DNA of 64,000 bases from Candidatus Soleaferrea massiliensis AP7. Lineage in GTDB: Bacteria > Bacillota > Clostridia > Oscillospirales > Ruminococcaceae. The translations under genes and the position numbers were made by a program. The first letter of the stretch is position 1. Each line of letters opens with the position of its first letter. This document shows positions 1 to 64,000 of the stretch, piece after piece. The DNA is taken from contig NZ_CCYH01000036.1 in assembly GCF_000820765.1 (NCBI RefSeq), forward strand, positions 62,001-126,000, given 5' to 3'. The notes beneath the pieces were generated by a model. The model was not told where the DNA came from. It was given only the letters and a program-made list of their open reading frames with translations, and did not search any database.

Positions 1-742
1 CACGCAGAAGGCCGAGGAGCAGCTTCATCAGCTTCTGCCCGACGCGCGGGTCCTGCGCATGGATATGGATACGACAATGTCCCGCTACGCGCATGAGCGG
101 CTGTTTCAGCAGTTTGCCGACGGGGAATACGACATCCTGATCGGCACGCAGATGGTTGCGAAGGGGCTCAACTTCCCGCGCTGTACACTGGTCGGCGTAC
201 TGAACGCGGATTCTTCCCTGTATGCAAACGACTTCCGCAGTCTGGAAAAGGCATTTTCGCTGTTCACGCAGGTGGTTGGACGCAGCGGCCGCGCTTCCCT
301 GTCCGGACGCGCGTTCATTCAGACCACGGCGCCGGAAAACCCGATCTTCGAACTGGCGGCCCGGCAGGATTACGAGAGCTTCTACCGCGACGAGATCGGG
401 ATGCGCAAGGTCCTGCTCTATCCCCCGTTCTGTGATCTGTGCGTCGTCGGATTTCACGGCGCGTTACAGGAGGAGGTTCGTGAACTCGCCATGACCTTTG
501 CGAGAAGCCTTCTGGATATGGTAAAGACCGCCTATCGAAAACTCCCTTTGCGGCTTTACGGGCCGATTGAATCCTCCGTCCTGCGTGCCAACGGAAAATA
601 CCGTTACAAGCTGATTTTGAAGTGCAGGAACTCGGCGCAGTTCCGTTCTCTCTTAAAAGATGTGGTTTCACAGGTATCCGGTACGCGGCTGTATCAGCAG
701 AACACCGTGTGGATCGACACCAACTACAGCGGCAGCTTCTGA
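1..742 (+). CDS. priA: Primosomal replication helicase PriA, C-terminal part (5' truncated)
   Basis: C-terminal third of PriA, the 3'-to-5' superfamily 2 helicase that restarts collapsed replication forks. The reading frame is open from base 2, so the gene begins before the window; 246 residues are present. Visible are GTQMVAKGLNFP (helicase motif V region) and QVVGRSGR (motif VI with the arginine finger). The upstream in-frame stretch ending in RVLRMDMDTT is also typical of PriA. The zinc-binding and Walker A regions lie outside the window. priA followed by def and fmt is a conserved Firmicute order. The stop at 740-742 is followed by a 361-bp gap before def. Confidence 0.96.
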   Translation, partial: TQKAEEQLHQLLPDARVLRMDMDTTMSRYAHERLFQQFADGEYDILIGTQMVAKGLNFPRCTLVGVLNADSSLYANDFRSLEKAFSLFTQVVGRSGRASLSGRAFIQTTAPENPIFELAARQDYESFYRDEIGMRKVLLYPPFCDLCVVGFHGALQEEVRELAMTFARSLLDMVKTAYRKLPLRLYGPIESSVLRANGKYRYKLILKCRNSAQFRSLLKDVVSQVSGTRLYQQNTVWIDTNYSGSF

Positions 743-1103
743 GAATCGGGGGCCGGATTTTGTTTCTGAAAACACATACCAGCATTCTGTCGGGAACCAT
801 CCTCTCCGCATTGAAAAACCACCGCGGAACGGCGAACCGTTTTATGGATATATCAGCCGGTATGCTTCGATCTCTTTTTCGGGGATACAAACACCGCTTT
901 GAATACGGCCAATCATTCGTATTGCAGCCCGCGCGGATTTGGGTGATGATTCAGATGATCTTCTAAAATATAGGGATTTATTTCGACGTCAGCCGTACTG
1001 TTATGACAGAAAAGTACGGGCACGCAAAAAGTTTTCAAAAAAAGTCATAAAAAAGCAAAAACCAAGTTAAACTGATCAAGTATAAATAGATGGAGGAACA
1101 ACC
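743..1103. other. Intergenic region priA-def, no recognisable content
   Basis: This 361-bp gap holds only short overlapping frames without family resemblance. An A-rich stretch precedes def, and a ribosome binding site, TGGAGGA, lies just before the def start. I see no convincing promoter or terminator. Confidence 0.4.
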
Positions 1104-1571
1104 ATGGCAATCAGGAAAATTCGCATCTTCGGCGAGGATGTTTTGAGAAAACAGAGCAAACCGGTCTCCGAGTTCAATGAACGGCTCTGGACACTGCTGG
1201 AGGATATGGCCGAAACGATGTACGATGCAAACGGCGTGGGGCTGGCGGCCCCGCAGGTCGGCATCCTGCGGCGGGTGGTCGTCATCGATGTGGGCGACGG
1301 GCTCATAGAGCTTATCAACCCGAAGGTTCTCATCGTCGCCGGCAAGCAGAACGGCTCGGAAGGGTGTCTGTCTTTTCCCGGGAAATACGGCATGGTGGAG
1401 CGTCCCATGAAGGTGGTCGTGCAGGCACAGGACCGGTTCGGCAACACCTTCACTATCAAGGGCAAGGAGCTTCTGGCCCGCGCGCTGAGCCATGAGATCG
1501 ACCATCTCAACGGCACGCTGTTTACCGACCTCGCAACAGAGATGCTCGAAGAGGACACGGCTGAGGGTTAA
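1104..1571 (+). CDS. def: Peptide deformylase
   Basis: Removes the N-formyl group from nascent proteins; cytoplasmic metalloenzyme. The 155-residue length is typical for the compact bacterial enzyme. All three family motifs are present in order: GVGLAAPQVG around residue 43, EGCLSFP with the metal-binding cysteine around residue 90, and HEIDHLNG around residues 130-137 with the two metal-binding histidines and the catalytic glutamate. GGAGG sits about 7 bp before the ATG. The gene lies upstream of fmt, which adds the formyl group to initiator tRNA, as in most bacteria. The 316 bp to fmt is longer than usual and may contain a decayed copy of the def 3' end. Confidence 0.97.
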   Translation: MAIRKIRIFGEDVLRKQSKPVSEFNERLWTLLEDMAETMYDANGVGLAAPQVGILRRVVVIDVGDGLIELINPKVLIVAGKQNGSEGCLSFPGKYGMVERPMKVVVQAQDRFGNTFTIKGKELLARALSHEIDHLNGTLFTDLATEMLEEDTAEG

Positions 1572-1887
1572 ACGGCGCTTTCAGGAATGCAGCTTTTGCG
1601 AAGTGAATCCGATACAATTTGTGCTCGGTTTATTCCATTTAACGGCACAGTTGTCAGAGAGACTGCTTGAAGAAGCGGCGCTTCGAAGTAAATCGTCCAC
1701 GCGAAAATTGCACAGCTCAGTTGGCAAAGAGGATGCATTTCAGAACGCATTTACGTGCATCGTCAACGCTTATCCAACGATTTGCCATTGATATTGAATT
1801 GAAGAGAACGGCGGCGCAAAGGAAACGCCGCTTTCCATACATGTTTCGGCAGAATTCGCCGAAGGGATACGGATGTGAGGGAGATAT
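1572..1887. other. Intergenic region def-fmt with a possible decayed copy of the def tail
   Basis: No gene is supported in these 316 bp. Around 1626-1680 the sequence resembles the def 3' end around 1497-1553: both carry an AACGGCAC string, and both are followed about 25-35 bp later by a GCTYGAAGA string. In translation the downstream copy begins FNGTV, against LNGTL in the gene. It is gapped and degenerate, so this is a weak case of the tail duplication that is clear after rlmN and the patatin gene. Confidence 0.3.
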
Positions 1888-2808
1888 ATGAAAATCGTAT
1901 TTATGGGGACACCTGAATTCGCGGTCCCCTGTCTGCAGATGCTCCTGCAGGAGGACTATGATGTCGCCGCCGTCTTTACGCAGCCCGACAAGCCCAAGGG
2001 ACGCGGCTACAAGCTGACGCCGCCGCCGGTCAAGGTGGTGGCTGCAGAAAAGGGCGTTCCGGTCTATCAGCCGTCCAGCTTAAAAAACAACCTTGAAATC
2101 CGCGATGTTCTGATCGGGATGGAACCCGATGTGATCGTCGTGGTCGCCTATGGAAAGATCCTGCCCAAAGAGATTCTGGAAATCCCGCGGCACGGATGTG
2201 TCAACGTACACGCTTCCCTGCTGCCGAAATACCGCGGCGCGGGTCCGATCCAGTGGAGCGTCATCAACGGCGAGCAGGTGAGCGGCGTCACGACCATGTA
2301 TATGGCCGAGGGGCTGGACACCGGCGACATGATTCTGAGCTGTGAAACGCCGATCGGCCCGGATGAAACCGCCGGCGAGCTGCACGACCGCCTTTCGGTG
2401 ATCGGCGCGCAGTGCCTGAAGGAGACGCTCTCCCTGATCGGCAGGGGAACCGCCCCGCGTCAGAAGCAGGACGACAGTCTCTCCTCCTACGCCCCGATGC
2501 TCAACAAGGAGATGGCGGAGATCGATTTCCACAAGCCCGCAGGGACGGTTCACAACCTGATCCGCGGACTCTCCCCCTGGCCGGTTGCGTATACAAAGCT
2601 CGACGGAAAGCTGCTGAAAATCTACCGGTCGCGGATTCTGGAGGACCACAACGGCCTTCCCGGCGAAATCCTTGACGACCGCCGCTTCATCGTCGCCTGC
2701 CAGAACGGCGCGATTGAATTCCTTGAAGTGCAGCTCGAAGGCTCCAAACGCATGCGCACCGAAGACTTTCTCAGGGGAAAACAGATACAAAAGGGTGAGA
2801 TCCTTTAG
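1888..2808 (+). CDS. fmt: Methionyl-tRNA formyltransferase
   Basis: Transfers a formyl group from 10-formyl-tetrahydrofolate to the methionine of initiator tRNA. At 306 residues it has the normal two-domain size. The N-terminus MKIVFMGTPEFAVP is the family signature. Asn106 and His108, in NVHASLLPKYRGAGP, match the catalytic Asn and His; the partner Asp lies in EGLDTGDM near residue 144. The C-terminal part, from about residue 205, is the OB-like tRNA-binding domain (NLIRGLSPWP). GAGGGAGA precedes the ATG at a good distance. It functions with def just upstream. Confidence 0.97.
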   Translation: MKIVFMGTPEFAVPCLQMLLQEDYDVAAVFTQPDKPKGRGYKLTPPPVKVVAAEKGVPVYQPSSLKNNLEIRDVLIGMEPDVIVVVAYGKILPKEILEIPRHGCVNVHASLLPKYRGAGPIQWSVINGEQVSGVTTMYMAEGLDTGDMILSCETPIGPDETAGELHDRLSVIGAQCLKETLSLIGRGTAPRQKQDDSLSSYAPMLNKEMAEIDFHKPAGTVHNLIRGLSPWPVAYTKLDGKLLKIYRSRILEDHNGLPGEILDDRRFIVACQNGAIEFLEVQLEGSKRMRTEDFLRGKQIQKGEIL

Positions 2809-2933
2809 TATTTCCATGAAAAAAGATTGCATCTGTCAAAAGGTTTTCTCAATAGTGTTATACATACCCGCCGGCCCAAACCGGCTGCCGGGCATTCCCT
2901 ATAAACATCTATGATAAGAAAGGATTTTGATTG

Positions 2934-3641
2934 ATGAGATTTGGATGGTTCTATCTGGACATCTACTATATTGTTCTGATCATTCCAGCCATGATTCTTG
3001 CACTGTACGCACAGTTTCGCGTAAAAAGCACCTTTCACCGCTACCAGACGGTCTACAGCTCCCGCGGTATGACCGGCGCCGACGTCGCGCAGAAGATCCT
3101 TGCGGACAACGGTCTGCACCATGTCCGCATCGAGCGGACCGCGGGGAACCTGACCGACCACTACGACCCGCGCCATCAGGTGCTGCGCCTGTCCGAAACG
3201 GTATATGACAGCACCTCGGTCGCCGCGGCCGGCGTCGCTGCCCATGAGGTCGGCCACGCGATCCAGCACGCCAACAGCTATCTGCCGCTCAAATTCCGGA
3301 ATGCGATCATTCCGGTCACCAATATCGGCTCCACCCTGTCGTTTCCGCTGATCATTGCGGGTATCATCTTTTCATACTCGCCGCTGATCTACATTGGCAT
3401 TGTTCTGTTCGCCCTTGTCGCGCTCTTTCAGCTCATCACGCTGCCCGTTGAATTCAACGCCAGCAGCCGCGCGCTGCGCACATTGGAGATGGATGACATC
3501 CTGGCCGGTTCCGAGCTGACCGGCGCCAAAAAGGTTCTGCGGGCAGCCGCGCTGACCTATGTCGCCGCGCTGATCACCAGCCTGGCACAGCTTTTAAGAC
3601 TGATATTATTGTTTGGAAACAACAGGAATAGGGGTAACTGA
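2934..3641 (+). CDS. Membrane zinc metallopeptidase, YugP-like
   Basis: A 235-residue integral membrane protein of the neutral zinc metallopeptidase family typified by B. subtilis YugP; substrate unknown. An N-terminal membrane helix (residues about 5-27, IYYIVLIIPAMILALYAQF) is followed by the zinc motif HEVGHAIQH around residues 103-111. Two further hydrophobic segments (IIAGIIFSYSPLIYIGIVLF and LFQLITLPVEFNA) come next. The ATG at 2934 is preferred, with AGAAAGGA 9 bp upstream; an in-frame TTG at 2931 is possible. The stop TGA shares its last base with the rsmB start ATG, so translation is coupled. Its place between fmt and rsmB is common in Clostridia. Confidence 0.9.
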   Translation: MRFGWFYLDIYYIVLIIPAMILALYAQFRVKSTFHRYQTVYSSRGMTGADVAQKILADNGLHHVRIERTAGNLTDHYDPRHQVLRLSETVYDSTSVAAAGVAAHEVGHAIQHANSYLPLKFRNAIIPVTNIGSTLSFPLIIAGIIFSYSPLIYIGIVLFALVALFQLITLPVEFNASSRALRTLEMDDILAGSELTGAKKVLRAAALTYVAALITSLAQLLRLILLFGNNRNRGN

Positions 3642-4990
3642 TGAAGACAAAAAGAACAAGATCGGCACGCCAGACCGTCGTGGACGCTCTGATCAAAGTA
3701 AATGAAACCGGCGGATATTCCAACATCGTGATCGACAAGCTGCTGGAGAAAAGCGAGCTGTCCGCACAGGATAAAAGCTTTGCAACCATGCTGTTTTACG
3801 GCGTTCTGGAACGCAAGATCACGCTTGACTATATGATTGCAAAAAAATCGAACGTCTCCGCCTCCCAGATATCCAGGGAGGTGCGGGAAATTCTGCGCTC
3901 AGGCTGTTACCAGCTCTTCTACATGGATTCGGTGCCGGACAGCGCCGCCGTGAACGAGAGCGTGCAGCTTGCGAAAAATATGGGACGCTCCAAGGCGGCC
4001 GGCTTCATCAACGCCGTGATGCGCGCGATGATCCGTGATGAAAAGAAGGTGCAGCTTCCAAGCATCCATGCATCAAAATCCCTGCACTACAGCGTCAAAT
4101 ATTCCTGCCCGCAGTGGCTCATCGAGATGTGGACCGAAGCCTACGGCGAGGAAAAAACCATTCAGGTGCTGGAATCCTCGATCGGCAAGCCGCCGGTCTT
4201 CGCACGGGTCAACAGCCTGAAAACTACGGCTGAGGAACTCGTTCAAAAGCTGCAGGACAAAGGCATTGAGGCCAGCGTTTACGAACATCTCCCATACTGC
4301 GTCAAACTTGGACGCACCGGCGACATCCTGGCGCTGGAGGAGTTCCAGAACGGGGAGTTCCACATCCAGGATCTCTCCTCCCAATACTGCTGCTGCGCGC
4401 TGGATGCGAAACCCGGAGAACGGATTATCGACCTGTGCGCCGCGCCCGGCGGGAAGGCCTTTACCGTCGCGCAGTATATGCAGGACAAGGGCAGTCTGCT
4501 TGCCTGCGACATCTACCGCAACAAGCTGAACCTGATCCGCAACGGCGCAGTCCGGCTGGATATCCACTGCATCGACCACATCGTCAACGACGCGTCGGTG
4601 CCGAACAACCAGCTGGGCGACTTCGACCGGGTTCTGTGCGACGTCCCCTGCTCCGGGCTGGGCATCATCCGCCGCAAGCCCGAGATCAAATACAAGGACC
4701 CGGCGCAGCTGGAAAACCTGCCGGATATCCAGTTTAAGATTCTGCAAAACGCCGCGAAGTATCTGAAGGTCGGCGGCAGGCTGATCTATTCGACCTGCGC
4801 GCTGAACCCGAAGGAGAACGACGAGGTCGTGGCAAGATTCCTGGAGAACAACGGAAATTTCAAAGCCGTAGAGCTGCCTGAACAGCTGGACCGCTTTAAA
4901 ACGAAGCCGGACGGCTATAAGGTGACGCTCTTCCCAGACGAAAACGCTTCGGACGGCTTTTTCATCTGCTGTCTGGAAAAGATGTGGTGA
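3641..4990 (+). CDS. rsmB: 16S rRNA (cytosine-967-C5)-methyltransferase RsmB
   Basis: Methylates C967 of 16S rRNA with S-adenosylmethionine. The 449 residues split into a NusB-like RNA-binding domain (about 1-135) and a Rossmann methyltransferase domain. Visible are LCAAPGGKAF (SAM binding), DVPCSGLGIIRRKPEIKY with the cysteine used for product release around residue 337, and YSTCALNPKEND with the nucleophilic cysteine near residue 386. Both cysteines are intact, so it should be active. It overlaps the metallopeptidase gene by one base (TGATG) and is followed after 4 bases by rlmN, so the three form one operon. Confidence 0.96.
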   Translation: MKTKRTRSARQTVVDALIKVNETGGYSNIVIDKLLEKSELSAQDKSFATMLFYGVLERKITLDYMIAKKSNVSASQISREVREILRSGCYQLFYMDSVPDSAAVNESVQLAKNMGRSKAAGFINAVMRAMIRDEKKVQLPSIHASKSLHYSVKYSCPQWLIEMWTEAYGEEKTIQVLESSIGKPPVFARVNSLKTTAEELVQKLQDKGIEASVYEHLPYCVKLGRTGDILALEEFQNGEFHIQDLSSQYCCCALDAKPGERIIDLCAAPGGKAFTVAQYMQDKGSLLACDIYRNKLNLIRNGAVRLDIHCIDHIVNDASVPNNQLGDFDRVLCDVPCSGLGIIRRKPEIKYKDPAQLENLPDIQFKILQNAAKYLKVGGRLIYSTCALNPKENDEVVARFLENNGNFKAVELPEQLDRFKTKPDGYKVTLFPDENASDGFFICCLEKMW

Positions 4991-4994
4991 GCAA

Positions 4995-6029
4995 TTGAAG
5001 AAGACCGATATCAAATCCCTGACGCTGGGGGAACTGTCTGTGCTGCTGGGGGAGCTGGGACAGCCCGTCTTCCGCGCCAGGCAGATCTATAAATGGCTGC
5101 ATCAGAAGATGGTGTGCTCCTTCGATGAGATGAGCGATCTGTCGCTGAATCTGCGTGAACAACTGAAGGAACTGTTTTATATCAACGCTGTCTCAATTCA
5201 GCGAAAGCTTGTTTCCAAGCTGGACGGCACCACCAAATATCTGATGAAGCTTTCGGACGGCCAGCTGATCGAGGCCGTGCTGATGCGGTACAAATATGGA
5301 AACAGCGTATGCATCTCGACCCAGGCGGGCTGCCGGATGGGCTGCAAGTTCTGCGCTTCGACGCTGCGCGGGCGGGAACGCAACCTGCTTCCGAGCGAAA
5401 TGCTCGACGAGATCATGGCTGTCGCGCGCGACACCGGCGAGCGGGTTTCCCACGCGGTGCTGATGGGCATCGGAGAGCCGCTCGACAATTACGACAACGT
5501 GGTGCGGTTCCTTGAGCTGCTGTCCTCCCCTGACGGGATGAATATGAGCCTGCGGCATGTATCCCTTTCAACCTGCGGGCTGGTGGACCGCATCTATGAT
5601 TTGATGGAACTGAATCTGGGGCTGACCCTTTCCATCTCGCTGCACGCGCCGAACGATGAAATCCGCAGCCGGATCATGCCGGTCAACCGGAAATGGAAGG
5701 TCGACGAGCTGCTGGATGCCTGCCGGCGTTACTTTGACAAGACCGGGCGGCGCATCTCCTTCGAATACACCCTGATCGACGGCGTCAACGACAGCGAACG
5801 CTGCGCAAGGGAGCTTGCTTCGAAGCTGCGCGGCATGAACTGCCATGTCAACTTGATTCCGGTCAACAATGTCCGGGAAACCGCATTTCGGAAAAGCTCT
5901 CAGCTTTCCATCAGGCAGTTCCAGGAGGTCTTGACCAAACAGAAGATCAACGCAACCATCCGCCGGGAGCTTGGGGCCGACATCAACGCAGCCTGCGGAC
6001 AGCTCCGCTATGAACAGGCCGAAAGCTGA
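4995..6029 (+). CDS. rlmN: Dual-specificity 23S rRNA/tRNA adenine-C2 methyltransferase RlmN
   Basis: Radical SAM enzyme that methylates A2503 of 23S rRNA and A37 of some tRNAs at carbon 2. At 344 residues it is full length. The iron-sulfur motif is CRMGCKFC, cysteines 113, 117 and 120. Further family blocks are GIGEPLDNYDNV, LSISLHAPND and INATIRRELGADINAACGQL near the C-terminus. The start is an inferred TTG, with a weak GGTGAG overlapping the rsmB stop region. The last ~35 bases and the downstream sequence are repeated in tandem twice more (see repeat at 5995-6206). stp and prkC follow, as in many Clostridia. Confidence 0.95.
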   Translation: MKKTDIKSLTLGELSVLLGELGQPVFRARQIYKWLHQKMVCSFDEMSDLSLNLREQLKELFYINAVSIQRKLVSKLDGTTKYLMKLSDGQLIEAVLMRYKYGNSVCISTQAGCRMGCKFCASTLRGRERNLLPSEMLDEIMAVARDTGERVSHAVLMGIGEPLDNYDNVVRFLELLSSPDGMNMSLRHVSLSTCGLVDRIYDLMELNLGLTLSISLHAPNDEIRSRIMPVNRKWKVDELLDACRRYFDKTGRRISFEYTLIDGVNDSERCARELASKLRGMNCHVNLIPVNNVRETAFRKSSQLSIRQFQEVLTKQKINATIRRELGADINAACGQLRYEQAES

Positions 6030-6206
6030 AGGAAGTGGATACTGCTGACATGAGAAACTTCTGCTGCGGTCAGCTTCGCTGTAAACAGGCCGAAACATGA
6101 CAGAAATGCTTCTGATAATGCCGGAAGCCTCTGCTATGGTCAGCTTTGCTGTGAACGGGCCGAAACATGACAGAAATGCTTCTGATGACACCGAAATATT
6201 GCCAGT
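5995..6206 (+). repeat. Three tandem copies (70-71 bp) of the rlmN 3' tail
   Basis: Unit 1 starts inside rlmN at 5995, unit 2 at 6066 and unit 3 at 6136. Units 2 and 3 are near-identical for about 45 bases (GGTCAGCTTYGCTGT, then GGCCGAAACATGACAGAAAT). In translation the rlmN end CGQLRYEQAES-stop is echoed as CGQLRCKQAET-stop and CYGQLCCERAET-stop, so the copied sequence clearly derives from the gene's end. Unit 1 is more diverged beyond its stop codon. Confidence 0.85.
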
Positions 6207-6590
6207 CTGCTTCCCTGAGACAAGCAGCATCCATGAGGATTTCATTTCCAGTCAACAGAGCATGGACTGACAACTGCCGTACAGATTCCTGATGAAAGGC
6301 GTCTGCCGCCGTCTTAAAGATATTGGGTAAAGCGGTGGCTAAACAGGCCCGTGCTGCCAATGAAAAATATTCAGCGGCTGCTTTCCATTTAATGAATGAA
6401 AACAAAGCTGCCAATTACATCCGTCTTCTGAAAGCAAAACTGTCATCCGTATCAATCCGCGATACCTTTTATACGGCATAACAGCCGACACACCATAGAA
6501 CAACGGTGGTTTTACTGACGAAACCATGCAAAATCCAATGACATCCCAGCACCCGTATCGCCCTGGCGGGCGGCGGACACTTTGTACAAA
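6207..6590. other. Intergenic region before stp, no recognisable gene
   Basis: Below the rlmN tail copies the gap continues for about 390 bp without a supported gene. CCGTAT and ATACGG near 6447-6475 form a loose inverted repeat of no clear meaning. A strong ribosome binding site for stp follows at 6591-6597. Confidence 0.35.
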
Positions 6591-6604
6591 AGGAGGGAAC
6601 CGAA

Positions 6605-7336
6605 TTGCTTAGAGTGAAAGGAGCAACTGACACAGGAAAAACCAGACCAAACAACGAAGACAGCTTCAATTATGGATATCTATGCGATGACTCCGTTTGG
6701 GCAATTGTCTGCGACGGCATGGGGGGCGCAAATGCAGGGCATATCGCCAGCAAAACGACCGTTGATCTGGTCACCGAAAGCATCCAGAGCAATTACAAGC
6801 CTCAGATGGATGATAATTCCATCCGCAACCTGATCCTGACAGCCATCAACAAGGCCAACAGCCTGGTCTTTGACATGGCGGCAAAAGATCAGGCGCTTTC
6901 CGGCATGGGCACAACCGTGGTGGTGTGCATCGTCCGAAACGGCATGCTACATATCGCGCATGCGGGCGACAGCCGTGCCTACATTCTCGGCGACGTCGCC
7001 AACCGGCAGATCACAGAGGACCACACGGTGGTGCAGTATCTGCTCAACCATGGAGAGATCACATCCGAGCAGGCTGAGAACCACCCGCAGAAGCATTACA
7101 TCACGCGGGCGGTCGGGGTGGAAGCCGAGCTCGACATCGATTATAACGAATTGTCCGTTTCGGAGCACGACATCATCCTGATCTGCACCGACGGACTCAG
7201 CAACCACATCAATGACTTTGAAATGTCCCAGATTGTAACCAGGGAAAACTTTGAACACTGTGCGGATGAACTGATTGAAAAGGCAAACGCATCCGGCGGC
7301 ACGGACAACATTACAGTCGTCGTAATCGCAGAATAA
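6605..7336 (+). CDS. stp: PP2C-family Ser/Thr phosphatase (Stp/PrpC)
   Basis: Metal-dependent protein phosphatase that removes phosphate from targets of the neighbouring kinase PrkC; cytoplasmic. The 243 residues carry the PP2C blocks in order: TRPNNEDSF, CDGMGGANAG (metal-binding Asp), HAGDSRAYI, ITEDHT, ICTDGLSN and GGTDNITVVV (last metal Asp). The start is a TTG, supported by AGGAGGG seven bases upstream. The gene ends 17 bp before prkC with a GAGGTGA ribosome binding site between, so the phosphatase and kinase are co-transcribed, as in most Firmicutes. Confidence 0.95.
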   Translation: MLRVKGATDTGKTRPNNEDSFNYGYLCDDSVWAIVCDGMGGANAGHIASKTTVDLVTESIQSNYKPQMDDNSIRNLILTAINKANSLVFDMAAKDQALSGMGTTVVVCIVRNGMLHIAHAGDSRAYILGDVANRQITEDHTVVQYLLNHGEITSEQAENHPQKHYITRAVGVEAELDIDYNELSVSEHDIILICTDGLSNHINDFEMSQIVTRENFEHCADELIEKANASGGTDNITVVVIAE

Positions 7337-7353
7337 TGAAGAGGTGAACGATA

Positions 7354-9333
7354 GTGGATAAATACATCGGAAGAAAACTGGACGGCCGCTATGAAGTGAT
7401 GGAGCTCATCGGTGTCGGCGGCATGGCAAACGTCTACAAGGGCTACGACGTCATTGATGAAAAGACCGTCGCCATCAAGATCCTGAAGGATGAATTCGCG
7501 GACAACGACGAATTCCTGCGGCGGTTCAAAAACGAATCCAAGGCGATTGCGGTGCTGTCGCACAAAAACATCATCAAGATTTACGACGTGGTGTTTACCG
7601 ACACGCTGCATGCCATCGTGATGGAATACATCGACGGCATCACGCTCAAGGAATACATGCAGCAAAAGGGACGGCTCACCATCAAGGAGTCTCTTTACTT
7701 CACCCTGCAGATCCTGAGGGCGCTGCAGCAGGCGCACGATAACGGCATTGTGCACCGCGACATGAAGCCGCAGAACATCATGGTGCTCAAGGACGGCACG
7801 ATCAAGGTCATGGACTTCGGCATCGCGCGGTTTGCGCGCAACGAGGTCAAAACGCTCACCGACAAGGCGCTCGGTTCGGTGCATTATATGAGTCCCGAGC
7901 AGGCGCAGGGCGGCGTGACCGACGACAAGACCGACATTTACTCGGTCGGCGTCATGCTCTTTGAGATGGTCACCGGTGTGCTGCCGTTTGAGGCGGACAG
8001 CCCGGTTTCGGTGGCGATCAAGCAGATCGAGGCGGTCGCGAAGAAGCCGCGCGAGATCAACCCGAACATCCCGGAAGGCCTGGAACAGATCATCGAGAAG
8101 GCCATGCAGAAGAACCCGGCCTACCGGTATCAGTCCGCCGTATCCATGCTGATGGATCTGGAGGAATTTAAACAGGACCCGACCGTTACATTCAACTATT
8201 CATACTACGTAGATGAGGAGCCGACTATGTATTACGCACCGCAGAATAACGGATTCGACGTGGATCCGCTGGAACCCCAGGACAATGAAAATGAAGAGGA
8301 AGAATCCGAAGAAGGGAAGAAGAAAAAAACCGTTCCGATCCTGCTGGGCATCGTGTCGGTCGTCGTCTTCGCCGCGATCCTCTTCATCATCGGCATCTTT
8401 GTGTTCGGCAACCCGTTTGCAACCAACGCGGACGTGGAGCTTCCGAACTTTGTCGGCATGAAATACGACGAGGTCGTATCGGATACCGAAAAATACCCGT
8501 TCCAGTTCGAGGTCATCGAACACGATTACAATGACAAATATGAAAAGGGCGAAATCTATGAGCAGAAGCCGAAGGCCGGTAAGACTGTCAAGGAGAACTC
8601 GACGGTCCAGATCAAGGTCAGCGACGGCAAGAAGCAGGTCAAGATGCCCGACGTCGTGAACAAGAAGAAGGAAGACGCCATCGCGGAACTGAAGAAGGCG
8701 GGCCTTGAGGTCAAGGAAGAGCAGGAATACAACGACACCATCACCGAGGGCTTTGTCACCAAGACCACCCCGGAGAAGGATACCGAGATCGATTCCGGCA
8801 CCCAGGTCACAATCTACATCAGCCTGGGCGCGGAGGAAAAGCTGACGACGGTTCCAAGTCTTACCGGCATCTCGCAGGATGAGGCCCAGCGCCGCATCGA
8901 ACAGAACAACCTGCGGGTCGGCTCGGTCAAATATAAAGACAGCAGCGAAGCCAAGGACACCGTTCTGGAACAGAGCCCGAGCTACGGCGACACCGTACCG
9001 GAGGACACCTACGTCAATCTGGTCCTCAGCTCCGGCAAGCCGGCTGAGAATTCGGTTACCCTCACCATCAACCTCCCGACCCAGCTTGAGGACATTCAGC
9101 GGATTGTCGGCCTTGTGGAGGGTTCCGTACAGATTGAGGAACGGGTCGTTCCAAGCATTGCGAAGACCTGGAAGCCGACCTTTACAGGTTCCGGCACCAA
9201 GCAGGTTCAGATTCAGATCGGCGGCACGCTGTACCAGCAGTTCAACGTGAACTTCGACAGCGGCACCTACCAGATGACGGTCGACAATTCCGCCGAGTTC
9301 AGTAGCACGAAGCCTGTTGAATCGCAATCATAA
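7354..9333 (+). CDS. prkC: PASTA-domain Ser/Thr protein kinase (PrkC/StkP type)
   Basis: Transmembrane kinase that senses peptidoglycan or lipid II and phosphorylates cytoplasmic targets. The 659 residues hold a full kinase domain (about 1-270: glycine loop IGVGGMANVYKG, VAIK lysine, HRDMKPQN, DFGIARF, MSPEQA), an acidic/lysine-rich linker, one membrane helix (about 326-350, VPILLGIVSVVVFAAILFII) and three extracellular PASTA repeats beginning near residues 360, 428 and 497. A further beta-rich C-terminal segment (about 568-659) lies beyond the last PASTA. All catalytic residues are intact, unlike the second kinase-like gene at 18917-20788. GTG start with GAGGTGA upstream. Confidence 0.96.
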   Translation: MDKYIGRKLDGRYEVMELIGVGGMANVYKGYDVIDEKTVAIKILKDEFADNDEFLRRFKNESKAIAVLSHKNIIKIYDVVFTDTLHAIVMEYIDGITLKEYMQQKGRLTIKESLYFTLQILRALQQAHDNGIVHRDMKPQNIMVLKDGTIKVMDFGIARFARNEVKTLTDKALGSVHYMSPEQAQGGVTDDKTDIYSVGVMLFEMVTGVLPFEADSPVSVAIKQIEAVAKKPREINPNIPEGLEQIIEKAMQKNPAYRYQSAVSMLMDLEEFKQDPTVTFNYSYYVDEEPTMYYAPQNNGFDVDPLEPQDNENEEEESEEGKKKKTVPILLGIVSVVVFAAILFIIGIFVFGNPFATNADVELPNFVGMKYDEVVSDTEKYPFQFEVIEHDYNDKYEKGEIYEQKPKAGKTVKENSTVQIKVSDGKKQVKMPDVVNKKKEDAIAELKKAGLEVKEEQEYNDTITEGFVTKTTPEKDTEIDSGTQVTIYISLGAEEKLTTVPSLTGISQDEAQRRIEQNNLRVGSVKYKDSSEAKDTVLEQSPSYGDTVPEDTYVNLVLSSGKPAENSVTLTINLPTQLEDIQRIVGLVEGSVQIEERVVPSIAKTWKPTFTGSGTKQVQIQIGGTLYQQFNVNFDSGTYQMTVDNSAEFSSTKPVESQS

Positions 9334-9345
9334 AGGAATAACTCT

Positions 9346-10239
9346 ATGAACAGTCAAGTGATCAAAAACGGATTGATTATCAAGTCGCTCGGTGGTTTCT
9401 ACTATGTGGAAACCACCGAAGCCATCTATGAATGCCGCGCGCGCGGCAAATTCCGCAAGGACGAGATAAGCCCGCTGGTCGGCGACCGGGTGGACGTTGA
9501 ACTGACCGACGGCGGCAAGGGCTATGTCGTTGGGATTCACGAGCGGAAGAACAGCATCATCCGGCCGCCGGTCGCGAACATCGACCAGCTTCTGCTCGTA
9601 AGCTCGATTGAAAAGCCGAAGCCGAACCTGCTGGTGCTCGATAAGCTCCTGGCCGTCTGCGTGTATAAAAACATCCGGCCGGTCGTCATCCTGACCAAAG
9701 CGGATCTTGGAGACACGTCACAGCTTCGGAAAACCTACGAAGGCGCAGGCTTCCCGGTATTCTGCGTCTCCAGTCTGCAGCAGGAGGGCATCGAGCCGGT
9801 AAGGGCGCTTCTGCGCGGCAAAATCAGCGCTTTCAGCGGCAATTCCGGCGTGGGTAAAACAACCCTGCTGAACGCGATAGATCAAAATCTAAGCCTTTCT
9901 ACGGCCGCTATCAGCGACAAACTCGGCCGCGGCCGGCACACCACCCGCCATGTGGAGCTTTACAAGCTGCCGGGCGGCGGATATATCGCCGACACGCCCG
10001 GTTTCTCCTCCGTGGACATCCACAAATTCGAGATCATCCTGAAGGATCAGCTGCAGTACTGTTTCCCGGAGTTTGAGGATTATCTCGACGGCTGCCAGTT
10101 CACCGGATGCTCGCACACCTGTGAAAAGGGCTGCCGGGTTCTGGAGGCGCTGCAGGATGGCCGCATCAGCCCGTCGCGGCATGAAAGCTATGTGGCGATG
10201 TATGAAGAGGCAAAAAACATAAAGGAATGGGAATTGTGA
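9346..10239 (+). CDS. rsgA: Ribosome small-subunit GTPase RsgA
   Basis: Circularly permuted GTPase that helps mature the 30S subunit. The 297 residues show an N-terminal OB fold, the G4 motif TKADL placed before the G1 P-loop GNSGVGKTT (about residue 166), as expected for the permuted fold, then DTPGFSS (G3), and a C-terminal zinc module with CQFTGCSHTCEKGC. It starts 12 bp after prkC and its stop overlaps the thiN start. In many Firmicutes rpe lies between rsgA and thiN; it is absent here. Confidence 0.96.
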   Translation: MNSQVIKNGLIIKSLGGFYYVETTEAIYECRARGKFRKDEISPLVGDRVDVELTDGGKGYVVGIHERKNSIIRPPVANIDQLLLVSSIEKPKPNLLVLDKLLAVCVYKNIRPVVILTKADLGDTSQLRKTYEGAGFPVFCVSSLQQEGIEPVRALLRGKISAFSGNSGVGKTTLLNAIDQNLSLSTAAISDKLGRGRHTTRHVELYKLPGGGYIADTPGFSSVDIHKFEIILKDQLQYCFPEFEDYLDGCQFTGCSHTCEKGCRVLEALQDGRISPSRHESYVAMYEEAKNIKEWEL

Positions 10240-10874
10240 TGACCGAGGAAAAACGCTGTGTGATCTTCTGCGCGGGACCCATCGAGGACGACCGGTTCGT
10301 GCTGGAGCAGCTGCAGCCAAATGATATCATCATCTGTGCGGATCAGGGTGTCGCCCATGCCTTGCGGCTGGGGCTGGCACCCGATTTGGTGATTGGGGAT
10401 TTTGACTCCTACCACGGCCCGCTCGAACATCTGCCGGTTCATCAGTTCCCCTGCGACAAGGACTACACCGACACGCATCTCGCTCTGGAAGAAGGACTCG
10501 GGATGGGATGCCGGGAATTTGTGCTGTTCGGGGCGCTGGGCGGCGCAAGGCTGGATCATATGCTTGCCAATATTGAAGAGGCGTTCCGGCTGGCTTCCGA
10601 TGGTATCGACATCTCGCTGCTGGACAGCGGCAATAGAATTTACTGTGTCGTGGACCGGAAAATCATAATTGAGCGGATGCAGTCATATCATTTATCAGTC
10701 ATCAGTTTATCCGACCGGTCGTGCGGCGTCACGCTCAAAGGGGTCAAATTTCCGCTGAACAATGTTGTACTGACCAATACCTTCCCGCTCGGTGTCAGCA
10801 ACCGCATCACCGATGAATTTGCGTCAATTGAGGTAAAGAACGGAAAATTGATGGTATTTCTATCGAAAGATTAA
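10239..10874 (+). CDS. thiN: Thiamine pyrophosphokinase
   Basis: Converts thiamine and ATP to thiamine pyrophosphate and AMP. About 211 residues, the usual size. Family blocks are ADQGVAHAL, IGDFDSYHGPLEHL with the metal-binding Asp, DKDYTDTHLALEEG and GALGGARLDHMLANIE. The ATG at 10239 overlaps the rsgA stop by one base; an in-frame GTG at 10236 and ATG at 10227 are alternatives, and AAAGGA at 10221-10226 fits the GTG or ATG near 10236-10239. It is the last vegetative gene of the cluster before the small sporulation operon. Confidence 0.93.
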   Translation: MTEEKRCVIFCAGPIEDDRFVLEQLQPNDIIICADQGVAHALRLGLAPDLVIGDFDSYHGPLEHLPVHQFPCDKDYTDTHLALEEGLGMGCREFVLFGALGGARLDHMLANIEEAFRLASDGIDISLLDSGNRIYCVVDRKIIIERMQSYHLSVISLSDRSCGVTLKGVKFPLNNVVLTNTFPLGVSNRITDEFASIEVKNGKLMVFLSKD

Positions 10875-10893
10875 CACATCCCGCCCGTTTTGC

Positions 10894-10923
10894 GTATACT
10901 GTACTGTGCCTGATAGATACAAA
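10894..10923 (+). promoter_or_regulatory. Putative SigE-type (mother cell) promoter of the spoVM operon
   Basis: GTATACT at 10894-10900 and GATACAAA at 10916-10923, 15 bp apart. The -10 element fits every position of the B. subtilis SigE consensus as I recall it ([GC]ATA[CT][AG][AC][TA]); the -35 differs at one or two positions. It lies about 50-80 bp before the small membrane protein gene and spoVM, and spoVM in B. subtilis is transcribed in the mother cell. The match is by eye. Confidence 0.5.
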
Positions 10924-10972
10924 GCACACGGCGAAACCGGATGGATTTTCACACAGAAAGGCGGTGGGCTGC

Positions 10973-11131
10973 ATGCGCCGTGGCAGATGCAATATCCTGA
11001 GCATTCTTGCCTGCGTCGCCATTGGAATCGGCGCGCTGATGCTGATCTGTCTGTTCTGTCCCCTCCAGTTTATCATAACGGTGGTCGCCGCCCTGCTGAT
11101 CTTTATCGGTATTGTACTCCTATTTTGTTAA
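10973..11131 (+). CDS. Small hydrophobic membrane protein (52 aa) upstream of spoVM
   Basis: A 52-residue frame with an excellent ribosome binding site (AAAGGCGGTG, about 7 bp before the ATG). It starts MRRGRCNILSILACVAIGIG and is followed by two hydrophobic stretches, about residues 8-27 and 32-51, separated by a CPLQF turn. A hairpin membrane protein with a basic N-terminus is likely. It ends 13 bp before spoVM, and the AGGGTGGA of spoVM begins at its stop codon, so the two are probably co-translated in the mother cell. No homologous family is known to me; function unknown. Confidence 0.75.
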   Translation: MRRGRCNILSILACVAIGIGALMLICLFCPLQFIITVVAALLIFIGIVLLFC

Positions 11132-11144
11132 GGGTGGATTTGTT

Positions 11145-11234
11145 ATGAAAGTAGTCGTCATCAAAAGTCCCCGGTTTTTATCGGGTATTCTCAGGATGAT
11201 CTTCGGCATCAGAAAAGAATCGAACGAACTCTGA
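11145..11234 (+). CDS. spoVM: Stage V sporulation protein SpoVM
   Basis: A 29-residue amphipathic peptide. It matches B. subtilis SpoVM (26 residues) position by position from memory: MK at the start, Ile6, Lys7, Pro9, Phe11, Leu12, Gly14, Ile15, Arg17 and Gly21, then a basic tail. Pro9 is the residue known to be needed for recognising the convex forespore membrane. SpoVM inserts in that membrane and anchors SpoIVA, whose gene is at 32425-33903 here. AGGGTGGA lies 6 bp before the ATG. The gene is too short for most ORF callers. It follows the 52-aa membrane protein gene and is followed by a terminator at 11347-11383. Confidence 0.9.
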   Translation: MKVVVIKSPRFLSGILRMIFGIRKESNEL

Positions 11235-11346
11235 TCCGCAGTGATCCGTAACATGTATTTTCATTCAAGGTTTTTGGAAACGCCTGCACAACCTTATACC
11301 ATGTGTGTATCCATATGGGCTGCTCCCCCCGGGATATGTACATAAC

Positions 11347-11383
11347 AAAAAAGCTTCCGCGCCGTAAGGCCGGAAGCTTTTTT
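11347..11383. terminator. Bidirectional rho-independent terminator
   Basis: AAAAAAGCTTCCG (11347-11359) pairs perfectly with CGGAAGCTTTTTT (11371-11383), with further GCC/GGC pairing in the loop. It lies between spoVM (+) and the convergent anti-sigma gene (-), with T-runs on both strands. Confidence 0.9.
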
Positions 11384-11451
11384 CTATTGCGTTATGGTTT
11401 GCGTTATTATAAGATCATTCGTATTTGTTCTGAAGCTTCCCACCCTGTAAG

Positions 11452-12423
11452 CTATTCATCCGTCAGGGCATCGAGAAAAGACGCAAACGCATCGTCAATT
11501 TGATATCTTGAAAGAAACTTGATATTCGGATAATACCAGACTTCAAAATAAAGTCCGCTCATTGTTACAATGCGGAGCTTGCTTGCATCCGCGAGCTTGT
11601 CTCCCGCTGTTCCTTCATAGGCCGGGGTCTGCGCGCCGTCCGGTGTGGATTCCATCTGCGGCGGCGCGGTTCCCTTTTCAGCATTCTCCAGCGGTTCGCT
11701 GAGCTTTTCAAAATACGCCTTGCTCGAATCGATGAGCGGTGCAAAGAAATCATGGAATGCCGTGAGTGTCTGCGGATCGGTCACCGTATTTACCAGTTTA
11801 TCCGTCACTCCATCGGGAAAGCACTCCAGCTTCGCGATATCCTGTGCGGAATGGATGCCGTAAAGCTCCAGATAGGCCGAAGCATCCTCGTCCCGGTTCT
11901 GCTCATAGGATGTAAAGCTTTCAAACTGGTAGAGGTCATAACCGTCCCCTGTTTCACTGCGGACCGCAACCACAGCCTGACATCCTGCCGGTTTATAGGC
12001 ATAGATACCATCATCCGGACCGGAGAAACCGCCTTTGATCTCGCCGATCTTTTCACCGACTGCCTCTTCGTTTACCTGCAATGGCAAAGAAAAACGGTTG
12101 TCGTTCCGTTCCACTTTTCTATAAGTTTTATTCTGAAAACTTATGCTCGGATAAACCTCAACCCAATCCACTTCCCCTTGTGTTCCCGGCGGGACAGACG
12201 GCAATGTTCCCCAATCGGATACGAGCATTATCCATGGAATACCAACAGCAAGAATCATAGCCGCAGCAACCGGTAATACGATAAAATACACTTTTCTTCC
12301 GGTTTTATATGTCCTGGATTTGCTGTCCCCATTTCCACAAAGGATGTTCTCAAGCATCCTTTCCCGTGCATCCTGATCCGGCTTCAGCGAATCGAACGCA
12401 TCGTTTAAGTCCCGTTTATTCAT
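11452..12423 (-). CDS. Putative anti-sigma factor, single-pass membrane protein
   Basis: A 323-residue protein encoded directly after an ECF sigma gene; the ATG at 12423 overlaps the sigma stop by 8 bases (ATGAATAA). A cytoplasmic N-terminus of about 45 residues (DLNDAFDSLKPDQDARERML) is followed by one membrane helix (about 47-70, IVLPVAAAMILAVGIPWIM) and a large extracytoplasmic domain without an obvious family. No HxxxCxxC zinc motif is visible, so it is not a ZAS-type anti-sigma. The role is inferred from gene order and topology; the outer domain may sense an envelope signal. Confidence 0.7.
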   Translation of the reverse strand: MNKRDLNDAFDSLKPDQDARERMLENILCGNGDSKSRTYKTGRKVYFIVLPVAAAMILAVGIPWIMLVSDWGTLPSVPPGTQGEVDWVEVYPSISFQNKTYRKVERNDNRFSLPLQVNEEAVGEKIGEIKGGFSGPDDGIYAYKPAGCQAVVAVRSETGDGYDLYQFESFTSYEQNRDEDASAYLELYGIHSAQDIAKLECFPDGVTDKLVNTVTDPQTLTAFHDFFAPLIDSSKAYFEKLSEPLENAEKGTAPPQMESTPDGAQTPAYEGTAGDKLADASKLRIVTMSGLYFEVWYYPNIKFLSRYQIDDAFASFLDALTDE

Positions 12424-12898
12424 TCTGATCACCGCCCATCGCAATTTTCAGCAGCTTCCTGCCGGTATGGAGGTAACCGCGGATGGTGGATTCCTTCTTG
12501 CCCAGCATCCGCGAAAGCTCCACTGTGTTGTAGCCTTCATAATAATACAGATAGATTGTTGTCCGAACCTTCCGCGGCAGCAGAAAAACCTGCTCCAGGA
12601 TGGCATTGTCCGCGGACTGCGGCTTTTCATCCGGCAGGGATTCAAGCGGCACATTTTTTCTCCACCAGTGCTTCAAATGATCCCTGCACAGATTGGAAGC
12701 CGTCACAATCAGCCAAGCCTTCTCATGCTCTGCGCTGTCAAACCTGCCGTGCCGGATCAGTTTCAAAAAGGTTGCCTGCACCATATCTTCTGCGTCATAC
12801 CGGTTTTTCAGGAACAGATAGCATATCCGATAGACCATATCGACATGGCGGTCGTACAGCTCGGTCAGCTGTTCCTTCTGATAGAAAGAATCCTCCAT
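12416..12898 (-). CDS. ECF-type RNA polymerase sigma factor
   Basis: A 160-residue group IV sigma factor with region 2 (YDRHVDMVYRICYLFL, DAEDMVQATFLKLI) and region 4 (LPRKVRTTIYLYYYEGYNT, then ELSRMLGKKESTIRGYLHTG). A longer frame exists, but AAAGGAGG lies inside it seven bases before the ATG at 12898, so that ATG is chosen. The downstream, overlapping membrane protein gene is the probable anti-sigma. A TGAAAC/CGTA-type ECF promoter is visible upstream (12920-12948), which suggests autoregulation. Confidence 0.92.
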   Translation of the reverse strand: MEDSFYQKEQLTELYDRHVDMVYRICYLFLKNRYDAEDMVQATFLKLIRHGRFDSAEHEKAWLIVTASNLCRDHLKHWWRKNVPLESLPDEKPQSADNAILEQVFLLPRKVRTTIYLYYYEGYNTVELSRMLGKKESTIRGYLHTGRKLLKIAMGGDQNE

Positions 12899-12919
12899 CC
12901 GAAAACCTCCTTTCATCAG

Positions 12920-12948
12920 TAATACGATTGAGCGAGGGGAAACGTTGC
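12920..12948 (-). promoter_or_regulatory. Putative autoregulatory ECF promoter
   Basis: On the minus strand GCAACGTTT (-35) is followed by CGTATTA (-10), with 17 bases between AAC and CGT. This resembles SigW/SigX-type promoters (TGAAAC, N16-17, CGTA). It would give a leader of under 20 bases before the sigma gene's start. Confidence 0.55.
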
Positions 12949-13077
12949 GTCTATTTTAATATTTTTTTAGATTTACGTATCAGCTGAAGTACCGGGGTAC
13001 CATGAAAGCGACCTGTAATCATGGGAGCGTCCGCTGCTAGCTATGCCCAACCACCCAGCCAAAAGTAAAACGCCGCC

Positions 13078-13396
13078 CGCAGGCGGCCGAAGCAGGAAAA
13101 GGGATATCAGAGGGGATTTTCAAGGGGGCCATCTGGCCCTAAGCGGCACTGTGTATGGCCCCCTTGAACGGCCTTTCTTGGTTACTTTTTTGGCCGGCAA
13201 AGAAGTAACGACCATATTGCCAAGTGTTACTTGGTATACACAGCAAAGCCGCTGTGCTACAGCGGTGCAACGACCACATTACCAAGTATCACTTGGTAAA
13301 CACAGCAGAGCCGCTGTGCTACAGCGGTGCAACAACCACTCCACCAAGTATCACTTGGTAAACAGCGTAAAGCCGCTGAGACTCAGCGGCTTTACG
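13078..13396. repeat. Structured intergenic repeat, copy A
   Basis: A chain of hairpins: CAAGGGGGCCAT (13121-13132) with ATGGCCCCCTTG (13155-13166); GTTACTTTTTTG (13181-13192) with CAAAGAAGTAAC (13198-13209); CCAAGT/ACTTGG (13220-13234); CCGCTGT/ACAGCGG (13249-13265). The last two recur as a 62-bp unit starting near 13220, 13282 and 13344, ending in a long palindrome at 13367-13395. The same architecture, with compensatory base changes, occurs at 52258-52500. It lies between two minus-strand units. A reading frame across it (13043-13420) is probably not a gene. Confidence 0.85.
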
Positions 13397-13419
13397 CCGT
13401 CAGATATGCCGACAAACTG

Positions 13420-13450
13420 AAGCGGCGGTCAGAATAGCTGACCGCCGCTT
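13420..13450 (-). terminator. Hairpin after the metG-tatD-radical SAM operon
   Basis: AAGCGGCGGTCAG (13420-13432) pairs perfectly with CTGACCGCCGCTT (13438-13450), loop AATAG. It lies just beyond the radical SAM gene stop. The T-run is weak, so termination is likely but not certain. Confidence 0.6.
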
Positions 13451-13462
13451 ATGTACCCCGCT

Positions 13463-14065
13463 TTACTGCGCCCAGTGCCGCACACGGAATTTCGCGCCGA
13501 TCTCTTCGGCGATTTTTCTGCACTGTTCGATCTCATCGGGTTCGATGAAATCCACCACGGTCATGGTCACGTCGTCGAGCACCTGCAGGCAGTCCCTTGT
13601 GAACTGCAGCATCGCTTCATACGAGCATTCCCCATATTCGCTGTGGCAGATCTTCTGATAATTCTGCGCATTCGCCGCATTCAGGCTGATTGACACGGCG
13701 TCGACAACGCCCTTCAGTTCCTGCGCCACCTTTCGGCCATGAATCAGGTCGCCCAATCCGTTGGTGTTGATACGGATCGGCAGATCCGTCTTTGTCCGGA
13801 TATGCTTCGAAAACGCCTTCAGCTCCTCCAAACGGACAATCGGCTCGCCGTAACCGCAGAAGATGATCTCGGTGTAGCCCGAAAGATCGGTGCTGTCAAA
13901 CGCTTCGATCATCTCCTGGAGCGCCGGTTCCTTTTCAAACCAGAGATTATCCGCCGAACCGACGCTCTCCCCGTTTCCGCGGATGCAAAAATCGCACCGG
14001 CACGGGCACTGGTTTGTGATGTTTAGGTAAAGATGATTTCCAATATGATAGACAATATCCACCAT
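13463..14065 (-). CDS. TatD family-associated radical SAM protein
   Basis: A 200-residue radical SAM protein of the small family found next to tatD (as I recall TIGR04038). The iron-sulfur motif is CPCRCDFC near residues 20-27, followed by FCGYGEPIVRLEEL (GGEP-like SAM site) and RINTNGLGDL. It has no obvious extra cluster domain. The substrate is unknown; the steady association with tatD suggests a joint role in nucleic acid or small molecule processing. It is downstream of tatD by about 30 bp, in the metG operon. Confidence 0.88.
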   Translation of the reverse strand: MVDIVYHIGNHLYLNITNQCPCRCDFCIRGNGESVGSADNLWFEKEPALQEMIEAFDSTDLSGYTEIIFCGYGEPIVRLEELKAFSKHIRTKTDLPIRINTNGLGDLIHGRKVAQELKGVVDAVSISLNAANAQNYQKICHSEYGECSYEAMLQFTRDCLQVLDDVTMTVVDFIEPDEIEQCRKIAEEIGAKFRVRHWAQ

Positions 14066-14097
14066 GATGGACCGCCTCCTTTGGTTCTATCAAATGA

Positions 14098-14865
14098 TCA
14101 ACCGATCTCATAGGCCCGGCAGGCGTTGCGGTTTGTGATGTCCGCAACCTCCTGCGGGGATATCCCCTTGATCTCAGCGATTTTTTCAATGGTTTTCTGC
14201 AGCATTGCGGAATCACAGCGCTTGCCGCGGAAAGGCTCCGGCGCCATATATGGACAGTCAGTCTCGACAAGCATCCTGTCAAGCGGCACCATCTCAACCA
14301 CTTCCAGCGTTTTTCGCGCGTTTTTGAAGGTCACAACACCGGTAAAGCCGATGTACATGCCCAGCTTCAAAACCTCTTTGGCGGTTTCGGTGCTGCCCGA
14401 GAAGCAGTGTACAATGCCCTTGGGCCGACGCTTTTTCAGCAGCTCCATCGTATCAGCCGCCGCATCGCGGGAATGGATGACAACCGGCAGACCGAGCTTC
14501 TTCGCGAGCCGAAGCTGCTGCTCAAACACGATCTTCTGCATCTCGCGCGGTGAGAAATCGTAGTAGTAGTCCAGCCCAATCTCCCCGATCGCCACAACCT
14601 TCTGTTCTTTGGCCATCTGTTCGAGCTGTTCGAGATAATCTTCCGGCACATCGATCGCATCGTGCGGATGCACGCCGACCGCCGCATAGATGAAGTCATA
14701 CCGCCTGCTGAGTTCGACACTGCGCGCGGAGCTTTGCAGGTTGCTGCCGATGTTCGTGAGTAGCCGCACGCCGCTGTCCCTGAGGCTCAGAAGCAGTTCT
14801 TCGCGGTCGCCGTCAAACTTCCTGTCATCGTAATGCGCATGGGAATCGAATATATTCTGAATCAT
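14098..14865 (-). CDS. tatD: TatD family metal-dependent hydrolase/DNase
   Basis: A 255-residue TIM-barrel hydrolase. Motifs in order: FDSHAHYDDRKF (metal HxH), GEIGLDYYYDF, VIHSRDAA, VHCFSGS and ETDCPYMAPEPFRG. TatD proteins are 3'-5' exonucleases or DNases implicated in DNA repair. The ATG at 14865 is preferred over an upstream in-frame start because AAAAGAGGCG lies just before it. That ribosome binding site is in a stretch that repeats the metG 3' end (see repeat at 14863-14967). Position downstream of metG is conserved in Firmicutes. Confidence 0.93.
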   Translation of the reverse strand: MIQNIFDSHAHYDDRKFDGDREELLLSLRDSGVRLLTNIGSNLQSSARSVELSRRYDFIYAAVGVHPHDAIDVPEDYLEQLEQMAKEQKVVAIGEIGLDYYYDFSPREMQKIVFEQQLRLAKKLGLPVVIHSRDAAADTMELLKKRRPKGIVHCFSGSTETAKEVLKLGMYIGFTGVVTFKNARKTLEVVEMVPLDRMLVETDCPYMAPEPFRGKRCDSAMLQKTIEKIAEIKGISPQEVADITNRNACRAYEIG

Positions 14866-14967
14866 AGCGTCGCCTCTTTTAATAGATGTTGGAACACCTG
14901 ATGACATCGTCGGTCCTGCCGACCTGCCAGTATCATCGCGCCTCTCTTAATGGATATTGGAGCCGTT
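14863..14967 (-). repeat. Duplicated metG 3' tail, period 68 bp, supplying the tatD ribosome binding site
   Basis: On the minus strand the metG end reads GGCTCCAATATCCATTAAG and continues AGAGGCGCGATGAT. Sixty-eight bases later comes TGTTCCAACATCTATTAAA, continuing AGAGGCGACGCTATGAT, which ends in the tatD start codon. The two stretches agree at most of about 35 positions. The pattern is the same as after rlmN and the patatin gene. Confidence 0.6.
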
Positions 14968-16896
14968 CGGGATGCTGTCATCCAGGAACAGCACCTTCAC
15001 ATCGTCTTCGGACGCGTCGGCGGCAAGGATCATGCCGTTGCTCATGACGCCGCGCAGTTTAACCGGCTTGAGGTTTGACACCAGCACAATCTTCTTTCCG
15101 ATCAGATCTTCTGGACGGTACCATTTCGCAATGCCGGAAACCACTTGGCGTATGCCGGTTCCATCGTCCACCTGCAGCTGATACAGCTTGTCAGACTTCG
15201 GCACCATGACGCATTCCTTAATCTGCGCCACAATCAGGCTGACCTTCGCGAAGTCGTCGATCGTGATGACGGCGACGCCTTCGGGCTTTTCTTCCTTCTT
15301 CGGCTGCTGGGCTTCCTTTTGGGCCGCTGCTTTGTTCTTTTCAAGCTCTTCGAGCTCTTTGGCGACGTCGATGCGCGGGAACAGGCTGTCGCCCTTCTGA
15401 ACCGTGCAGCTTGGCGGCATCAGGCCCCACTGACCGGCGCTCTCCCAATCGGTGACCGATTCCGGCGCGCCGATCTGTTCGAAGATCTTCGGCGCGGTGG
15501 CGGGCATAAACGGCTCGATCAGAATGCCGATGATGCGGATGGCCTCGCACAGGTTGTAGAGCACCGCCGCGAGACGGGCCTTCCTGGTTTCATCCTTGCC
15601 GAGAACCCACGGCGCGGTCTCGTCGATGTATTTGTTCGTGCGGGAAACCAGCTTGAAGATTTCGGTCAGCGCGTTCGAGAAGGTCAGGTTGTCGAGATAC
15701 GACTCGGCCTTCGCCTTGGTCTCCTTCGCAAGGCTGATCAGCGTCTCATCCAGCGCGTCGGCCTCCCGTTCGGACGGCAGCGTTCCGCCGAAATATTTGA
15801 TAACCATCGAAACGGTGCGGGAAACCAGATTGCCCAGATCGTTCGCGAGGTCGGAATTGATGCGGGTGATCAGCGCCTCATTCGAGAACAGGCCGTCCGA
15901 ACCGAACGGAATCTCGCGAAGCAGGAAGTAGCGGATCGCATCGACGCCGTAACGGTCGCACAGTACGACCGGGTCGACGACGTTGCCCTTTGATTTGCTC
16001 ATCTTGCCGCCGTCCAGCAGCAGCCAGCCGTGCCCATAAACCTTCTTCGGCAGCGGCAGGTCCAGCGCCATCAGAAACGCGGGCCAGATGATCGAATGGA
16101 AGCGCATGATCTCCTTGCCGACCAGATGCACATCCGCCGGCCAGTACTTCTCAAAATCATCGTACTGTCCGTTTTGATATCCGAGCGCCGTGATATAGTT
16201 GTTCAGCGCGTCCATCCAGACATAGACGACATGTCCCGGGTCGAAGTCGACCGGGATGCCCCAGGTAAACGAGGTGCGGGAGACGCACAGATCCTCAAGG
16301 CCCGGCTTGATGAAGTTGTTGACCATCTCATTCAGGCGCTTCTGCGGCTCCATGAAGTCCGGGCGCTCCTCGTACAGCTTTAAAAGGCGGTCGGCATACT
16401 GGGACAGACGGAAGAAATACGCCTCCTCTTCCGCATCCGCCACATCGCGGCCGCAGTCCGGGCATTTGCCGTCCACAAGCTGGCTTTCGGTCCAGAAGGA
16501 TTCGCACGGCGTACAGTATTTTCCCTTGTAAACGCCCTTGTAGATGTCCCCTTTGTCATAAAGCGTCTTGAAGATCTTCTGCACCGACTCCTCATGATAT
16601 GGGTCGGTCGTGCGGATGAACCGGTCGTTCGAGATGTTCAGCAGCTTCCAGAGTTCTTTGATGGAGACCGCCATGTCGTCTACATACTGCTTCGGGGTCA
16701 CACCCTTCTGCTTTGCTTTCTCCTCAATCTTCTGTCCGTGCTCATCGGTGCCGGTCAGGAACATGACGTCGTATCCCTGCATGCGTTTGTAGCGGGCCAT
16801 CGTGTCGGCCGCCACCGTCGTATAGCTGTGGCCGATGTGCAGTTTATCGGACGGATAATAGATCGGCGTCGTGATGTAGAACGTTTTTTTACTCAT
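14947..16896 (-). CDS. metG: Methionyl-tRNA synthetase
   Basis: Charges tRNA-Met; class I synthetase. 649 residues: catalytic Rossmann domain with the HIGH motif as HIGHSY near residue 19, a zinc knuckle (CTPCESF ... CPDCGRD), GKMSKSKGNV (KMSKS loop) near residue 298, an anticodon-binding helical domain, and a C-terminal EMAP-II/Trbp-like tRNA-binding domain from about residue 545 (KVSLIVAQIKECVMVPKSDK). The start ATG at 16896 is chosen because GGAGGAGAT lies immediately before it. It heads an operon with tatD and the radical SAM gene. I see no T-box consensus in its leader, only a CTGAAC/GTTCAG hairpin. Confidence 0.96.
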   Translation of the reverse strand: MSKKTFYITTPIYYPSDKLHIGHSYTTVAADTMARYKRMQGYDVMFLTGTDEHGQKIEEKAKQKGVTPKQYVDDMAVSIKELWKLLNISNDRFIRTTDPYHEESVQKIFKTLYDKGDIYKGVYKGKYCTPCESFWTESQLVDGKCPDCGRDVADAEEEAYFFRLSQYADRLLKLYEERPDFMEPQKRLNEMVNNFIKPGLEDLCVSRTSFTWGIPVDFDPGHVVYVWMDALNNYITALGYQNGQYDDFEKYWPADVHLVGKEIMRFHSIIWPAFLMALDLPLPKKVYGHGWLLLDGGKMSKSKGNVVDPVVLCDRYGVDAIRYFLLREIPFGSDGLFSNEALITRINSDLANDLGNLVSRTVSMVIKYFGGTLPSEREADALDETLISLAKETKAKAESYLDNLTFSNALTEIFKLVSRTNKYIDETAPWVLGKDETRKARLAAVLYNLCEAIRIIGILIEPFMPATAPKIFEQIGAPESVTDWESAGQWGLMPPSCTVQKGDSLFPRIDVAKELEELEKNKAAAQKEAQQPKKEEKPEGVAVITIDDFAKVSLIVAQIKECVMVPKSDKLYQLQVDDGTGIRQVVSGIAKWYRPEDLIGKKIVLVSNLKPVKLRGVMSNGMILAADASEDDVKVLFLDDSIPNGSNIH

Positions 16897-17469
16897 TGAG
16901 ATCTCCTCCATTTATTCTTTGTCCCTCTGAACGGCCATATGAGGCCGCGGGACTGTTCAGCATAAAATGCCCGGACAGCGGGCTGTATATCATAATAGTA
17001 TATCATTATTCTGTACAAAAGAAAAGCCGCTTACCAGTTTTTTGTGCATTTTTTTGCAGCTTTCCGCCGGATATTGCCCATTGCAGCCTGATCTGCGTAT
17101 CTCCTCTGCGCTTGTGCAGGTGCAAAGATCAATTTCTAACAGATGGGAGCATTTCTGATACTGCCTCCTTCCGACATCCTGTCTCTTCATGATTTCTTAC
17201 CGTCTCCTCCAATTCCATTCCATTTTCTAGCACAAAAGGCCGTGTGTGTGCACAATTACACACTGAGTCAAAATGGATGACATCCTCATCCATTTTCCCA
17301 TACACTCCTGCGCATCCTCCTGAGAATCATAGTCGAAGCCCTCCATATGCTGCGTGTTTTCTCCACATGATCCAGTGTATCCTTTTTGTATATCAATTCA
17401 AAAAATATACTGAATGGAAATATTTTTCTTTTTTATTTTCATATCCATCCTGAAAATATGCAAAAGCGC
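16897..17469. other. Divergent intergenic region metG / SPFH gene
   Basis: The leader of metG (minus strand) has an imperfect hairpin near 16929-16962 (CTGAAC with GTTCAG, enclosing GGCC/GGCC). The rest, about 17000-17460, is comparatively AT-rich with no supported gene. A sigma-A promoter for the SPFH gene begins at 17470. Confidence 0.4.
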
Positions 17470-17498
17470 TTGACAACCAACGATCATCGTGATATGAT
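17470..17498 (+). promoter_or_regulatory. Sigma-A promoter of the SPFH operon
   Basis: TTGACA at 17470-17475, 17-bp spacer, TATGAT at 17493-17498: a near-consensus vegetative promoter. Start of transcription would be near 17505, and GGAGGG follows at about 17520 before the ATG at 17531. Confidence 0.85.
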
Positions 17499-17530
17499 TT
17501 TGATATCACAAAGATATTGGAGGGCTACAT

Positions 17531-18550
17531 ATGCAGGAAAAGGTACTCAACAACAAGAAAAATGGCATGGCGTTTATGTTTGTTTTCATCCTCTTATACT
17601 TCGCCGCAATCGCGGGCCTTGTCGTGGGCTGCATCTTTGCTCAATCCCCGCTGGCGGTTGCGCTGCTCGTCATCTGCGGCATCTGGCTGCTCGTCGGCTG
17701 GATTCCCTTTCTGGGACTCAAGGTGCTGAAGCCGCAGGAAGCGCTGGTCCTCACGCTCTTCGGCAAATATGTCGGAACGATCAAGGACGACGGCTTTTAC
17801 TTTGTCAACCCGCTTTGCACCAGCGTCAATCCGGCGGCCAAGACCAAGCTGAGCCAAAGCGGGGATGTCGACAGCGGCGCGAATAAATCCATTTTGATTT
17901 CATCCAGCCAGACTGCCGTCAACGCGGAGCTGACAAGCAAAAAGATTTCGATGAAGATCATGACCCTGAGCAACAACAAGCAGAAGGTCAACGACTGCCT
18001 GGGCAATCCTGTTGAAATCGGCATTGCCGTCATGTGGCGGGTGGTCGATACGGCCAAGGCGGTTTTCAACGTCGACAATTACAAGGAATACCTGTCCCTG
18101 CAGTGCGACAGCGCCCTGCGGAACATTGTGCGCATCTATCCGTACGACGTCGCTCCAAACGTCGACACGACCGGCGACGGCGTTGCCGACGAGGGCAGCC
18201 TGCGCGGCTCCAGTGAGATTGTCGCGTCACGCATCCGCGATGAGATTCAGGCAAAGGTTTCCGAGGCCGGCCTGGAAATCCTGGAAGCCAGGATCACCTA
18301 CCTTGCGTACGCTCCCGAAATCGCGGCGGTCATGCTGCAAAGGCAGCAGGCATCCGCAATCATCGACGCCAGAAAGATGATCGTGGACGGCGCGGTCGGC
18401 ATGGTTGAAATGGCCCTCGACCGCCTGAGCGAGCACAACACGGTCGTACTGGACGATGAAAGAAAAGCGGCCATGGTGTCGAACCTGTTGGTCGTCCTCT
18501 GCGGAAACCATGACGCTCAGCCCATCGTCAATTCCGGAAGCCTTTACTGA
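17531..18550 (+). CDS. SPFH (stomatin/band 7) domain membrane protein
   Basis: A 339-residue protein with two N-terminal membrane helices (about 14-37 and 41-61) and a cytoplasmic SPFH domain. This includes KPQEALVLTLFGKYVGTIKDDG, and later VNAELTSKKISMKIMTLSNN and DSALRNIVRIYPYD. The C-terminal helix contains MLQRQQASAIIDARKMIVDG, the oligomerisation region. SPFH proteins form ring scaffolds that organise membrane microdomains or control proteases. It is 2 bp upstream of the ribbon-helix-helix gene and driven by a strong promoter. Confidence 0.88.
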   Translation: MQEKVLNNKKNGMAFMFVFILLYFAAIAGLVVGCIFAQSPLAVALLVICGIWLLVGWIPFLGLKVLKPQEALVLTLFGKYVGTIKDDGFYFVNPLCTSVNPAAKTKLSQSGDVDSGANKSILISSSQTAVNAELTSKKISMKIMTLSNNKQKVNDCLGNPVEIGIAVMWRVVDTAKAVFNVDNYKEYLSLQCDSALRNIVRIYPYDVAPNVDTTGDGVADEGSLRGSSEIVASRIRDEIQAKVSEAGLEILEARITYLAYAPEIAAVMLQRQQASAIIDARKMIVDGAVGMVEMALDRLSEHNTVVLDDERKAAMVSNLLVVLCGNHDAQPIVNSGSLY

Positions 18551-18552
18551 TC

Positions 18553-18756
18553 ATGGCCGATACACCGAAGAAACAAATCCCGCTCCGCCTTTCCGCGAAG
18601 CTGTACAATGAAATTTCCGCATGGGCTGAGGACGATTTCCGGTCTGTAAACGGGCAGATCGAATATCTTCTGTCGGAATGTGTACGGCAGCGAAAAAAGA
18701 ACGGCAGATATGTCTCCGAGGACCTGGATAAGCCACTGGACATCGATATCCAGTAA
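18553..18756 (+). CDS. Arc-like ribbon-helix-helix protein
   Basis: A 67-residue protein. QIPLRLSAKLYNEISAWAED, with NGQIEYLLSECVRQR following, matches the Arc/MetJ-type ribbon-helix-helix pattern: a short strand, helix A, then helix B starting NGQIEYLL. It starts 2 bp after the SPFH stop, so the two are co-translated. Such a pair suggests it regulates, or assembles with, the SPFH protein; direct DNA targets cannot be read from the sequence. A strong bidirectional terminator follows at 18830-18865. Confidence 0.75.
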   Translation: MADTPKKQIPLRLSAKLYNEISAWAEDDFRSVNGQIEYLLSECVRQRKKNGRYVSEDLDKPLDIDIQ

Positions 18757-18829
18757 ACAAAGGCTCCCTAAGGTGCGGCAGGCGTCTGCGCGCAGGGGGC
18801 GACATCCCGCAAAAGAACAGATAAAATAA

Positions 18830-18865
18830 GATCCCTGTGGAACATCTGTATGTTCCACAGGGATC
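18830..18865. terminator. Bidirectional terminator
   Basis: GATCCCTGTGGAACAT (18830-18845) pairs perfectly with ATGTTCCACAGGGATC (18850-18865), loop CTGT. It separates the SPFH/RHH operon from the convergent pseudokinase gene. The minus-strand exit is T-rich. Confidence 0.9.
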
Positions 18866-18916
18866 TTTCTGCTTATCGACTGATCATATCAAGTATGGCT
18901 GTTTCAATTCTCAGGG

Positions 18917-20788
18917 TTAAAAAAACCGGGATGGTTTTTTTGAATCCTCAGAACGAGATGTGTCGTGCTTGGATGATTCTGTTCCGGAAGAGGAGCCGGA
19001 CGGCTTGGACGCCTGGGATTCCGACGGCTTGGACGGTGTTTTCGGCGGCTCCGGATCGGGGATGTGCTCGGCGCGGATATACAGGATCACCGTAGCGTCG
19101 CTGTCGATCGAGCTTCCCTCGGTGAAATTGGTGCCCGCGATCTTTCCCTTGGTCAGGCTGCGGTCATTGACCTCCTCGACATGGAAATCCAGGCCGGCCG
19201 CGATCAGGCGCTGCTTGGCTTCGGATTCTGAAAGGCCAACGACATAGGGCATGGTGGTCTGCTGGCCGCCGGTGCTGACCCAAATGATCAGCGCTTCGCC
19301 CTTTTTCACCATCTCGCCGGGCTCCGGATACTGTTTAAAGATGTAACCTTCCGCGTATTCGTTGCTGCTGTCCTTTTCGACCGCCAGGACAAAATTACTG
19401 TTATTTTCATATTCCTTTTGGATGTCCTCACCGAACTTGCCGACCAGATTCGGCACCTCGACGCCGCGCTTCACCACCCCGGCGGCCGTCTGAGACGTCA
19501 CTGCGGAGGTGACCTGATACGGTTCCTGCGGCTGTTTTTTCGGCGGTTCGTTGACAACCGAAAGCAGCTCATAGATGAAGTAGGCGGTCACGCACATGAC
19601 CAGCAGGCAGATAATCGAAAGGATGACGATCACATATGGGATGTTGCGTTCCTTTTTGGGTTTTTTCGTTTTATTCTTTTTTGGTTTCACCGGTCTCTTA
19701 ACCGGCTTCGCCTTTTTTACCGGTTTAGGAGGAACCTTTGGCTGCAGCCGTTCCTCTTCCTGCTGCCGCTGCCTCTCCAGAACGGCCGCATCGTACTGGA
19801 TGGTGTCGTCCGAAATGCTCTGCAGAAGCTGCGCTGTAAAATTCTCGATGGTTCTGGTCCGCTGATCGGTCGACAGCTTCATCGCGTTGTAAAGCGCCAC
19901 CGACACGTTGGCTGGGACCTTCTCATCCACCTGGTTCGCATAGAACAGCTTGTCGTCCTTTTTGCGGTCTGGTGCGCTCTGCGGCGTCACACCGGTCAGC
20001 GTTGTATAGATGACGGCCGCCGCCGCGTAAACATCGGTCCAGGTTCCCTGCCAGGTATTCAGGGAATACTGCTCCGGCGCGGAATAGCCGCTGTACAGCT
20101 TGGCGGTCAGTTCGCTTTTATAGGTTCTGGCCGACGGGATACAGAAGTCGGTCAGCCAGAGGATGCCGTCCTCGTCTATCCGGACGGTTTCCATACTGAT
20201 GCCGCGGTGAATCACGCCCGCTTCATGCAGATGCGCCATGGTATTGCAAAACTGGAGGAAGATTTCCCGCATCACCATCCACTCAAGTTTTCCGCCGGTC
20301 CGGTCGATAAAGGTGGTCAGCTTCAGCGTTTTGATCCGCTTGTACACCACATATACCGTGCCGTTCTCCTGAAAGATATTGAGCGTCGGCAGGATGCCGT
20401 CCACATTCTTGAGCGCGGAGATCGTCTTCGCCAGATCATAAAAATCTGAAAGAAGCGCCTTGTACTGGGCCAGCGAATTTTCATTCGGGATCAGCGTCAT
20501 CCCGTCCGCCCCGCGGCGGCAGAGGTTCGGCGGCAGATATTCACGGATGGTTACCGGCGCCTGCAGTACACAGTCATACGCCAGATACCGATAGCTGTCG
20601 GGATTTTTATAACGCAGTCTGCCGACGATATACCGGCTCTGCAGTACGGTCTGCGGCGCCAAACGTGAATCGCTCACATCGACCGGCTCCCGGCTGTCGT
20701 ATCCGCAATGTGGACAGACTGTTTCATCTGTCAATTGTTTCATGCATCCCATACAGATATGCATTTCGTTTTTCGACAGTTCGGCCAA
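18917..20788 (-). CDS. Zinc-ribbon PASTA pseudokinase, membrane protein
   Basis: A 623-residue protein built as N-terminal zinc ribbon (CMGCMKQL ... CPHCGYD, about residues 12-31), kinase-like domain (about 50-330), basic/proline-rich linker, one membrane helix (about residues 393-418, VIVILSIICLLVMCVTAYFI) and two extracellular PASTA repeats, then a Ser-rich tail. Key catalytic residues are missing: the VAIK lysine is Arg82 (VTIRE), HRD is HRG (His194-Gly196, HRGISMETV), and DFG is DFC (Asp214-Cys216). Related clostridial kinases have IKEY, HRD and DFG here. It is probably a signalling or scaffold pseudokinase. TTG start with GAGGGG upstream. Confidence 0.85.
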   Translation of the reverse strand: MAELSKNEMHICMGCMKQLTDETVCPHCGYDSREPVDVSDSRLAPQTVLQSRYIVGRLRYKNPDSYRYLAYDCVLQAPVTIREYLPPNLCRRGADGMTLIPNENSLAQYKALLSDFYDLAKTISALKNVDGILPTLNIFQENGTVYVVYKRIKTLKLTTFIDRTGGKLEWMVMREIFLQFCNTMAHLHEAGVIHRGISMETVRIDEDGILWLTDFCIPSARTYKSELTAKLYSGYSAPEQYSLNTWQGTWTDVYAAAAVIYTTLTGVTPQSAPDRKKDDKLFYANQVDEKVPANVSVALYNAMKLSTDQRTRTIENFTAQLLQSISDDTIQYDAAVLERQRQQEEERLQPKVPPKPVKKAKPVKRPVKPKKNKTKKPKKERNIPYVIVILSIICLLVMCVTAYFIYELLSVVNEPPKKQPQEPYQVTSAVTSQTAAGVVKRGVEVPNLVGKFGEDIQKEYENNSNFVLAVEKDSSNEYAEGYIFKQYPEPGEMVKKGEALIIWVSTGGQQTTMPYVVGLSESEAKQRLIAAGLDFHVEEVNDRSLTKGKIAGTNFTEGSSIDSDATVILYIRAEHIPDPEPPKTPSKPSESQASKPSGSSSGTESSKHDTSRSEDSKKPSRFF

Positions 20789-20935
20789 AAAAACCCCTCA
20801 TTTCTCTGATTGATCTCACCGCATTGCCCCCATAAGTCTGTGCAATCGACAAAAATACCTTTTATATCATAACATATTTTTCTTGTTGTTTCAATGGCTT
20901 TTTTTGTTTCTGCCGAAGGTCTGTTCAAATGAATC

Positions 20936-20982
20936 ATAAAAAAAGTTCCCCCTCCGCATATACCGGAGCCGGGAACTTTTTA
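20936..20982 (-). terminator. Terminator downstream of ligA
   Basis: AAAAGTTCCC (20941-20950) pairs with GGGAACTTTT (20971-20980), with an inner CTCCG/CGGAG stem. On the minus strand it is followed by a run of seven T. It ends the ligA unit, about 170 bp past the ligA stop. Confidence 0.75.
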
Positions 20983-21039
20983 TCCTGTTTTTGAGAAACG
21001 GATAAATCCGCCGCTGACGCATCAAGCGCCGCATTTTCA

Positions 21040-21150
21040 GCCTGACGCCAATAAGCAAAACAGTCCATTTACTATAGAAAGGAGCATAAGCTGTTCTACG
21101 CGGATCAGATGGATAAGAAGCTTCCTGCTTCCGCCGGACAGCGCTGGTTC
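21040..21150 (+). pseudogene. Relic of a second zinc-ribbon/PASTA kinase-like gene, inverted
   Basis: In frame from 21076 the plus strand reads RKEHKLFYADQMDKKLPASA. The pseudokinase at 18917-20788 has RKKDDKLFYANQVDEKVPAN at its kinase C-lobe. Just upstream, CTGACGCCAATAAGC (about 21042) resembles the coding of its VTPQS but in another frame, so the fragment is frameshifted. It lies on the opposite strand to the intact gene and runs into the ligA 3' end. It is too short to be functional and looks like debris of a homologous gene or an inverted partial duplication. Confidence 0.7.
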
Positions 21151-21154
21151 CGTC

Positions 21155-23176
<2,022 letters not shown>

Positions 23177-23311
23177 TCATTCCTGAATGATTTTCCATAT
23201 TGCAGGATCGCATGACATCGAGTCCACGATATCATGCGATCTGTTTGTTTATTAGTATACCATAAAACAAAGAATATTTTCTGTCTTTTCGTGAAGAATC
23301 CTGTAAAACTG

Positions 23312-24010
23312 TTATTCCAAATACCGGCTCGCGCCGTAGTCGTTGAGCTCGCGTTCCGGATCGTCCGCGCGTTCCACCCTGGTGTACGCTTCCGGGATCT
23401 TGCCGACAATGACCGTTTCGGCCAGGCAGAAATCGGTGCTGATCTCGACATTTGCCGAATAGCCCGGTATCAGCGCCATCGCGGTCGTCTTGATGTGCAG
23501 CATGACCTGATCCCGCGTCTGGTTGATGCCCGCGGACTCAAAATTATGCGTGATCTGGGTATCGATATAGCCGATTGGAATAAACTTGATGTCGATCATC
23601 GGGCCGCGGCCGACCAGGAAGCTGCTGTCCAGCAGGGTGCCGAGCGCAATCTTCAGCTCTCCATCCTCGATATCGGTCAAGCCGTCCATGATGGCGGTTG
23701 ACAGCGAGGCCTGCAGCTTGTTGATCAGGATGCTGTCGGTCTCCAGCGCCGTGACGTTGCCGTCGGTGTCCCTTGTGATGTGCACAAGGTCGTCGTACTG
23801 AATATTCTGCCGCTCAAGCTCCTCGGTGATCGAGCTGTTGATGACCTTCGTCGCATGCACCCTCGCCTGATAGGATTCCAGTGAGATGATGATCGGCCGG
23901 ATCTTCGCATCCAGCAGCATCAGCAGCACCATCAGGACCAGCAGCACGATGCCGATTTTAATCAGTACTTTTGCCCTCGCCCGCTTTTTCGGCTGCACCC
24001 GTCTGCGCAT
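23312..24010 (-). CDS. yunB: Sporulation protein YunB
   Basis: A 232-residue single-pass membrane protein. A basic N-terminus (MRRRVQPKKRARAKVLIK) precedes a membrane helix (about 18-38), then an extracytoplasmic domain with DTDGNVTALETDSILINKL, IDIKFIPIGYIDTQITHNF, ESAGINQTRDQ and LAETVIVGKIPEAY. These blocks match the YunB family, a SigE-controlled mother-cell protein that in B. subtilis supports late spore development, probably membrane-anchored outside the forespore. ATG start preceded by GGGAGGGGAG. The downstream spm genes also concern spore maturation, but a repeat region separates them. Confidence 0.9.
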   Translation of the reverse strand: MRRRVQPKKRARAKVLIKIGIVLLVLMVLLMLLDAKIRPIIISLESYQARVHATKVINSSITEELERQNIQYDDLVHITRDTDGNVTALETDSILINKLQASLSTAIMDGLTDIEDGELKIALGTLLDSSFLVGRGPMIDIKFIPIGYIDTQITHNFESAGINQTRDQVMLHIKTTAMALIPGYSANVEISTDFCLAETVIVGKIPEAYTRVERADDPERELNDYGASRYLE

Positions 24011-24189
24011 CGCGCTCCCCTCCCCGGCTCATTTATTTTCTTTTGACAGTCCAACATCCCATTCTATGTAAAAAAACCTGTTTTCGTTCCAAAACCGGGG
24101 AAAAACCCGTCCAAACAGGAAAAAATCTTTTAATTTATGCCGGTTATTGTTTATCCGCACGCATTGCCGCATGGGATTTTATCAAAATT

Positions 24190-24440
24190 CCTCTTATTGG
24201 GACACGAAGCCAGAGAATAGATTTATCAATCCCTCTTATCGGGGCGTGAAAGCCATAAAATGAGATTTTATCCCCCTTGCTAAGATATGAAATCAGAGTA
24301 TGAGACTTTATCAGTCCCCATGATTGGGGTATGTAAGCCCGAGTATGAGACTTTATCAATCTCTTCTTGTTGGAATATGAAATCAGAGAATGAAATTTTT
24401 CCGATCTCCCTGTTGGGATATGAAGCCAGAGATGTGTGTA
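24190..24440. repeat. Six degenerate tandem units (41-46 bp) between spmB and yunB
   Basis: Units begin near 24197, 24239, 24280, 24324, 24370 and 24413. The plus-strand consensus is roughly TTGGGATATGAAATCAGAGA followed by ATGAGACTTTATCAATCTCC. They start immediately after the spmB stop codon (spmB is on the minus strand) and end about 180 bp before the yunB start. Spacing is irregular and units are not separated by unique spacers, so it is not a CRISPR. Confidence 0.75.
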
Positions 24441-24968
24441 TCAGAACATCATGCCAAAGAACATGCGGACGGTGATCACACTCATCAAAAAACCGACAAA
24501 ATCCGCTGTTAAAGAACATGGCAGCGTGTAACGGGTTTTTTTGACCCTTGTGCAGCCGAAGTACAGCGCGATGGTATAGAAGGTCGTCTCGCTCGACCCC
24601 TCCAAAACGCTTGCAATCCGTCCGATCAGGCTGTCCGCGCCGTGGGTGGACAAAATATCCTCAAAGACCGCAAACGCGCCGCTGCCGGAGATCGGGCGCA
24701 GGATTGCCAGCGGCACCACCTCGGACGGCATATGGATTTTTTCGGCGAACGGGCGGATGGCGTTTGTCAGAACATCCAGCGCGCCGGACGTCTTGAACAT
24801 GCCGATGGCCGTGATCAGGGCAATCAGCGCCGGCAGAATCTTGATGCTGACGGAAATGCCCTCCTTGGCCCCCTTCGTGAAGACGCTGAAGATATCCACC
24901 CGCTGGACCAGCGCATAGCCTAAAATGCCCGCGATGATGATTGGAATGATCATGTCGGTCAGTTTCAA
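24441..24968 (-). CDS. spmB: Spore maturation protein B
   Basis: A 175-residue membrane protein of the SpmB/nucleoside-recognition Gate family, needed with SpmA for spore core dehydration in B. subtilis. Blocks: DMIIPIIIAGILGYALVQRV, LPALIALITAIGMFKTSG, RPISGSGAFAVFEDI and EGSSETTFYTIALYFG. The start chosen is a TTG at 24968, because GGGAGGGAT lies about 5 bp before it; a longer in-frame start exists but lacks this signal. spmA is 180 bp upstream rather than directly adjacent, which is wider than usual. Confidence 0.92.
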   Translation of the reverse strand: MKLTDMIIPIIIAGILGYALVQRVDIFSVFTKGAKEGISVSIKILPALIALITAIGMFKTSGALDVLTNAIRPFAEKIHMPSEVVPLAILRPISGSGAFAVFEDILSTHGADSLIGRIASVLEGSSETTFYTIALYFGCTRVKKTRYTLPCSLTADFVGFLMSVITVRMFFGMMF

Positions 24969-25148
24969 CGCTATCCCTCCCTGTTGTGTACGTCTATCCT
25001 GCCGCCCCATCCGGAGGATGCCTGCCGCCGATCAGCGGTTTCATGACCGCAGACAGGATTTCTCTGCAGCAATGGCCCTTTGGCAGCAAAGCGGCATATA
25101 TTCCGATGCCTGAGCCGGTATGCCAGAATCTCGGGGTATGAAAAGGGT

Positions 25149-25793
25149 TCAGACCGCCTTGCGGACCTCATCACAGTACCGGTTTAGGGAATGCCGGATT
25201 TCTTTCTGTTTTCGCCTTCTGGTGAGCCATTCAAACAGCTTGACGGCGATCACGCCGCTGGCCACCGACGCGATGGAGGACACCCAGACCGCAGGCAGGA
25301 TGTCAAACGGGTTGGCCGATCCGTTTTTGAGCCGCAGCGCGGCGACGGTGGTCGGAATCAGCTGTAGGGAGGCGGTGTTCAGCACAACGAACATGATCAT
25401 GGCGTTGCTGGCGCTTTCACTGGCGCCGCACTCGTTCTCCATCTCCCGCATCGCCGCGATGCCCAGCGGCGTCGCCGCGTTTCCAAGCCCCAGCAGGTTC
25501 GCCGACATGTTCATGCAGACCATCTTCATCGCGGCGCCGCCGGACTTCAGGTCCTTGAACAGGCGTTTGGTGACCGGTGAAAACAGCCGGCTGATCTTCT
25601 CGGTCAGGCCCGCCTTGTCCGCCACCTTCATCAGCCCGTTCCAGAAGCAGATGGTACCCATCAGCGCGAGGCAGAGCTCCACCGCGCTGGACGCTTCTCC
25701 GATGGCCGCCTGGGACACCTGCTCAATCCGTCCGGTAAACAGCGCAAACACCACCGAGATGATAATCATCCCGGCAAAGATCCAGGTCATCAC
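25149..25793 (-). CDS. spmA: Spore maturation protein A
   Basis: A 214-residue membrane protein of the same Gate fold as SpmB, its usual partner. Family blocks: LALMGTICFWNGLMKVADKAG, NMSANLLGLGNAATPLG and MFVVLNTASLQLIPTTVAAL. A GTG start at 25793, or an ATG one codon later, is preceded by AAAGGGG. It is transcribed ahead of spmB. About 180 bp between the two genes holds no supported gene. Confidence 0.92.
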   Translation of the reverse strand: MMTWIFAGMIIISVVFALFTGRIEQVSQAAIGEASSAVELCLALMGTICFWNGLMKVADKAGLTEKISRLFSPVTKRLFKDLKSGGAAMKMVCMNMSANLLGLGNAATPLGIAAMREMENECGASESASNAMIMFVVLNTASLQLIPTTVAALRLKNGSANPFDILPAVWVSSIASVASGVIAVKLFEWLTRRRKQKEIRHSLNRYCDEVRKAV

Positions 25794-25963
25794 AGTCCAT
25801 TTCCCCTTTCAAATCCTGCTTATTCGTACGGCAATACAACGAATTTTTCTTTCAATATTCATACATATTCTCTTTTCCCGCGGATTATGAGTGCCAAGAA
25901 GGGAATTTTTTCGAATCAAACAAAATTTTTTTGATTTTTTTCGTCATTTTACCCTGTTAGTAT
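25794..25963. other. AT-rich divergent region spmA / abrB
   Basis: Strongly AT-rich DNA between the divergent spmA and AbrB-like genes, with several runs of T. No gene is supported. The promoter of the AbrB-like gene starts at 25964; I could not place a convincing spmA promoter by eye. Confidence 0.4.
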
Positions 25964-25992
25964 TTGACAAATCCCGTTTTATACGTTATAGT
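25964..25992 (+). promoter_or_regulatory. Sigma-A promoter of the AbrB-like gene
   Basis: TTGACA at 25964-25969, 17-bp spacer, TATAGT at 25987-25992. The predicted transcript has an untranslated leader of about 110 bases before the ATG at 26112. Confidence 0.85.
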
Positions 25993-26111
25993 ATAAGAGT
26001 AGAGAAAAATTGTTAGTTATGGCTAGATAATTTTCGTTTTTCTTTATTTTGCCAGCTGGTTTGGAGCACCAGTTTTGGCAGGAAATATATTATCAGTGGA
26101 GGGGTTTTTTT

Positions 26112-26351
26112 ATGAAATCGACAGGCATTGTAAGAAAGGTCGATGAGCTCGGACGTATCGTTCTGCCCATCGAGCTGCGCCGTACGCTGGAGATCAACGA
26201 GCGCGACGCATTGGAAATTTATGTAGACGGCAATCAGGTCATCCTGAAAAAGTATGAACCTGCGTGTATCTTCTGCAACGAGGTTGGCGATGTTCAGCAG
26301 TTCAAGGGCCGTAACATCTGCCGTCATTGTTTGGAAGAACTCAAAAAATAA
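26112..26351 (+). CDS. AbrB/SpoVT-type transition-state regulator with zinc-ribbon tail
   Basis: A 79-residue DNA-binding protein. Residues 1-50 (MKSTGIVRKVDELGRIVLPI ... RRTLEINERDALEIYVDG) match the N-terminal swapped-hairpin DNA-binding domain of B. subtilis AbrB almost exactly. The C-terminal AbrB multimerisation domain is replaced by a short Cys4 module, CIFC ... CRHC, a possible zinc ribbon seen in clostridial AbrB proteins. GGAGGGG lies about 7 bp before the ATG. It probably represses stationary-phase or sporulation genes during growth. It is monocistronic, with its own promoter and terminator. Confidence 0.92.
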   Translation: MKSTGIVRKVDELGRIVLPIELRRTLEINERDALEIYVDGNQVILKKYEPACIFCNEVGDVQQFKGRNICRHCLEELKK

Positions 26352-26368
26352 ATACATAAAGCATCTTA

Positions 26369-26405
26369 AAAACACGCCGCCGGTTTTATTCCGGCGGCGT
26401 GTTTT
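26369..26405 (+). terminator. Terminator of the AbrB-like gene
   Basis: AAAACACGCCGCCGG (26369-26383) pairs perfectly with CCGGCGGCGTGTTTT (26391-26405), loop of seven bases, ending in a T-run. Confidence 0.93.
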
Positions 26406-26409
26406 GCTT

Positions 26410-27070
26410 TACTTGCTGATGCAGGATGAACACCAGCATCATTCAGGCGCCAACCAAACACTCTCACCTTCCAGGAACCTACAGACGACGTCTTTCAGGC
26501 TCGTCTCAACGATGAGAGGAAACGGCTATGCCGATAAAGATATTCCCGTCGAGCTGTTGCTTCAAATATGGCGTTAAATGCATAACGATAAAAATAGTTC
26601 GCTGCAACTGAAAAGAAATCATCCTGTATCGCTTTCGCAGCAGCATGGCGTGTAACACGACTGATCTTTTGTTCCATACCTCTTAAAAAGGCGCACCGGA
26701 TCATGCCCTTTTAACACCGGTGTATACCATCCGTTCTTACCGCTCATTCGACTGGTGAGTTCAACCGATGGTTTCAAGTTTGTATGGCAACCGATGTAAA
26801 AAAACAGACCAAACAAACATGAAACAATATGCATGGAACCCAAAATCTGATTTTCTTCTTTCATCCAAAGCTTTTCTTTCTGGAAACCGGTCATTTTCAA
26901 CTTATACGCAAAGTAATCAACTCTTTCCACAGTATTTTCAACGGTACAACCCTTAGTTTTCCGCTGTTTCAACCGTTTTTTCAACATCTTCAACGAAGCG
27001 ATTGTCTGGAAAACCGACAAGCTCCTCCCTTTTTTCCTCAACCGAACGTATAAAAACCGATGGCGGCAGC
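26410..27070. other. Intergenic region abrB-sbcD, no recognisable gene
   Basis: About 660 bp without a frame that resembles a family or carries a good ribosome binding site. The longest frame, 26619-27041 on the minus strand, has an implausible composition (Lys/Arg and Cys clusters at the ends) and no visible domain. The sbcDC promoter follows. Confidence 0.4.
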
Positions 27071-27072
27071 GC

Positions 27073-27101
27073 TTGTGAAATGGGGATCAATGCGTTATAA
27101 T
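27073..27101 (+). promoter_or_regulatory. Sigma-A promoter of sbcDC
   Basis: TTGTGA at 27073-27078, 17-bp spacer, consensus TATAAT at 27096-27101. It lies about 30 bp before the sbcD start. Confidence 0.8.
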
Positions 27102-27134
27102 GATTGTATCTCAAAAACAAAGGCTGTGAATCAT

Positions 27135-28283
27135 ATGAAGCTTTTACATACCTCCGACTGGCACATCGGGCGTTACCTGAATGGATATTCGCTGCTGGAG
27201 GATCAGCGGTATTTCCTGGACCGGCTCTGCGAGCTGGTCCAGGAAGAGCAGATCGACGCCGTGGTGATCGCCGGCGACCTCTATGACCGGTCCATCCCGC
27301 CGGTGGAGGCCATCCGGCTGCTCGACGACATTTTTCTGCGTTTTACCAGTGAAATCGGCATACCGGTGCTGGCCATCGCCGGCAACCACGATTCCGCCTG
27401 GCGGCTGCATTTCGGCAGCCGGCTCTACCGGCAAAGCGGGCTTTATCTGGAAAGCGTCTACCAAAAGGACATCGCCTGTGTCACGCTGACAGACGCTTCC
27501 GGGCCGGTGCATTTCTATCTGCTCCCGTTCGTGCCGCCGGAGCAGCTCAAAAAGGATTTCGATCTTCCGTCCGGCGCTTCTATGGACGAAGCGTTCGCGG
27601 CGCTGATGCAGCACAACCGTTCCCGGCTGGACCTCACACAGCGCAATGTGCTGGTCGCGCACGGTTTTTTCTCGAACATGCAGCAAGTGGAGCCGATGGT
27701 CTGCGATTCGGAGCATCAGCTCGGCGGCGTGGATTTGATCAACGCGAAATCCTGCGAACACTTCGACTATGTGGCGCTCGGGCATCTGCACACTCCGCAG
27801 AATCTCGGATGCGGCACCATCCGGTACGCGGGATCGATTTTGAAATACTCGGTTTCCGAAGCCAGACAGCACAAATCCGTCAGCATTGTGGAGCTTGGCG
27901 AAAAGGGAGAGGTCCAGTGCCGGACCGTCCCCATCAAGCCGCTGCGGGACCTGCGGGTGGTCAGCGGGAAGCTGGAACAGCTGCTGGCTGCCAACGAGGT
28001 GTCGGACGACTACATCCATGTCAATTTGACCGACGACGGGCTTGTCCCGGACGCCATGAACCGGCTGCGCGGCGTCTTTCAAAACATCCTCGGGCTGAAG
28101 GTTGAAAACCGCGAGCAGGAGTTTCTGGGAGAGCTCGCGCTCACCGGCAAACAGCAGGACCGCAGCCCCGAAAGCCTGTTCTGCCAGTTCTATGAACAGG
28201 TCAAGGGGGAAAGCATCCCCCCAGAACGTAAGAAGCTGCTGCAAAGGATCATCCGGGAAGCCGGAGAGGAGGAGACGCGATGA
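27135..28283 (+). CDS. sbcD: Exonuclease SbcD (Mre11-like nuclease subunit)
   Basis: Nuclease subunit of the SbcCD complex, which cuts hairpins and protein-blocked DNA ends. 382 residues with the calcineurin-like phosphodiesterase motifs: TSDWHIGR (residues about 6-13), GDLYDRSIPP, GNHDS, VLVAHGF and GHLHTPQ, all metal ligands present. The ATG at 27135 starts MKLLHTSDWH, the conserved N-terminus; a longer frame upstream is not supported. The stop overlaps the sbcC start by four bases (ATGA). Confidence 0.95.
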   Translation: MKLLHTSDWHIGRYLNGYSLLEDQRYFLDRLCELVQEEQIDAVVIAGDLYDRSIPPVEAIRLLDDIFLRFTSEIGIPVLAIAGNHDSAWRLHFGSRLYRQSGLYLESVYQKDIACVTLTDASGPVHFYLLPFVPPEQLKKDFDLPSGASMDEAFAALMQHNRSRLDLTQRNVLVAHGFFSNMQQVEPMVCDSEHQLGGVDLINAKSCEHFDYVALGHLHTPQNLGCGTIRYAGSILKYSVSEARQHKSVSIVELGEKGEVQCRTVPIKPLRDLRVVSGKLEQLLAANEVSDDYIHVNLTDDGLVPDAMNRLRGVFQNILGLKVENREQEFLGELALTGKQQDRSPESLFCQFYEQVKGESIPPERKKLLQRIIREAGEEETR

Positions 28284-31261
28284 AGCCGCTGGAACTGACC
28301 ATGCAGGCCTTCGGCCCTTACGCCGGAAAGCAGGTATTGGATTTTAAAAAGCTTGAGGGACAGCCGCTTTTCCTGATCACCGGAGACACCGGCGCCGGCA
28401 AGACCACCGTCTTTGACGCGATCATGTTCGCGCTCTACGGCCAGCCAAGCGTGGAAGGCCGCCAACCCGAAAATCTGCGCAGCGATTACGCCAAACCGGA
28501 GGACCCGTGCTTCGTCACGCTGCGCTTCCTGGTAAAGGAAAAAACCTATGAAATCTCCCGTCTGCCGACACAGAGCTATATCGGAAGCCGCGGCAGAGAA
28601 GTCACCAAAAAGCATCAGGTCAAGCTGACGCTGCCGGATGGGGAGATCCTGACCAACATCAACCAGGCCGGCGACAAGATCGTCGAGATACTCGGCTTCA
28701 CAAAGGAGCAGTTCCGGCAGATCGTCATGCTTCCGCAGGGGGAATTCAAGCGGCTGCTTGAAGCCAAAAGCGACGAAAAGCAGGTGATCTTCCGCAAAAT
28801 CTTCGGCACGCAGCTGTACGACCGCATCAAGGACCGGCTGGGCGAGGAAAAACGGAAGCTAGACGACCAGATCAGCGAGATCAACCACTATCTGATCTCC
28901 TGTGTGCACAGCATCGATCCCGGCGGAAACGAAGCGCTGCGCGAACAGCTCTCCCAGGATGCGCCCAACTTCCGCACCATCGCACAGCTGACCGATGCGC
29001 TGCTCGATTCCGACCGGATGGAACGGGAGCTGCTGTCGGTCCAGATTCGGACGCTGCAGGGATTCAAAACACAGTTTCATCCGGAAAACGCCCGCAGGCT
29101 GAACGCGAAGTTTGACCGGCTCGAGGAACTGGACGACGCGCTTCTCCAACTCGCACAGCAGGAAGATGCGCGAAAGGCTCGGGAAAAACGGCTGGGAGCC
29201 GCCAAAAAGGCGCAGGAGCTTGCCTTTCTCGACCAAGCCATCGGGGAGCTGCGTGGGCAGATAGCGCAAGCTGAAACGCAGCTTACACAGAAACAGTCGC
29301 AGCTGATCGGCACCCAAGACGCCCTGCTCCAATGCAGGCAGCAGCTGGAGCAGCAGAAGGACTCCGACCAAAAGCGCGAGGCGCTGACCCTGCGGAAACT
29401 TGAACTGAAGCGCCTTTCTGAGACATTGGAACAGCTCGGCAGCCTGCGCGCTCAGATCGAACAGCACGCGCAGCGGCTTGCCGGGATTACAAAGAATCTC
29501 CAGATTTTCGAAAAGCTCGCCGCGCATGCTGAAGCGGTGCAGAAACAAGGTGAACAGACCGCGGTTCTCGATAAGCTGCGGAGGTACCGCTCGACGATGG
29601 CGGAATATCAGAGCGCGGAACGGCAGTTTGCCGAATGGGACGCGATCTACCGCCGGCAGTTCGACATCTATCTGGATTCACAGGCGTCGGTGCTGGCAAG
29701 ACAGCTTCAGCCCGGGCATCCCTGCCCCGTCTGCGGCGCGCTCGAGCATCCGTCGCCGCGTCCGGACAGCGACAGCATACCGGACGAGCAGGCGCTGAAC
29801 AACGCAAAGCGGACGCGGGAAGGGCATTTCGACGCGCTGAAGGCTGTCAACGACCGGCTTCTGCGTGCGCATCAGGAGCTTGCGGGGCTGGAAATCCTGC
29901 CGCAGGACATCGATTTCAGCGAGACCGCGGCGGCTGAGCTTGATAACCTCACGGAGAGCCGGCATCAGAAGCTGGATGCGCTGATGCGGCAGGTCAAAGC
30001 CCTGGAAACCGACATCGGCGCGCTTTCAGAAGGCCGCTGCGATCCCAACGATCCGCAGCTGCTCGACACAGCCCATCTCGAGCAGACGCTCCAGCAGCTT
30101 CGGCAGAAACAGATCCAAACCCAGACGAATATGCAGGCGCTGGAAGCTTCCTGCAGCGAATTGGCCGGTCAGGTTCCCGCCGGTCAATCCGACCGGCAGG
30201 CCATTCTGGCTGAAATGGACCGGCTGCAGGAACAGGCTGAAGCGCTTGTGAAGGCAAAGGAACAGGCAAACGCCGCGTATCTTGCCAGCCAGTCGTCGTT
30301 TGACCGGCTTTCCCAGGATATTGTCAATCTCAAGCAGTCGCTGGAACAGCATCGGGAAAATCTTGCCGGCAAGCAGGAGAACTTTTCTCAGCAATTGGAC
30401 GCCTGCGGCTTCGCGGATACGGCGGCATACCGAAAAAGCGTCCTGCCCGCCGAAGAAATCCGCGCGATGGAACAGAAGCTAGAGGAAGACGCCCGGCGGC
30501 AGGCCCTGATGCAGAAGGAACGCGACCTGCTCGAACAGGAGCTTTCCGGGCGTGCCCGCGCCGATCTCGCGCTTCTGCAGCAGCGCACACAGGAGGTGAC
30601 CGAACGGCTGTCCGCGCTGGAGGAAACGCGCGATATCCTCTCCGCGCGGATCTCCCTGAACGCCACGCAGTTCAGCCAGATCGCTGGATACCAGCGGCAG
30701 TATGAGCAGATCTATGGGCAGTATCTCGACGTCTCCGAGCTTTACCGGCTTGCGAGCGGCAGCAACGGGCAGAAGCTTTCGTTCGAGCGGTTTGTGCTGG
30801 CCGGATACTTCACCGACATCATTAAGGCTGCAAACCTGCGGCTTTACCATATGACCGACGGACGGTTTACCTTCGTGCATAAAAAGGAGCGCGCCAAATT
30901 CGGTGCGTCGGGACTGGATCTCGACATTGTGGACAGCTTTACGGGAAAGGAACGGGACATCTCAACGCTGTCGGGCGGCGAAGCGTTCAAGGCCTCGCTC
31001 TCCCTGGCTCTGGGGCTTTCTGACATCGTACAGGCCTATTCCGGTTCGGTCGAGATCGGCACCATGTTCATCGACGAAGGGTTCGGCACACTGGACGCGA
31101 CCTCCCTGCAGACCGCAATCGACACGTTGTACGCGCTCACCACGCATGGACGGCTGATCGGCATCATCTCCCATGTGGCCGCGCTCAAGGAGGCCATCCC
31201 GGCCAGGCTGAACGTACAGTCCGGCCCGATGGGAAGCCATGCGCAGTTCAGCGGGGTCTGA
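28280..31261 (+). CDS. sbcC: Exonuclease SbcC (Rad50-like SMC ATPase)
   Basis: ATPase subunit of SbcCD. 993 residues: N-terminal Walker A GDTGAGKTT (about residues 35-43), long coiled coil rich in Gln, Leu and Glu, a central zinc hook CPVCG near residue 482, a return coiled coil, then the signature motif LSGGEAFKASLSLALGLSD, Walker B MFIDEGFGTLD and the H-loop region IGIISHVAAL. The hook joins two molecules, and the arms clamp DNA ends for SbcD to cut. Translationally coupled to sbcD. Confidence 0.95.
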   Translation: MKPLELTMQAFGPYAGKQVLDFKKLEGQPLFLITGDTGAGKTTVFDAIMFALYGQPSVEGRQPENLRSDYAKPEDPCFVTLRFLVKEKTYEISRLPTQSYIGSRGREVTKKHQVKLTLPDGEILTNINQAGDKIVEILGFTKEQFRQIVMLPQGEFKRLLEAKSDEKQVIFRKIFGTQLYDRIKDRLGEEKRKLDDQISEINHYLISCVHSIDPGGNEALREQLSQDAPNFRTIAQLTDALLDSDRMERELLSVQIRTLQGFKTQFHPENARRLNAKFDRLEELDDALLQLAQQEDARKAREKRLGAAKKAQELAFLDQAIGELRGQIAQAETQLTQKQSQLIGTQDALLQCRQQLEQQKDSDQKREALTLRKLELKRLSETLEQLGSLRAQIEQHAQRLAGITKNLQIFEKLAAHAEAVQKQGEQTAVLDKLRRYRSTMAEYQSAERQFAEWDAIYRRQFDIYLDSQASVLARQLQPGHPCPVCGALEHPSPRPDSDSIPDEQALNNAKRTREGHFDALKAVNDRLLRAHQELAGLEILPQDIDFSETAAAELDNLTESRHQKLDALMRQVKALETDIGALSEGRCDPNDPQLLDTAHLEQTLQQLRQKQIQTQTNMQALEASCSELAGQVPAGQSDRQAILAEMDRLQEQAEALVKAKEQANAAYLASQSSFDRLSQDIVNLKQSLEQHRENLAGKQENFSQQLDACGFADTAAYRKSVLPAEEIRAMEQKLEEDARRQALMQKERDLLEQELSGRARADLALLQQRTQEVTERLSALEETRDILSARISLNATQFSQIAGYQRQYEQIYGQYLDVSELYRLASGSNGQKLSFERFVLAGYFTDIIKAANLRLYHMTDGRFTFVHKKERAKFGASGLDLDIVDSFTGKERDISTLSGGEAFKASLSLALGLSDIVQAYSGSVEIGTMFIDEGFGTLDATSLQTAIDTLYALTTHGRLIGIISHVAALKEAIPARLNVQSGPMGSHAQFSGV

Positions 31262-31364
31262 TATCGTGATTCGATCAGGCCGCCGGATCGTAAAAAGGCC
31301 GTCTTCACCTGCAAACATCAGGGATGACAGCCATAAAATTATCATAACGGAAGGAGAACCACCC

Positions 31365-32213
31365 ATGAACGGTCTTGTATTGGAAGGCGGCGGCATGCGC
31401 GGGCTTTACACCGTCGGCGTGCTGGAATTCCTGCTGGACAATCAGCTTGTATTCCCCTATGTCATCGGCGTATCCGCCGGTGCCTGCAACGCGCTGTCCT
31501 ATCTTTCCGGACAGCATGGCCGGAATCTGCGGATCAACACCGACTATGTCGATGACAAGCGGTATATGGGCTTTCGAAGCCTGCTGAAAACCCGCTCCTT
31601 TTTCGGCATGGATATGATCTTTGATGAAATCCCCAACCAGCTGGACCCATTTGATTATGACGCGCTGCAGACCTGCAAATCCCGCCTTGTCATCGGTGTA
31701 ACCGACTGTGAAACCGGCATGCCGCGTTATTACGAGAAGGAGGAAGCCTTTACCCGAGGCTCCACACAGGTGGTACGGGCGTCGTCGTCCATCCCGGTCT
31801 TCTCCCCGATTGTGGAGCACGAGGGCAGAAAGCTGCTGGACGGCGGTGCGTCCGATCCCATCCCGGTCCGCAGAGCGCTTCAGGACGGCTGTGACAAGGT
31901 GGTCATCGTGCTGACGCGCAACCGGGACTATATCAAAGAGCCGCAGGGCTTCCGTGCGGTCTATCGCCGCGTCTTCCGGAAGCTGCCCGAAATGACAGCC
32001 TGCCTGGACCGCCGCCACACCGTTTACAACGATACGATCCAATTTGTCCGCGAACTCGAACAAGAGGGCCGCGCGCTGGTCATCGCCCCCGAGCAGCCGC
32101 TCAAAATCGGACGGTTCGAGCGGGACAGGGCGAAGCTCAAAGCCCTCTACGAAGAGGGATATCGGGAAGCTGAGCGGATGAAGGAACAGATCTTGGCATT
32201 CTTCAATGAATAG
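31365..32213 (+). CDS. Patatin-like phospholipase (YjjU/RssA type)
   Basis: A 282-residue alpha/beta hydrolase with the catalytic Ser-Asp dyad: oxyanion block LEGGGMRGLYTVGVLEF at the N-terminus, nucleophile in GVSAGA (Ser37), and aspartate in DGGASDPIPV near residue 159. Likely a lipid acyl hydrolase; substrate unknown. The ATG at 31365 has AAGGAGAA seven bases upstream. It lies 100 bp after sbcC. Its last ~60 bases and the next ~50 are repeated once downstream (see 32166-32372). Confidence 0.9.
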   Translation: MNGLVLEGGGMRGLYTVGVLEFLLDNQLVFPYVIGVSAGACNALSYLSGQHGRNLRINTDYVDDKRYMGFRSLLKTRSFFGMDMIFDEIPNQLDPFDYDALQTCKSRLVIGVTDCETGMPRYYEKEEAFTRGSTQVVRASSSIPVFSPIVEHEGRKLLDGGASDPIPVRRALQDGCDKVVIVLTRNRDYIKEPQGFRAVYRRVFRKLPEMTACLDRRHTVYNDTIQFVRELEQEGRALVIAPEQPLKIGRFERDRAKLKALYEEGYREAERMKEQILAFFNE

Positions 32214-32372
32214 GAACTCTGTTTACAGAGAGTTACATTCTCTGCGTTCATACGTATGGAGAGAATCGGAAAAGGAAAGCTGAGCGATTGAAGTAACAGA
32301 CTCTTGTCATTCTTCAATGAACCAGAACCATGTCTACAGGAAGCTGCGTTCACTGCATCCATATGTTCGATT
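32166..32372 (+). repeat. Tandem duplication (110 bp) of the patatin-gene 3' tail
   Basis: Unit 1 starts inside the gene (TGAGCGGATGAAGGAACAGA at 32171) and runs about 50 bp past the stop. Unit 2 starts at 32281 (TGAGCGATTGAAGTAACAGA). Shared further on are CATTCTTCAATGAA, a TGTYTACA element and the block GCGTTCAYA. The gene end EAERMKEQILAFFNE is thereby echoed in non-coding DNA. Confidence 0.8.
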
Positions 32373-32376
32373 AGAG

Positions 32377-32418
32377 CAGGAGCAGGGGATTGGATTTTAC
32401 TCCAATCCCCTGCTCCTG
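32377..32418 (+). terminator. Terminator between the patatin gene and spoIVA
   Basis: CAGGAGCAGGGGATTGGA (32377-32394) pairs perfectly over 18 bp with TCCAATCCCCTGCTCCTG (32401-32418), loop TTTTAC. A T-rich stretch follows on the plus strand; it may also stop spoIVA transcription from the other side. Confidence 0.85.
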
Positions 32419-32424
32419 TTTATT

Positions 32425-33903
32425 TTATAATATAATACAGATCAGTCCCGCGCATCCCTCGTTGATGATGCGCTCGATGGTCTCCTGCATCTTGATCCTT
32501 GCGTCACCCGGCATACGGTAGAGCTTGTTGTGCAGGCCCTCGTTGACCAGGTCGTGCAGGGATTTTCCAAAGATGTTGGAATCCCAGATCTTGGTCGGCT
32601 TCTCCTCGAATTCCTTGAGCAGGTATTCCACCAGCTCCTCGGACTGCTTTTCGCTGCCGACAATCGGCGCCACCTCGGTCGTGATGTCGGCACGCATCAT
32701 GTGGATGGACGGCGCGGACGCTTTGAGCCGCACACCGTATTTTCCGCCCTGACGCACAATTTCCGGTTCATCCAGGGAAAGCTGATCCAGCGTCGGCATC
32801 ACGATGCCGTAGCCGGTCGCCTCAACCTCCTCGAGCGCGCCGCGCACCTTTTCATACTCCCGCTTGATCTGCGCAAGCTCGATCATGCACGGCATCAGGC
32901 CGGACTCTCCGTCGATCTCCAGTCCGGTCATCTCGCCTAAGATCTGATAGAACAGTTCATCCTGCACCGAAATGCTGATGTACGCCTGCCCCTTGCCAAG
33001 GTCGATGTTGACGACCTGGAAGGACTTGATGTGCTCGCACGAGCTGAGCTTTTCGAGATGCTTCTTGACCTCGCCGATGTGTCGCACCTTGCTGACGCTC
33101 TCCTGTATTGTCGTGAAGATGCTCTGCTTGAGCCAATGGTTCTTCTCCAGCGCCACGATCCATTTCGGAATCTCGACCGAAATCTCTTTGATCGGGAAGA
33201 CATAGAGCACCGACTTCATGATTTCGCGGATCTCTTCCTCGCCCATATCCAGGCAGTTGACCGCCAGGACCGGGACGCCGTATTTGTCCTCAAGCCGCTG
33301 GCGCGTCTCGCGGGCCTGCTGGGAATCCGGATACATGCAGTTCAGCAGCACCACAAACGGTTTGTCGATCTCCTTGAGCTCGCTGATAACCCGCTCCTCG
33401 GCCTCCTCATACTCGCTTCTCGGGATGTCGGAGATGCTGCCGTCGCTGGTCACGACAAGGCCGATTGTGCTGTGCTCGGTGATGACCTTCTGCGTGCCGA
33501 TCTCAGCCGCCATATTGAACGGGATTTCCTTGTCAAACCAGGGCGTCATGACCATGCGCGGCTCGTCGTTTTCGATGTAGCCGAGCGAGCTGGGCACGAT
33601 GTATCCGACGCAGTCGATCATCCGCACCTGGAAGTTCGTGTTGTCCTCCAGCTTGATGGAAATGGCTTCCTCCGGAATGAATTTCGGTTCGGTCGTCATG
33701 ATGGTTTTGCCGGCCGCGGACTGCGGCAGCTCGTCGATTGCGCGTTCGCGCTGAAAATCACTCTCTATATTCGGCAGGACAAGGTTTTCCATAAAGCGTT
33801 TGATAAAGGTCGATTTACCAGTTCTGACCGGGCCAACCACGCCTATATAGATGTCCCCTTGCGTGCGCTGTGCAATATCTTTGTAGATGTTTCGGCTTTC
33901 CAT
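32425..33903 (-). CDS. spoIVA: Stage IV sporulation protein A (coat basement ATPase)
   Basis: Forms the ATP-driven polymer that underlies the spore coat on the forespore membrane. 492 residues, the family length. The N-terminal P-loop domain has GPVRTGKST (Walker A, about residues 24-32) and a TRAFAC-like fold (MIDCVGYIVPSS, GLVVTSDGS, LLNCMYPDS). The middle domain and the C-terminal region ending EGCAGLICIIL match the SpoIVA membrane-localisation end that contacts SpoVM. spoVM is 21 kb away in this window. ATG start; transcription should be SigE-dependent, but I could not place a clear SigE promoter. Confidence 0.97.
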   Translation of the reverse strand: MESRNIYKDIAQRTQGDIYIGVVGPVRTGKSTFIKRFMENLVLPNIESDFQRERAIDELPQSAAGKTIMTTEPKFIPEEAISIKLEDNTNFQVRMIDCVGYIVPSSLGYIENDEPRMVMTPWFDKEIPFNMAAEIGTQKVITEHSTIGLVVTSDGSISDIPRSEYEEAEERVISELKEIDKPFVVLLNCMYPDSQQARETRQRLEDKYGVPVLAVNCLDMGEEEIREIMKSVLYVFPIKEISVEIPKWIVALEKNHWLKQSIFTTIQESVSKVRHIGEVKKHLEKLSSCEHIKSFQVVNIDLGKGQAYISISVQDELFYQILGEMTGLEIDGESGLMPCMIELAQIKREYEKVRGALEEVEATGYGIVMPTLDQLSLDEPEIVRQGGKYGVRLKASAPSIHMMRADITTEVAPIVGSEKQSEELVEYLLKEFEEKPTKIWDSNIFGKSLHDLVNEGLHNKLYRMPGDARIKMQETIERIINEGCAGLICIIL

Positions 33904-34193
33904 GCCTTTTGTGCCCCCTTATGTTCCATATTTTCACTGGCTGTGCCGAAGGCGTTCCTGTACGCCGGACCGCCCCGGGACGGGACTGCCGTCCCCACAA
34001 ATACTTCAATCGTAGAACGTATATCGTGAATACGATTATGGTACGACCGATGCTCCGCCAAACCTCTTATCATTTGGACAGGAACGCCGGGACCGCTCCT
34101 GCGGCCTTCATCGTCTACACTTCGCACAGCTTGCACGGCTGCCCAAATGTTCGTATTCGTCTCTGTATGTTTCGGGTATCGGATTCCTCTGTT

Positions 34194-35735
34194 TTATGAA
34201 ACCATCGGAATCAGCAGCATCATCTTGCTCTTGAGCCGCTCGTCGTCCAGCGCATTCTCCTCCATGACGGCGTCCATGCTGGTGTTGTACTGCTTGGCGA
34301 TATCCCAGACGCTTTCATCCTTGTCGGCATAGTAGATTGTGAGCGCTATGTTCTTATCCCGCTGTTTAACCTGCTCCTCGTCGACCTCGCAGTCGCCGAT
34401 CACCTTGTCGCTGACCATCACGTACAGGCTTCCCTCGATCTTCATATCGCAGCGGATGTCGATCTTTTCATTGGAAATCATGCTGTAGGTCGTGGACAGG
34501 ATGTTGATGTCCGGCGTGAACAGGATGTTCTTGCCCGGACACTTGCATTCCAGCTGGGTTTCAAACTCCACGGTCTTTTCGAAATAGGATGCCGTCTGCT
34601 CCTTATTGATGCAGAACATGCAGACCTCGAGCTGGATACCGACGGTGATGCCGTCATCCTGCGGCCGCACAAACGCCACCGTTCCGCTGCACCAGAGATC
34701 CAGGATCGATTCGACCCCCTCCTGCGGCAGGTCCAGCGTATTCTTGTAAAGGCTGTGCTCCCGCACGATCTCCGCAAGGCGCAGGCAGTTGATCGTCTTA
34801 TACGATTGACGGCTTAAGTAGCTGGTGGAATACATATCGGCAATCGCGGTGAGCTCATGGTTGCGGTGCGCCCTTGCGTTCGCGCAGACCGTAACCTGCG
34901 CGCCCAGAACGCGCAGCTCCCCGTCGCCGTCCTGACGAAGCTGCAGCTCGGTGGAAACGACGCTGAACTTCACGTCGCACATACAGTCCTCATCGATGCC
35001 GTTCATATCCAGCAGCTGGCTGATCGGCATGGTGTGTTCCATCATTTCAAGGCGGTCCTCTTCGCCCTCGGGCAGGTACAGCGTGCGGACCACGACTTCG
35101 CCCTTTGCGATGATCTTGCCGGAAATCACCTTGAAGTCCGACACGATCGCTTTGGCGCTGTAGGAGATGACCGCGGCTGCCGCGGGCTTGCCGTAGCCGA
35201 TTTCGAGATCCTCATGCAGCGTAAACTGGCGGCTGAGCTGGCCGACCACGGAGGTGACCGTGTAGGTCTTCTTCTTCAGCTGGACGCCGCCGCCCTCCAT
35301 GCCGCAGAGAAGCTCCTCCTTCTTCTGGTTTGTGACCTTCAGGGAGATGGACAGCGCGCCCTTGATCTCGATGCGCCGCTGGCTCATCACACGGCAGTTC
35401 ATGTAGTCGCACTTGATCTGTGTGTCGATGATCGGGTCTTCCGGTCTTTCCTGCAGTTCCACGGTTTTGCTGAAATTGGCCTTCTGCTCGGTGCATCGGA
35501 TCTGTCCCGTTTCAGATTGGTAGTAGACGCGGATCATATAGAATCCGTCCACGATGACCGCATTCTCCGACACCTGCGTGCCGGTGATCTGCGGGAGAAC
35601 CTGACATTTGAGTATCCGTGCGATGTCGGGGCAGTAATCCGGAAGGATCAGGTCGCTTTCGACAGGTTGTTCCACTTGATTGTCAAAAATCACTTCATTT
35701 ATGGTAACAGCCTCTTTGGTCGCATTTAAATTCAT
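34194..35735 (-). CDS. SPOCS (DUF3794) and LysM domain protein, spore coat/cortex related
   Basis: A 513-residue protein with repeated SPOCS/DUF3794 modules (N-terminal VEQPVESDLILPDYCPDIAR; the second and third modules follow as further beta-rich repeats, the last with KCPGKNILFTPDINILST) and a C-terminal LysM domain (DESVWDIAKQYNTSMDAVM ... KMMLLIPMV). The combination is typical of clostridial proteins related to SafA/SpoVID-type coat assembly factors. The LysM would bind peptidoglycan of the spore. ATG at 35735, with AAGGAG about 11 bp upstream. It lies upstream of spoIVA on the same strand, 290 bp apart. Confidence 0.88.
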   Translation of the reverse strand: MNLNATKEAVTINEVIFDNQVEQPVESDLILPDYCPDIARILKCQVLPQITGTQVSENAVIVDGFYMIRVYYQSETGQIRCTEQKANFSKTVELQERPEDPIIDTQIKCDYMNCRVMSQRRIEIKGALSISLKVTNQKKEELLCGMEGGGVQLKKKTYTVTSVVGQLSRQFTLHEDLEIGYGKPAAAAVISYSAKAIVSDFKVISGKIIAKGEVVVRTLYLPEGEEDRLEMMEHTMPISQLLDMNGIDEDCMCDVKFSVVSTELQLRQDGDGELRVLGAQVTVCANARAHRNHELTAIADMYSTSYLSRQSYKTINCLRLAEIVREHSLYKNTLDLPQEGVESILDLWCSGTVAFVRPQDDGITVGIQLEVCMFCINKEQTASYFEKTVEFETQLECKCPGKNILFTPDINILSTTYSMISNEKIDIRCDMKIEGSLYVMVSDKVIGDCEVDEEQVKQRDKNIALTIYYADKDESVWDIAKQYNTSMDAVMEENALDDERLKSKMMLLIPMVS

Positions 35736-35867
35736 AAGGATACGCACTCCTTTTTCCTGTTATGTTTCTACTGCAATCTATATTCAGACGTGTCCTGCAA
35801 TATGCCGCCCATCCTAAAAATTGTACAGGAAGTTTGAGCTTGTCAAGGTATGTTCAAATCCTGTACC

Positions 35868-35896
35868 TTGTTTTTTATACCGGGATGCTATACAAT
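35868..35896 (+). promoter_or_regulatory. Possible sigma-A promoter of the RNA methyltransferase gene
   Basis: TTGTTT at 35868-35873 and TACAAT at 35891-35896, 17 bp apart, about 50 bp before the ATG. Confidence 0.5.
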
Positions 35897-35947
35897 GTTA
35901 AACGGCACTGAAACAGAAGAAGATGTTATAAAGTTTGGAGATAGATT

Positions 35948-37066
35948 ATGGACGAATTAGTACTCAGCTGCCCCTGCCATTTTGGCCTCGAAAGCGTGCT
36001 GGCCGGAGAAATCAAGCGGGCCGGAAAACCGATTCTGCTGGTTTCGGACGGCCGTGTCAGCTTTACCGGAGGCCTTCGGGACATCGCATGGGCAAATATC
36101 CACCTGCGCACAGCCGAACGGGTGCAGATCATCCTGAAGGAAGGCAAGGTCTACAGCTTTGAGGATTTGTTCCAGCTGGTATCCTCGATTCCGTTTGAGG
36201 ACTTCATTGGCAAATCCGATGCATTCCCGGTCAAGGGCTACGCGCTGAAATCACAGCTGCACAGCGTGCCGGACTGTCAGGCCATCATTAAAAAGGCGAT
36301 TGTATCAAGGCTGCAGGACCATTACCATCTGAACTGGTTTGAGGAAACCGGGCCGGTGCACCAGATTCAGTTCTCGATTTTAAAGGACAAGGCGACCATT
36401 ATGCTTGACACGACCGGCGCCGGGCTGCACAAGCGCGGCTACCGCAAAAACGCGAACGAAGCGCCGATCAAGGAAACGCTGGCCGCGGGCATCATCGATA
36501 TTGCGAAGGTAAAGCCGTATACGGTCCTGTACGATCCGTTCTGCGGTTCCGGCACCTTTCTGATTGAAGCCGCCGCCAAGGCGCTGCACATCGCACCCGG
36601 CTTCAACCGCCGGTTCGCCTGCGAGCAGTGGGGCCTTTTCAGCGACGGCCTCTTTGCCGAGGAGCGAAAGAACGCCATTGCACAGATTAAACGGGACGCG
36701 CCGTTCAAGGCATACGGCTTTGACATCAGCGAGGAATGCCTGGAGCTCAGCCGGGACAACGCCAAGAAGGCCGGCGTTCTGCCCCGCATCCGGTTCCAGC
36801 AACAGGATATCAAGGACTTTACCGCGCCGGAAGGCCCCGCTACGGTTATCTGCAATCCGCCGTACGGTGAACGCATGCTGGAAATCAAGGAGGCCGAACG
36901 GCTTTACCGGGAGATGGGAAGGGTCTTTGAACGCACACAGGGCGTCAATTATTACATCATCTCGCCGCATGAGGAATTCGAACGGCTGTTCGGCAGGCAG
37001 GCCGATAAACGCCGCAAGCTCTATAACGGCATGATCAAGTGTCAGTTGTATATGTATTTTAAATAG
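35948..37066 (+). CDS. THUMP-domain class I RNA methyltransferase (RlmL/YpsC-like)
   Basis: A 372-residue SAM-dependent methyltransferase. The N-terminal ferredoxin-like and THUMP domain (about 1-155, including SFEDLFQLVSSIPFEDF) binds RNA. The C-terminal Rossmann domain has YDPFCGSGTFLIEAA (SAM site), FDISEECLELS and the N6-adenine/N2-guanine motif NPPYGER. This is the YpsC-type family, predicted to make m2G in 23S rRNA; the exact target is inference. ATG with TGGAG 7 bp upstream. Followed directly by a terminator. Confidence 0.9.
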   Translation: MDELVLSCPCHFGLESVLAGEIKRAGKPILLVSDGRVSFTGGLRDIAWANIHLRTAERVQIILKEGKVYSFEDLFQLVSSIPFEDFIGKSDAFPVKGYALKSQLHSVPDCQAIIKKAIVSRLQDHYHLNWFEETGPVHQIQFSILKDKATIMLDTTGAGLHKRGYRKNANEAPIKETLAAGIIDIAKVKPYTVLYDPFCGSGTFLIEAAAKALHIAPGFNRRFACEQWGLFSDGLFAEERKNAIAQIKRDAPFKAYGFDISEECLELSRDNAKKAGVLPRIRFQQQDIKDFTAPEGPATVICNPPYGERMLEIKEAERLYREMGRVFERTQGVNYYIISPHEEFERLFGRQADKRRKLYNGMIKCQLYMYFK

Positions 37067-37071
37067 AAAAG

Positions 37072-37105
37072 AAGAGCTGTCTCCTCTGGAGGGGACAGCT
37101 CTTTT
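37072..37105 (+). terminator. Terminator of the RNA methyltransferase gene
   Basis: AAGAGCTGTCTCC (37072-37084) pairs with GGGGACAGCTCTT (37091-37103) with one G-U, loop of six, then TTTT. It begins right after the stop codon. Confidence 0.88.
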
Positions 37106-37108
37106 CAG

Positions 37109-37440
37109 CTTGTCAACAAAACGAAGCGCCGTCTATTTTTAATTGTCAGGATTTCCGGCGTGGATGGCTGCAACACATCGGCTTTATAGAACCCGCCATG
37201 CCACGCATCCTGATGGATACTATACTGCTGCGGCACAGTGATCTTTATATTGTTTTCCAGGAAACTTCTGACATAGCTGTTGTACCACTGTGACGCGGCT
37301 CTCCTGCTGTACCAGCCAAGTGCCGCTTGACATTGTACCCGTTGTCCAGCTGCTGCAAAGCAGATTCTCTGTATATACCAAAACATCTTGGCATGATGGC
37401 AGCTGCTTCATAATGTTAATTCACATACTAAAATAACATT
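37109..37440 (-). other. Region with a possible frameshifted gene remnant
   Basis: Two minus-strand frames give protein-like text in different frames: residues such as QDVLVYTENLLCSSWTTGTM near 37345-37390, and SQWYNSYVRSFLENN, then YSIHQDAWHGGFYKADVLQ, over 37165-37295. Neither has a clear start or family. A frameshifted remnant of an unknown gene is possible; so is chance. Confidence 0.2.
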
Positions 37441-37451
37441 CTCATAGTTTT

Positions 37452-37477
37452 TGTAACAAAACGGCATCTCGTTCGTC
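37452..37477 (+). promoter_or_regulatory. Putative ECF promoter of the anti-sigma/sigma pair
   Basis: TGTAAC (37452-37457), exactly 16 bases, then CGTC (37474-37477). This is the spacing and -10 of B. subtilis SigV/SigW-type promoters. It lies about 30 bp before the anti-sigma ATG, pointing to autoregulation by the sigma factor encoded second in the operon. Confidence 0.65.
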
Positions 37478-37508
37478 ATATAAACAGAATATGAGAGAGG
37501 GTGTTTCT

Positions 37509-38189
37509 ATGGAATTGAATTGTCAAGTGATCAGGGATCTGCTGCCTTTGTATGCCGACGGCGTTTTATCCGATGAAAGTATCCGTCTGGTTGAGGAACA
37601 TCTGCAGGGGTGTGCTGCATGCCGGGATATCTGTGAAAGCCTGTGCCGGGAGATCATCACGCCAGCCGAAAAGACTGGAAAAAAGAGTCCATCGAATCCG
37701 TTTGTCAAGATTAAAAAGAGAAATCGAAAAACCATCATCATCGTAAGCGTTGCAGCGCTGATATGCTCGCTCCTCCTTGTGTTCGGCTCCATTGTGGGAA
37801 TTGCCTACAATTCAGCGTGCTGGTACGGCGTGGACGATTTGTTTTCCATTGATCAGTTATCGCTGATTGCCACCAAAAAGCAGGACAAGGTGCTTGCTGA
37901 AATGATCATGCAGAAAGAAGGCTGTGAACGGGAGGACTTCACCTTCGGGTTATATTCTATAGCGGGATGGTCCCGATCTGGTCAGCATACAGACGGCGAA
38001 CCGCAATATATCTTTGCACGCAAAATAGACTTTAAGGGTGAAATCGGCGTGATCTGCGTCTTTGCTAAAGAACCGTTCTTTTCAACTCTGGAAATTGTCG
38101 ACTACGAATTTGCCGAAAAAAGTGGAACAGATATATGGAAATATTGTGAAGGCTCGTTCGATAATTCCGTATTTGACTGGCCGTGGTGA
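37509..38189 (+). CDS. Zinc-finger (ZAS/HC2-type) anti-sigma factor
   Basis: A 226-residue membrane protein. The N-terminal anti-sigma domain (MELNCQVIRDLLPLYADGVL ... VEEHLQGCAACRD) carries the HxxxCxxC zinc motif of ZAS anti-sigma factors. One membrane helix (about 78-102) is followed by an extracytoplasmic domain of about 120 residues without a recognised family. The ATG at 37509 is preferred, with GAGAGGGTG just before it. It is 3 bp upstream of the ECF sigma gene, the reverse of the usual sigma-first order. Confidence 0.85.
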   Translation: MELNCQVIRDLLPLYADGVLSDESIRLVEEHLQGCAACRDICESLCREIITPAEKTGKKSPSNPFVKIKKRNRKTIIIVSVAALICSLLLVFGSIVGIAYNSACWYGVDDLFSIDQLSLIATKKQDKVLAEMIMQKEGCEREDFTFGLYSIAGWSRSGQHTDGEPQYIFARKIDFKGEIGVICVFAKEPFFSTLEIVDYEFAEKSGTDIWKYCEGSFDNSVFDWPW

Positions 38190-38192
38190 GTT

Positions 38193-38657
38193 ATGGAGTT
38201 TGAAACTATCTATCAGGACTATGCGGATACGGTCTACCGGTTTCTGCTGAACCTTACAGGCAATGAACAAACTGCCGAAGAACTGACGCAGGAATGCTTT
38301 TACCGCGCCTATAAAAGCATCAGGACATACAGCGGAAAATGCAAGCTGTCCGTTTGGCTGTGTCAAATTGCCAAGAATCTATATTTTGATGAATGCAGAA
38401 AGAAAAAATTCCAGCCTTTGAATGACCTGCAGGCAGAAGACAGCTTTTCGTTTGAGATTCTGCTTGAAAACCAAGATAGCGCCAAGCAGATTCATATGAT
38501 TCTGCACCATCTGGAAGAACCCTACAAGGAAGTATTTACTCTGAAGGTCTTCGGGGAACTGTCCTACAAAGATATCGCCGGACTGTTCGGAAAAACCGAA
38601 TCCTGGGCGCGTGTCACCTATTACAGGGCAAAGCTGAAGATTGCGGAGTGTTTGTAA
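38193..38657 (+). CDS. ECF-type RNA polymerase sigma factor
   Basis: A 154-residue group IV sigma factor: region 2 (IYQDYADTVYRFLLNLTG, AEELTQECFYRAYKSI) and region 4 (LEEPYKEVFTLKVFGELSYK, then DIAGLFGKTESWARVTYYRA). The partner anti-sigma is directly upstream. The first gene of the pair follows a TGTAAC-N16-CGTC promoter. A terminator follows, then a convergent lipoprotein gene whose control by this sigma is possible but unproven. Confidence 0.92.
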   Translation: MEFETIYQDYADTVYRFLLNLTGNEQTAEELTQECFYRAYKSIRTYSGKCKLSVWLCQIAKNLYFDECRKKKFQPLNDLQAEDSFSFEILLENQDSAKQIHMILHHLEEPYKEVFTLKVFGELSYKDIAGLFGKTESWARVTYYRAKLKIAECL

Positions 38658-38709
38658 TAGAGTTGCTAATCATGTAAAAGGAATCTTTTTGCGAACCATA
38701 TCAGTGAAA

Positions 38710-38747
38710 AAGGGACTGTATGAAGACAAAGCTTCATACAATCCCTT
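38710..38747. terminator. Bidirectional terminator
   Basis: AAGGGACTGTATGAAG (38710-38725) pairs with CTTCATACAATCCCTT (38732-38747) with one mismatch, loop ACAAAG. It lies between the ECF operon and the convergent lipoprotein gene. Confidence 0.8.
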
Positions 38748-38767
38748 CTATTTACATCCCTGCTTTT

Positions 38768-39877
38768 TTATGAAAGTTCTTCTCCTGTCCTCGCGTCAAT
38801 CAGAAGATACGCGGTCTTCTCCTCAGCATTCTCGGCGTTGATGGCCTGTATCTCCTGGGAAGTTTTGAAAAGCCAGACCGGCACAAGCTCGTATTCATTC
38901 TGTTCTTTGTTCACAGCGCGCGGGGCATAGGACATCGAGATTTCGCGAATCGCAATGGGTCTGTCCAGCGTCTGCCGCGCATACTTTTCCTTCACTGCCG
39001 CGACCGCATCCTGGATGGAAACCGTTTTTCCGCCGGTTCCCTCCGCCGTGATGGAGTAGTGTCCATCCAGACTGAAATATTCCACCCCATCCGCAGACAG
39101 CACAATCTGCGCAGAGACGCCTGTGACGTAGGCGTCCCCGTCCGGGTTTCCGTTCGGCATATCCATCAGATCGATATCATCAATTTTTTCACGCAGAGAG
39201 AGGTAATAGCAGTCTTTCCAGCCATCCCCCTGAACATCCTCCGATACAGAATTGTTGCTCTCCTCTGCGCTTCCATCTGCGTTATTTGCCTTCAGAACCA
39301 GTCCATCCGCAAGCACATACAGTTTCTGCACCTCCATATTTTCAATGTGCAGGCTTTCGAGAAGCGAGATGGCTTCGGCTCTTGCCTCTTCCTGCGTCAT
39401 GAAGGGCAGATTCTGATCTGACAGATATTCATCCCCGCTATAGATGTAATCCCCTTCCAAAAACCGCGTCACGGAACTGATACTCTGCGTATAGCTGTCG
39501 GTGCAGTACGATAGGAAGCCCTTATCGTTTATGCGCAGCGTGTCCGCGTCCGAGGTGGAGCAGATGTACACATCCGGCATGCTCTGCACAGAGGTGATCT
39601 CCTTCCCCTTTAAAAAAATCTTCTTTGCAAGCATAACATCCATTTCCGTAAGACACGCAGGATAACTTCTCAGTTCCCTTTCTTCAAACATCGCAAGGCC
39701 GGCTGTCGATGCCTCCATCTTCACATTTTCTGCGCGGCTTTTGGGAGCCGATGCATCCGCCATGCCGGTGTTTGAAACGGTTGGGGGCTGTTCCGACACC
39801 GAAATATCGCCTTTATCACATGCACTCAAGGTTAACAGCATAGTCAACGCCATGATTCCAATAACAGCTTTTCTCAT
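38768..39877 (-). CDS. Lipoprotein of unknown function
   Basis: A 369-residue secreted lipoprotein: MRKAVIGIMALTMLLTLSAC is a signal peptide with a lipobox ending in the Cys of LSAC (residue 20). AGGAGGTTTGAG precedes the ATG, ruling out the longer upstream frame. The rest is a mixed alpha/beta extracellular protein. The C-terminal third (VSIQDAVAAVKEKYARQ, then VPVWLFKT and LIDARTGEEL) resembles the tail of YycI/YycH-like or PepSY-type domains by style only. No catalytic motif is seen. Confidence 0.75.
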   Translation of the reverse strand: MRKAVIGIMALTMLLTLSACDKGDISVSEQPPTVSNTGMADASAPKSRAENVKMEASTAGLAMFEERELRSYPACLTEMDVMLAKKIFLKGKEITSVQSMPDVYICSTSDADTLRINDKGFLSYCTDSYTQSISSVTRFLEGDYIYSGDEYLSDQNLPFMTQEEARAEAISLLESLHIENMEVQKLYVLADGLVLKANNADGSAEESNNSVSEDVQGDGWKDCYYLSLREKIDDIDLMDMPNGNPDGDAYVTGVSAQIVLSADGVEYFSLDGHYSITAEGTGGKTVSIQDAVAAVKEKYARQTLDRPIAIREISMSYAPRAVNKEQNEYELVPVWLFKTSQEIQAINAENAEEKTAYLLIDARTGEELS

Positions 39878-40067
39878 CTCAAACCTCCTGTCCTCTCTGC
39901 ATTTCCTTCCTGTCCGATCATATAACTTCCTGAAATTTATCCAAACATCGGAAATATATCCTCTATTACTCATTATGCATATTTATTTTCTTTTGTCAAC
40001 CCATAACAGCAGTTTTATGCCGAACATTTCTGTTTTTTGTCGTATAAAGTCGAATGCAGACAGATTC

Positions 40068-40107
40068 AAAGCCCCGGAGCAATCCATTCAGATTGCTCCG
40101 GGGCTTT
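40068..40107. terminator. Terminator of coaX
   Basis: AAAGCCCCGGAGCAATC (40068-40084) pairs perfectly with GATTGCTCCGGGGCTTT (40091-40107), six-base loop. It lies just after the coaX stop (minus strand). Confidence 0.9.
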
Positions 40108-40120
40108 ATCCATCATTCCT

Positions 40121-40915
40121 TTACCGATGGGGATCCAGTTTGTGGATACAGTCATCATAGATCAATTTGAGGCCTTCAAGCGTCAGCCGCTTGTCAATCG
40201 CGTCGAAGATGCCCGTCACGGTGCCGATCATTTTCGACAGGCCGCCTGTGGCGATGACCTTGACCGACTCCGGATGAGCAAACTCGCGGCTGATCATATC
40301 GACGATGTTCTTGACCGCGCCGGCGTAGCCGTACAGGATGCCGGACTGCATGCTTTCAATCGTGTTGAGCCCGATCACATGCTCCGGCTTGAGCAGCTCG
40401 ATGCGCGGCAGCTTGGACGTTTTCTGAAACAGCGCGTCGGCCGAAATCTTGATGCCCGGGTAGATTGAACCTCCAAGGTACGCGCCGGTTTCATCCACCG
40501 CATCGAAGGTGGTCGCGGTGCCGAAATCCACGACGATGACCGGCCCGCCGTACTTCTTATAGGCGATGATCGCGTTGACCAGACGGTCCGCGCCGACCTC
40601 TTTGGGATTGTCATACTTGTTGACAATGTCCAGTTTGATATTGTCGCCGACAATCAGCGGCTCCTTGTCGAAATATTTGCGCATGGCGTTGGTGATCGAA
40701 TACATGACCTGCGGCACCACCGAGGTGATGATGATATCCTGCACACTCTTCATATCGATCTGCTGGATTGTAAAAAACTGACTGGTAAACAGACCGACCT
40801 CATCCGAGGTGATGTCCCGGTTGGTACCAAGCCGGAAGTTTGTCAGCATCCTGTCGTCCTCAAATACACCGAACTCCATATTGGTATTGCCGATATCGAT
40901 TGCCAATAACAACAT
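40121..40915 (-). CDS. coaX: Type III pantothenate kinase
   Basis: First step of coenzyme A synthesis: phosphorylates pantothenate. The 264-residue ASKHA-fold protein has MLLLAIDIGNTNMEFGVF (phosphate-1), GADRLVNAIIAYKKYGGPVI (substrate binding), VVDFGTATTFDAVDETGAYL (phosphate-2) and GGSIYPGI. The CoaX type is resistant to feedback by CoA and common in Firmicutes. ATG at 40915 with AAGGCGGTG upstream. It is the last gene before its terminator, 143 bp downstream of the aminotransferase gene. Confidence 0.96.
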   Translation of the reverse strand: MLLLAIDIGNTNMEFGVFEDDRMLTNFRLGTNRDITSDEVGLFTSQFFTIQQIDMKSVQDIIITSVVPQVMYSITNAMRKYFDKEPLIVGDNIKLDIVNKYDNPKEVGADRLVNAIIAYKKYGGPVIVVDFGTATTFDAVDETGAYLGGSIYPGIKISADALFQKTSKLPRIELLKPEHVIGLNTIESMQSGILYGYAGAVKNIVDMISREFAHPESVKVIATGGLSKMIGTVTGIFDAIDKRLTLEGLKLIYDDCIHKLDPHR

Positions 40916-41058
40916 CTGTCACACCGCCTTTTTTGTTCCTTTGTTTGATCATTCCCCATGTGCGCGTTTCGGATGACGTCTTCCTATCCATCAGAATTCT
41001 CCGCGCACATCATCAAATTCTATCTTGCTCCAGCTCTATATGCCATTCCAACATAGAT

Positions 41059-42189
41059 TTATGCGTCCAGCACCGCCCGTCTAACCGCCTGCGCGATGAA
41101 TGCGGTCTCCTCTTCCGTCAGATACGGATGCATCGGCAGCGAGAGCACCGTATCGCTTGCCAGCTCCGAAACCGGGCATTCCCCCGCCTGACAGCCATAT
41201 GACCGGAACGCGCTCTGCAGGTGCATCGGCTTTGGATAGTACACAAAGCTCGGGATTCCCCGCGCTTTCAGCTCCCGCATCACATGCTCTCTGGTCTGGT
41301 GATCTTTCAGACGGATGGTATACTGCGCATAGACGCTTTCACAGCCCTGCGGGACCTTCGGTGTGATAACCACATCCCGAAGCATGCGGGTATACATCTG
41401 CGCGATACGATGCCGGGATACGATCTCATCCTCGAAGATGTCCAGCTTGCAGTGCAGCACCGCGGCCTGCACGGTATCGAGCCGGGCGTTCAGCCCGATG
41501 CGGACATTGTCATACTTGCCGCTTCCCTTTCCATGCACACGGATGGAGCGCATCGTTTCGGCCAGCGCATCGTCATCGGTGAAGACAGCGCCGCCGTCCC
41601 CGTAACATCCCAGCGGCTTGGCCGGAAAGAAGGAGGCCGCCGCACAGGCACCGAAGCTTCCGCCGCGCTTTCCATGGTAAACGCCGCCGAAGCCCTGCGC
41701 GGCATCCTCCACAACGAACAGCCCGTATTCCTGCGCGACGGCTTCCACCGCGTCATAATCGGCCGGCAGCCCGAACAGGTCGACCGGTATGACCGCTCTG
41801 GGAGTAAGCCCGCCTGCTTGAGTCGCCCGGTCAATTTTTCGGCGGAGGTCGGCGGCATCGATGTTGTAGGTGTCGGGATCGATATCCACAAAGACCGGCG
41901 TCGCGCCGCGCAGCGCGGCGACCTCAGCCGTCGCAAAAAAGGTGAATGACGGGACGAACACCGCGTCGCCTTCCCCGATTCCCAGCGCCATCAGCGCAAT
42001 GCTCAGCGCGTCGGTGCCGTTGGAGCAGCAGATGCAGTGCTTGACGCCGGCAAAATCCGCCAGCCGCCTTTCCAGTGTGAAGACCTCGTCCCCCATGATG
42101 TACTGGCCGCTGCGCATCGCGCGGAGCACCCGCTGTTCCACCTGATCCTGAACGCGCCGGTATTGCTGTTTGAGATCGATAAATTCCAT
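41059..42189 (-). CDS. DegT/DnrJ/EryC1/StrS sugar aminotransferase, WbpE-like
   Basis: A 376-residue PLP enzyme of nucleotide-sugar synthesis. MEFIDLKQQY at the N-terminus, SNGTDALSIALMALGI, VFVDIDPDTYNIDA, PVDLFGLPADYDAVEAV and the PLP lysine in SFFPAKPLGCYGDGG (Lys191) are visible. The PVDLFGLPADY block is characteristic of WbpE/WlbC 3-keto-sugar aminotransferases. With the Gfo/Idh dehydrogenase (49887-50978) and hexapeptide acyltransferase (51340-52101) it could make a 2,3-diacetamido sugar; this pathway is inferred. It is the most downstream gene of the locus. Confidence 0.9.
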   Translation of the reverse strand: MEFIDLKQQYRRVQDQVEQRVLRAMRSGQYIMGDEVFTLERRLADFAGVKHCICCSNGTDALSIALMALGIGEGDAVFVPSFTFFATAEVAALRGATPVFVDIDPDTYNIDAADLRRKIDRATQAGGLTPRAVIPVDLFGLPADYDAVEAVAQEYGLFVVEDAAQGFGGVYHGKRGGSFGACAAASFFPAKPLGCYGDGGAVFTDDDALAETMRSIRVHGKGSGKYDNVRIGLNARLDTVQAAVLHCKLDIFEDEIVSRHRIAQMYTRMLRDVVITPKVPQGCESVYAQYTIRLKDHQTREHVMRELKARGIPSFVYYPKPMHLQSAFRSYGCQAGECPVSELASDTVLSLPMHPYLTEEETAFIAQAVRRAVLDA

Positions 42190-42254
42190 ATATGTTGTCC
42201 TCCTGTATCTTTTGCAGTCTACAGGATCATTCTATGCGTAAGCTTTTCACTTTA

Positions 42255-42905
42255 TCATTTCAGGACATAATAAACCGTGGCGAACATCAGCTTGACGTCC
42301 TCCCACAGGCTGAAATTCCGCAGATATTCGAGATTGTAGGTCATCTTGATCGGCAGAATCTCTTCGACATAGGTTTCCTCCGGGTTGTCGCTTGAATCGA
42401 GCATATCGCTTTCATCCTTGAATTTGATGCTCGACAGCGCCGTCACGCCCTGCGGCAGCAGCAGCGTTGCGCGCATCTCGGGCGTATAGGCGTCGACATA
42501 TTTCGGAACCTCCGGACGCGCGCCGACGAACGACATGTCGCCCTTCAGGATGTTGAACAGCTGCGGAAATTCATCCAGCCTGCATTTTCGGATCATATTG
42601 CCGACCTTTGTGATGCGGCTGTCGTTCTGTGTGGTCAGCTGCGCGCCCATCTTTTCCGCATTGACCACCATCGTTCGGAACTTCCAGATTTTAAAGGTTT
42701 TCCCGTACTGCTTGACACGTACCTGCTTGAACAGGACGGGGCCTTTGGAATCCACCTTGATCATAATTGAAAGGATCAGCAAAACCGGCGAAAGCAGGAT
42801 GATGCCGATCAACGAAAGCAGAATATCGAATAACCTTTTGAACAGCATGGACAGCCGCCGGTGCTTTAACAGGTCATAATACTGCTTTACCGCATCATGT
42901 TGCAT
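42255..42905 (-). CDS. Initiating sugar phosphate transferase (bacterial sugar transferase family)
   Basis: A 216-residue polyprenyl-phosphate sugar-1-phosphate transferase (WcaJ/PglC type) that starts polysaccharide assembly on the undecaprenyl carrier. A single re-entrant or membrane helix (about 18-44, RLFDILLSLIGIILLSPVLL) precedes the catalytic core: GPVLFKQVRVKQYGKTFKIW, KFRTM, RKCRLDEFPQLFNILKGDMS (DE pair) and GARPEVPKYV. The chosen ATG at 42905 overlaps the upstream aminotransferase by 11 bases; no strong ribosome binding site is visible, so coupling is likely. Confidence 0.9.
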   Translation of the reverse strand: MQHDAVKQYYDLLKHRRLSMLFKRLFDILLSLIGIILLSPVLLILSIMIKVDSKGPVLFKQVRVKQYGKTFKIWKFRTMVVNAEKMGAQLTTQNDSRITKVGNMIRKCRLDEFPQLFNILKGDMSFVGARPEVPKYVDAYTPEMRATLLLPQGVTALSSIKFKDESDMLDSSDNPEETYVEEILPIKMTYNLEYLRNFSLWEDVKLMFATVYYVLK

Positions 42906-44061
42906 GTTTGGCGGCAATTTCTTCCACGCTTTTAGCCACATAGTACACATCATCCTCCGTCATATCTGGATATAAAGGCAGGGAGATCACCTGAGAAAAC
43001 AGCTTCTCAGCGCCTGGCAGAGAGTCCTTTGCCACCGGAAAATGCATCTGGTAGTACGGGTGGCGGTGAACCGGCAGGAAATGCACGCCGGTTCCTATAT
43101 TGTATTCGGTCAGCTTGTCAATAAATTCATCCCGGTCAATTCCTAAGATATCCGCATCCACACGGATGACATACAGATACCATGAATGCGTGCTGTACGG
43201 CACCTGTTCCAGCGGCGTGATACCGGGAATATTCTGAAACATCCGGTTATAGATGGCCGCGTACGTCTCCCGCTTCTGCTGCATCCCCTCAAGCCGTTCG
43301 AGCTGAGAAAGGCCGATGGAGGCGGTCAGGTCGTACATGTTGTATTTGTAGCCGATGTCCACAACCTCATACTTCCATGCGCCGCCGCGGTTATAGCGGT
43401 TCCAGGCATTCTTCTCCATGCCGTTCATACTCAGCACCCGCGCGCGCTCGGCAAGCGCGTCGTCGTCGGTCGTCAGCATGCCGCCCTCCCCGACCGCCAG
43501 ATTTTTGGTGGAATAGAAGCTGAACGACGTCGCGTCCCCGATCGAACCGATCCTGCGGCCCTTATAGGTCGAATAGACGGCGTGCGCCGCATCCTCCGAG
43601 ACAAACAGCGAATATTTCTGCGCCAGCTGCATGATCGCGTCCATATCGCAGGTCTGGCCGGCAAAATGCACCGGAACGATGGCCTTGGTCCGTTCGGTAA
43701 TCTTATCCTCGATCTGGCCCGCGTCGATAAGACCGGTGTTCGGGTCCACATCGACAAAGACCGGCGTCGCACCCGTATGTACAATGGTATTGACGGTCGA
43801 GACGAAGGTGAACGGGGTCGTGATGACCTCATCCCCCGCCGTGACGCCCTTCGCAAGAAGCGCCAGATGCAGCGCCGCCGTGCCGGAATTCACGGCAACG
43901 GCGTGCTTCGCCCCGACATAATGCGCAAACCGCTGTTCGAACTCGATTGTCCGCGGTCCCTTGGACCACCACCGAGATTTCAACGTACCAACAACTGCCT
44001 GTACATCGCTTTCGCTCACCGACGGAAGCGCATACGGCAGAAATTCTTCCCGTATTTTCAT
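42895..44061 (-). CDS. DegT/DnrJ/EryC1/StrS sugar aminotransferase, PglE/PseC-like
   Basis: A 388-residue PLP aminotransferase of the ArnB/PseC/PglE type, which aminates 4-keto sugars. Blocks: EFLPYALPSVSESDVQAVVG, VNSGTAALHLALLAKGV, VPVHFAGQTCDMDAIM and the PLP lysine in SFYSTKNLAVGEGG (Lys186), ending PVHRHPYYQ and LPLYPDMTEDDV. It may use the 4-keto product of the dehydratase at 52619-54493 to give a UDP-4-amino-4,6-dideoxy sugar; this is inference from families. Start at the ATG 44061 with GGAGG six bases upstream. Confidence 0.9.
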   Translation of the reverse strand: MKIREEFLPYALPSVSESDVQAVVGTLKSRWWSKGPRTIEFEQRFAHYVGAKHAVAVNSGTAALHLALLAKGVTAGDEVITTPFTFVSTVNTIVHTGATPVFVDVDPNTGLIDAGQIEDKITERTKAIVPVHFAGQTCDMDAIMQLAQKYSLFVSEDAAHAVYSTYKGRRIGSIGDATSFSFYSTKNLAVGEGGMLTTDDDALAERARVLSMNGMEKNAWNRYNRGGAWKYEVVDIGYKYNMYDLTASIGLSQLERLEGMQQKRETYAAIYNRMFQNIPGITPLEQVPYSTHSWYLYVIRVDADILGIDRDEFIDKLTEYNIGTGVHFLPVHRHPYYQMHFPVAKDSLPGAEKLFSQVISLPLYPDMTEDDVYYVAKSVEEIAAKHAT

Positions 44062-44119
44062 GTCCAACCTCCAACAACACCCTCAACTGATGGATTCCCT
44101 GTATCCCTCTTGTCCATGA

Positions 44120-46936
44120 TCATCCTTCCAGCGCATCGGCGAACCGTTGTGCCAGAACGGCATAGTCATGGTTACACATGACATAATGATACGCATTCTT
44201 CCCAAATTGTTCAAGCTCATTTGGTGACATTTTCTTGAACAGTTTGACCGCATCCGCGATGGCCCGCGCATTTTCGGGCTCAATCGTCATACCGCACGCC
44301 GCGTCCCCGACGACGTCGTTGGAGGCCTCCACGCCGCAGATAATTGGCTTTGCCGCCAGCATATAGTCGTACAGCTTGTTCATGCCGACGCCGTAGCGGT
44401 AGAGCGAACACCGCTTCGCGCCGATGTACAGCACATCCGCAAGCTTGAGCACCGCGTTCACCAGCCGCTTCGGAACCGGGTCGAGGATCAGGAGGTTGCC
44501 GCTTCCAAGCTCCTGCGCCCGCTTCCTGAGCGCATCCTTATAAGCGCCGTCGCCGATCATGACAAGGCACACATCCTCACCGACCTGCACCGACGCTTCC
44601 ACAAATTCCTCGAGCGCATTGGCCTTGGCGAAACCGCCGAGATACATCACGATGAACTTTCCGCGCTCGCGCTGTTCCTGCAGCAGCTGCCGGTAAGGCT
44701 CTGCTTCGGCGCAGACGCTCGCGCGCAGCGGCACGCCGTTCGGGATGTAGACAAATTTGGACGGGTCCTTTCCGCGTTCCGCAATGTGCCGGTCGGCATG
44801 CGGCAGCACCGAGATGATCTTTTGCGCGTTCTGGAACGCAAAGTCCTCGGCCCGCTGCAGATATTTGATCATCGGGTTGCGCTCCCCAAAGCCGTATAGC
44901 TCGATCGGCGACAGCGGCCAGAGATCGTGGATTTCGAAGTAAAGCCTGCCGCCTGCGGCATCGGCAACGCGCTTGGCTCCATAGATGTCGAACGGATAGG
45001 TCGAGGAGGCGACCACCGCATCCGGATGGTATTTCCGCGCAAGCTGCCCGGCATGGCGTTTGAGCTTCTGCGCAAAGGTCACCATATTGAGGATGCGGTT
45101 CTGGTCGTTTCGCCTGTATGCCGGGGTTTTGACCCAGACATACCGTACGCCGTCCATCATCTGCTCGCTGAAGTCCTCGTCGATCTGCGGGTTTTTCCTG
45201 CGCAGATGGGAGAAGGTCGCGGCCACCACCGTCACCTCATGGCCGAGCTTTGCAAGCTCGCGGCCAAGATAGTATGGCCGGAATTCCATGCCGAGCTCCT
45301 CCGAGCCCGCATAGTGGTTGATGATTATGATGGACATCCCGGATTTTTGGGATGCTTTTTTATCCTTTTCCGGCATCGTATCGGGTTCGGCCTCCCGCTG
45401 CCCGGGTTCATGGCTATGCGCCTTCTGCGCGTGGATATGCGGCGTTTTGATTCTCTGCATCGTCCTTCCTCCCGCTCCTGTTGTCATGGTGTTCTGTTTC
45501 CTCGTTCCGGCCGCCGTCCGCTGTTTCGGGCCTGTCTGCACAGAAATATCCTGCGCACGGATATATCGGGTTTTACGCAGCTGTTCATCGGACAAATCGG
45601 CAGCGGTATGGTTGAGCTGCTCCTTCTGTCTTTGTATATTTCCCGCACTGGAAGGGGATTCTTTCTGGCTTTGTGTGCTTCCCACATTGGAAATAGACTC
45701 TTTTTGTGTTTGTATGTTTCCTGCATTGGAAACGGATTCTTTTTGCGTTTGTATGTTTCCATTACTGGAAATGGATTCTTTCACTGCGCCTCCCTGCTCA
45801 GGATGCCTGCTGGAAGCGCCCTTCCGCCGCACCGGCTGCTTGGAAAGCCATTGATAGGCATGCAGCAATTTTTCTGCCTCCTGTTCCCAGTTGTATGTCT
45901 GTTCCACCAGCCTTCTGCCGTTCTCTCCCATCTCCCTGGCGCGCTGGGAATCGGCGAACAGCTCGTTAACGGCGGCGGCAATCCCCTTCGGATCCATCGG
46001 GTCGACCAGGATACCGCACTGTCCCTTTTCGACGATTTCACGCCAGTATGGGAAATCGGACGCCACAACCGGAAGCCCCGCGGCCATGTATTCGAACATC
46101 TTGATCGGCAGGGATACCAGATAATTTGGAATCGGGTGCAGCACCACCAGCCCTGCCGCCGTCTCGGACAGCAGCTCGGACACCTGTTTCCGGTTCAGAA
46201 AACCGAGATAGCGGGTTTTTTCATATCCCTTCCTCTGTTCGGTTTCCCGACGCAGTTCGTCGGTTTCAAAGCTGCCGCCCAGCAGCAGCTCCCCATTCAG
46301 ATATTCCGCGGCGTCCACCATTTCCGCGATTCCGCGCACCTTGGTGATGCCGCCCAGATAGCACACCGTGTCCCGGCGCGGCTGTCCGGCATCTTTGCTG
46401 TATGGGAACTCCGCCAGAATCGGGTAGTTGTTGACCGCGATGGTCTGCGGGTTGATCTTTTGAAACCGTTCGGCAATGACGGGCGTGGCGGCCACGATCA
46501 GGTCAAACCGCTTTGCGCAGTGGTTTTCCATACGCTCAAACACCGCCGCGGTGCGCTTTCGTACAAACGGGCGCAGCCACGGCTTGTTGAGTATCTGGCG
46601 CGGCACATCCTCATGTACATCGTAGACGACCTTTTTCCCGTGCCGTTTCAGGTAAAGGCCGGTGAAGATCAATTCCGGGTCGTGAAAATGATAGATATCC
46701 GCGTCCTGTTCGAGCGCCAGCCTGCCAAACGCCTTGGAACAACCCAGCATGCGGTCGGCCCTCGAGCGGAATTCCCGTGCCTTTACAAAACGGATTCCAT
46801 CTTCGTCGGTTCCCTCCCGGTACGGGGAAACCAGGGTGACCTCATAGCCGGCGCGCCGCAGTGTCAGCGCCTCTTTGTGGTAGATCCGCACATCGCCGGG
46901 CTGATGAACGCTTGTCAGGATGCACACGTTACACAT
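44120..46936 (-). CDS. Fused double GT4-type glycosyltransferase
   Basis: A 938-residue protein made of two complete GT-B glycosyltransferases. Domain 1 (about 1-370) begins VCILTSVHQPGDVRIYHKEA and has YHFHDPELI and IKMFEYMAAGLPVVASDFPY. A low-complexity linker (about 371-533) includes four 13-residue repeats at 386-437 (nucleotides 45626-45781, KESVSNAGNIQTQ type). Domain 2 (534-938) starts IIIINHYAGSEELGMEFRPY, the WbuB-like N-terminus, and has NKLYDYMLAAKPIICGVEAS. Two sugar transfers in one polypeptide are implied. An internal ATG at codon 534 could allow separate synthesis. The frame is continuous. Confidence 0.88.
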   Translation of the reverse strand: MCNVCILTSVHQPGDVRIYHKEALTLRRAGYEVTLVSPYREGTDEDGIRFVKAREFRSRADRMLGCSKAFGRLALEQDADIYHFHDPELIFTGLYLKRHGKKVVYDVHEDVPRQILNKPWLRPFVRKRTAAVFERMENHCAKRFDLIVAATPVIAERFQKINPQTIAVNNYPILAEFPYSKDAGQPRRDTVCYLGGITKVRGIAEMVDAAEYLNGELLLGGSFETDELRRETEQRKGYEKTRYLGFLNRKQVSELLSETAAGLVVLHPIPNYLVSLPIKMFEYMAAGLPVVASDFPYWREIVEKGQCGILVDPMDPKGIAAAVNELFADSQRAREMGENGRRLVEQTYNWEQEAEKLLHAYQWLSKQPVRRKGASSRHPEQGGAVKESISSNGNIQTQKESVSNAGNIQTQKESISNVGSTQSQKESPSSAGNIQRQKEQLNHTAADLSDEQLRKTRYIRAQDISVQTGPKQRTAAGTRKQNTMTTGAGGRTMQRIKTPHIHAQKAHSHEPGQREAEPDTMPEKDKKASQKSGMSIIIINHYAGSEELGMEFRPYYLGRELAKLGHEVTVVAATFSHLRRKNPQIDEDFSEQMMDGVRYVWVKTPAYRRNDQNRILNMVTFAQKLKRHAGQLARKYHPDAVVASSTYPFDIYGAKRVADAAGGRLYFEIHDLWPLSPIELYGFGERNPMIKYLQRAEDFAFQNAQKIISVLPHADRHIAERGKDPSKFVYIPNGVPLRASVCAEAEPYRQLLQEQRERGKFIVMYLGGFAKANALEEFVEASVQVGEDVCLVMIGDGAYKDALRKRAQELGSGNLLILDPVPKRLVNAVLKLADVLYIGAKRCSLYRYGVGMNKLYDYMLAAKPIICGVEASNDVVGDAACGMTIEPENARAIADAVKLFKKMSPNELEQFGKNAYHYVMCNHDYAVLAQRFADALEG
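45626..45781 (-). repeat. Four in-frame 39-bp repeats in the glycosyltransferase linker
   Basis: Four consecutive 13-codon units: KESISSNGNIQTQ, KESVSNAGNIQTQ, KESISNVGSTQSQ and KESPSSAGNIQRQ. The units keep frame, and their composition (Ser, Asn, Gln, Lys) and lower GC differ from the flanking domains. Confidence 0.9.
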
Positions 46937-47197
46937 CTGTATCTACACCGTCCTTTAACATCATGCTTGTTGATTCTGACAGGCCGACTTTATGCATACA
47001 GGCAGCTGTCTTGAAAATAGACCTGTCGTTCTTTCACGGAAAAAACAGCGATTGCGGTCACTGGAAATCTAGATGCGCTTTTTTCTGACGCATGATCATC
47101 CGGAGCTTTACAGCGCAACCATGGTCGTCAGCTTCGCCATGAATGCCGGTTTCCAGACGGCATCCGTTCCGTCCCTCCTTCAAGGGGCGGCATCCCG
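46937..47197. other. Gap within the polysaccharide locus
   Basis: About 260 bp between the polymerase stop and the glycosyltransferase start, with no supported gene, terminator or promoter. Confidence 0.35.
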
Positions 47198-48592
47198 TCA
47201 GACACTGCCGTCATCGGGAACCCTGTCGCGCTTCCAGGCCGCGACAGCGCCGATCAGAAGGATGATAAAGAACCAGAATATCTTGTCATAAAACAGCCCG
47301 AATTTCCCGGAGATGCCGCTGTTGAAGAAGCAAAGCCCCAGCGGCAGGAAGTACAGAACGCCGTTCGGGTTGATCCGAAACAGCCGGCAGACCGTGAGAA
47401 ACGCCATCACAAGGATGAACAGCGAAACGGAAAGCTTGAGCAGGCCGCCGGTCAGCAGGTCGGAGAAGAAAAAGCTGTGCGGATTCATCCAGCCGGGCTG
47501 TTTTTCCGCGGTTGGATAGGCCTGTTCCAGCGCGGGGTAGCTCTGCCGGTCATACAGGTAGAGGTCGTAGCCGGAGCCCCTTCCGAAGATCCACTGCACC
47601 GGGGTCATCTCCCGGATTCCGTCGGCCGCAATGCTCCAGATGATCGTGCGCTTTGCCACCGCCTTTCCGTCCATCATCGTCTCAATGGTGTCTTCCAGCG
47701 TACTGCCTTCGGACATCCCGCCCTGCTGGGAGGATCCGCCCTGCGGCCCGCGCGCGCGTTCCCCGGCCTGGCTGGGAAACCAGGAGGCGAACAGGAAGGT
47801 GGTCAGGCAGGCAAACAGAAAGCACAGCAGGGACAGCAGCACGCCGCGAAGCATCGCCGGCTTCCTGCGAACCTGGGCCTGCACGGCCGCAAAGACCAGC
47901 AAAAACACCAGAACACACGGCGCGATCATCAGCGTCCTTCTCGAGCCGCTGAGCAGAAAGATCGGAAAGCACAGCGCCGCGTACAGGAACAGGACGGCAT
48001 ATCTTCCCCAGACGGCATGGGTTTTCATATAAAACAGCCGGACAAACAGGCAGATAAACGACAGCAGGACGACCAGTGAAAACTGGTTGTAGTCCCGCAC
48101 GGCGGTCAGCCGCTGCAGATAGACTGGCCGGCTGAAGAAGTAGAGCAGATAGGTTCCAATGGCGCTGACTATGCCGACCAGGATGAAGTTGTCCAGCAGG
48201 TGTTTGACCTGCAGGCGATGGTCGATGTAGTAGAGCATCAGCAGCGCCAGAAGGAGCTTCAGCGCAATCTGAACGGTCTTATCCACCGCGACAGACAGGT
48301 TCGGCGAATAGAGCAGGCCGATCGTGTCCAACAGGATGTACAGGGCAAGCCCGATGGACAGCAGCTTGCAGCTTCCGATATTCCGATAAATCCGTTCCCA
48401 GATGCGTCCGGGATGAAACCCGAAATCCAGCAGCATCTTCGCGGCGCCGAACCCGACGGCGCCCGCCAGCGAAAGCTCATACACAACCGGAACAGCCGGC
48501 AGCGTGATGCGAAGGAACCCGAAGAAGAACGCCGCATGCAGGCTGACGGCAAAGCAGGCCGTTACCATCTCGTTTCTTCTGTTTCCAATCAT
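47198..48592 (-). CDS. O-antigen polymerase/ligase-like membrane protein (Wzy-like)
   Basis: A 464-residue protein with 10 or more membrane helices and a large extracytoplasmic loop (about residues 270-370) containing the GRGSGYDLYLYDR stretch and WMNPHSFFFSDLLTGG, which resemble the PF04932-type O-antigen ligase/polymerase region. An upstream SGSRRTLMI block is also typical. It would polymerise repeat units exported by the neighbouring flippase. Start at ATG 48592, with AAAGGGGG before it; the longer frame is not supported. It overlaps the flippase stop by four bases. Confidence 0.85.
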   Translation of the reverse strand: MIGNRRNEMVTACFAVSLHAAFFFGFLRITLPAVPVVYELSLAGAVGFGAAKMLLDFGFHPGRIWERIYRNIGSCKLLSIGLALYILLDTIGLLYSPNLSVAVDKTVQIALKLLLALLMLYYIDHRLQVKHLLDNFILVGIVSAIGTYLLYFFSRPVYLQRLTAVRDYNQFSLVVLLSFICLFVRLFYMKTHAVWGRYAVLFLYAALCFPIFLLSGSRRTLMIAPCVLVFLLVFAAVQAQVRRKPAMLRGVLLSLLCFLFACLTTFLFASWFPSQAGERARGPQGGSSQQGGMSEGSTLEDTIETMMDGKAVAKRTIIWSIAADGIREMTPVQWIFGRGSGYDLYLYDRQSYPALEQAYPTAEKQPGWMNPHSFFFSDLLTGGLLKLSVSLFILVMAFLTVCRLFRINPNGVLYFLPLGLCFFNSGISGKFGLFYDKIFWFFIILLIGAVAAWKRDRVPDDGSV

Positions 48593-49887
48593 GTTTTTCC
48601 CCCTTTCACACCGCCGCCGTTTGCAAGGCGCATGGTATACCGCAGATGCACGCCGTACAGCAGTGTGGTCGCCATGCCGAAGGCAAGCAGCACGACGTAG
48701 ACGTTCCCGCTCACCAGGTAGCTCAGATACATCGCGCCCGCGCTCAGAATCAGCATGGATATCTGCCAGAGCATCTCGAACCGCTGCCGTTCGGCGACGA
48801 TGGTCATAAAGGTGAGCGGGCTCACTACAAGCTTGACATAGAAGAATGGCGCCATGATGGACGAAAAGACCGCCGCCATCCCCCACTGGCTGCCGAAGAA
48901 CCAGGTCAGAAGCGGCTTCGAGAACAGCAGCAGGATTCCAAACGGCAGGATGGCAATCAGCGCGAGCGAGCGCAGCGTTTTAAAGTAGACGTCGCGGCAC
49001 TGACCGGTGCTCGTGTATTCGCTGCTGGCGCGCTGGCGGAACACATCGCCGATCGACTGGCCCAGCAGCGTGATCGGCAGGGCAAGCACCCGCATCATCA
49101 TCGAATACTGTCCAACGATGCCGGCATCCCAGAAAAATCCAAGCAGGAAGACCGGGATCTGGTTGGCATAGGTGTTGACGACACCGGACGGCATTGAGAA
49201 AAACAGGAAGTGGCGGTACCGCTTCGCCAGCTCCTTCATGCGCGAAAAGCGGATGCTGACCCGCTCCCGCTCCTTACGATACTCGTGCACCGTGTAGAGG
49301 ATCAGCAGGAGCATCACAAAGCTCTGCGCGATCAGGTAGGCGAGAAACAGCCCATACTGCTTGAACCGGCCGGCAAACAGCACGGCAAATAAAATGGACA
49401 GCCCGCCCACGCCGACGGCCTGAATCATCTTGTTGACCGACAGGTTGACATAGCGTTTTTTGCGGTTCAGCAGGTAATTGCACGAATAGTAGACGCCTAA
49501 GACCCCGACCGCGGCGGGAAGATACCAGACCCACTGCGCCACCGCGCCGATAAAAACCTGATACACCCCCAGCGCCGCATAACAGAGCGCCGCGAACAGC
49601 ACGCTGAGCACGGACGACAGCACCGTCAGGTTGAAGGCGTCGTCATCCTCCCGCGGCAGCATGACCGCGAATTCGTACCGCCCGGTCGCGACGATCACCA
49701 GGATCGAATACCACGAGGTGAAGGTCTGGAACAGGCCGACGTCCTGATCGGTGTACAGCCGTGAGATGAACGGCGTCGTCAGGAACTGGATGCCGAACGC
49801 GATGACGGTGCCGACCAGCACAACCGAGATGTTCCTTGCATATTCACTTTTCCGAAAGCCATCGGCGAGTCTTTTTACCAATACCAT
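48589..49887 (-). CDS. Polysaccharide flippase (Wzx/MATE-like)
   Basis: A 432-residue membrane protein with about a dozen helices, of the polysaccharide biosynthesis/MOP exporter superfamily. N-terminal ARNISVVLVGTVIAFGIQFL and LYTDQDVGLFQTFTSWYSIL, and a central MPSGVVNTYANQIPVFLLGF, are typical. It would flip undecaprenyl-linked sugar units to the outer leaflet. The ATG at 49887 shares its first base with the upstream stop (TGATG). AAAGGTCG precedes it. It works with the Wzy-like polymerase that follows. Confidence 0.9.
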   Translation of the reverse strand: MVLVKRLADGFRKSEYARNISVVLVGTVIAFGIQFLTTPFISRLYTDQDVGLFQTFTSWYSILVIVATGRYEFAVMLPREDDDAFNLTVLSSVLSVLFAALCYAALGVYQVFIGAVAQWVWYLPAAVGVLGVYYSCNYLLNRKKRYVNLSVNKMIQAVGVGGLSILFAVLFAGRFKQYGLFLAYLIAQSFVMLLLILYTVHEYRKERERVSIRFSRMKELAKRYRHFLFFSMPSGVVNTYANQIPVFLLGFFWDAGIVGQYSMMMRVLALPITLLGQSIGDVFRQRASSEYTSTGQCRDVYFKTLRSLALIAILPFGILLLFSKPLLTWFFGSQWGMAAVFSSIMAPFFYVKLVVSPLTFMTIVAERQRFEMLWQISMLILSAGAMYLSYLVSGNVYVVLLAFGMATTLLYGVHLRYTMRLANGGGVKGGKT

Positions 49888-50978
49888 CAATCAAAACGAC
49901 CTTTAAAATCAGTTGTCCCGCAGTCGGCGAGCGGCAGCTTTACCGGCAGGCCCCCGGCTGCGGATTTATATATGGCAAGCACCAGTTCGAGCGCGCGCTT
50001 TCCCGCCTGCCCGTCCACATACGGCGCGCGGTTTTCTTCAATGGCCGCAGCCATGTCCGCATACAGCGGCGTGTGGCCGAAGCCGTAGATGTTCGGCGGC
50101 GTCTCGTGATACCTGCGCTTGACCTCCTCGGACTGCTCTTCGCCGATTCCCTCAAAGCGGTATTCCTCGATGCGGTTGACCGACCTGCCGCCCACCTTGA
50201 GCGTCCCCTTCTCCCCAAACAGGTAGAGGGTTTCCTCCAGATTCTGAGGATAGACGCTGGTGGTGCCTTCTATGACGCCGTATGCGCCGTTTCTGAACTT
50301 GACAAGCGCAACGCCCAGGTCCTCCGCTTCGATATAGGGATGGTTGAGATTGTCGGTGTAGGCAAACACCTCGGACACCTCATCCCCCATCATCCAGCGC
50401 AGCAGGTCGATGTTGTGGATGCACTGGTTCATCAGCGCGCCGCCGTCCAGCTCCCAAGTGCCGCGCCACGCCGCCTGCCGGTAATAGTCCGGCCCGCGGT
50501 TCCATCGGATATGTGCGGCGCCGTGCAGCATCCGGCCGAACCGTCCTTCCTCCAGCGTCTCGCGCATCTTTTGGACCGACCGGTTGAACCGGTTCTGATG
50601 GCAGGCACAGAGCTTGACCCCTTTTTCCTGTGCCTTGTCAATCAGCCTGTCTGCATCCCGAATGGAAAGCGCAATCGGCTTTTCAATGATCAGATTGCAG
50701 CCGGCTTCCAGGCAGTCCAGCCCGATTTTAGCGTGATAGCCGCTTTCGGTCGCAACCGTGACAAGCTCGGGCTTTACCTTGTGCAGCATGCTCTGGTAGT
50801 CTGTATAGACCGGAACCTTGCCCTGCAGGTCAAAGGTCTGTAAAAGGCTCAGCGCCTTCTGCTCGTCGATATCGCAGACCGCCGCAAGGGTGACCTTGTC
50901 CGCATTGTTTTTTACCGCCGCGATGTGGTTGGGTGAAATTCTGCCGCATCCGATCAGCGCCATTTTGATGGGTTTCAT
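49887..50978 (-). CDS. Gfo/Idh/MocA family sugar dehydrogenase (WbpB/WlbA-like)
   Basis: A 363-residue NAD(P)-dependent oxidoreductase. MALIGCGRISPNHIAAV is the dinucleotide-binding Rossmann start; IEKPIALSIRDADRLI contains the EKP catalytic lysine motif; WELDGGALMNQCIHNIDLL is the substrate-domain signature. A role in making the 3-keto intermediate of a 2,3-diamino sugar, as WbpB/WlbA do with WbpE, is inferred from its companions. It begins a transcription unit after a hairpin at 51031-51084 and is coupled to the flippase. Confidence 0.9.
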   Translation of the reverse strand: MKPIKMALIGCGRISPNHIAAVKNNADKVTLAAVCDIDEQKALSLLQTFDLQGKVPVYTDYQSMLHKVKPELVTVATESGYHAKIGLDCLEAGCNLIIEKPIALSIRDADRLIDKAQEKGVKLCACHQNRFNRSVQKMRETLEEGRFGRMLHGAAHIRWNRGPDYYRQAAWRGTWELDGGALMNQCIHNIDLLRWMMGDEVSEVFAYTDNLNHPYIEAEDLGVALVKFRNGAYGVIEGTTSVYPQNLEETLYLFGEKGTLKVGGRSVNRIEEYRFEGIGEEQSEEVKRRYHETPPNIYGFGHTPLYADMAAAIEENRAPYVDGQAGKRALELVLAIYKSAAGGLPVKLPLADCGTTDFKGRFD

Positions 50979-51030
50979 AACAACACCTCATTTTCATAAT
51001 CTTTGTCCCACATCATGTATATGTACGCAA

Positions 51031-51084
51031 AAAAAATAAGATAACAACCTTTCTGCCATACAGAAAAATTGTTACCTTATTTTT
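51031..51084. terminator. Long hairpin, probable terminator
   Basis: AAAAAATAAG plus TAACAA (51031-51047) pairs with TTGTTA plus CTTATTTTT (51069-51084), with an inner TTTCTG/CAGAAA stem (51050-51066). T-runs occur on both sides. It lies between the acyltransferase and dehydrogenase genes, dividing the locus into two units. Confidence 0.7.
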
Positions 51085-51339
51085 CATGCTTTATTCTGCT
51101 CGGACAACAATTGTTAGCCGCTGTTCGGATTCGGTGACCGGGCAGATGCTGTTCATTTTGATCATTTCTCAAATGAAAAATGCCATCCCGCGCTTTTTAA
51201 TAGGATTGGATCACATTTTCAGCTTCGATGAATCAAATGTTTTTCGACCGCCGGATTCTGAAACGTTTAAAACCCGTGGGATATCAACAGAAAAACTGTT
51301 ATTTAAGACCACATTCTCTTTTCCAACGCGCAGATCCAT
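51085..51339. other. Remainder of the intergenic gap
   Basis: About 255 bp with lower GC than its surroundings and no supported gene. A promoter for the downstream dehydrogenase unit would be expected between the hairpin and 50978; none is clear. Confidence 0.35.
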
Positions 51340-52101
51340 CTATGCGTCCCGCTTCGGCGGCTTCATCCGCTGACGCTCCAGAAGCTGTTCGCTCGGGACA
51401 TCCCCGACCACCTTGGCCGGACTGCCCAGCACCACCTTTTCCGGCGGCGCGTCCTTCGTCACAACGCTTCCGGCCGCGGCCAGCGCGTCCGCGCCGATCA
51501 CCTTCCCGGGCAGGACCACACATCCCGCGCCGATGCGGCCGCCGTTTTCCACCGTGACGCCCTGAAACCGTTCAAACCGCTCTTCGGTGCGGCCCGCGAA
51601 GTTGTCGTTGGAGGTGACCACGCCCGGCGCAATGAAGCAGTGTTCACCGATCACCGAATGGGCGGTGATATAGGCGTTGGTCTCGATCTTGGTATCACTG
51701 CCGATCTCACAGAAATTCTCCACGGCCGCGCCGCGCCCGATGATCGTCCGCTTTCCAATATGAACATGCTCGCGCACGGAAGCAAGATCCGCAACCAGCG
51801 TCTTTTCTTCCACGACGCATCCCCGATAAAGGACGGCATGCGTGCCGATGATACAGCCGTCGCCGATCCTGCAGACCTCCAGCGGCTCCTCTTTGGTTAC
51901 GGCGCTGCCGGCCGCCTTCATCGGAAGCTTGCCAATATCCGCGAAATCGTCAATCCGCACCCGGTCGCCGACGACGGTTCCGCTGCGGATGACAGCATGA
52001 TGCCCAATGACACATTCCCTGCCGATAACGGCATCGTCCTCAATGACGGTATAGGCTCCAATCGAGGTTCCTTCCCCGATGCTGGCTTTCTCGCTGATCA
52101 T
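51340..52101 (-). CDS. Left-handed beta-helix acyltransferase (hexapeptide family)
   Basis: A 253-residue hexapeptide-repeat protein: repeated [LIV]G-x4 units from ASIGEGTSIGAYTVIEDDAVIG onward, with the active-site type histidines in NAYITAHSVIGEHCFIAPG and a loop GVVTSNDNFAG. The C-terminal LAAAGSVVTKDAPPEKVVLGSPA is typical of sugar N- or O-acetyltransferases (WbpD/WlbB, PglD or related). With the Gfo/Idh and WbpE-like genes an N-acetyltransferase for a 3-amino sugar is likely. ATG start with GGAGTGAG upstream. Confidence 0.85.
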   Translation of the reverse strand: MISEKASIGEGTSIGAYTVIEDDAVIGRECVIGHHAVIRSGTVVGDRVRIDDFADIGKLPMKAAGSAVTKEEPLEVCRIGDGCIIGTHAVLYRGCVVEEKTLVADLASVREHVHIGKRTIIGRGAAVENFCEIGSDTKIETNAYITAHSVIGEHCFIAPGVVTSNDNFAGRTEERFERFQGVTVENGGRIGAGCVVLPGKVIGADALAAAGSVVTKDAPPEKVVLGSPAKVVGDVPSEQLLERQRMKPPKRDA

Positions 52102-52257
52102 AGTCTCACTCCAAACGGCAGTTTATTGTGCGAAACAAGGGAACTATTTTTACTTTAAGCTGTCCGCAGGCGGCCGACCACCTGGCGGTAGAGCAATCGC
52201 CTACAGTATTCTGCGGCCGGAGAATCATTCTGACTCAAAGCCGGCCGCAGACGGCCA

Positions 52258-52500
52258 AAGCAGATAAAAACATATCATAGGGGGATTTTCAAGGGGGGCC
52301 ATCTTGCTTTAAGCGGCACAGTGCATGGCCCCCCTTGAACGGCCTTTCTTGGTACCTTCTTTGGCCGCGCAAAGAAGGTACTGCCACTCAGCCAAGGTAT
52401 CTTGGCAAACAAAGTATGGCCGCTGCGCTGCAGCGATATAATACCCATAAAGCCAAGGACTACTTAACAAACAACGTAAACCCGCTGAGATACAGCGGTA
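52258..52500. repeat. Structured intergenic repeat, copy B
   Basis: Same hairpin chain as at 13078-13396: CAAGGGGGGCCAT (52290-52302) with ATGGCCCCCCTTG (52325-52337); GTACCTTCTTTG (52352-52363) with CAAAGAAGGTAC (52370-52381); GCCAAG/CTTGGC (52391-52406); CGCTGC/GCAGCG (52421-52435). It has one degenerate extra unit near 52452. Flanking GC-rich text at 52160-52257 (GCAGGCGGCCGA, GCAGACGGCCAAAGCAG) also recurs in copy A. It lies between the dehydratase and acyltransferase genes, both on the minus strand. Confidence 0.85.
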
Positions 52501-52618
52501 CAAACACCACATAAAACAATGTGTCCTGCCAGCAAAGACACCGCTTTCCCTGCCTTATTGACAACCTGAGCCGGGTTTACATAAAACCCGGCTCATACAT
52601 TTTGTCAAACATTCGATG

Positions 52619-54493
52619 CTAGGAAAGCTGCCCGCCCTCTTTGTTGTGGTGGAAGGTCGGCACAATCTCCCCTACCAACCCAAACATCTCGTCGATTCCG
52701 CGCTTCTCATCCATTGCCGAAACCTCCAGATCCTTGACCTGGCGGGAGAACAGATCGAAATCGTTGTCCACCGGCTTATTGATAAAGATCTTGTTGTTGG
52801 TGGTCTTGGTCGTCGTCTCCTGGTCGAGACTGATTTCTTCAAACAGCTTTTCGCCCGGCCGCAGGCCCGTAAAGATGATCTTGATGTCGCGGCCCGGCTC
52901 CAGGCCGTTCAGACGGATGAGGTCGCAGGCAAGGTCGTAAATCTTGACCGGCTGTCCCATATCCAGCACAAAGATTTCGCCGCCGTGCGCCATCGCGCCC
53001 GCCTCCAGCACAAGCTGGCAGGCCTCCGGGATGGTCATGAAGTAGCGCTGCATCTCCGGATGGGTGACGGTGACCGGCCCGCCGGTCTCAATCTGTTTCT
53101 GGAAGAACGGCACAACACTGCCGTTGCTGCCCAGCACGTTTCCAAACCGGACCGCGGCGAACTCGGTGTCGGACATCGTGTCCAGCATCTGCACGAGCAG
53201 CTCTGTGATGCGTTTCGAAGCGCCCATGATGTTCGTCGGGTTGACCGCCTTGTCGGTCGAAATCAGGATGAACTTATTCACCTTGTGCAGGATCGCCGTC
53301 TGTGCGACGTTGAGGGTACCGAACACATTGTTTTTGATGGCCTCCCGCGGATTGATCTCCATCATCGGGACATGCTTGTGCGCCGCGGCATGCACGACAA
53401 TCTCCGGGGAAAACTCGGTGAAGATCTCCTCCATGCGCTTGCGGTCGCGGATCGAACCGAGACGCAGCTCGTAGCGGTCGGTATCGTAATCCTCCTTGAG
53501 CTCGTTGTCGAAATAGAACAAGCCGTTCTCATTGATGTCGAAGATGACCAGCTTCTTCGCGCCGAACTGCAGCACCTGCCGGCAGATCTCCGAACCGATC
53601 GAACCGACGCCGCCGGTGACCAGAACGGTCTTGTCCTTGACAAAGTTCTTGACGACATCCATGTTGAGGTCCACGCGGTTGCGCCTGAGCAGGTCTTCCA
53701 GGTTGATCTGTTTGATGCGGATCTTGTCCAGGTTGTTCTGGCTGAAATCATCCAGCGTGCCGAACCGCCGGATCGGGCACTTCGCATGCTTGCATTGCTT
53801 TAAGATGCTCTTGAGCTTCTCCTTGTCGATGTTCGACACCGCAAGCAGTACCTCGTCGATGTCGTATTCGTCGAGCAGCTTTTCAAGCTGCTTGCCCGGC
53901 GCAACAACCTTGATGCCATTGATTTTTTTATTCCAGAGGGAACGGTCGTCATCCACAAACAGCACCGGCAGCAGCCCGTCCTGCGGATGGGTGGCCAGCT
54001 TGTGCTGTAGATAAACGCCCAGCTCGCCGGCACCGTAGATCAGCACGCGGCTCATGTTTTCCCCGTTGGTGTATTTGGTGTACTTGTTTCTGAAATACAG
54101 GACAATCTTGACCGACAGCCTACCGAGCATAGTAAAGATCATCAGGAAGATGGCGGTCAGAATCATGACCTCAAACGGCATGCCGATGGTGAAGACCCTG
54201 TCGAGCACAAACATCGCGACCATGACCAGAAAGACGGCTTCCGCCTGCCGCACAACCTCGGTGAAACCGATGTGCCTGAGAATGTTGTTGTAATTCTTGC
54301 AAAGCACATTGAACAGCAGCACCAACGCAAAGATTAAAACGATGTACGTCGCCATATTCGTGATATAAAAAGCCGGAACCTCGCGGACAAACCCAAAGCG
54401 CATTTTGAAACCGGCCATGATGGAGATCGCCACTGCCATAAAATCCCAAATAACCAGCACAAAATTCTGCGCTACTCTTTTTTTATTACTCAA
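52619..54493 (-). CDS. Membrane-bound nucleotide-sugar 4,6-dehydratase (WbpM/PglF/CapD-like)
   Basis: A 624-residue protein. Four N-terminal membrane helices and a first Rossmann-like segment (GAGELGVYLQHKL) are followed by an SDR catalytic domain with VLVTGGVGSIGSEICRQVLQ (about residue 290) and ISTDKAVNPTNIMGASKR, in which the usual YxxxK tyrosine is Met, as in WbpM, PglF and FlaA1. This family converts UDP-GlcNAc to the 4-keto-6-deoxy sugar, the substrate for a PglE/PseC-type aminotransferase such as 42895-44061. TTG start at 54493 is chosen, with AAGGAG eight bases upstream. Confidence 0.92.
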   Translation of the reverse strand: MSNKKRVAQNFVLVIWDFMAVAISIMAGFKMRFGFVREVPAFYITNMATYIVLIFALVLLFNVLCKNYNNILRHIGFTEVVRQAEAVFLVMVAMFVLDRVFTIGMPFEVMILTAIFLMIFTMLGRLSVKIVLYFRNKYTKYTNGENMSRVLIYGAGELGVYLQHKLATHPQDGLLPVLFVDDDRSLWNKKINGIKVVAPGKQLEKLLDEYDIDEVLLAVSNIDKEKLKSILKQCKHAKCPIRRFGTLDDFSQNNLDKIRIKQINLEDLLRRNRVDLNMDVVKNFVKDKTVLVTGGVGSIGSEICRQVLQFGAKKLVIFDINENGLFYFDNELKEDYDTDRYELRLGSIRDRKRMEEIFTEFSPEIVVHAAAHKHVPMMEINPREAIKNNVFGTLNVAQTAILHKVNKFILISTDKAVNPTNIMGASKRITELLVQMLDTMSDTEFAAVRFGNVLGSNGSVVPFFQKQIETGGPVTVTHPEMQRYFMTIPEACQLVLEAGAMAHGGEIFVLDMGQPVKIYDLACDLIRLNGLEPGRDIKIIFTGLRPGEKLFEEISLDQETTTKTTNNKIFINKPVDNDFDLFSRQVKDLEVSAMDEKRGIDEMFGLVGEIVPTFHHNKEGGQLS

Positions 54494-54733
54494 AAAACAC
54501 ACTCCTTAGTACCCATACATCCCTGCCCAAAATGATTGAAACGCCGAAACATTCCAAATCCTTGAAATTTTGATTCCGATCATTTCAAATACTCATACAG
54601 TGTTCATTATACACATCTGTATTTTGGATGTCAATCTAAACCAAGAAATTCTTGACGCAGCGGCTCGAAATTTATCGAAGCTTCCACCTGATATGCGGCG
54701 GCACAACCATATCTTTTCCAATAATTGCTACAG

Positions 54734-55243
54734 TTATTCCGTTTTGCACAGCGCGTAGATGCAGGAATCGAACATCTTCCCATATTTGCAGACGCTGTTT
54801 TTGAGTATGCCTTCCAATATAAATCCGGCATGCTCGAGTACCTTCCTCGATCCGGCGTTGTGCGCATACGGCTCGGCAAAGATGCGCACGATGTCATACT
54901 TCCGGAACGCTTCGTCACAGAGCTGCTTCACCGCCGCCGACATGATCCCTTTGTTCCAGTACGGTTCTGCCAGCCAGTATCCCAGCTCCGCCGACCTGCG
55001 GTACACATCCTCCTTTAAAAATATCCCGATGCTGCCGACCGCCTTCCCGTCCGCTTCAATTGCGCGACAGCACTGCCGTGTCTCGTCCTCTTCGACACAG
55101 GACCGCACATACATCCGCGCGTCCTGTATGGTATAGGGATAAGGGAACGCATCGCGCAGGTTTTCCGCAATTCTGGGATTGTTCGCAAAACGCGCGACGC
55201 TCTCAATGTCCTCTTCCTTCCATCTTCTCAGAATAAAATCCAT
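54734..55243 (-). CDS. GNAT acetyltransferase (RimJ/RimL-like)
   Basis: A 169-residue N-acetyltransferase. MDFILRRWKEEDIESVARFA is the typical RimL-type start; ELGYWLAEPYWNKGIMSAAV is the acetyl-CoA-binding block; AEPYAHNAGSRKVLEHAGF, then EGILKNSV, is the conserved end. It could modify a protein N-terminus or an amino sugar of the adjacent locus (PseH is also a GNAT); the sequence does not decide. The ATG at 55243 is used because AGGAGAAG precedes it and the longer frame has no family similarity. Confidence 0.88.
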   Translation of the reverse strand: MDFILRRWKEEDIESVARFANNPRIAENLRDAFPYPYTIQDARMYVRSCVEEDETRQCCRAIEADGKAVGSIGIFLKEDVYRRSAELGYWLAEPYWNKGIMSAAVKQLCDEAFRKYDIVRIFAEPYAHNAGSRKVLEHAGFILEGILKNSVCKYGKMFDSCIYALCKTE

Positions 55244-55462
55244 AGAATGTCTTCTCCTCCCGTTTTTTTTCATGTCTCCTATCGTGAAACAGTCCAGCGG
55301 ATTCCTTCTCCACCGTCTTATAGAGGCCCGCTTTCTCACTGAGCGGCACTTCATATCCCGGTTCACAGCAGGAATCCGCCATGATACAAAGACAGTCAGG
55401 GAGAAAGCATTCACCCTGACTGATCTTAAATTGCATGGTGTTTGAACCGTTTTGACGTTCTT
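55244..55462. other. Gap before the synthetase-tail repeats
   Basis: About 220 bp with no supported gene. A frame on the minus strand continues the GNAT frame upstream, but its sequence is Arg-rich and unlike a protein domain. Confidence 0.35.
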
Positions 55463-55463
55463 T

Positions 55464-55598
55464 TCTGATACCATCCTGAAGGAACGATCCGTCTTCCCTC
55501 GACGACATCTCGAAGGACGATTCGTTTTCCCATGATGCCATCTAGAAGGGTTGTTTTCCCTTCATGCCACCCTAAAGGAGCACATTGTTCTCTGCTCC
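55464..55598. repeat. Four degenerate tandem units (about 30-37 bp) after the synthetase gene
   Basis: Plus-strand units begin near 55464, 55498, 55531 and 55560. Each has a GATRCCATC-like start, GAAGG in the middle and a TTTTCCC-like end. They lie immediately downstream of the minus-strand synthetase gene. Spacing is irregular, with no spacers. Confidence 0.6.
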
Positions 55599-55610
55599 CG
55601 GACGATCCTT

Positions 55611-57269
55611 TTACTGGCTGTCCTGGTCGCGGATCTGCACGCGGCGGATCTTTCCGCTGATGGTCTTGGGCAGCTCGGCGACAAATTCGACGACGCGCGG
55701 ATATTTGTACGGCGCGGTCTGCTTCTTGACATAGTTTTGGAGCTCCTTTTTAAGCTCCTCGGACGCCGTGTAACCGCTGGTCAGCACGATGGTTGCCTTG
55801 ACCACCTGGCCGCGGATCGGGTCCGGAACCGCGGTGATCGCGCATTCCAGCACCGACGGGTGCTCCATCAGCACGCTTTCGATCTCGAACGGGCCGATGC
55901 GGTAGCCGGAGGACTTGATGACGTCGTCGGTCCTGCCGACATACCAGAAGTAGCCGTCCTCATCCTTCCAGGCGGTGTCGCCGGTGTGGTACAGGTTGTC
56001 GTGCCAGGCTTCGTTCGTCTTTTCCTGATCGCGGTAATAGCCCATGAACAGGCCGACCTGCTTTTTGCCGGGCTCAGTCCGCACACAGATCTCGCCGACC
56101 TCTCCGGGATTCACCTCATTGCCGTCCTCATCGACCAGCACAACGTTGTAAAGCGGGGAAGGCTTGCCCATCGAGCCGGGCTTCGGCGTGCTGCCGACCA
56201 GGTTTGCAAGCAGCAGCGTGGTTTCGGTCTGTCCGAAGCCCTCCATAAGCTGCAGGCCGGTGAATTCCTTGAAGCGGTTGTAGACCTCGGGGTTCAGCGC
56301 CTCGCCGGCGATGGTGGTGTATTTCAGCGTGGACAGGTCATAATCCGCCATGCCTTCCTTGATGAAGAACCGGAAGATGGTCGGCGGCGCGCAGAATGAG
56401 GTGATGCCGTGCTGCTCGATGATCCGCAGCAGGTCCGCCGGCTGGAATTTATCGAAGTCATAGACGAAGATGCAGGCACCCGCGGTCCACTGACCGTACA
56501 GCTTGCCCCAAGCCGCCTTGCCCCAGCCGGTTTCGGACAGGGTCAGATGCAGGCCGTCCTGCGGGATGTTCTGCCAGAACTTCGCGGTGATGATGTGCGC
56601 GATCGCATAGGTGTGGTCGTGCAGCACCATCTTCGGCTGTCCGGTGGTGCCGGAGGTGAAGTAAAGCAGCATGCCGTCGGTCACGTCGGTTTCCTGACGG
56701 TCAAGCCGGTCGGAGTAGCTTTCAAGCGCCGCGCCGAAATCGATCCAGCCCTCGTCGCCGCCATGCACCATAAATTTACACACCAGCCCATCGTACTCGG
56801 CACAGGCCTGCTCAACATGTTCGGAGACCTCCCCGTCCCTGGTGCACAGGATGCTCTTGACGTCCGCTGCCTTAAAACGATACAGGATATCCTTCTTGGT
56901 CAGCAGGTTGGTTGCCGGGATGGCGATTGCGCCGATCTTGTGCAGTGCCAGAATGCTGAACCAGAACTCATAGTGCCTTTTCAGGATCAGCATAACCCGG
57001 TCGCCGCGCTGGATGCCGTTTTTTAAAAACATGTTGGCAGCCATATTGCTGTAGCGGCTCATGTCTGCGTAGGTGAAGGTCTTCTCCTCGCCCTGTTCGT
57101 TGCACCAGAGCATGGCCGGACGGTCCGGGTCCAGCTCGGCGATTTTATCGATGACGTCGTAGCCGAAGTTGTAATGGTCGTCAAAGACCGGCTCAAAAAA
57201 GCTCAGCACGCCGTTTTCATCAAATTCTACTTTGCAGAAATTCTGATAAAAGTTTTGCAGGTCCTTCAT
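55611..57269 (-). CDS. AMP-dependent acyl-CoA synthetase/ligase
   Basis: A 552-residue ANL-family enzyme that activates a carboxylic acid as acyl-AMP and then usually transfers it to CoA. Motifs: LYFTSGTTGQPKMVLH (P-loop), MEGFGQTETTLL, YHTGDTAWKDEDGYFWYVGR (the GRxDD follows as GRTDDVIKSSGYRIGPFEIE) and the C-terminal catalytic lysine in LPKTISGKIRRVQI. The overall form resembles medium-chain or acetoacetyl/benzoate-type acyl-CoA synthetases (AcsM-like). The acid is unknown. It lies 2 bp after the XRE/cupin gene, forming a two-gene operon. Confidence 0.92.
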   Translation of the reverse strand: MKDLQNFYQNFCKVEFDENGVLSFFEPVFDDHYNFGYDVIDKIAELDPDRPAMLWCNEQGEEKTFTYADMSRYSNMAANMFLKNGIQRGDRVMLILKRHYEFWFSILALHKIGAIAIPATNLLTKKDILYRFKAADVKSILCTRDGEVSEHVEQACAEYDGLVCKFMVHGGDEGWIDFGAALESYSDRLDRQETDVTDGMLLYFTSGTTGQPKMVLHDHTYAIAHIITAKFWQNIPQDGLHLTLSETGWGKAAWGKLYGQWTAGACIFVYDFDKFQPADLLRIIEQHGITSFCAPPTIFRFFIKEGMADYDLSTLKYTTIAGEALNPEVYNRFKEFTGLQLMEGFGQTETTLLLANLVGSTPKPGSMGKPSPLYNVVLVDEDGNEVNPGEVGEICVRTEPGKKQVGLFMGYYRDQEKTNEAWHDNLYHTGDTAWKDEDGYFWYVGRTDDVIKSSGYRIGPFEIESVLMEHPSVLECAITAVPDPIRGQVVKATIVLTSGYTASEELKKELQNYVKKQTAPYKYPRVVEFVAELPKTISGKIRRVQIRDQDSQ

Positions 57270-57271
57270 GA

Positions 57272-57856
57272 TTATTCCTCCGATTCACTTTGTTTTTTCA
57301 GGATGATGGCTAAGAATACGCAGGGCTCGCCGCCCGCCGCAATCATGCCGTGTCCATGGGAGGAGTCATAATAGACCGAATCCCCCGCATGCAGGATCTC
57401 CTCATGGCTTTCCATCTGAACCTTCAGGCTGCCGCTGATGATGTAATCGAATTCCTGTCCGTCGTGGTAGGACAGCTCGATCGGCTTGTTCTGTTCCTCT
57501 TCACAGTACGGCACGGTGACCAGAAACGGTTCCGCAAGCTTATTCTGGAACAGATGCGCCAGATGCTGGTAGCTGAATCCCGCGCGACGGTTGATCGGAA
57601 GGCCCTGTCCCTTGCGGACGATGTTGTAAAAATGCAGTTTCGGCTTGTCGCCGGTCAAAATTTCAATGATATCCACGCCGAACCGTTCCGCACATTTGTA
57701 CAGGAAGGTAAAGGAGAAATCGCATTCACCGGCCTCGTACCGCTCGTACTGTGCGGCGCTGACCCCTGTCACCTCGGCCATCTCGTCCTGCGAAATATCC
57801 AGAATTTCGCGCAGCCCCTTAATTCGCTGGGCCACTTCTTTGATCTTGTAATCCAT
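57272..57856 (-). CDS. XRE-family regulator with C-terminal cupin domain
   Basis: A 194-residue regulator: helix-turn-helix at residues about 8-62 (IKGLREILDISQDEMAEVTG, then VSAAQYERYEAGE) and a cupin sensor domain at about 115-188 (YHDGQEFDYIISGSLKVQME, HAGDSVYYDSSHGHGM). XRE-cupin proteins often sense a small molecule and regulate a neighbouring metabolic gene. Here the neighbour is the acyl-CoA synthetase, 2 bp downstream. AAAGGAGGAGC lies before the ATG. Upstream is a T-box-like leader and terminator (58033-58314), so transcription may be attenuated. Confidence 0.92.
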   Translation of the reverse strand: MDYKIKEVAQRIKGLREILDISQDEMAEVTGVSAAQYERYEAGECDFSFTFLYKCAERFGVDIIEILTGDKPKLHFYNIVRKGQGLPINRRAGFSYQHLAHLFQNKLAEPFLVTVPYCEEEQNKPIELSYHDGQEFDYIISGSLKVQMESHEEILHAGDSVYYDSSHGHGMIAAGGEPCVFLAIILKKQSESEE

Positions 57857-57944
57857 AACTGCTCCTCCTTTGATTCATATCGGCACTGTCAAATGAACAT
57901 ACGAAAAAGTTCTGAACAGAGCTTGTTTCATAAGCTTTCAGTTT

Positions 57945-57984
57945 TTGTGGATTTCCTCTCCGCCTGCGGAAAGGAAATCCACAA
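57945..57984. other. Long hairpin in the leader of the XRE operon
   Basis: TTGTGGATTTCCT (57945-57957) continuing TCCGC pairs with GCGGA (57966) continuing AGGAAATCCACAA (57972-57984): about 18 pairs with one mismatch. There is no T-run on either side, so it is not a classical terminator. It lies between the T-box-like element and the XRE start. Confidence 0.6.
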
Positions 57985-58032
57985 CAGAACTGATGCCAAC
58001 TTGACCATGCCTTCATATCCATCTTAAACAAA

Positions 58033-58314
58033 TAAAAAAGCCCATCCTCGTGGATGAGGATGAGCGAATACCTGCAACAGAAAGCCAGCTTCCCCGAGAG
58101 CGGAGAACAGGCTGTGTATCGTAAGCGAGATTCCAACAAATCCCCGACCTTAACGCAGTCCTACGGGAGGAATTTACTTGCGGCAAACCCGCTTTCAAGC
58201 TCCGGCTCAGGAGGGATGGGCACTTGAAACCGCTTGTCTGCCGGCTTACACCAACCGCCGGCTCTCTGAAAGACAGACCGTTTCGCCTTCTCCGTCATTG
58301 CTTTGCATCTATTG
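58033..58314 (-). promoter_or_regulatory. T-box-like riboswitch leader with terminator
   Basis: On the minus strand the transcript shows T-box Stem I features: ATGACGGAGAAGG, then AGAGAGCCGGC followed by GGTTGGTGTAAGCCGGC (AG-bulge and distal GNTGGTG loop, 58230-58267). A GTAGGACTGCGTTAAGG region and a stem III-like hairpin (GGGGATT/AATCTC) follow. A terminator GCTCATCCTC/GAGGATGGGC ends in six T (58033-58065). The canonical AGGGTGGNACCGCG antiterminator sequence is not clear; TTGGAATCTCGC or AGCCTGTTCTCCGC are possible diverged forms. TGC (Cys) is one candidate specifier; this is uncertain. Confidence 0.65.
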
Positions 58315-58320
58315 GTTTTT

Positions 58321-58349
58321 AGTTTACTGGATAGATTCCGCTTTGTCAA
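58321..58349 (-). promoter_or_regulatory. Sigma-A promoter of the T-box-like leader
   Basis: On the minus strand TTGACA (58349-58344), 17-bp spacer, TAAACT (58326-58321). Transcription would begin near 58314, just ahead of the T-box Stem I. Confidence 0.85.
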
Positions 58350-59013
58350 GGCTTATTTTGATAATTTTTCCGATGATGTATAAAACAGCAGATCCCAGGG
58401 CCTGTTTTTCAAACCGCTTTCTTCCCATTGAAACGGCGGACGCATCCTCCTGAGCACCTGTTTTTGCCGACATAAACCATGCAAACCCCTATCTGCTTTC
58501 CATCCTGTAAACTTACCGCCGGCTTCTGCCATATCGCTCTCTATATTCCGGGCCAGTTTTTTCAATTCCCATCTAAAAACCCGCTTTCTGTCCATTGAAA
58601 GGCCGGATCCACCGCTCCTATGTATCTGTTTTTGTCGATACAAACCATGCAAAATCCACCTTGCTATCTATCCTGTAATTTACAGCGTTTTTTTACCATA
58701 TCGGCTCTTTGTATTCCGCGTTTTAGTAATCTCAGAAGGACATGATATCGACTTGCCTATTAAGGGGCACGGCATCATCCGTATGCTGCAATCACACACG
58801 CTGCAACTGCTATCGCGGCGAAGCACCGCAACAGCTTTTCGTTCTGAGAACCGCATCTTTCATCGTTAAACGTCCCGCTCAATGCCTGAAGCCAATGCTG
58901 ACGGGAGTATCTCCACCGGCATAGCCGGATCTCAACACAAAAACAGCACAGCGGACGGCAGAAGCCACACGCTGTGCTTATCTCATTACGCTCGAATTCA
59001 ACCTGAAAATCGG
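58350..59013. repeat. Intergenic region with a 167-bp direct repeat
   Basis: The stretch starting CCGCTTTCTTCCCATTGAAA at 58414 recurs at 58581 (CCGCTTTCTGTCCATTGAAA). Shared elements at the same spacing are CTGTTTTTG, ATAAACCATGCAAA or its variant, and CATCCTGTAA. No gene is supported; a minus-strand frame (58353-58652) only reflects the repeat. From about 58740 to 59013 I see nothing recognisable. Confidence 0.6.
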
Positions 59014-60360
59014 TCAGGGATTCAAGGAATCCTTATCGATCAAGTGGACGTCGAACCGGAATTCACTGTCACCATACCAGGAAATCTTCTCAAAATCGTC
59101 GACATAGACCAGGTACCGGCCTGTCAGGAAGACCTTCTGCCCGGATGGAACCGAGTCCAGCGACACGATCTTATTCAGCTTCTTATCGTACAGCTTCGGA
59201 CGCGCCTGTTCGGATTGGTTCCAGACCACGAAACGGTCGTCGTTTGCAACATCATAAATCTGCGCATACTTATCCGCACCCGCAATCGGCACCGTTTCCA
59301 CCCCGTCAAAATACTTGAGCCCGCAGGATACCGACAGCATCTTCTCATTGGCGTACTGGTTCCTGCTGCCCGCTTCATCCAGGTAATCGGATACCTTGAT
59401 CATTTCCTTCATGACGACCAGGTTTTCACTGGCGCTGATTTCAAAGCTCATGCCTTCCGCCAGATCCAGCAGGCATTTCTGCTGCCCATCGAGTGATGTG
59501 ATGTTCGGACAGCTGTACTTTTCATTGTATCCGAGATAAGAGACACCCTGATACGCAACCGGCCGGGCGCCGTTCTCTGAAAGCTTGGTCAGCTGCTTCT
59601 TAGCCGGATTATACTGATAGAGCTTTTTTGAGCTGTCCTTGAGCAGCTGTTCATTCGTATCGGAGGTTAAGCTGAAATAAAGCGTCCCGTCCTGTCCCAT
59701 CAGCGAATAAAGCCCCTCCTCGCTGCTGAAGCTGGGCAGCGTATAGACGACGGTATCCTCCCCGCTCTCCATATCGCAGATGCGCAGATTATCTCCATCC
59801 ACAACCGGTATATTGTCCTTCGTACCGCACCAATAATAGTATTTGTCCGATGTCTGCAGGATGCGCGCCGCATCCTGGACCGGCTCCAGTTCGACCGGGT
59901 ATTCCTTGGTAACATATCCCTTTTCCAAATTGTAAACCGTCATCTTCTGATCGTAGCCGAGATAAAGATTCTTTTCGTCGTCCACCTTGACAATCTCCGG
60001 TTCCTCGGACTGTGTCAGGCGCCGGCTGCTCACCCGGTAGCTCTCTTCATTCATCTCCGGATACGCTTCGCTTGCGTTGACCACCGTTTTATACGGATAG
60101 ATACCATCGTACTTGACGATGCCGCTTTCCTGATAATAGATGTCCCGCTTGACGACCGGCAGCTCCTGCTGCGCATACAGACCTTCCGCATCCACGCTTG
60201 CCTGCTTCACCTGCTCGGCTGTCACAACAGCTTCATCGGAACTCTCCCTCGACGCCTTTGACACATTCTCCTGCTGAACCGAATCCTGCACGCCGCAGGT
60301 ACATAGAAATGGCAGCAGGCATCCTGCGACGGCGCAGACAATGCTCTTCTTCAGAGCCAT
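59014..60360 (-). CDS. Lipoprotein of unknown function
   Basis: A 448-residue secreted lipoprotein: MALKKSIVCAVAGCLLPFLC followed by TCG gives a signal peptide with a lipobox-like cysteine at 20 or 22. The mature part is rich in Asp, Tyr, Lys and short beta repeats (VDDEKNLYLGYDQKMTVYNL, GQDGTLYFSLTSD, YFDGVETVPIAGADKYAQIY), suggesting a beta-propeller-like fold. It has no catalytic motif I recognise. The ATG at 60360 follows a GGGGGGTGAGGAG sequence. It is divergent from marR across about 385 bp. Confidence 0.75.
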   Translation of the reverse strand: MALKKSIVCAVAGCLLPFLCTCGVQDSVQQENVSKASRESSDEAVVTAEQVKQASVDAEGLYAQQELPVVKRDIYYQESGIVKYDGIYPYKTVVNASEAYPEMNEESYRVSSRRLTQSEEPEIVKVDDEKNLYLGYDQKMTVYNLEKGYVTKEYPVELEPVQDAARILQTSDKYYYWCGTKDNIPVVDGDNLRICDMESGEDTVVYTLPSFSSEEGLYSLMGQDGTLYFSLTSDTNEQLLKDSSKKLYQYNPAKKQLTKLSENGARPVAYQGVSYLGYNEKYSCPNITSLDGQQKCLLDLAEGMSFEISASENLVVMKEMIKVSDYLDEAGSRNQYANEKMLSVSCGLKYFDGVETVPIAGADKYAQIYDVANDDRFVVWNQSEQARPKLYDKKLNKIVSLDSVPSGQKVFLTGRYLVYVDDFEKISWYGDSEFRFDVHLIDKDSLNP

Positions 60361-60650
60361 CTCCTCACCCCCCTGATAAAAACGCCCCATAAAACAGGAA
60401 AACGCCCCAAGTTTTCCTGCTGTTTCTTATAAACCCCGTTCTATGCGGTCCCCTCACCGCATATTTTGATATTTTAATTATAACATGTTCTACAAAAAAA
60501 TAAAAGGTTTTTTCTCTTTTTTGACGGAAATTTGACAGAAGTCCTTTTCGCAAAATAGTTGTAAAACTGCACAAAACCAACGCATCTATTTTATTCATCA
60601 TGACGAAAACAACGAAACATTTGATCCCCCGCAAAATTCATCAAACGCCG
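60361..60650. other. Divergent region lipoprotein / marR
   Basis: AT-rich DNA, including the promoter region for the lipoprotein gene, with no supported gene. The marR promoter begins at 60652. Confidence 0.4.
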
Positions 60651-60651
60651 C

Positions 60652-60680
60652 TTGACAAAGCGGTTTCAAAGTTGTATGAT
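60652..60680 (+). promoter_or_regulatory. Sigma-A promoter of the marR-ABC operon
   Basis: TTGACA at 60652-60657, 17-bp spacer, TATGAT at 60675-60680. The start of transcription, near 60687, abuts the inverted repeat at 60690-60714. Confidence 0.92.
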
Positions 60681-60689
60681 TAGCAACAC

Positions 60690-60714
60690 AAATAGTTCGC
60701 ATTTTGAACTATTT
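60690..60714 (+). promoter_or_regulatory. Probable MarR operator
   Basis: AAATAGTTC, seven bases, GAACTATTT: a perfect 9-bp inverted repeat just downstream of the -10 element. Size and position fit a dimeric winged-helix repressor site that blocks transcription of its own operon. Confidence 0.8.
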
Positions 60715-60745
60715 AGTATTCTAAATTATTTCTGGAGTGAATCAT

Positions 60746-61246
60746 GTGGAAAACGCACAGGAGTTTGTAAACCTATTGATGGATAAGGTCAAACAGTTCC
60801 CGCATCTGAGGGACCGCAGCGACGAAGTGTCCGGCCTGTTCAAAGGGGAGGCCGGGATTTTGATGTGGCTGTATCACAACATCTACTTCCACGGCGAAGA
60901 AGACACCACCCCGTCGTCCCTCAGCAAGATGATCGGGTTTTCAAGGCCCGCCACCACCACGCTGCTCAACTCCCTTGAACGCAAGGAATACATCATCCGG
61001 AGGATGAGCCGCCACGACCGACGCCGGCAGCAGGTCTTATTGACCGAAAAGGGCCGGGCGTTCGCCGAAACCAAGCTGGAGCTCATGGGAAAACGGCTGC
61101 AGTACCTGTTCCAACAGCTTGGAACCGAGAAAACCGAACAGTTTTTGGACCTTATTCAGGAATCTCTTGAAATCCTGTCCCGTTACGACGGAGATGAAAC
61201 CGACAGGCATCCTGGCTCCACAGAGAAATCTACGCAGAACCGCTGA
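60746..61246 (+). CDS. MarR-family transcriptional regulator
   Basis: A 166-residue winged-helix regulator. TTPSSLSKMIGFSRPATTTLL is the recognition region, followed by LERKEYIIRRMSRHDRRRQQ (wing) and VLLTEKGRAFAETK. A GTG at 60746 is preferred, since CTGGAGTGA lies eight bases upstream; a GTG at 60737 lies within that site. It probably represses itself and the ABC exporter, lifted by a ligand that the exporter removes. Confidence 0.92.
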   Translation: MENAQEFVNLLMDKVKQFPHLRDRSDEVSGLFKGEAGILMWLYHNIYFHGEEDTTPSSLSKMIGFSRPATTTLLNSLERKEYIIRRMSRHDRRRQQVLLTEKGRAFAETKLELMGKRLQYLFQQLGTEKTEQFLDLIQESLEILSRYDGDETDRHPGSTEKSTQNR

Positions 61247-61299
61247 TCATTGATTTTCAAAACTCGTGACTTCATTCACAGACAGAAAGGATCATTTTT

Positions 61300-63030
61300 A
61301 TGAGAAAACTGGCTCGTTACTTAAAGCCCTATATTGGCTTCATCCTGCTGATCTTCGGCCTTTTGTTCGTCCAGGCAATGACAGACCTGTCACTGCCGGA
61401 CTACATGTCGGACATCGTCAACAACGGCATCGTAAACGGCGACACCGGCTATATCCTGGCCAAGGGCTCCGTCATGCTGCTGTTCGCGCTCATCAGCGCG
61501 GCAAGCTCGATCGCGGTCGGCTTCTTCGCGGCCAGAATCGCGGCCGGATTCTCGCGCAATGTGCGCGCGGATCTCTTCACCAAGGTGGAGGGCTTCTCAA
61601 ACGCCGAGTTTGACAAGTTCTCGACCGCTTCCCTGATCACCCGCACCACCAACGACATCCAGCAGATTCAGATGTTTATCGTCATGATGCTGCGCATCGT
61701 GTTCTATGCGCCGATCACCGGCATCGGCGGCATCATCAAGGCGCTTGGAAAAAGCACCTCGATGTCCTGGATCATCGCCGTTGCGGTCATCGTTCTGCTC
61801 TCGGTCATCCTGCTGACCTTCTCGATCGTCATGCCGAAGTTCAAGCTGGTACAGAAGCTGATCGATAAATTAAACCTCGTCACCCGTGAAAGCCTGACCG
61901 GCATGATGGTCATCCGCGCGTTCAACACCCAGAAGGTCGAGGAGGAGAAATTCGACAAGGCCAATCTGGACCTCACCAAAACCAACCGCTTCGTCAACCG
62001 CACGATGTCGCTGCTGATGCCGGTTATGATGCTGATCATGAACGGCATCTCGCTGCTGGTCATCTGGGTCGGCGCGCATATGGTCGGCGAGGGCGCCATT
62101 GAAATAGGCAACATGATGGCCTTTATGCAGTATACGATGCAGATCATCATGGCGTTCCTGATGGTCTCGATGGTCTTTGTCCTGATGCCGCGCGCATCGG
62201 TATCCGCGCTGCGTATCAGCGAGGTGCTTTCCACCAAGCCGTCGATCAACGACCCGGAAAAGGCCGACGATTTCAAAGGCGACCGCAGAGGCTACGTTGA
62301 ATTCAAAAACGTCAGCTTCCGTTATCCAAACGCGGAGGAGGACGCGCTGCACGACATCAGCTTTACGGCAAAGCCGGGACAGACGACGGCCTTTATCGGC
62401 TCGACAGGCTCCGGCAAAACCACCCTGATCAATCTGATCCCGCGTTTTTACGACGTCACCGAGGGCGAGGTCCTTGTAAACGGCACCGACGTGCGTCAGG
62501 TTTCCCAGCATGACCTGCACGACGTCATCGGCTATGTCCCGCAGAAGGGCACGCTCTTCTCCGGCACCATCGGCTCCAATCTGCGTTACGCCAAGGAGGA
62601 CGCGACCGATGAAGAGCTGCAGAAGGCCGCCTCCATCGCGCAGGCAACCGAGTTCATCGACCAGAAGCCCGACCGGTACGATTCCCCGATCTCACAGGGC
62701 GGATCGAACGTTTCCGGCGGCCAGAAGCAGCGCCTTTCGATCGCGCGCGCACTGGTCAAACGGCCGCCGATCTACATCTTTGACGACAGCTTCTCCGCGC
62801 TCGACTTCAAGACCGACGCCGCGCTGCGCAAAGCGCTGCAGCAGGAAACCGACAACGCGACCGTCCTGCTGGTCGGCCAGCGCATCAGCAGCATCATGCA
62901 CGCCGAGCAGATCATCGTGCTGGACGAAGGCCGGATCGTCGGCATCGGCACCCATCAGGAGCTGATGAAAAACTGCGAGGTTTACCGTGAGATCGCGCTG
63001 TCGCAGCTGTCGAAGGAGGAATTGGCATGA
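61300..63030 (+). CDS. ABC exporter half-transporter, degenerate-site subunit
   Basis: A 576-residue type IV ABC exporter: six-helix membrane domain (about 1-320) and an ATPase domain with GSTGSGKTT (Walker A), NVSGGQKQRLSIARAL (signature) and IYIFDDSFSALD (Walker B). The catalytic Glu after Walker B is Asp-Ser, and the H-loop histidine is Gln (LLVGQRISSI). These changes mark the degenerate half of heterodimeric multidrug exporters such as BmrCD or TM287/288. It overlaps the second half-transporter by four bases (ATGA). AGAAAGGA before the ATG. Confidence 0.94.
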   Translation: MRKLARYLKPYIGFILLIFGLLFVQAMTDLSLPDYMSDIVNNGIVNGDTGYILAKGSVMLLFALISAASSIAVGFFAARIAAGFSRNVRADLFTKVEGFSNAEFDKFSTASLITRTTNDIQQIQMFIVMMLRIVFYAPITGIGGIIKALGKSTSMSWIIAVAVIVLLSVILLTFSIVMPKFKLVQKLIDKLNLVTRESLTGMMVIRAFNTQKVEEEKFDKANLDLTKTNRFVNRTMSLLMPVMMLIMNGISLLVIWVGAHMVGEGAIEIGNMMAFMQYTMQIIMAFLMVSMVFVLMPRASVSALRISEVLSTKPSINDPEKADDFKGDRRGYVEFKNVSFRYPNAEEDALHDISFTAKPGQTTAFIGSTGSGKTTLINLIPRFYDVTEGEVLVNGTDVRQVSQHDLHDVIGYVPQKGTLFSGTIGSNLRYAKEDATDEELQKAASIAQATEFIDQKPDRYDSPISQGGSNVSGGQKQRLSIARALVKRPPIYIFDDSFSALDFKTDAALRKALQQETDNATVLLVGQRISSIMHAEQIIVLDEGRIVGIGTHQELMKNCEVYREIALSQLSKEELA

Positions 63031-64000
63031 GTGAGAACAGACGTCCGATGAGAGGTCCGGGCGGCGGCCCGATGCACAGCATGCACGGCGGCGAAAAGGC
63101 CAAGGACTTCAGCGGCACCATCCGCAAGCTTTTACGATATATGAAACCCTACCGCATCGCGATCATCGTGGTTTTCATCTTCGCGATCATCAGCACGGTC
63201 TTCGCGATTGTCGGCCCGAAAGTCCTCGGTGAAGCGACCAACAAGGTGGCCGAAGGCTACATCAATATGACCGTCTATGACAACGTACACGACAAGCTGC
63301 CCGAGGAGCTTCTGGATGTTCTGCCGAAGGACACCACGCTTGGAACGCTTCAGGAAAATATCGAGAACCTGCCGGTCAAAAAGCTGCTCGGGGACTCCCC
63401 GGCATCCGCGCAGATTCCGGATACCCTGATTCTGCGGGACCTGATCGACAATCCCGACATCGCGGGCCAGGTGACCGCGATGTCGCCGGACGCGGCAAAG
63501 GGGATCGAACAGATCAAGGAAGGCCTCGACAAGGTCAGCGAGATGAACGCCGGTTCCGACGCGCAGCACAGCAACAACGCGACCGAAATCTCCGAACAGG
63601 CCAAGAATGTCAGCCTGTTTGAGCGTCCCGGCATCGATTTCGGCGCCATCGGCCAGATTGCGCTGTTCCTGCTGTTCATCTACATCGTCAGCGCCGCCTT
63701 TTCCTATCTGCAGGGATTCATCATGGCCGGCGTGTCGACGAACATCACCTACAACCTGCGCAAGGACATCGCGGAAAAGATCAATAAAATGCCGCTGAAA
63801 TACTTCGACCGCAAGACGCACGGGGAGGTGCTCAGCCGGGTTACAAACGACATCGATACGGTCAACACGACGCTGAACCAGAGCCTGACCCAGATGATCA
63901 CAGCCATCACGACGCTCATCGGCATCCTGGTCATGATGATCTCCATCAGCGTCCCGATGACGCTGGTCGCGCTGATCATCGTCCCACTGTCGTTCATCCT
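63027..64000 (+). CDS. ABC exporter half-transporter, second subunit (3' truncated by window)
   Basis: The frame is open from ATG 63027 to the end of the window (324 codons). After a Gly/Met-rich N-terminus (RRPMRGPGGGPMHSMHGGEK) comes a membrane helix (YRIAIIVVFIFAIISTVFAI), then an extended extracytoplasmic insert of about 130 residues (TVYDNVHDKLPEELLDV and onward) before helix 2 (ALFLLFIYIVSAAFSYLQGF) and the conserved MPLKYFDRKTHGEVLSRVTND. Such an insert is typical of this clostridial heterodimer partner, which should hold the functional ATPase site. The ATPase domain lies beyond the window. Confidence 0.9.
   Translation, partial: MSENRRPMRGPGGGPMHSMHGGEKAKDFSGTIRKLLRYMKPYRIAIIVVFIFAIISTVFAIVGPKVLGEATNKVAEGYINMTVYDNVHDKLPEELLDVLPKDTTLGTLQENIENLPVKKLLGDSPASAQIPDTLILRDLIDNPDIAGQVTAMSPDAAKGIEQIKEGLDKVSEMNAGSDAQHSNNATEISEQAKNVSLFERPGIDFGAIGQIALFLLFIYIVSAAFSYLQGFIMAGVSTNITYNLRKDIAEKINKMPLKYFDRKTHGEVLSRVTNDIDTVNTTLNQSLTQMITAITTLIGILVMMISISVPMTLVALIIVPLSFI

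Follow-up and report, generated by a model that had tools for sequence, protein, structure and literature searches.

The window analysed here, a stretch of 64,000 nt from Candidatus Soleaferrea massiliensis AP7, holds two copies of a hairpin-rich intergenic element (Table 1). Copy 1 lies between genes for a sigma-70-like factor and a radical SAM protein, and copy 2 between genes for a hexapeptide-repeat protein and a polysaccharide-biosynthesis protein, all four being encoded on the minus strand. A first-pass annotation made from the letters of the window had described a multi-hairpin element with compensatory base changes, and both copies are indeed present where it placed them (13078-13396 and 52258-52500) and can be aligned over about 270 nt. 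The alignment bears out the differences it had listed: GTTACTT/AAGTAAC in one copy is GTACCTT/AAGGTAC in the other, the first stem has 5 G:C pairs in one and 6 in the other, CCGCTGT/ACAGCGG is replaced by CGCTGC/GCAGCG, and GAACGGCCTTTCTTGG between the stems is invariant. The statement that four hairpins are shared in the same order holds for the shared stems but not for the number of hairpins, which differs, copy 2 being shorter in its tandem part. Likewise, copy 1 does occupy the stretch assigned to it, but similarity among copies starts upstream of 13078, at about 12980.

Both copies have low folding energies relative to dinucleotide shuffles (copy 1: z = -10.0, 0/100 shuffles as low; copy 2: z = -4.35, 0/200 shuffles as low). 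At the gathering score, no Rfam family was found in the window or in six loci from this genome. Six Rfam matches to copy 1 at E up to 1 were rejected as chance, because all are far below gathering and most belong to miRNA families. Scanning copy 1 for promoters gave none. An ORF of 125 aa (13043-13420) reads through copy 1 and includes PLERPFLVTFLA, a translation of the copy; a protein reading of this frame was also rejected, as it matches no Pfam or NCBIfam family, and we regard it as spurious. The first-pass annotation had mentioned small database proteins with strings of this kind. Such reading frames could give rise to spurious database proteins, and the string PLERPFLVT has no occurrence in the literature searched.

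Table 1 Features of the two copies in the window; pseudoknot and third-strand assignments are predictions.
Feature	Position	Strand	Remark
Copy 1 upstream module (CAGCTGAAGTACCGGGGTACC...CGTCCGCTGCTAGCTATGCCCAACCACC)	12980..13071	+	common to subtype A copies
Copy 1 GC hairpin GCCGCC/GGCGGC	13072..13087	+	block mean identity 0.85
Copy 1 hairpin 1	13119..13168	+	arms 13119-13132, 13155-13168; 5 vs 6 G:C pairs between copies
Copy 1 putative pseudoknot segment 1 CGGCC	13169..13173	+	would pair with 13192-13196, 5 pairs (L001)
Copy 1 candidate third strand TTTCTT (pseudoknot loop 1)	13174..13179	+	parallel to 13199-13204
Copy 1 hairpin 2 (putative pseudoknot helix 2)	13181..13209	+	arms 13181-13191, 13199-13209; one G.T pair
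Copy 1 segment 3 GGCCG in hairpin 2 loop	13192-13196	+	
Copy 1 tandem array, three 62-nt units	13207..13392	+	two hairpins each
Copy 1 closing long hairpin, last tandem unit	13362..13400	+	
Copy 2 upstream module (CACCTGGCGGTAGAGCAATCGCCTAC...)	52160..52239	+	differs from copy 1; resembles L010 and others (by eye)
Copy 2 GC hairpin GCCGGC..GACGGC	52240..52255	+	
Copy 2 hairpin 1	52288..52339	+	arms 52288-52302, 52325-52339
Copy 2 putative pseudoknot segment 1 CGGCC	52340..52344	+	would pair with 52363-52367, by pairing rule from other copies
Copy 2 candidate third strand TTTCTT	52345..52350	+	parallel to 52371-52376
Copy 2 hairpin 2 (putative helix 2)	52352..52381	+	arms 52352-52362, 52371-52381; compensated lower stem GTACC/GGTAC
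Copy 2 degenerate tandem units	52382..52500	+	

Both copies are members of a dispersed, non-coding, mosaic repeat family. The two-copy element of the first-pass annotation is therefore real as to its copies but falls far short of the family's size: the core pattern GGCCYYYYYYGGNNNCYYYYYYGGCC, in which GGCC, GG, C and GGCC alone are fixed and every other position must be a pyrimidine, occurs 109 times in this genome, 57 times forward and 52 times reverse, and the same pattern read backward has no match. A BLAST search with copy 1 listed 42 matches, and 40 of 143 first-look candidates were scored. None of 73 distinct cores lies inside a predicted gene, according to simple codon-usage gene calls, and the 35 cores with both neighbours called comprise 12 tandem sense, 10 tandem antisense, 11 convergent and 2 divergent contexts. 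By parser count, one to four tandem units follow in 49 of the 54 copies with a tail of at least 250 nt. Cores were seen within about 160 nt of the end of ten contigs (C3, C8, C11, C13, C14, C15, C16, C18, C31 and C37), and for this reason the assembly was probably broken by the repeats.

Fifty aligned cores fall into subtypes A, B and C, whose hairpin 1 sequences are quite different and whose following part is the same. Across 36 subtype A copies, mean pairwise identity in 15-nt blocks stands at 0.98-0.99 between the 3' arm of hairpin 1 and the end of hairpin 2, drops to 0.65-0.71 across the first tandem unit and is lower than 0.6 at greater distance, with block means of 0.47-0.85 over the region of the copy 1 upstream module. 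Because short arrays run into unique sequence, the profile was repeated on copies with at least 1, 2 or 3 tandem units (35, 23 and 10 copies, respectively); identity among this genome's copies is 0.97-0.99 in the core, 0.72-0.75 in the first unit, 0.67-0.72 in the upstream module and 0.51-0.65 in the second unit. Uniform neutral ageing after a burst does not fit a core so much better conserved than the remaining element, and we conclude that either every copy is constrained or spread is limited to copies with an intact core. Viewed by eye, the A-like copy at L047 has an extra module, with hairpins of its own, seemingly inserted in the loop of hairpin 1, and judging from this locus the elements may nest.

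Many copies are combined into composites. Among loci L001-L070 of this genome, 34 of 72 distinct cores belong to outward-facing pairs, and 17 of 18 distinct adjacent core pairs face outward, the other one being tandem. Eleven of these are B-A pairs with cores 583-588 nt apart, four are C-A pairs at 508-535 nt with a fifth at 698 nt, and one is an A-A pair at 1294 nt. Nine B-A composites have a common conserved spacer, and their similarity stops beyond the tandem units on both outer sides; the five C-A composites have a spacer that is unlike that of B-A and is largely different in L047. With respect to terminal repeats, the ends in this genome are tandem units that run into unique sequence. The C-A composite at L018 lies, to judge by eye from translations, between phosphate-binding-protein-like and phosphate-permease-like genes. 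Outward pairs also occur in the gammaproteobacterial genomes G542 and G157. In G542, six are 541-571 nt apart and one 392 nt, and six of its composites are long inverted repeats with the predicted pseudoknot in each arm; inspection of L134-L139 of G542 shows long inverted-repeat composites with ends similar to TTGCCTGCGGCGC..GCGCCGCAGGCAA.

The near-invariant core seems to fold as an H-type pseudoknot stabilised by a triple helix. Its segment 1, CGGCC, is complementary to the loop of the following hairpin 2, which would give an H-type pseudoknot, and TTTCTT is a candidate parallel third strand on the purine arm of hairpin 2 (T.A-T, C+.G-C): it mirrors the pyrimidine arm TTCTTT, as required of a Hoogsteen strand lying parallel on the AAAGAA purine arm. 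The invariant stretch between the stems is, as predicted from these matches, no plain linker, its CGGCC part being the pseudoknot segment and its TTTCTT part the third strand. In some copies of this genome the three tracts change jointly to TTTTCT, TCTTTT and AAAAGA. Among 100 matches listed, the first state accounts for 71 and the second for 27, the other 2 having a TTTTTT pyrimidine arm; in these two (L001 and L019) the purine arm is still AAAGAA despite TTTTTT, so that the triple is kept and one pair becomes G.T. We also considered that the third strand might pair antiparallel with the purine arm (TTCTT/AAGAA) but rejected this by reasoning, since second-state copies keep the triple and lose this pairing. 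As two states in one genome could reflect a single event, other genomes were examined.

Further copies in related genomes were the test that the first-pass annotation had set for itself, and its outcome was negative: the patterns used gave no match in 60 relatives or in the order's 393 other genomes (169 genera, counting this genome's own). Viral contigs gave no core matches, plasmids and phages no match to copy 1, and plasmids no match to an element of the gammaproteobacterial genome G183. A stricter pattern, applied to a collection of genome contigs, returned only 11 stretches, in Bacteroidota, Gilvimarinus, Thiomicrorhabdus and Pseudoxanthomonas, and all 12 matches in them are mirrors, six of which are all-T and thus uninformative and six of which show three new states. 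In the class of a Gilvimarinus, 4 of 274 genomes match, with 20 matches (19 are mirrors and one deviates at a single base; six are all-T). An eight-base version matches 33 of 79 genomes in the family of the Pseudoxanthomonas MAG, with up to 96 copies per genome against one match over all genomes for the backward control, and 2 of 198 genomes match in a Bacteroidota sample, both already in the set. The named carriers of the core elsewhere are Bacteroidota and Gammaproteobacteria. In G157 and G183 the cores are embedded in conserved multi-hairpin elements; by eye, subtype C and G157 both have AATGCCCGCTATGG and GAGGCTAG.

The covariation argument rests on these other bacteria because in this genome helix 1 is nearly constant and only two main states of the third strand occur. 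Distant elements were compared as structural look-alikes, with no assumption of common descent with those of this genome. Hairpins were extracted with no demand on the bases 5' of GG, and the loci collected yielded 156. Nine of these are palindromic hairpins read from the opposite strand, and in each a perfect third strand is present on the proper one. In the 147 correctly oriented hairpins (50 own and 97 distant), the third strand matches at 6/6 positions in 141, 5/6 in five and 4/6 in one, spanning nine informative purine-arm sequences, and shifting its window by 1-6 nt reduces the mean over all 156 hairpins from 5.64 of 6 to 1.6-3.3. T/C content is partly built in, the loci having been found with pyrimidine-seeking patterns, but the order of the bases is not, because no mirror was required.

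An ungapped alignment took in 43 of 59 sequences (38 Xanthomonadaceae-type and 5 from G183); extraction permitted one non-Watson-Crick pair, which two of the 16 dropped sequences have (L113 and L140). Four variable triples change on both sides, with 170 of 172 cells T.A or C.G, one T.G and one other, and their covariation score of 0.798 (0.404 when shuffled) is reached by 0/500 shuffles and falls to at most 0.351 when the partner is slid by 1-3 columns. All five pairs of the pseudoknot helix vary on both sides (score 0.578 vs 0.157 shuffled, 0/500), and 87.9% of cells pair vs 62.6% shuffled (0/500). Measures that count only pairs or pair types stay within the shuffles (helix 1: 63/500 and 170/500; triples: 226/500 and 500/500), and none of these shuffle counts is a probability, given that the 43 sequences are related. 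Over 72 distinct combinations, the pseudoknot helix has a mean of 4.58 pairs vs 3.21 in within-clade shuffles (largest of 200: 3.58), and over 43 Xanthomonadaceae-type combinations 4.84 vs 2.74 (largest of 500: 3.35); seven of the 72 reach only 0-2 helix 1 pairs, including all of G157 and G313. Covariation in distant bacteria supports the predicted pseudoknot helix and third strand, and is also what supports the segment 1 pairing and third strand proposed for copy 1. Selection on structure, which the first-pass annotation had suggested, is strongly supported by the third-strand matches and the covariation, and more specifically as a pseudoknot with a third strand.

Could the structure act at the DNA level? 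The copies might be intrastrand triplex repeats, H-DNA-like, that stall replication or promote rearrangement, a role proposed for an E. coli triplex motif (PMC4666352). Their strand order (Hoogsteen, pyrimidine, purine) is that of class IV in Holder et al. 2015 (PMC4666352), and they are intergenic and present in many copies; the opposite strand could, in addition, form a purine-motif triplex of the same symmetry. However, a bare triplex would not account for the pseudoknot helix and the compensated lower stem, H-DNA would need neither hairpin 1 nor the tandem units, and the pseudoknot helix itself speaks against a pure DNA triplex. Helix 2 has no wobble in the eight pairs under the third strand in the 43 sequences, and the second pair of its lower stem, outside the third strand, is U.G in 23 of 43. 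Tallied by strand, hairpin 2 has 48 G.T vs 1 A.C, but 45 of the G.T fall at one position, and the tandem units have 38 G.T vs 22 A.C in our own tally. The U.G pairs speak for RNA, weakly, and we consider an action as DNA triplexes improbable.

The suggestion in the first-pass annotation that the element might represent mobile-element ends stands as far as dispersal is concerned, on the strength of copy number and of core-less presumed orthologous sites in relatives of a gammaproteobacterial carrier, but no defined ends, target duplication or enzyme were found. For six G542 composites, the flanks were joined and searched against 40 genomes (G542 included). At least four of the six sites gave across-join matches at 68-78% identity, in at least five genomes for one site, at least two each for two and at least one for another, and two sites had no across-join match among the matches listed. 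None of 15 examined stretches holds a core (10 contiguous across-join matches, and 5 in which some distance separates the flanks). The core being missing at presumed orthologous sites implies site-by-site insertion or loss in the G542 lineage. At the one G542 site that was aligned, the junction aligns too poorly to name ends or a target duplication.

A known RNA motif adjoins the pseudoknot in some gammaproteobacteria. TwoAYGGAY (RF01731), which PMC2864571 lists for human gut, gammaproteobacteria and Clostridiales, has a gathering score of 43 bits; it has no match in the window, and matches at or above gathering were in other genomes only. In the gammaproteobacterium G157 it lies directly 5' of the pseudoknot and on the same strand at 7/7 loci (L082, L086, L088, L090, L092, L094 and L096), at or above gathering in six; a further, divergent TwoAYGGAY accompanies it at four of the seven, scoring below gathering at one. 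In Gilvimarinus, the motif lies directly upstream at L077, with a score below threshold, and some 400 nt upstream at L080, where the score just exceeds threshold, and at L079 it does not adjoin the known core; it is also directly upstream, below threshold, at the Xanthomonadaceae-type locus L107. At gathering it had no match in the 20 of 30 Xanthomonadaceae-type loci that were searched, at E up to 0.1 it is absent from 13 loci (12 Xanthomonadaceae-type and L085), and at E up to 1 from L002 and L018 of this genome and from L083, L110 and L134. The orphan TwoAYGGAY motif may be the 5' half of a pseudoknot-type element. A radC RNA (RF01754) was seen just above gathering near a core (L116:398-552).

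GGA loops bind CsrA. By eye, many upstream hairpins of the Xanthomonadaceae-type loci L104-L133 have ATGGATG, ACGGAT or AGGATG loops, which we take to resemble CsrA/RsmA sites, and the elements of our genome have no GGA loops. A csrA gene was found in 6/6 gammaproteobacterial genomes tested and not in this genome, so that csrA presence parallels GGA loops in the elements, although with few, related genomes this is only a lead. The parallel would be expected if the copies were regulatory or protein-sponge RNAs, that is, sRNA or UTR modules with a host role such as CsrA titration in gammaproteobacteria, which would also agree with the same-strand TwoAYGGAY at the seven G157 loci and with a core conserved above the remainder of the element. 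A host role of this kind is harder to reconcile with the patchy distribution, the presumed orthologous sites that lack the core, the mixed orientation to neighbouring genes and the 13 loci with no TwoAYGGAY at E up to 0.1, and we regard it as unlikely.

Movement on single-stranded DNA by a Y1 (RAYT, TnpA-REP) transposase, as for REP/REPIN-type elements, would suit repeats that are hairpin-rich, intergenic, present in about 100 copies and arranged in inverted pairs, the last being a REPIN feature. A search for the Y1 transposase (PF01797) found none in this genome (0/5 candidates), against a control that was positive in 5/14 known genomes. For this genome we therefore consider the REP/REPIN explanation very unlikely and largely refuted, barring loss of the enzyme or its location in sequence missing from the assembly, which is 98.9% complete. 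That the copies serve as transcription terminators or mRNA-end stabilisers is scarcely credible, for strong hairpins, four terminator-like sites on the copy 1 minus strand (0.9 expected) and few divergent contexts (2/35 classifiable) have to be set against 0/4 terminator-like sites on the element's own strand and a mixed orientation (12 tandem sense, 10 tandem antisense and 11 convergent).

This genome carries about 100 intergenic copies whose core is better conserved than the remainder and whose adjacent cores mostly face outward. Our best reading, to which we assign a probability of roughly 0.6, is that these are non-autonomous, MITE-like elements acting as a folded single strand, probably RNA. 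Each would consist of a hairpin, then an H-type pseudoknot, then tandem two-hairpin units; segment 1 CGGCC would pair with the hairpin 2 loop, and the pyrimidine run would be the third strand of a triple helix, lying in the hairpin 2 major groove in parallel orientation (U.A-U, C+.G-C). We infer that the elements spread as non-autonomous, MITE-like units, which some enzyme would move. The folded strand would act most likely as RNA in read-through transcripts, in which the triple-helix knot might protect the 3' side or be a docking site for a protein. Outward-facing pairs would then provide a correctly oriented copy whichever neighbour's transcript reads through. More broadly, and at odds that we place slightly below even, the elements could belong to one superfamily of dispersed RNA elements that spans Bacteroidota, Gammaproteobacteria and the lineage of the window, with a telomerase-like pseudoknot whose U.A-U triple helix is selected in every copy, up to about 100 copies per genome, exchangeable upstream hairpins (CsrA-type GGA loops where csrA exists and others elsewhere), and TwoAYGGAY as the 5' half in some gammaproteobacteria.

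To our knowledge, triple-helix pseudoknots are known from few RNAs only. A repeat family with an intact triple-helix pseudoknot in about 100 places per genome would be a natural test bed for the triples that are tolerated, with base-triple covariation readable from sequence. It would also help to address why structured intergenic repeats form large populations in some bacteria, and it suggests what the orphan TwoAYGGAY motif belongs to.

Intrastrand triplex repeats are already known: those of bacteria (ITxF; TMeco; PIT elements) were described by Holder et al. 2015 (PMC4666352), and, like the elements here, they are multi-copy intergenic repeats with one triplex-capable strand. The class IV arrangement of Hoogsteen, pyrimidine and purine tracts in order on one strand, with a stem of at least 6, is found here. 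However, the search of Holder et al. allows loops of 1-6 nt, and loop 2 here has 7-9 nt (51 own hairpins); our motif is a T-rich pyrimidine motif, in contrast to their G/C-rich class II motif; and the third strand here would be loop 1 of a pseudoknot, unlike in their motifs (PMC4666352). A text search of that paper gave no mention of Clostridi- or Firmicutes. Sequence, pseudoknot and loop sizes set the present elements apart. The literature searched, which took in few subscription papers, contained no description of this element.

Telomerase RNA and SAM-II contain H-type pseudoknots with a major-groove triple helix. The proposed fold resembles them in having a loop 1 of pyrimidines that runs parallel to the helix 2 purine strand and a helix 1 formed from the hairpin 2 loop; pairing of the hairpin loop with an upstream segment is indicated by covariation in 43 gammaproteobacterial sequences, and base triples between loop 1 and helix 2 are predicted purely from covariation. 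It differs in being a dispersed repeat of about 100 copies, and the likeness is one of plan at most, with no homology claimed. TwoAYGGAY is linked to the pseudoknot by its position directly upstream on the same strand in G157, but is without a match in the window or, at E up to 1, in L002 and L018. BOX of pneumococcus has tandem middle units, as do the present elements. With REP/BIME/REPIN elements and MITEs (in part after PMC2718517) they share a dispersed, intergenic, palindromic and modular nature and inverted pairs, and they differ in that no Y1 transposase was found, in the larger size of the element and in its pseudoknot core.
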